A DNA stretch of 22,340 nt from Spizellomyces punctatus DAOM BR117. Taxonomy: Eukaryota > Chytridiomycota > Chytridiomycetes > Spizellomycetales > Spizellomycetaceae. The position numbers were made by a program, and so were the translations under genes. Numbering within the stretch: position 1 is the first letter of the stretch; each line of letters begins with the position of its first letter. Positions 1 to 22,340 of the stretch are shown here, in pieces. The stretch is taken from positions 913,548 to 935,887 of the forward strand of contig NW_015971541.1 of assembly GCF_000182565.1 (NCBI RefSeq), in the 5' to 3' direction. Below the pieces are notes generated by a model. That model was not told where the DNA came from, made no database searches, and saw nothing but the letters and a program-made list of their open reading frames with translations.

Positions 1-672
1 GGGGTTCTAATGGTTCAGAACTTTCAGGCCAGGGATGGGCATTTATACCAGACTGAATATAGTAGACATGGGTTGACTTATACTTTTACCTGCAGGACGG
101 ATCAAGGGACCAGAAATGTCGGTATTGCAGCCGGTTGACTTTGACCAAACTGTTAATAAAAAAGAGGGTTCGTTTACTGACTGGGGTAACGTTGTGTAAT
201 ATCGCATAAAGTCTAACTCAATTATTTTTGTAGCAATCGTATCAGCGATCTTTGGAACTAGAGCCTCGCTCGGTTTCGACATCGCCGGGGCCCTCATCCA
301 AGTAAATGTAGCGTGAGCAGAATTATTTGCAAATGAGAACATGTAAAATATTTAGTTTAGTTAGTGTAGTGTATGTAGTTTATATTGTGTACCTATTGAA
401 GGGGTGTCGATGTGTACCATGGTGGCTTAGTCACGAGGTTGGATGCTGTAAGCCCAGGGTTCGGGAAGGAGTTGGTTAGGGTCACTTGGTGCCCCAAAAT
501 AGCGCTTATTCACCTCTTTAAAATCCAATGTTCTAAGCATGACTTGTATGATCGTTCCATGATATGATAAAGGGATTACCTTTGACATTCACTGTTGATG
601 CTTAACTGCAACTCGCGAGGCCAAATCTAATCGGAACTTTGGTAGGCCAGATCGAGGTCACTAGTTCTCGAC
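1..672. other. Left-edge region without a convincing gene
   Basis: No recognisable protein or RNA is visible here. The minus strand holds one ATG-initiated open frame of 99 codons (342 down to 43). Its product matches no family I know. Splicing out a possible short intron near its end only leads to an early stop. It could be the first exon of a gene continuing beyond the left edge or a chance frame. The stretch 343-672, just upstream of the basic disordered protein gene, is AT-rich and shows no clear TATA box. Confidence 0.4.
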
Positions 673-2901
673 ATGCTCCAAAATGGTGTATCTCGTGGTA
701 GAGGTTCTCGACTACAACCAAACACAGGAAAAATTGGACAAGGGAATGTTGGAACAGTTAAACAACTAAACCGACAACGCCGCGCACCAGACAGGGGTAA
801 CGACCAGGAACTCACCGATGGGTCCCTCGCACAGCCCCACAAAAACTATAACAGGATAAGACAAGATCGTATGGGGCAATCGCTTGCACAACATTCTCTT
901 CAGACCTCTGCAAATCCCCGCGATGTAGATGCCCACACCTCCATTCAAGATCCTCGATCATCCGGTTCCGGGGTCCGTTCCCAAGCGGTTCAACGCCCAG
1001 GAAGACCAAATCTTCGTACGATGTCCCCTCGCCGCGACGCAGAACACAAAGTGGGTGAACAAGCAATGTCAAGGGTGCAACGAGAAAGCCAGCGTGGTGT
1101 ACTGCCAGCAACGACTGGCCTTCGTGGGGCCCCTCGACGGATGAGATCTGGTGGGCAGAGGGTAGTAGGTGGGTTTGTAAGGAAGGAGCCGGGCAATCGC
1201 GGTTTTGCGGATCGCAAATCCAGGGCTTTAACTTTGGCTGATACGGCATCTACTGGCTCTGGTAACCGTCGCAGAGGTGTAGCTAGTCCAGGTGCCGCAC
1301 TGGGTAACGAAATGAGCCAACGTTCGACAAGTCGAGATGGAAGTGGTGGAAAGAGAGTTGTTAATAGACGTATATCGAATAGCGAAAAGTCACCAGAGCG
1401 GCCAACTGGTGCACGACCAAGAAGCGTACGACGATGCTCTTTGATGGGATCAGATAGAGAGATGGCGGAATCTGCTTGTACGGCGGCATCGGTTTCACGC
1501 AAGGCCTCCATCGCGGCAGCGAGAAGTCGTCGAGATACTCGACGTGCTTCAGAGTTCCCCACGTCTTTACCAGGCAGCGCAACACGCCGTGCCAGTATTC
1601 GGCCGGCGGATAACAAAGATGTTGGTGGTGGGTGGAACAAGTTCATCTCCGAGAGAGCAAAGCCCGTTCCAACGTACACACCAAGTATTATGCATGACGC
1701 CAGCGCCCCAGCCGCTGAAGGCGATAAGCAAAAGAGACCGATCAGGAGGCGTGGGGTTCCAGTGCGAGGAAAAAGAGTACGTGCAGATCTGGTAAAGAAA
1801 ACAAAGGAAACCATTGAAAGCAAGACATCAAAACCATCCGAAATCAAGAGTGGAAAAGTAGCTACCGTAGACCAGGAAAGAGCTAGGCAATTGATTGCTT
1901 TATTGTCGGGGGCGACGTATGAGTTTGTGGGTACGACCGAGACCGCACGACCTAGCCAAGCATCCACGGAGTCGACCGAGAAAACCGAATGGCTCAAGGC
2001 TAATAGGAGAAAGTCGGCTGACAGGGGAGGAGGAGACCAGTCTTCTTCTGATAAATCCAAGCAGAAGATGGGCCAGGATTCTAGTCAAAAAAGACGGGGC
2101 TCGAAAGGAGGAGAACAGACCAAATCTGATAAAAGAGCTGGAGCAATCAAATCCGAGAGTGGCCATAAAAAACCAGCAAAAGAGGGAGGGCAGGACGGCA
2201 AGACAGTCAAACCAACCAAACCCCGCAAAGAAAAGGCACATGCATCAGATGCGGCAGGATCAGACCAGACTTCACAAAAGCTTTCCACTCCTCTTATTCT
2301 CCCTCCATTAGTCCTAGGAGATGAGAGCCAACGCAGCACAGTTTTCAAAAATCGGCCCGTAACGGCCATCACGGAAGAAGAGGAAGAAGCCGAGATTGCC
2401 GCACTACTAGCTCAAGCCAAGGAACTCCAGTTGGCCAAACAGCTTCTGGAACCTAATACCACCCTTCCGATTGATTCATCCATTAGTGCCCCACCCATTT
2501 TCCGTATGCCGTTCCAAACGTGGGGTATAAGAAGACCGCAGCATCTTCCTTCATCACGTCCACCACCCCTGCATCAGCAGCCAAAGTACACATACAAGAC
2601 GTACATGGATAACCTAATGCATCCAAATATACTCTTACCCCCTTTCCAGATGCCACCCATTAAGCAGATTTTGTATGGTCCGTATGAAGAGCAGCTTTGG
2701 CGGCTGTTTTATGGACAGGCTGGTTGGATTTCTTTGGAAGAGCTGCGTCAGATGAGGTATGTGTGTCCAAGTGTACTTTGGTTTGGTTTTGTGTTTGCTG
2801 GGGAGCTGATGATCTCCCCTCCATCTGTTAGCGATGCAAGGGGGATCTTGCTTCCGATGCCTTTGGCATGTCCGGTTGTACCAGTCACCGACGGAGGTTA
2901 G
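673..2901 (+). CDS. Large basic, mostly disordered protein of unknown function
   Basis: An uninterrupted frame from ATG at 673 encodes 742 residues. I do not recognise the family. Roughly residues 1-540 are low-complexity and rich in Arg, Lys, Ser, Gln and Gly, with several RRxS/T-like stretches and a Lys-rich segment around 450-540, which suggests a disordered, possibly nucleic-acid-binding or phosphorylated protein. A short Glu-rich helix-like segment (TEEEEEAEIAALLAQAKEL, about residues 566-584) follows. Then comes a Pro/Tyr-rich part and a more ordered C-terminal patch (GPYEEQLWRLFYGQAGWISLEEL). A 75-nt intron is possible at 2757-2831 (GTATGT donor, TTAG acceptor). It is a multiple of three without a stop, so both forms stay in frame; the segment it would remove looks intron-like (T/G-rich). 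Secure as coding because of length and composition, unknown in role. Confidence 0.65.
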   Translation: MLQNGVSRGRGSRLQPNTGKIGQGNVGTVKQLNRQRRAPDRGNDQELTDGSLAQPHKNYNRIRQDRMGQSLAQHSLQTSANPRDVDAHTSIQDPRSSGSGVRSQAVQRPGRPNLRTMSPRRDAEHKVGEQAMSRVQRESQRGVLPATTGLRGAPRRMRSGGQRVVGGFVRKEPGNRGFADRKSRALTLADTASTGSGNRRRGVASPGAALGNEMSQRSTSRDGSGGKRVVNRRISNSEKSPERPTGARPRSVRRCSLMGSDREMAESACTAASVSRKASIAAARSRRDTRRASEFPTSLPGSATRRASIRPADNKDVGGGWNKFISERAKPVPTYTPSIMHDASAPAAEGDKQKRPIRRRGVPVRGKRVRADLVKKTKETIESKTSKPSEIKSGKVATVDQERARQLIALLSGATYEFVGTTETARPSQASTESTEKTEWLKANRRKSADRGGGDQSSSDKSKQKMGQDSSQKRRGSKGGEQTKSDKRAGAIKSESGHKKPAKEGGQDGKTVKPTKPRKEKAHASDAAGSDQTSQKLSTPLILPPLVLGDESQRSTVFKNRPVTAITEEEEEAEIAALLAQAKELQLAKQLLEPNTTLPIDSSISAPPIFRMPFQTWGIRRPQHLPSSRPPPLHQQPKYTYKTYMDNLMHPNILLPPFQMPPIKQILYGPYEEQLWRLFYGQAGWISLEELRQMRYVCPSVLWFGFVFAGELMISPPSVSDARGILLPMPLACPVVPVTDGG

Positions 2902-3459
2902 AGATATTTTGAAAGATCCCCGGTCATCATACTAGAGTCGCAATAGTTAGGAAAGGATGTATATAGCATATATAGACAAGCTCATGTCTAGATCTCCTAA
3001 AATACAGCGACTAGTATTTTCCGCACGGAATCCCTTTCACATGCTTTTTGAAATCTCTACGTTGTCCGCATATGATCTCCCGCAACTATGATTTTGCTTA
3101 CGGATTAACTAGTCGATGCCGATGATTGCTGCATTGCCTTCAGTACAATCGCCTATTGATCGTTGGGGGCACTCATAGCACATTTAGACTGGTGCCAAAA
3201 GAGATTCCTAAGCAGGGCAAATCAGATCGTGCCTGGGCAAAGGAACTGAAATAATTTGGATCTAAAAAGCGCAAGTCTGGGAATCAAAATAGTTGGTTTG
3301 GTACTGAGACCGGTGTAAAGCCACGCAATAAGTAACAATCCCATCCACTCCAGTGCTGGCCGTCACAAGCTCACAAAGGATTTCAAAAGACAACTATATC
3401 CCAACCAAACAAATCTATTACCTATCAACGCCAGTAATTCACATAAACACGACACAATT
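2902..3459. other. Intergenic region between convergent genes
   Basis: This 558-bp stretch separates the 3' ends of the basic disordered protein gene (plus strand) and LSG1 (minus strand). It should hold both 3' UTRs and polyadenylation signals. I see no protein, RNA gene or repeat that I can support. Confidence 0.5.
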
Positions 3460-5411
3460 TCACTCTATAGCAGTCCAATCCGTCCTCTGCTTCCCTCTCC
3501 TCTTATTCTTTTTATCATGCATTTTTTTCGCTTTACCCATGACTTGGGGTTCGGCTCCTTGATGAGGGTACACCTTGACCCGATTGAAATCGGCGGAAGC
3601 GTATTTTCCCATTGAACCTGCTCGTACGGTTTGTTTTTGGGGTGCAAAAAAAGCAGCGTCCAGTAGTGAAGAGTTTGGAGTGCTAAGTGAGGTTGCTGGT
3701 GACTTGCCCTTGGCGTCAGATGGTGGTGTGGATTCGGGTTTGCGCTTTGCAAAGCGCTTGTTTTTGTACATGGGTGCATTGAAGGTGTCGGGGTTGATGT
3801 TGGGTGGTGGGTGGGCGTAGAGGATTTTTCCGTTGACATAATCTTTGAGAATGTAACGGGCTGCACGGGCTTCGTCGGGATTTCCTTGACTGCTTTTTGT
3901 AAAACCTCTTGCTACGGCGTAAGCAACAAGAAGCTCCGTTCCTGTTGGCTGTCGATCTTCATCGACGCCTTCTGCATTGCGTGTGCGAATTTTGATTCCG
4001 TAGACGTTTTCAAGGACCCATTTGGGGACGCGTTGTGCAACCAGTGAGCTGGGGCCTGTGAATTCACGGAGTTGGTCAATGGGCAGAATGCCGTTGACCA
4101 CTAGATCGGCTTTGGTGGTTGCAAACGAGGGGAATACAAGACCGGGACAATCACAGAGGATCATGCTTTCAGAAAGATGAATTGTCTGAAAATGCTTGGT
4201 CTTGCCAGGTGTGGAGGAGACAGTGACACGTTTGGCGCCCACTAAGGCGTTCAGGGTAGAGGACTTTCCGACGTTGGGATAACCAACAAAACCAATGGTG
4301 GTTTTTTGTCCACCAGATTCCACCTTGCGGAGCGGCTCGGGACATTCCGTTTCAAAGAGCTCGATGAGTTCATCGGCACCAATAATCCGCGCACGCTCTG
4401 GAACTTCGGCTTCCTCATCGACCTGTATCAATCCTGTAAAGGAGGGTCGTCGTTCCGATTCTTTCCGGGGTTGATCGACATCAGGTACACTTCCGTCCTC
4501 AATGTCGTCCTCCTCCTCATCGTCCTCGTCATCCTCCCGATCCACTTGCAGCTGCGCCAAGGCCTCTTCTGCTTTACGCTCTTCTTCTTCGGCCTCTAGT
4601 TTCTCTTTTGCCAAAGCAGCAGAAAAGAACATGTACCGAATACCCTCACGCTCAAAGTAATCCGCCCACTGCAGTCTCTGCTCGACCGTCAACATATCCG
4701 CCTTATTCACCAGCAACAAATTCTTTTTTCGGGGGTCCACTTCCTTGACGTATCGTTCCACATCGGTCGAACGAAACAGCAGTGGATTTCGGGAATCCAC
4801 AATCTGCACCACCAAATCGGATCGCTCAATCACTCTCCACAATTGTCTCCAAACTTCCAAGTTTCTTTCGTAAGGAGTCATGATCAGGCCCTTTTCTTCC
4901 TCCAATGTTGCCAGTCCTCGCCTCCAATCCAGAAACGAATCATTTTCTCGTCGCTTGAGTTCCTCAGGTGTCGTCGTTGTGTCCCACTCTGGTCGTCTCG
5001 GAACGGTCAACAAGTGTTTATGCTCCTGGTGCTGTTGAAGAGTTTCTTTTTCCTTTTCGGGAGTGAGGAGGAAAGGGTTTTGATAGACGTTGGATACAAC
5101 CGTGATGTTGAGTTTCTCCGCTGTGAATTCTGTGCCGGCGAGCTGGGCAGTATTGAGGAAGGCCTCAAGGTCGTTCTCTTGGGTGATGGATTGCATTTTC
5201 GTCCAGTTGGAAGTAGACTCGTCCACTTCTGTGGTGTGCTGAGACCACAAAATACACAAGGTCAAAAAAAACTCGCACTCTTTCGTTTTAACGTCAGAAG
5301 CTTGCTTACCCTAATAGACCCATCCGGATTCATTTTGGTATTTGCATTGAAGCGAGTGCGCATAAGCGCCTTTCCTAGGCCTGCCTTTTTCTTGCTTGTT
5401 GGTAGAGGCAT
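3460..5411 (-). CDS. LSG1: LSG1, large-subunit (60S) maturation GTPase
   Basis: Two exons on the minus strand: 5411-5310 (34 codons, start MPLPTSKKKAGLGKALMR) and 5238-3460, joined across a 71-nt GTAAGC...CTCAG intron at 5309-5239. The product is 626 residues, close to human and yeast LSG1. The GTPase motifs are circularly permuted, as known for the YlqF/LSG1 family: G4 NKAD at about 212-215 precedes G1 GYPNVGKS at about 353-360, followed by STPGKTKHF and G3 DCPG at about 397-400. The N-terminal AELAGTEF-like segment (here QLAGTEFTAEKLN) and PYERNLEVWRQLWRVIERSD are hallmark LSG1 stretches. An acidic linker (about 268-282) separates the two halves, and the C-terminus is Lys/Arg-rich. Family knowledge: cytoplasmic GTPase that releases the export adaptor NMD3 from pre-60S subunits. 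Confidence 0.96.
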
Positions 5412-6119
5412 AGTGAAATCTCAACAGTAGGTAATGGAATCGTAAAAGCAAGCGGAAGCAATGCAAAGTGGTATGCCAGATGAGTAATCCAAAAAGAAAT
5501 ACAGTTGATTCGAACTGATTGGCATTGGATGGAATGGGATAAACACAGGCAAGTGTGAAAGTGTTTCTTGCAAACAATATGGCCACATGGAGGAACGCAA
5601 GCGGAGGCATCAGTCTCATAGAATATCTATGCTGCTTGATATCTCACATGAATGTATTGAACATCTTGCAAGTGACATTCGGCAATGAGCCAAGAAACGT
5701 TTACATTTCCTCGATAGATTCAGTCAACCCCTATTAGTGACCGATCATGCAATCCGCACTTTATTAGTACTGTCCCGCCAAAGGTCTCAGACAGCGACAC
5801 CCATCCTATACTTGTATGAATAGCTCTTGTGAATGAATAGTCGTGTCCTCCATCGCACATGAAAATCACTAGGCTATGGCCCATGCATATCTGACCTGCA
5901 AATAAACTCCAAACATCAAAACCTTCAACTTCACGCACGCAAACAAACGTTATCCAAAACACACAACTCTCTCCCTACGTCACCCTTACCTTCTCTCTCT
6001 CCACAAAAGCCGTTTCGTGGCCGCGACTTTCCGCTTGCCTCCATTCGTGGCGCCCACCTCAGCTGCGCAAATCACGTGCTTCTCTTGTCCGAAAAAAGCA
6101 AATGAAAAATGACACGGGC
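5412..6119. other. Divergent promoter region between LSG1 and a GPI-protein gene
   Basis: LSG1 reads left and the GPI-anchored protein gene reads right from this 0.7-kb gap, so it holds both promoters. No further gene is convincing: the open frames inside are short and composition is AT-rich. Near the right end, 5960-6080 is pyrimidine-rich with a CACGTG E-box at 6073-6078, a possible bHLH-factor site about 47 bp before the TATA box. Confidence 0.5.
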
Positions 6120-6127
6120 TATAAAAT
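6120..6127 (+). promoter_or_regulatory. TATA box of the GPI-anchored protein gene
   Basis: TATAAAAT lies 50 bp before the chosen ATG at 6177, at the right distance to place a transcription start near 6150 and give a very short 5' UTR. A strong TATA box suits an abundantly or inducibly expressed cell-surface protein. It also argues against the upstream in-frame ATG at 6102, which precedes the TATA box. Confidence 0.65.
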
Positions 6128-6176
6128 CGCCCCACAGTGGTTTCCTTCATCTCATCATCTTTGTTTTTTGAGCACC

Positions 6177-6763
6177 ATGAAGTACCTCCTCCCCCTCCTC
6201 ATCCTCCTTCCCACGACCCTCGCCCAATTCGCAACGGATTGTGGTCCATCCCTTCAAACAACATTCAATCAATGCGCGTCGAATTCGCTTACAGATGGGA
6301 ATGGCCAACCTGCTCCAGCAGGAAGTTCGGTCGAACAGGCATGTGCATCCGTGCAAGCCAATCAGGCGGCGTATTACTGCTGTTTGTGTAAAGGATTTAC
6401 CGGGATCCAAGGATGGTGAGTATTGTTTGGTTGTTGAGTTGGTGATACCGTAGCTGATTGAGAGTTATGTACAGTATTGCGAATTACTGCCCGCAATCGG
6501 CCTCAGCACCTTCGATTGGTCAGTCTGTTGCGCAATTTTGTGGTGCGTGTCAACCTGCCAGCTCTAGTACGGTCTCGCGGGTCAGTGCGAGCAATGTTCC
6601 CTTCCCTACGTTGAGTGGGGGATTGCCCTCTGCGAGTGCTACCCCTTCTGCTACGCCTGCCCCGACAGCTGGGACGCAGGCCAAGGGAGCCGCTGCGGGA
6701 TTGGGTGTTCAGTGGGGGATTGCCGTGATGGGTGTTGTTGGTGGAGCTGTTGCGTTGGTGTAA
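6177..6763 (+). CDS. Small Cys-rich secreted protein, probably GPI-anchored
   Basis: Two exons, 6177-6415 and 6475-6763, around a 59-nt GTGAGT...TACAG intron, give 175 residues. The N-terminus is a classic signal peptide (MKYLLPLLILLPTTLAQ, cleavage after about residue 16). The mature part has ten cysteines in its first ~100 residues (spacing includes YYCCLC and FCGACQ), enough for five disulfides. A Ser/Thr/Pro/Ala-rich stalk follows. The end is a hydrophobic tail (QWGIAVMGVVGGAVALV) after small residues (GAAAG), the layout of a GPI-attachment signal. This is the general plan of fungal cell-surface GPI proteins; I do not see a clear CFEM consensus. Location at the plasma membrane or wall is inferred. 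The TATA box upstream and in-phase splice support the model. Confidence 0.85.
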
Positions 6764-6888
6764 GTGAGCTTTGGCACAAGCAACAAATTATTGAACTTGG
6801 GCGTGCGCCCTAAAGTGGTGAATGTGGGGACCATATAAGGTCGTGTACTTAGGTGTTAAAAGCCCTGTATCTGAAGAAATGTGAAATA

Positions 6889-6918
6889 TAGTGCGGAGCC
6901 GATGGGTATTGGCACTAG
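6889..6918 (+). repeat. Left terminal inverted repeat of element 1
   Basis: Thirty bases (TAGTGCGGAGCC...TTGGCACTAG) exactly match the reverse complement of 9005-9034. The first two bases are the duplicated TA target. The preceding bases are TA, so the element is entered from a TATA context. Confidence 0.95.
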
Positions 6919-7061
6919 TACATAGATTCCAACCAATTTAATCATAATTTTACTCGATTTAGACTCATGAACTATGGTTTGTTTGATCCAAAAATCCTAT
7001 GTAAGTTGTCGTCGCCCATTTTCCCAGGCTTTCATCTTTTTCGACAGATACAGATATCATC

Positions 7062-8941
7062 ATGCCGCCAAAGAAAAAGCAAAAGCTTGAAAAACCTACT
7101 TGCTTACATACCTGTAACAAGACTTCCTTTGCAAAAGCTTTCCTGCCAAACTACCACCAACGGCTTCTAGATTACATCGCCATCATCCATCAACTCGCCG
7201 ACCACGCTTCCCACGCGCTGAAATTCTACATCCTATCTGCACCATCCTTCACCGTGAACGAGGAGACCATCGAAGCGATTCTCTATCTTCTCAACAAGGG
7301 GGAGGCTTGGCATCCAAGAAAGGAAGCAAAGAAGGCATGGCGGGATTGTTTGCTGCCATATGTTCAACGGTACTGCCAAATCGTCGGCTTCGTTCATCCA
7401 AATCTACGAGGCGAGCAGCAATCAGTCAATTACCTGACAGCGAGTATGATGACGAACCTGAAAGTCAACATTCAAGAGCATTGCATGACGATGCTGCTCC
7501 GATATATCAATCTGCGGCTTGACGTGAAGGGACGGAAAGGGCAACTGCCACCGAAAAGCGATGCGCGAAAAGCTTTCTTTACTCGGCTACGCTATTTAAA
7601 GTCAGTTTTTCTTTTTGATATCGTGCCCGAGTCGCTGGATGACTTGACCGCTGAAGAGAGTGAGCTTCTAGAAGAGATCTGGACACTTAACCTGCCATTT
7701 CCTGATCAAGACAAGCCGCTTGCCTACCTCATTGCCATTGACGCAATGTCCTTCTTTCCTGCATACTGTCGGTTGTCAAGCCTATATGAAAAGCATGGAT
7801 TTCGACGGTTCAGTGCGATACCTCTGCGCCGCTCGCTCATCCAAAGCAACATTCGCATCGACTCTAAAATCCTGTACCAGCATATCCTTTGCATCACGCA
7901 GCGAGAAGCAGAAGCCGTAGAGAAGGTCGATTTATGGTTGCGCGTCTGTAATCTACGTACCAAAGCTTTTCGGTCTCGCTGTGGTATGCATTTTGAAGGC
8001 TCGATCACGACGGACGGAACCTCGGTGTCTGTATACCTAAAGCACCCAGAAGCTGACAAGTATGGAAAGCGCAGTGGTGGGAAAAAGTCAGCAAACATGA
8101 TGGAGGCAGAGGTTAAAGTGCAATACGTGGAGAAAAACTTACCTGCTTGTCGGGCAGCAGAAAACATTGTTGTCATTGACCCAAACAAGCGCGATATTCT
8201 CTACTGCCAAGACAGCAATGGTACGACGTTCCGTTACACTGCCAACCAGCGAGCCATGGAGACAGGTAGCCGGCGATTTGCAAAGAGACGGGAAGCAATG
8301 AAGAAAAAAGCGGGAATTGACCTCATAGAATCACGAATACCATCTCACAAGACGATGAATCTCATGGACTTCACTCGCTACCTTCTCGTTCGCCGCGCTG
8401 ATTGGGATCGTCGCAAGTACTTCTATTCGCATCCTGCCCACACGCGGTGGAAGTGGCATGCATTTATAAACCGTCAGAAGAGTGAATCGAACCTCATATC
8501 CAACTTGCGCAACAAGTACGGTGAAAACTTTACCATTGTGATGGGAGATTGGAGCGATGCCGGTCAAACTGCAAGATTTCAGACCTCATCAAAGACGAAA
8601 GGTTGGCGCACCCTCTTTACAACCGCATTGATTGTTTTCTTCTTGATGAACACAAGACCTCATCTGTTTGCCCTCGCTGTTCATCCTCTGAGTTTGTTGA
8701 GAAAGGCTTCAAAGAACGACCTCATTCAAGACCTTGGCGGCGACATGAAGGCAAGGTTGAAAAAGTCCATGGATTGCTGGGTTGTACCAACCCTAACTGT
8801 TTGCAGCAAGCCTGGATGATGCGCTACTGGAATCGAGATACACTGTCAACCTGCAATATGCTAACGATCGTGCCATCAATGTTGGATGGGCACTGTAGAC
8901 CAGAGGTGTTCAGCAGGAGGAGTGTTCCAGCCGTAGCGTAG
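7062..8941 (+). pseudogene. Fanzor (TnpB-like RNA-guided nuclease), one frameshift
   Basis: ATG at 7062 follows the left repeat by 143 bp. The N-terminus (MPPKKKQKLEK) is a nuclear localisation signal. A long helical region leads to a RuvC nuclease: RuvC-I with Asp373 in VVIDPNKRDI, then the GDWS motif near 495-498 that replaces the usual RuvC-II Glu in Fanzors. The open frame continues to a stop at 8819, but after TLF (codon ending 8618) the family-like sequence moves to the -1 frame. There it reads YNRIDCFLLDEHKTSS, with the relocated catalytic Glu expected for Fanzors, then a zinc ribbon (CPRC...CTNPNC), RuvC-III Asp in YWNRD, and a C-terminal RPEVFSRR, stopping at 8941. One missing T in the TTT at 8616-8618 explains it. 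As written, the protein would lose the Glu, the zinc ribbon and RuvC-III, so it should be inactive, unless the base is a sequencing error or frameshifting occurs. No intron is apparent. Confidence 0.88.
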
Positions 8942-8960
8942 CATAGATTAGTTAGATTAG

Positions 8961-9034
8961 CTTTTCCGAACTGGTTGTCGCCGGTTCAATCCCTGGTGCG
9001 GGTGCTAGTGCCAATACCCATCGGCTCCGCACTA
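8961..9034 (+). ncRNA. Probable Fanzor guide-RNA scaffold (fRNA/omegaRNA) at the right end
   Basis: Fanzor and TnpB guide RNAs are known to come from the segment between the nuclease stop codon and the right element end, with the guide just beyond it. Here that segment is conserved: 8961-9013 aligns without gaps to 13391-13339 of element 2 (43/53 identical). It can fold a stem GAACTGG/CCGGTTC (8968-8974 with 8981-8987) with loop TTGTCG. A weaker stem pairs TGGTGC (8994-8999) with GTGCCA (9008-9013) and includes wobbles. The differences in element 2 keep the first stem paired. The predicted guide would begin at 9035 (AATAGTAATATCAAG). The 5' end of the RNA is unknown, and it may overlap the Fanzor coding end. 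Transcription is not shown by sequence. Confidence 0.6.
9005..9034 (-). repeat. Right terminal inverted repeat of element 1
   Basis: Exact reverse complement of 6889-6918 over 30 bases, ending CTCCGCACTA. The final TA is the target duplication. It also forms the 3' end of the predicted guide-RNA scaffold. Confidence 0.95.
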
Positions 9035-9175
9035 AATAGTAATATCAAGAATGTTATGTTACAACCGTCCCATCGCCTGCTGCGCACCAATGCGTGTATG
9101 TCATCCTTTGTTGCCATAGCACCAGCCTACCCAGATCCGCCCCTCACCGACGGTTGCCTGCATTCGCCTTGTGCG

Positions 9176-10457
9176 ATGCCTGTCCCTCCCCGACTGTCCC
9201 TTCTCCTCCAGTCCCCTGTGCGATGGAAGAGACATGCGAGTACTTTTGCCCAGACGATAGGAACAACAGCAACAACATCATGCAACACCTCAAAACGAAG
9301 AGCCTGGATTGTAACCGCCGGAAAGCCAGGAAACGATCGCCAAGCCATAGCACTAGCAAAAGGGCTAGGATGTACCATTGAAATGAAACACATTGTTCCA
9401 CATTCCAGTAAGAACACACATATACATCATCTACTACACAAAACAATTTCTAAAAGACATGTGTAGGCATCAAATGGCTTTTTCCAGTCTTTCAAAAACA
9501 TTTCCTCGATTACCGGTCCCAAACCTTTGGTCCCCACAGCGCACCCACCGATCTCCCCTTTTACCTCACCTCTCCAAAGCATGATACACTTGCTCCACCC
9601 TACCCAGATCTAATCCTAAGTACCTGCGCCGAAACAACCCTCGCATCACTACATTTAAAAAAAACGACTCAAACACCGGCAGTCCATATTGGACTCCCGT
9701 TTGTCAGTGTTGAGGAATTTAATGTTGTTGTTGTGTGGAAGTATGCGTGGCCTGTTTTGGGGATGAGGCGGGATGAGAGGGTTGTTGGTGTTGATGTGCT
9801 TTTGGGAGAGGTTTTGGAGGGTGAGGAGAGCGAAGAGTGTGTTTTGGGGGTTTTGGTTTCGGGGGTTCGGGGACGGGAGTTTGGGTGGGGGGTTGAGGAT
9901 GGGTCGAGGTTTGTTAGGAGGTTGGAGGTAAGGTTGCTTTGTGATGTTTTGGATTGGATTGGGTTTATTGATTGATGGTTCTTTTTTGTTTGTAGAGGCT
10001 TTTACGACATGCGAATCCACCCCGTATTCTTCTTGTGACTTGTCAATCGACACCACAAGCACTCGTACAAACCCTCCAGAAATGGTACACCTCCCTCCCA
10101 CCGTCCAAAGCCTCGCAAATCACTCTCCTCCCATCAACAAAACACGACCACGTTTTACGGCATGCGACGCACTTTGCCGTATTCGGAGATGACGTTGCGA
10201 CACTATCGGAATGCCTTGGGTACAAGAAACCCGTGTATGTGATTGGGATGCAGAATTGTCGGGGGGCTTTACGGAGGTTTTATGGGGATTTAGTAGCCAA
10301 GGCTCGGGTACGAGTTTTTGTTCCTGCTGCACATGCTGGGGATGGGGATGTGTTTAGTGATGTTGGGGAGCATCCAGAGTGGAGGTTTGAGGGGGGGTGT
10401 TTGGAGGGGGTTGTTGCGGAGGTTGGGAGGAGGTTGTGGGGGGATGGGTGGAGATGA
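9176..10457 (+). CDS. ELM1-family (mitochondrial fission ELM1 domain) protein
   Basis: Three exons, 9176-9407, 9467-9927 and 9996-10457, with introns of 59 and 68 nt (GTAAGA...TGTAG, GTAAGG...TGTAG), give 384 residues. The start is chosen because the N-terminus (MPVPPRLSLLLQSPVRWKRH) resembles a mitochondrial targeting peptide. An in-frame ATG at 9056 is possible but only 22 bp after the transposon. Family features: WIVTAGKPGNDRQAIALAKGLG (about 44-65), PDLILSTCAETTLASL, VHIGLPFVSVEEFNVVVV where ELM1 proteins have a PxxFDLVV-type segment, and a nucleotide-sugar-transferase-like C-terminal motif (FAVFGDDVATLSECLGYKKPVYV). Arabidopsis ELM1 recruits dynamin to mitochondria for fission; bacterial relatives are glycosyltransferase-like. 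The role in this organism is inferred only. The coding strand switches from C-rich to very G-rich within exons 2 and 3. Confidence 0.85.
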
Positions 10458-10583
10458 TTTATTGTATGGTGTGTGTTGTTAATTTATTGTGGGAAAACAT
10501 ACAATAAATATTGGAAAAGATAGATGTAGAGAAATGCGAGTCTGTTCTATACACTCCCATAAACTTTGTAAACGACTTTTTGT

Positions 10584-11894
10584 CTATCCACTCGCAACAG
10601 GACTATTATCTTCCTCTGATCCACGCCTGGAGACCCCCTCCAACACAATACTCTCAACATCCACATCCCGATTCGTAATCACCAAATTATCCCTATGAAC
10701 AACACACCCAGAATCAACGTACCCCAACAACCCCTCAATTTCCGAGCTTTTGTGGCCCTTGATACGCAAACACTCTGCAAACGAATAATTGACAAGGCCC
10801 TTTCCGATTTCAATGACGGTTTCTGTATCGTTTTTGTGAATGATGGTGAGGAGTCGGACGCATTGTTGGGCATTAAATGTTCCTTCGACGCGGGCGACAC
10901 CAGCTGCAAATAAAGAGGATCGGTGTCTGTTCATGACGGCGCGGACGGCGCCCTTGTCGAGGTAAATGGCGCCAAAGGATTTAAGACCATGGAGGATCCA
11001 CCATTTTCGATCCATCATGGCGTTGGGGCGGGGTAAAAAGTGGGTTCCGTGGGTTGGACAAAATGGGGTATTCGGGGTATGGGATTGGATTTCGGCGAGA
11101 ATGGTGGGAATGAGAGGGGGGTGGGAGAGTGTGATGATGGTTGTGCATCCTGCCGCTGTTGCAAGATCGGCTGCAACGAGTTTGGTCACCATCCCCCCTG
11201 TACCCAGATGAGAGCCAGGTGACGACACAGTTACTTTATCTCGTAGTTCCCCTACATCCTCTACAACACGTACAGGCCTCGCATCCGGATTCGTCTTTGG
11301 GTTATCCGTATATAAACAATCCACATCGGTCATGAGGAAAAGGTAATCGGCATTGACCATTCCAGCGGTAATAGCCGACAAGGTATCATTATCCCCGAAC
11401 CGAATCTCTGCATTCGACACGGTATCATTTTCATTAACGATGGGGACAACATTCATTAACAAGAGTTCTTTGAATGTGTTACAGGCGTTTAGATATTGGG
11501 TCCGTTCCGCCAGGTTCTCCCTAGTAAGCAATACTTGTGCAATGGGGACATCAAATTGCGCAAAGAGACCATCGTACAATGCCATTAATCGCCCCTGTCC
11601 AACGGCCGCGACGGCTTGTTTGACGGCTAAATGCTTTGGACGGCGGTCAAGACCTAGACGGCGTAACCCAACTCCAACAGCACCTGATGAGACGACAACG
11701 ATTTTGTGCCCGGCGGAACGGAGGTGGACAATGGTTTCGACCAGGAGGGAGAGGGTGGAGAGTTTGGGGAGATGGGTTTGTTCATCGCAAATGGATGTTG
11801 TGCCGAGTTTGAGGACGATGGTGAGAGAGGTGGGATTGGTTCGTCGGGGATTGGTAGGTGGAAGTGGCGGTGTTGAAATGCGTGCAGTTGTCAT
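10584..11894 (-). CDS. PRO1: Glutamate 5-kinase (proline biosynthesis, first step)
   Basis: A single exon of 436 residues, near the 428 of yeast Pro1. It phosphorylates glutamate with ATP to gamma-glutamyl phosphate in the cytosol. Motifs in order: amino-acid-kinase N-terminus VLKLGTTSI with Lys29, VVSSGAVGVG (about 67-76), QVLLTRENL, the glutamate-binding VNENDTVS (about 153-160), FGDNDTLSA, LMTDVDCLYTDNP (about 187-199) and GTGGMVTK (about 231-238). A C-terminal PUA domain occupies roughly 310-415 (DKGAVRAVM..., GKGLVNYSF, RDNLVI). Unlike animal and plant P5CS it is not fused to gamma-glutamyl-phosphate reductase, as usual for fungi. It converges with the ELM1-family gene, with a 126-bp gap. 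Confidence 0.97.
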   Translation of the reverse strand: MTTARISTPPLPPTNPRRTNPTSLTIVLKLGTTSICDEQTHLPKLSTLSLLVETIVHLRSAGHKIVVVSSGAVGVGLRRLGLDRRPKHLAVKQAVAAVGQGRLMALYDGLFAQFDVPIAQVLLTRENLAERTQYLNACNTFKELLLMNVVPIVNENDTVSNAEIRFGDNDTLSAITAGMVNADYLFLMTDVDCLYTDNPKTNPDARPVRVVEDVGELRDKVTVSSPGSHLGTGGMVTKLVAADLATAAGCTTIITLSHPPLIPTILAEIQSHTPNTPFCPTHGTHFLPRPNAMMDRKWWILHGLKSFGAIYLDKGAVRAVMNRHRSSLFAAGVARVEGTFNAQQCVRLLTIIHKNDTETVIEIGKGLVNYSFAECLRIKGHKSSEIEGLLGYVDSGCVVHRDNLVITNRDVDVESIVLEGVSRRGSEEDNSPVASG

Positions 11895-12120
11895 ATTTCA
11901 ACATGTACACCCCACCTTCTTTTAAAAAGAAAAACTAATAATGCCCACCAAAAAAAACAGAGATGAAATACAGCTTTCTTAAACTCGTTGATCGCGTTCT
12001 TTGAATCTTGTCATCTCCTCCTACGCCACATGAGCGTGGCTTATAGATGAAAGTGCAAACCTCACCGAGATCTACAACGCTGTATGTTAGGTTTTTTTTT
12101 CCTGACTTGTCTGAAAAACC

Positions 12121-13179
12121 ATGACATGCCTACCCGACACGCCACTCACATTTGCATCCAAAGGTATACCCCATCGCTACATCCAAGACCCAACCCAACA
12201 AACAACAACACTATGCTGGAAATGCGGTGGAACGGGTCAAAAACCCAGCAAACCCAACCAAAAAACCACACCTCTTGATTGCTCGCCTTGTCAAGGAACA
12301 GGAACCATATCCCCCGTACCCCGCACGACATGTAAACCTACTATACGGCCATTTAGACCGCCACCTGGTTGGACTCCGCGTGGACCACGAACGTTTGGAG
12401 ACCCACATGACCCACTCTGGGCTCCCCGTCCCGGTGACATGCTCACATCCCTCTCTGGTCATTGGATGATTTACCAACTTGTCCATGGACACCGGTACAC
12501 GACTGATGATGTCCTTACAGCCGCTATCGCCGTAACGCATATGAAAGGCACGCATGTGGATACGTATGTGGATCTTGGGACGGGGTTGGGATCCGTTTTG
12601 GGCATGGTGGCGTGGAGTTTGGGTGTACCCAAAGCGATTGGGATAGAAGCACAAGGCATTCATGTGGAACTTGCGCGGAAAACAATATTATTTAACGGGT
12701 GCAAGAATGTTGAGATTGTGCATGGGGATTTACGTAGTACCGAGATCCATATAGATCCTGCCATGTTGGTTACGGGTACACCACCATATTTTCCTTCGAA
12801 TCGAGGTGCACTGCCTACGCATCCCAATCGCGGGATGTGTGCATTTGAGTTGCGGGGGGGTGTTGAGACGTATTGTTTTGCGGCGGCACGGTACCTCAAA
12901 CGTTCCGACAAGGCTCGATTCGTGTTTTGTCAGACGGGGTTAGAAATACCGAGATCAGAATTGGCAATCAAGCACGTTGGAATGCAAATCCACGAACGAT
13001 GGGACATTTGGGGCCGCGCAACACAAACTCAAGCCCTCATCTGCATCTTTTGTTGTGGATGGGGGGAATGGGTAGATAACTACCGAGTTCTTCGATTGGA
13101 TGTACGGGATAGAGAAGGGAATGTATCGAAAGATATGCGGGTGTTGATGGATGTGGTTGGTAAGGCGGTCCTTGTATAA
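12121..13179 (+). CDS. SAM-dependent methyltransferase, TrmN6/YfiC-like, with N-terminal zinc ribbon
   Basis: A single exon of 352 residues from ATG at 12121. The N-terminal part has two CxxC pairs, CWKCGGTG (Cys32, Cys35) and CSPCQGTG (Cys54, Cys57), the pattern of a DnaJ/rubredoxin-type zinc ribbon. The C-terminal two thirds is a class I methyltransferase of the small (MTS-like) group: HRYTTDDVLTA (about 124-134, the substrate/cap region seen in YfiC-like enzymes), SAM motif I VDLGTGLGSVLG (about 150-161), GIEAQ (174-178), GDL (202-204) and TGTPPYF (about 218-224) in place of the NPPY catalytic loop. Bacterial TrmN6 methylates N6 of A37 in tRNA-Val. An RNA or protein N-methyltransferase role here is inferred, and the NPP-to-TPP change makes the substrate uncertain. 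Confidence 0.85.
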   Translation: MTCLPDTPLTFASKGIPHRYIQDPTQQTTTLCWKCGGTGQKPSKPNQKTTPLDCSPCQGTGTISPVPRTTCKPTIRPFRPPPGWTPRGPRTFGDPHDPLWAPRPGDMLTSLSGHWMIYQLVHGHRYTTDDVLTAAIAVTHMKGTHVDTYVDLGTGLGSVLGMVAWSLGVPKAIGIEAQGIHVELARKTILFNGCKNVEIVHGDLRSTEIHIDPAMLVTGTPPYFPSNRGALPTHPNRGMCAFELRGGVETYCFAAARYLKRSDKARFVFCQTGLEIPRSELAIKHVGMQIHERWDIWGRATQTQALICIFCCGWGEWVDNYRVLRLDVRDREGNVSKDMRVLMDVVGKAVLV

Positions 13180-13317
13180 TCTTATGAGCATAGAGTTTTT
13201 TGTTGGGTGGGCGAGTAGTAAGATTGGTTTGTCAAGCGTGTTTTGGAATGTGGGTGTGTGAGTGGTATATGGGAACGGGCAGGTCCTTGTATAGTTGTGT
13301 TTTTTGTTATATATTTT

Positions 13318-13347
13318 TAGTGTAGAGGTGACAGAAACTGGCACTAG
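13318..13347 (+). repeat. Terminal inverted repeat of element 2 (guide-RNA end)
   Basis: Reads TAGTGTAGAGGTGACAG...CTGGCACTAG. It matches the reverse complement of 14010-14039 at 25 of 30 positions and the element 1 terminus at 21 of 30, with the outer TAGTG and inner TGGCACTAG fully conserved. Confidence 0.85.
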
Positions 13348-13391
13348 CTACTACACCAGGGAATAAACCAGCGACAACTGGCTCGGAAAAG
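13339..13391 (-). ncRNA. Diverged copy of the Fanzor guide-RNA scaffold in element 2
   Basis: Aligned without gaps to 8961-9013, with ten substitutions in 53 nt. Stem GAGCCAG/CTGGTTT keeps all seven pairs despite five of the ten changes falling in it: one G-C becomes A-T on both sides, one U-G becomes C-G, and two Watson-Crick pairs become wobble. Loop TTGTCG is identical. A further change lies in the second stem and stays pairable (C-G to U-G). The predicted guide lies beyond the element end on the minus strand (AAAATATATAAC, from 13317 leftwards). Whether it is transcribed is unknown. Confidence 0.5.
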
Positions 13392-14009
13392 CTAAGCTAC
13401 TACTAGGCAATTATACACGCAATACGTAACGGTTGGTTCTAACCGGATAACTGCCCACCACCACACGCGGTCCCTACTAGGCCTTGATCCAGAACTCTTG
13501 ATGGCATTGAAGCCAGACTCTTGCATCCAGGAGCAAATCGACTGGGCAGCGTCACAAGCTGGTGGATTTTCAGTGACAAGGCTTGGAGACTAAAAACTGC
13601 ATGTCAGCGACAGAATGACAGAATGAAATGATGCAATCAGTACATACCAACCAAGCTCAACTAATGTGGCAGTATAATAACAGCTTTGTTGGTTCCGAGT
13701 GGTTGCTGCTGGTTCTAGTTGGTTGTAGTCATCGGGAGGGCGAGGTCCTCGGCACCACCACACATCTGCATTCTCATGGTTGGACTTGACAGTCGCGATG
13801 AGGGTTGCGCAGATGCTTTGCGAGTCGAGGATGGGTAAAGAGGAAAGAGGGAAGAGGGAGCAGGTCCCCCTTTTATAGACCTTCGGCATGCGCCTCACCG
13901 CAGTTTAAAAGAAAAAAACATTACAATCCATGCCACACGGTTTTGAGCGATAGAGGGGGTGCTGATTATGCGATATGATTAACCGGATTAATCCGGATAA
14001 AAATGGGTC

Positions 14010-14039
14010 CTAGAGCCATTTTCAATCACCTCCACACTA
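14010..14039 (-). repeat. Terminal inverted repeat of element 2 (left end of the element)
   Basis: Reads CTAGAGCCATTTTC...CACCTCCACACTA on the plus strand, the imperfect inverted partner of 13318-13347. The closing TA at 14038-14039 is the presumed target duplication. Read on the minus strand the flank plus TA is CATA. Confidence 0.85.
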
Positions 14040-14402
14040 TGTATATATTCTACGAGGCATTAGAGTTTCCACATAGATCCGATTACGTCAGCATAGTCCC
14101 CGCTCGGCCACATTTCGTTTAAGGCATCCTTTTGCACTTGGCAAGTTGCGGACTTTTACTTGTCAGAAATCACTTTATATTCCTTTCTACATGGTATTCC
14201 AAAGACGACCAGGTACGATCCGCTACTCTGCGCTTGTATCCCGATGATGGAGAGGACCTTTGTTATGAACGAAAACTAACAATATCCACATTCTCGTTCC
14301 ATCTTTTGCGGAAAAAACGGTTTTATCTACAAGAAACTAAGAAAGTGAGTAGATCCTTATATCGCAACAAAACAGGATAATGAAAAACTAAAAAACTTGC
14401 AG

Positions 14403-16588
14403 TGACGACACCTACGTACACATACCCGGCTTTTCAAATCCGGTATCCACTTGGGAAAGGGTTTCCTACCAGCGGAGGTATAACCAAGCAACCAACTTGC
14501 ACCGCCAGGTACTCGCTAAACGTTTGTTGGTATTTTTTAGTTAGGAAATCTCAATCACCTACTCGTCGACCCCGATCATCACCTTCCACTCTTCCTCGTG
14601 AAAAACCAGAGAGGGAGAAGGAGAGATCGGCGGTTGAGAATGAGTATATAAAGAATTTGCAGCAGCAGGTTTATTTGTTGGAATTGGAGACGAGATATTT
14701 GTGAGTTTTTTTTTTTTTTTGTAGTTGGGTTTGGGTTGAGTTTTTGTCATGTACTGACATCTTTTTTTTTTTTTTTTTTTTTTTTAAATGGGGTTTTTTT
14801 CTTCCAAAGACGATCTGGACGATCTAAATCTGGGAATGGTACCAAATTGTACATCATCTTTATTGCAAAAAAAAAAAGTCATTCATCAATGTCGTTTTTA
14901 GAGGACACTTCGTTCCCATTTCAGGGTACCGATGCGACGTCGGCATGTCTTAATGGAGGTGTACCCACCGCACCCCTCAACACCGTCATTAAAGATTTAA
15001 AAAACAAGTATGTCGAGTTACAGGAGGGGTATAAGCGACAAGTAGAGGTAAAAAAGTCTTTTTGTTTATTGTTGTAAAAACAAAAGGTTTAACACCAAAG
15101 AAAAAGAAACTCCAAGAAACCATCACAAACCTCCAAAAACAAAACCACACAACAACCCTAACGACCGAATCCCTCACCCAAACCCGAGACCAACTCTTGC
15201 AGGACCTTCAAACCCTCCAAACAAATCACAATACCGAAAAAGACGGCTTATACAAGACGATTCATACATTAAAGCAAGATCATGAGAATCTAAAGGCGGA
15301 AATGAGGCGATTGGAGATTTCTTATGAGAGGTGTAGGGAGGAGAAGGAGGAGGGTGTTAAGGAGGTTGTTGGGTTTAAAATGGAGGTGGAGCGTTTGCGT
15401 GGGCAGGTAAGGACTCGTCAAGGGAATTTGTAAAGGTTTTGTTTTTAACTGTTGTTTTTGTGAATGTTGATCGTTTTTTGTTTGTGAGGTAGGTGGAGGA
15501 ACAAGTACAAGTTCATGACAAGTTGCAAAAAAAAGTAGAGGAATTGAGTCGTGATAAAGCATTTCTTCAGGTAACGTTTACCACTTTACAAAAAAGCATT
15601 TTGTAAATGTCGAGTGCTTTCTCGTTTTTTGGGGGTGAATCAAACTCTTCTCCGTATTTTACAAACCAACTCACCCAACGTTTTAAACCCATAGGCCCAA
15701 CTAGAGACAACACCACCCCCACCCCCTCAAATCCCCCCAGAAACCCTCCAATCCCTCAAAACCCAACTCCTAACCTCCCAAACCCAACACCAACAAACAG
15801 AAACCCTCCGCCTAAAACTCCAAACAGACTGTTCAAACCTCATTAAACTCAACACGGAACTCACAATGGAAATCGAATCCCTTCGTGATGAACTTGGTCG
15901 AGAGCGCCGCGCACGAGGACATACTGGTCGTATGGAGTGGGTCAAGGAAACTGCTAATGTGCGACAAGAGGTTGAGGATTTGAGGGATCAGATTGGCATG
16001 TTGAAAATTAAGATTCAAGTGGGTGAGAATCAAAAGGGGGAACTAGTCGAAAAGGTATATACGTTTCTTATTTTTTTATTCATTATCGTAAATGGAATGT
16101 TTATATTCAGTCTTTTTGTGGGTAGCTTAAAGCAACGGAAACAAGTCTTTCAAAAACCCTCGAATCCCGCACAACACTCTCTGAACGTGTTCAATCCCTC
16201 CAAGACCGTTTACACGCCCAAACCCTCGACATCGTCTCCCTCAACCAAGACAAAAGGTATTTTTTTGCATCCCTCATTTCCAATATATTCCAAAAACTAG
16301 TTTCTCACCAACAATGTTTTTATTAGTATCCTCATTGACGACCTGGCAACCCTAAAAAACACACACACACTCCTCCAATCCAAATACGACTCTCTACTCC
16401 AAAAAAATCATTCACTCACTGTGGAACTCGAGGCGCATAAACAGCAACATGCGGATAAACAGAAATTGGCGAAATTGTTGAAAGAGGTCGAGTATTCTGG
16501 TGAGAGTTATTTGGGGTTGATGAAGGGTGTTCGACAGGTTTTGGATAAGTGTCAAAAGGATGAACAGGGTGATGCGGATGTAGAGTAA
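14403..16588 (+). CDS. Multi-exon coiled-coil protein, 5' end unresolved
   Basis: In-phase exons: 14403-14477, 14545-14700, 14810-14838, 14902-15047, 15101-15406, 15493-15570, 15695-16054, 16126-16256 and 16327-16588, all with GT-AG introns (53-124 nt). They encode about 514 residues. An upstream exon ending at 14344 before GTGAGT is required by phase; the start may be ATG 14190, but I could not join it convincingly. The product begins with DDTYVHIPGFSNP, then a basic segment, then long heptad-type coiled coil from NLQQQVYLLELETRYL through LQETITNLQKQN, LRDELGRERRARG and LLKEVEYSG, to a stop at 16588. I do not recognise the family. A cytoskeletal, centrosomal or flagellar role is plausible for such architecture in a zoosporic fungus, but this is inference. 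One exon is only 29 nt and the intron before it contains long T runs. Confidence 0.75.
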
Positions 16589-17137
16589 TGTTGGGTATAT
16601 TCATTTCAGTATTTTTTTAAATGGCAATACAAGTAAATGGGAGCTATGAGTCTACACGGAACAGGAGATACGTGTATGGATATGGTTTGGGTTGCAAGCA
16701 TTTTGAATGTGTACGATTTCATTATGGCTGGAATAACAAGAGCAGATTTCTTCTTGTTCTTGTTATGACAACTCACACCCATCTCACATCCATCCCGATC
16801 TCTACCATGGTGACCCTCTCCATCCATATTCTTTATCGGCATGCAAAAACACAACAACGTACAGCGCACAATGGTACATTGCACAGAGGTAAAAAAGAAG
16901 ATGAGGTATCATGTTTTCCCCTCTTTTTTTATTAATAACCTACATGACAACAGACAAAAAATATACTAGTAAAAAAAAAAAAAAAAAGCAAGACCAACAG
17001 CCATAGAAAAACCAGGGACAAAACACACACGAGCACTTTTTCGCAAAAACCCCCCTCCACTCCACCACTATGTACATGATATTACCCAGAAAACTAATCC
17101 CTTTTTGCTAATGGGCCGCGCGCGCCTCATAAAACTC
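16589..17137. other. Intergenic region between convergent genes
   Basis: The coiled-coil and GBP-like genes end toward each other here. It should contain both 3' UTRs. A run of 18 A at 16970-16987 is the main feature. No gene is supported. Confidence 0.5.
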
Positions 17138-18640
17138 TTAGGCACCACCGGAAATCACGCCTTGAGCAATACCCGTCACAAGATTAAACGAATGCCTCCA
17201 AAAGTAGTAATTGGACATTAAAATCAAACTCGTCGAAAAGCGGGCAAAGCGGATAAACTGTCGAATAGCTTCCACGACTTGAGCCACAATTTCATTCACG
17301 AGACGGTTAATGCGGTCAGCCCAGCGGGTATAACGAGCCAATTCTTCGGCTTTGCGCTGGTGGGCGGCCCGAATGTCCATTTCAAAGTTGCGATAGTTGC
17401 GGTCCCACGTTTGTTTGGCAATGGAGGCGGGTTCATTCGGGACGAGTTTCGAGGTAAACGTTTCGAGTTCGTTGATGCAGCTATTTGCGGCGCCTTCGAC
17501 TTCGCGGAGAATGGTGCGGAGGTGCTTGCGGCCATTGATTTGAACCGGGTGGTTGCCCTGTTTGCGGACCTTGTCGATAAATTCCGTCCACACCGTGTTG
17601 GCAGCTTCGGCGGCCATGTTGGCCACGAGCGCTTCAGTAGCCGTGACCATGTTGAATCGGTTTCCACCGTCACGAATCTGGGTCAAGAGTTCGGTAATGA
17701 GCTGGACGACTACGGGCCCGTCGACGGGAACACCGCCGACAACAAACGGAACGAGCGAGTCGGCCAAGGTATCTGCGAGGGCCGCCACGGCTTCCTGGTG
17801 CACGGCGGTATTGCCACCCACATTAAAGGGCAATTTGGCAAAGTTTGTGTCAAAGCGCTGACGAACGAGGCGGCGCACGCGGTTTGTTTGTTCATCTCCG
17901 TCCTCTTCGCTCAGCAAGTCGTCCAAGAGACGACGGTCGGGAATGTCTCCATTGATGGACATGTTTTCCACGAGGACGAGCTGACGGGTAATGTCGACAG
18001 CGTCGTCGGCACTGGTGGCGTTTCCCATGTTGACGACTTGCATGACCGTGTCCAAGCCACCGGTCGTGAAGCAGCCTCGCTCGAAAACGTACATTTGGGT
18101 GGAGAGACGGGCGGCGAGACCAATGACAAAGGGGAGGGCACTCTGGTTGTGATTTGCCCCGCCTTCGCAGTCGAGAAAGACAACGGTTCCCGGACCGCGA
18201 GGGTTTTCAAAAACCATCATGTCGATGCCGTGAGTGCAAGGGACATTGCCAGGAGCAGAAGCGAATTTGTGGTCTTCGTTGCCGACCAAGTGCGCGCGCA
18301 CCTTTGTCGCCGTATACGACTTGCCGGATCTATAAAGTGCAGGTGTCAAGTACATTAAAGAAAAACGCCACTCTAGAGAACATTACCTCCCAAATCCAGT
18401 AAAAGCGACAATGTGAATGGGCACTGGAAGCTGAGACAAGACGAGTTCTGCCTCTGGCGTAATGCCTGTAGCCGTGTATTTGATACTTGTACTTCCAGGA
18501 GCAATGGGAGCAGCAACCACCTTGACAAGAGGAACCGGTTGGTCAAGCTCTCTCCAGTCGACAGAAGGAGGTCTCCTTGAGCGAGCACGCGAAATGAGGC
18601 TGTTGAAAGTGCCAGACACGTCCAATGCCATGGATGCCAT
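17138..18640 (-). CDS. GBP/atlastin-like large GTPase-domain protein
   Basis: Two exons, 18640-18387 and 18329-17138, around a 57-nt GTAATG...TATAG intron, give 481 residues. The intron falls inside the P-loop, and splicing creates GFGRSGKSYT (about 82-91), the G1 motif of guanylate-binding-protein-type GTPases. Switch I Thr117 lies in PCTHGIDMM, and G3 is FLDCEGG (about 136-142), matching the DxEG of GBPs. The GBP-type RD of G4 is not seen; the equivalent position reads LVLVENMSI, so nucleotide specificity is uncertain. The C-terminal half is helical (HQRKAEELARYTRWADRIN) and ends in a semi-hydrophobic segment (FSTSLILMSNYYFW) that could contact membrane. Family members hydrolyse GTP and act on membranes; this protein's function is unknown. 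ATG 18640 is followed by a second in-frame ATG three codons later. Confidence 0.8.
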
Positions 18641-18764
18641 GGCTGTTGTATAAGAGTGAGAAAATGTACGATACGAGTTTTGAGAGAGATGAGAGAAAAA
18701 GATGATGATGATGACGATGAGGAGGAGGAAGAACGACAAAAGAGAGAGAAGAGAGAGAAGAGAG

Positions 18765-18774
18765 TATAAATATA
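18765..18774 (-). promoter_or_regulatory. TATA-like element of the GBP-like gene
   Basis: TATATTTATA (minus strand) is about 125 bp before the start codon and is followed in the sense direction by a CT-rich tract, a common fungal initiation context. The likely transcription start lies near 18735. Confidence 0.45.
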
Positions 18775-18867
18775 ACAACAAGTTTGCATGCAAAACACGT
18801 GAGAATTTCACATGTCATGAGAGAGAGAATAAAGAAATGTGACTATTCTTGGCATAATAATTATTGA

Positions 18868-18870
<3 letters not shown>

Positions 18871-18906
<36 letters not shown>
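18871..18906. repeat. (AG)18 microsatellite
   Basis: Eighteen uninterrupted AG units. It lies in the divergent intergenic region between the GBP-like and stress-protein genes, next to a GAGT/GAAT-type degenerate repeat at about 18926-18966. Confidence 0.95.
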
Positions 18907-18910
<4 letters not shown>

Positions 18911-19023
18911 TGAGAATAGAAATGGGTGAGTGAGTGAGTGAATGAGTGAGTGAATGAAATGAATGAGTTGAGAAGAGAGAGAGATATATATAAAGAGAGT
19001 CTCTCCCCATTCAAATAGAAATG

Positions 19024-19055
19024 TCACACATTTAACAACTCACACATTTAACAAC
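19024..19055 (+). repeat. Two perfect 16-bp tandem copies
   Basis: TCACACATTTAACAAC is repeated head to tail at 19024-19039 and 19040-19055, near the centre of the divergent intergenic region where strand composition flips from purine-rich to pyrimidine-rich. It could be a factor-binding pair or replication slippage. Confidence 0.85.
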
Positions 19056-19148
19056 CCCCATTCACACACGTTTCTCTCACCAATTCAATTACAAACACTC
19101 ACACACACTCTCTCTCTCACATTTGCATTTGGACATGCTAAATATATA

Positions 19149-19196
19149 GTCTCTCTTTCTCTCTCTTCTCTCTCTCCACACACACACACACACACA
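19149..19196. repeat. CT-rich tract followed by (CA)10 microsatellite
   Basis: An interrupted CT tract (about 19150-19176) runs directly into ten CA units at 19177-19196. Further CT tracts follow at 19325-19390 upstream of the stress-protein gene. Confidence 0.9.
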
Positions 19197-19443
19197 TTAA
19201 TATTCATCATAGGGGGGAATTCTCTCTTCACTCTACATGTTGATTTGTCATGACGCGTTTTTTTCTTGATTTATTATTTAATGATGTCACTTTTAGTCTC
19301 TTCTTATTTCAAGCCACTTTCTACTCTCTCTCTTTGACTTGCTAGAGGACATTACTCTTTCTCATTCTCTCTCTCTCTTCTCTCTCTCTCCCTGTCACTC
19401 TACTCTACTCTTGCGCACTCTACTCGTACATTACTCTATACAA

Positions 19444-20519
19444 ATGCCTGATACGGTCATGCCTACTACTACTACTACTACAACTACTACAAACACTTCT
19501 TCATCGCAACGCAAAAGACCTTCCATGAACAGCAGAGCTTGCTCATATCAAGATACTTGTCGCTATCGCTCATCTCTCTCTTCTTCTTCTTCTCGTGAAG
19601 ACTTGCCTTCTAAACTACGTCCTTCTACTCCTGGTGCTTCTGTCAGAGGGCCTCCTCCCACGACACCTGGTTCTCGCCCTAGTCCCTTTTTTCCTGGATT
19701 CTGGGTCAAGGATCCTGCTACTTCTGCTACAACAACAACAACAACAACAAGTATCTGGGCAGAATCCAGTCCTAGTTTGACCGGAAAATTTGTGTTTGAG
19801 ACGGACAGCACGAGTACGCCATCTGATTCATCCCACACACAGCACTTTGCCTTCACAGTCCATGCCAACCGCAACCTCTCGGCTCACTCGCGTCCCGGCA
19901 CTCCCATAGACGAGGCAGGTATCCCCATCCCTATTACTCCCGCTCAATCCGCCGAACGCGACAAGCAGGAAGAGCAGCAGCTGGAAAACGTGCCTCCCAC
20001 CCACCGCAAACTCATGGTCGCCGTGGACGCGGCAGACCAAGAGGGGCTGAGAACCTTGGACTGGGCGTGTAAGGAAATGGTCCAACCTGGCGACACCCTC
20101 GTGGTGGTGCGCGTCGTCAAGGAACAAAAGGGCTTTAAAGGTGAGAGCATGTGTTTGTCTGCACAATGTAGCTTTTAACACGGAAAACTAAAAATTACTT
20201 GAAAAAAGGCGGCTATGCAGCAGCGTCTGAAATGATGAAATCCATTGAATCCCGTGCTCACGAAGAAGCCGACCGCATCACCTGCCATGCCCTCCGCGCC
20301 CTGGGCCAACAATCCAAAAAATGCATTGACCTCTACGTCAAATACCGAACAGGCGATCCTCGCTCGCAAATTCGCGAGCTGGTCGGCACCGAACACCCAG
20401 ATGTCCTCATTGTGGGCAATAATCGCAAACGGGTGTCCAACACTTTTTTCCATGGTGGAGAACAAAGCTTTTTGCCAGAGGGGTCGAATGTACCTGTGGT
20501 GTCGAGTCGTGGAGTCTAG
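19444..20519 (+). CDS. Universal stress protein (USP) domain protein with disordered N-terminus
   Basis: Two exons, 19444-20140 and 20209-20519, joined across a 68-nt GTGAGA...AAAAG intron, give 335 residues. Residues 1-185 are disordered, rich in Ser/Thr/Pro, with two poly-Thr tracts (nine Thr near residue 8 and seven near 96). The C-terminal USP fold begins with RKLMVAVDAADQEGLRTLDWA (about 188-208), continues with GDTLVVVRVV and, after the intron, a helix with EEADRITCHAL and HPDVLIVGNNRKR, and ends NVPVVSSRGV. The usual ATP-loop GxGx9G(S/T) is not clear (VGNNRKRVSN), so nucleotide binding is doubtful. Fungal USP proteins often have such long N-terminal tails; the role in stress response is inferred from the family. 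An in-frame ORF extends further upstream, but its CT-repeat composition suggests 5' UTR, so ATG 19444 is chosen. Confidence 0.85.
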
Positions 20520-20554
20520 TGGATTCAAAACGTTTGTGTAAATGTGCTTTTGCT

Positions 20555-20587
<33 letters not shown>

Positions 20588-21220
20588 TTTTTTTTTTTTT
20601 TTTTTTTTTTTTTTGGAGACTTTCTTTTCATTGTTGCGCGTTCGAGTGGGTTGGTCTGGGGAGAGAGAGAGAGAAAGGCGACAGTTGGCATGAGACGTGG
20701 TGTACAGAATATATAAAGTTCGTGCCTCTACTGGTTTGTAGGATAAATGGAGAATGAGGGGGATCCTTTCGACGGGGAAGACATCAAGTCAAATGTACAG
20801 AAATAAAAAGATTACAGCCTTCTTGACTGTTTGCATATTGGAAAAAAAACACGGGATAGTGTTCCCATCCTAACCATCACATTATGACATTTGCTTCTAA
20901 GCACATTTTGGGATTTGCATTCTGGAAATTGCATTGTTAAGCGTGTCCCATCACGGTCATCACGGTCATCTCGCACATCATTGATGCGTCCCCCACTTCC
21001 TGGCCATCACACCCTTATTGCAGATCCAGTTGAAACCATCATGATGATGATGATGAGGGTCATCCGCACTACCGGATCGGTACCGATAACCCGGCTCTAC
21101 CAGCTCTCAACAAATGACTCATCTGCCCACGTGCACACATCATCAACCTTCCCGTCCAAAAAAACCACCGCTTCAAACAACTGATCGCTCATTCCGCTCA
21201 CCCCGCACACTAGACAAAGC
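20520..21220. other. Intergenic region with microsatellites
   Basis: It holds the 3' UTR of the stress-protein gene and the promoter of the phosphatidylserine synthase gene. It contains (TG)14 at 20555-20582, a 28-T run at 20587-20614, and a short ATG repeat around 21040-21055. I see no gene. Confidence 0.6.
20555..20614. repeat. (TG)14 followed by 28-T homopolymer
   Basis: A TG dinucleotide repeat, four other bases, then an uninterrupted T run, about 35 bp after the stop codon of the stress-protein gene. Lengths may be affected by sequencing slippage. Confidence 0.9.
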
Positions 21221-22340
21221 ATGGGTCGTCGTAAACCCATCGTAACAACAGATCCCCACCCTGATCTCAACGATGGGTCTGTTTCCGATAGCGAACTCCT
21301 CGCTCCCGCCGCTCCCAAACTCAATCTCCGCGAAGCATGGGAATACGAATTTCGAGATCAAGTTGATCCGACAGTGGCATTCTTTTATAAACCGCGAACG
21401 GTGCGACTTGTATGTCATACCCATCATGGTCATGTTTTCTTTTTTTGGTGCTTTTATGTGTGGTTTCATGTTGTGGTTTTTTGTAGTTGGTCCTCATGCT
21501 CGCTGGACTCGTCTACCTCGCCCTCTTTGTCATGAAAGACGATAATGTCGTATTCAATACCAAAGTGTACGTTCCTTTTATTTCTTGCCCACCCACCTTA
21601 CATTGGTGCAAATGAGGGCTGACATGTCTTAGAGGCTTGGGCGCATCAGGTGCCATGCTACTGTTGATTGGCATGCTCCAGTTCCGGGATGGACCTTTTA
21701 TCCGACCTCACCCGGCGTTTTGGCGGATTGTCTTGTCGGCCAGTGTGGTGTATCAAATGATTCTCGTTTTTATAGTCTTTCAGGTATGATGTACTTGTTT
21801 TGCAACCATCTGGGTGCCATCTTTGTAAATGTCACCTAAATTTTTGGTTGTAGAGTAAACATTCCATGCGATCCTTGTTGAAATATGTGGATCCAACATT
21901 GGGTGTCCCCCTCCCTGAACGATCGTATGCCGACAATTGTGAATTGACGGCTGAATCCCTCTGGGTTCGTTTTATTTACTGCTGCGCTTTTTCATTATCC
22001 CAAATGGTTTGACTTGTAAACTCAGGACCAAATGGACGTTTTTGTAATCGCGCATGCACTCGGATGGTACGCCAAAGCCATCGTGTTGCGTGATTACTGG
22101 TTTTGCTGGATTCTGTCCGTCATGTTTGAAATGATGGAGTATTCTCTTGCGCACCAGTTACCGAATTTTGCAGAGTGCTGGTGGGATCATGTACGTGTGA
22201 TCGATTGTTCCTTTTGTTTTCGTACAATGCTGATTTTGGATCTATTTTCGAATTTTTGGGGATAGTGGATCCTAGATGTATTACTCGCCAACTGGGCTGG
22301 CATCATTCTCGGCATGAAGACCTGTCAATACTTTGCCATG
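21221..22340 (+). CDS. Phosphatidylserine synthase, base-exchange (PTDSS) type, 3' partial
   Basis: Six in-phase exons: 21221-21409, 21487-21566, 21633-21783, 21854-21964, 22026-22190 and 22266 to the window edge, giving about 257 residues so far. Human PTDSS1/2 have about 470, so the end is missing. The enzyme family swaps the head group of PC or PE for serine at the ER membrane. Diagnostic segments: [12 protein letters not shown], a membrane helix [60 protein letters not shown], and the hallmark [23 protein letters not shown] followed by [19 protein letters not shown]. This is the animal/plant-type synthase (Pfam PSS), unrelated to the CDP-DAG-dependent Cho1 of yeasts. Introns are 51-77 nt. 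Start at ATG 21221 (MGRRKP) fits the short cytosolic N-terminus. Confidence 0.95.

Follow-up and report, generated by a model that had tools for sequence, protein, structure and literature searches.

Evidence for selection on RNA shape in a probable right-end omegaRNA scaffold of a Spu-1 (Fanzor1) element from Spizellomyces punctatus

Does the block at positions 8961-9034 of this DNA belong to a structured RNA, and does the pairing that it shares with a second block at 13318-13391 reflect selection on that RNA? Both blocks lie in the window, i.e., the whole stretch of 22,340 nt analysed here, which is located on contig C5 of the searched genome (24.0 Mb, 29 contigs). The first block forms the right end of a mobile element with the following parts:

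6889..9034, plus strand: Spu-1 (Fanzor1) element of about 2.1 kb, TA to TA (terminal repeats and inverted repeat)
6887..6890, plus strand: TATA at the place of the SpuFz1 target-adjacent motif CATA (sequence)
6889..6918, plus strand: left terminal inverted repeat, beginning with TA (pattern match, G000:C5:920436-920465)
7062..8819, plus strand: Fanzor1 open reading frame; SpuFz1 match over residues 1 to about 520, with the frame lost beyond (PDB 8gkh)
8621..8941, plus strand: C-terminal part of the nuclease (zinc finger) in another frame (match to the 8gkh C-terminus)
8961..9034, plus strand: omegaRNA (fRNA) scaffold, 74 nt (fold, alignment, published homologue PMC10432273)
8968..8987, plus strand: stem-loop 1, 8968-8974 with 8981-8987, loop TTGTCG (99.0% of alignment cells paired)
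8994..9034, plus strand: stem 2, eight basal pairs, 8994-9001 with 9027-9034 (97.7% of cells paired)
9005..9034, minus strand: right terminal inverted repeat (pattern match, G000:C5:922552-922581)
9035..9049, plus strand: predicted 15-nt guide in flanking host DNA (by the published 14-15-nt extension)

Both 30-nt terminal repeats fit one shared pattern without mismatch, and a 36-nt inverted repeat of 94% identity bounds the element. The reading frame at 7062-8819 matches the S. punctatus Fanzor of PDB 8gkh with 1011 bits (query 2-530), and the 8gkh C-terminus is found again at residues 25-130 of the translation of 8549-8938; this second frame runs from about 8621 to a stop at 8939-8941 and covers the remainder of the 8gkh chain. 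A single intact frame with complete RuvC and zinc finger was not found in 6889-9034, where the nuclease is spread over two frames. The gene looks like a close SpuFz1 paralogue with a broken frame, and by its sequence we class the element as a Spu-1 copy, not as a working nuclease. Of 20 other canonical left ends fetched, 19 have CA before the TA, as do 24 of 30 left ends of nuclease-less copies (ghosts); across the window, CA precedes 118 of the 1940 TA sites. CA is absent from the element at 6889, a one-base departure seen in one of the 20 other canonical copies, so that membership in Spu-1 rests on the other features. Elsewhere in the window, positions 10584-11894 (minus strand) encode a protein with AA_kinase and PUA domains, presumably a glutamate 5-kinase-like enzyme.

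The scaffold sits 3′ of the nuclease stop and reaches the end of the terminal repeat. It contains two stems, including the 7-bp stem-loop 1, and the last bases of the terminal inverted repeat form the 3′ arm of stem 2. Conservation runs up to the TA, and the flanks beyond differ among 60 loci, save for the pairs L026/L027 and L032/L033, which share flanks. Compared with shuffled sequences, the scaffold and its counterpart at 13318-13391 fold with z-scores of −3.13 and −3.27 (0 of 200 and 2 of 200 shuffles as good). According to PMC10432273, SpuFz1 binds an RNA of 88-90 nt, published for four Spu-1 loci, which consists of a 75-nt two-stem scaffold and a 14-15-nt guide derived from the flank, and the variable 14-15-nt 3′ extension is visible in small-RNA reads. 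The combination of a SpuFz1-homologous reading frame with a published SpuFz1 omegaRNA of the same position, the same two stems and a variable 3′ extension supports the original prediction of an fRNA scaffold, and we are highly confident that 8961-9034, where this Fanzor1 element has its right end, is a guide-RNA (omegaRNA) scaffold. The RNA type is not new, as scaffold, guide, small-RNA reads, ghosts and structures are already in print for S. punctatus.

Could the element instead be a tRNA-derived SINE or another Pol III gene? We consider this hardly conceivable. The stretch GGTTCAATCC resembles a B box, but ARAGORN found no tRNA in the window, Rfam returned nothing at gathering score, most ghosts carry GGTTTATTCC, and the copies terminate in inverted repeats with TA. 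Together, ARAGORN, Rfam and the TA-ended inverted repeats rule out a tRNA or SINE identity. As a separate observation, window positions 8935-8993, near the start of the scaffold, hold A-box-like and B-box-like stretches, which could be an internal Pol III promoter.

The counterpart of the scaffold belongs to a second element on the opposite strand:

13318..14039, minus strand: ghost Spu-1 element, 722 bp, without nuclease gene (own repeats, related scaffold)
13318..13391, minus strand: ghost omegaRNA scaffold (alignment, fold)
13303..13317, minus strand: predicted guide of the ghost (flanking sequence, L031)
14038..14041, minus strand: CATA motif at the left end of the ghost (sequence)

With both repeats and a scaffold present and the nuclease absent, 13318-14039 agrees with what Saito et al. 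2023 (PMC10432273) describe as 'ghost Spu-1' loci. Genome-wide, the canonical repeat has 72 matches and the ghost left repeat 117 (up to three mismatches), and the tally in PMC10432273 is 134 ghosts next to 42 loci that have a Fanzor gene, full or partial. Lengths measured for 30 ghosts are 573-795 bp; the conserved region of ghosts is about 550 nt according to the same paper.

As had been noted, 8961-9013 aligns with 13391-13339 without gaps (43 of 53 positions identical), and five of the ten differences fall in stem 1, all with pairing kept. They comprise A-U to G-U, U-G to C-G, a two-sided G-C to A-U (two differences) and G-C to G-U. For stem 2, one pairable difference had been claimed and the remaining four assigned to unpaired segments. 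Pairability holds, but stem 2 contains two differences (8999 and 9000), so that those four are not all unpaired. Both are fully compensated at 9029 and 9028, outside the block first compared (C8999-G9029 to U-A, G9000-C9028 to A-U). Across the full 74 nt there are 19 differences. Nine lie in stems 1 and 2, and neither scaffold loses any of the 15 pairs. When substitutions of the same kinds were placed at random, all 15 pairs survived 881 times in 200,000 trials; among the 83,614 trials that put nine or more changes into the stems, they survived 92 times. The loop TTGTCG, described as invariant, is identical in the two elements and nearly, but not strictly, so among 109 copies, with the variants TTATCG (L015, L043), TTCTCG (L114) and TTTACG (L118). 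The original prediction took these two elements as indicating selection on RNA structure; alone they are insufficient as proof, since they represent two subfamilies apart by few events.

The wider comparison used an alignment of 109 right ends, 70 of them distinct, from 72 ghosts and 37 canonical copies. The canonical rows are 36 of 40 right ends plus L065; L203 is partly masked, and L204-L206 were scored apart. Ghosts came from a first set of 40, 30 of which were obtained as loci, and from 74 more tried among the 100 left ends listed of 117; for 27 of the 74 left ends first taken, the right end was not found. L076, L088, L091, L099, L110 and L115 were dropped as cut or partial, and L061, L062 and L066, also partial, were left out. 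Of 33 dropped ghosts, 31 were refetched nearer the left end (L172-L202), and in 25 of these a right end could still not be recognised over some 330-850 bases; they are truncated, longer or of another kind. Ghost counts therefore omit about a quarter of the listed ghosts, i.e., those for which no right end was found. Nine further right ends were scored outside the alignment (L178, L188, L191, L194, L199, L115 and L204-L206), and pairing holds in 129 of their 135 cells. Stem 1 is lost in L192.

Among the 70 distinct rows, 98.3% of 1046 pair cells hold a standard pair; with one arm shifted by one to three columns, the paired fraction falls to 33-53%. In simulations that kept the observed number of changes in each column, on a tree built from the scaffold, a mean of 82.7% was paired, and 0 of 2000 runs reached 98.3%. 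Covariation was scored with tests of our own, which are R-scape-like but not R-scape. The stem-1 pair 17-27 ranked first among all column pairs, yet with an E-value of 1.17 all-against-all; the stem-2 pairs 44-77 and 45-76 reached E-values of 75 and 80, since their changes split the two subfamilies about once. No pair was significant all-against-all (60 simulations, tree from the scaffold itself), and only when the test was restricted to the 15 structure pairs did 17-27 pass, at about 0.006. Within 30 ghosts, on a tree for which the scaffold was left out and the element body used, columns 17 and 27 undergo eight and nine changes with a phi of 0.74, and 13 of 19,999 null runs scored as high. 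Among 50 distinct ghosts, 17-27 scored a G of 25.6, compared with 11.3 for the next pair. The states at 17-27 in the 72 ghosts are G-C (51), A-U (14), G-U (3), A-C (3) and U-C (1), so that the unpaired A-C is as frequent as G-U.

These columns call for caution. Columns 16-17 and 27-28 are CpG sites, as are 44-45 and 76-77 in canonical copies, and frequent transitions at such stem columns need no selection. The compensated changes might accordingly be neutral, produced by CpG decay on both arms and the shared ancestry of a few subfamilies. The stem-2 class differences and the stem-1 change from G-C to A-U are indeed transitions at CpG sites, and the tree needs about one event for the stem-2 changes. 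Another process, gene conversion among copies, could move both arms jointly. Neutral decay is, however, at odds with the association at 17-27 within ghosts, which exceeds the body-tree null while other close polymorphic site pairs are associated much more weakly, and with overall pairing above the tree null. It also fits poorly with the loop CpG at columns 23-24, invariant in the 109 copies, and with L178, a right end scored outside the alignment that carries a compensated transversion. L178 led us to lower our rating of neutral decay somewhat, from unlikely to quite unlikely.

A further explanation would make the pairing a by-product of DNA ends, with sub-terminal and terminal repeats needed by a transposase and no selection on RNA in these copies. 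The 3′ arm of stem 2 is itself terminal repeat, and stops break the nuclease gene in many copies, as this explanation would allow. Stem 1, however, lies outside the repeat and yet keeps pairing in 99.0% of its cells, and RNA is in print for sister loci (PMC10432273). Moreover, left and right repeats of ghosts differ where the RNA must pair: position 7 is G in 30 of 30 left repeats (by eye G in 96, A in 3 and T in 1 of the 100 listed) and A in 72 of 72 right repeats, which pair there with scaffold A45. The left/right difference probably goes back to a single old event, and further differences between the two repeats lie outside the stem. We regard DNA ends without RNA selection as very unlikely. 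Selection on the folded RNA shape of the scaffold is supported by the sequence comparison, and here the larger alignment backs the original prediction, within the limits set by CpG sites, few events and the all-against-all test.

Rare copies extend this picture. The right repeat of L178 (C3:293160-293470) is of a third kind, which ends CAATACACTA, and comes with a matching 5′ arm. In L178, pair 46-75 shows a two-sided change from G-C to U-A that is not at a CpG, stem 2 is fully compensated, and its own fold contains a stem 2 of ten unbroken pairs. The third-kind right repeat of L178 and L204 (C9:735300-735500) ends AATACACTA, and distal stem 2 differs; L204, which adjoins a Fanzor remnant on C9, has G-A at pair 46-75. 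The combination of a third-kind repeat with the usual 5′ arm breaks pair 46-75 in five of the 72 ghosts (L039, L080, L098, L108 and L120) and also in L191 and L194; these seven are possible hybrids. For each of the three right-repeat kinds in the genome, at least one copy has the scaffold arm to match. On C9, two decayed Fanzor copies (L061 and L062), with protein 56-57% identical to that of the window copy, keep the whole of stem 1 with another loop (GAACCAG-TTTACG-CTGGTTC). They diverge from each other shortly beyond GTATAGGC, and no repeat ends were recognised in the sequence around them. The ghost at L118:109-186 has the TTTACG loop of this divergent lineage and may also be a hybrid. The left/right difference at position 7 and the retention of stem 1 in divergent copies can be read as signs of constraint at the RNA level.

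Which transposase would read these ends? According to PMC10432273, a transposase flanked by Spu-1 repeats was not found. Comparing the 72 canonical ends with Fanzor matches by eye, we likewise found no pair at element distance without a Fanzor; long spans between canonical ends are taken to be nested insertions, since split Fanzor genes lie inside them. The genome has two DDE_3 matches. At C3:531540-534565 (L067/L037) lies a single-copy Tc1/IS630-type transposase element with an uninterrupted frame of 405 codons (L037:116-1333, minus strand) that matches DDE_3 and HTH_23 (Pfam). Its 38-bp inverted repeats occur nowhere else in the genome (up to three mismatches), its ends are TA on the left and AA on the right, and a ghost flanks it on either side, at distances of about 655 and 168 bp. 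The DDE_1 and Transposase_1 families had no match in the genome; control genomes were also silent, so that absence is not implied.

Out of 31 positions, the two C3 repeats share 23 and 22 with the left repeat of ghosts, 20 and 21 with the canonical repeat, and 19 and 19 with the right repeat of ghosts; canonical and ghost left repeats agree with each other no better (23 of 31). In a background of 415,332 31-mers from the window and L001-L060, with places scoring at least 24 set aside as Spu-1 ends, only four reach 20: the right repeat of the C3 transposase (22), the Spu-1 right end of L039 (23) and two others (20). On these matches, the kinship of C3 and Spu-1 repeats looks real. That the C3 transposase is the missing transposase of Spu-1 and the ghosts is a guess, which we consider possible but somewhat doubtful. 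A protein search returned 28 relatives, 40-70% identical, including proteins of Phlyctochytrium arcticum and Clydaea vesicula, which we take to be chytrids; among viral contigs, no relative was confirmed. Decayed relatives on C2, C7 and C1 showed no inverted repeat longer than 13 nt in the surrounding stretches taken. Transposase remnants lie near Spu-1 copies with a combined P of about 0.001 for four loci chosen post hoc (0.03 without C3), and a fifth DDE_3 fragment, on C5, is not near Spu-1 copies (P 0.6). We give this nearness little weight, as it may reflect clustering of all mobile elements. Literature searches, including the available parts of PMC3627910 and PMC10711439, did not find the C3 element named in print.

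Two further observations concern the C3 locus. Across C3:530173-535496 the flanking ghosts are inverted with their left ends outward, resembling a composite transposon, and the element also contains a 244-codon reading frame whose SUKH-3 match, at 19.9 bits, stays below the cut-off of 23. The C3 transposase is a concrete candidate for the transposase of Fanzor elements and bears on what Fanzors do for the elements that carry them. Since the terminal repeat is also a guide-RNA arm, a changed transposase specificity would force a matching change in the scaffold; if true, the transposase and guide-RNA machines would be tied together in evolution.

For the two window copies, element, scaffold, conserved pairing and motif are observed here, while we infer expression and behaviour from published SpuFz1 work. 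A transcript would pass through stem-loop 1 and then stem 2, with the end of the terminal repeat as the 3′ arm of the latter, and continue into about 15 nt of host DNA past the TA; this flank would serve as guide. A Fanzor loaded with such RNA would cut at CATA followed by the guide sequence, i.e., at the locus without the element. SpuFz1 cuts beside CATA, and any base change in this motif abolishes cleavage (PMC10432273). RNA of the 6889-9034 copy, like ghost RNA, could work only with a nuclease made elsewhere in the genome, because its own nuclease looks broken, and would not cut its own empty site, given the TATA there and the published motif requirement. One arm of a guide-RNA stem is at the same time a DNA end for a transposase to read, and support for the importance of both SpuFz1 omegaRNA stems comes here from evolution rather than biochemistry.

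In the TnpB omegaRNA of ISDra2, the guide RNA likewise stems from the right end of the element and the guide from the flank, as in Spu-1. In contrast to it, the SpuFz1 omegaRNA lacks a pseudoknot (PMC10432273). The seven-bp stem-loop 1 is common to all three Fanzor1 structures, those of SpuFz1, GtFz1 and PpFz1, whereas the second part differs in the GtFz1 and PpFz1 omegaRNAs, which are 150 and 75 nt long (PMC11423790). The closest likeness is to SpuFz1 and Spu-1 as described in PMC10432273 and PMC3627910, with which the window elements share the nuclease, the element of about 2.1 kb, inverted repeats of about 30 nt, the TA, a two-stem scaffold of 74-75 nt and nuclease-less ghosts. Unlike SpuFz1, the window copy has a broken nuclease frame and TATA for CATA, and unlike some Spu-1 copies it is without the one-base G insertion at column 26.
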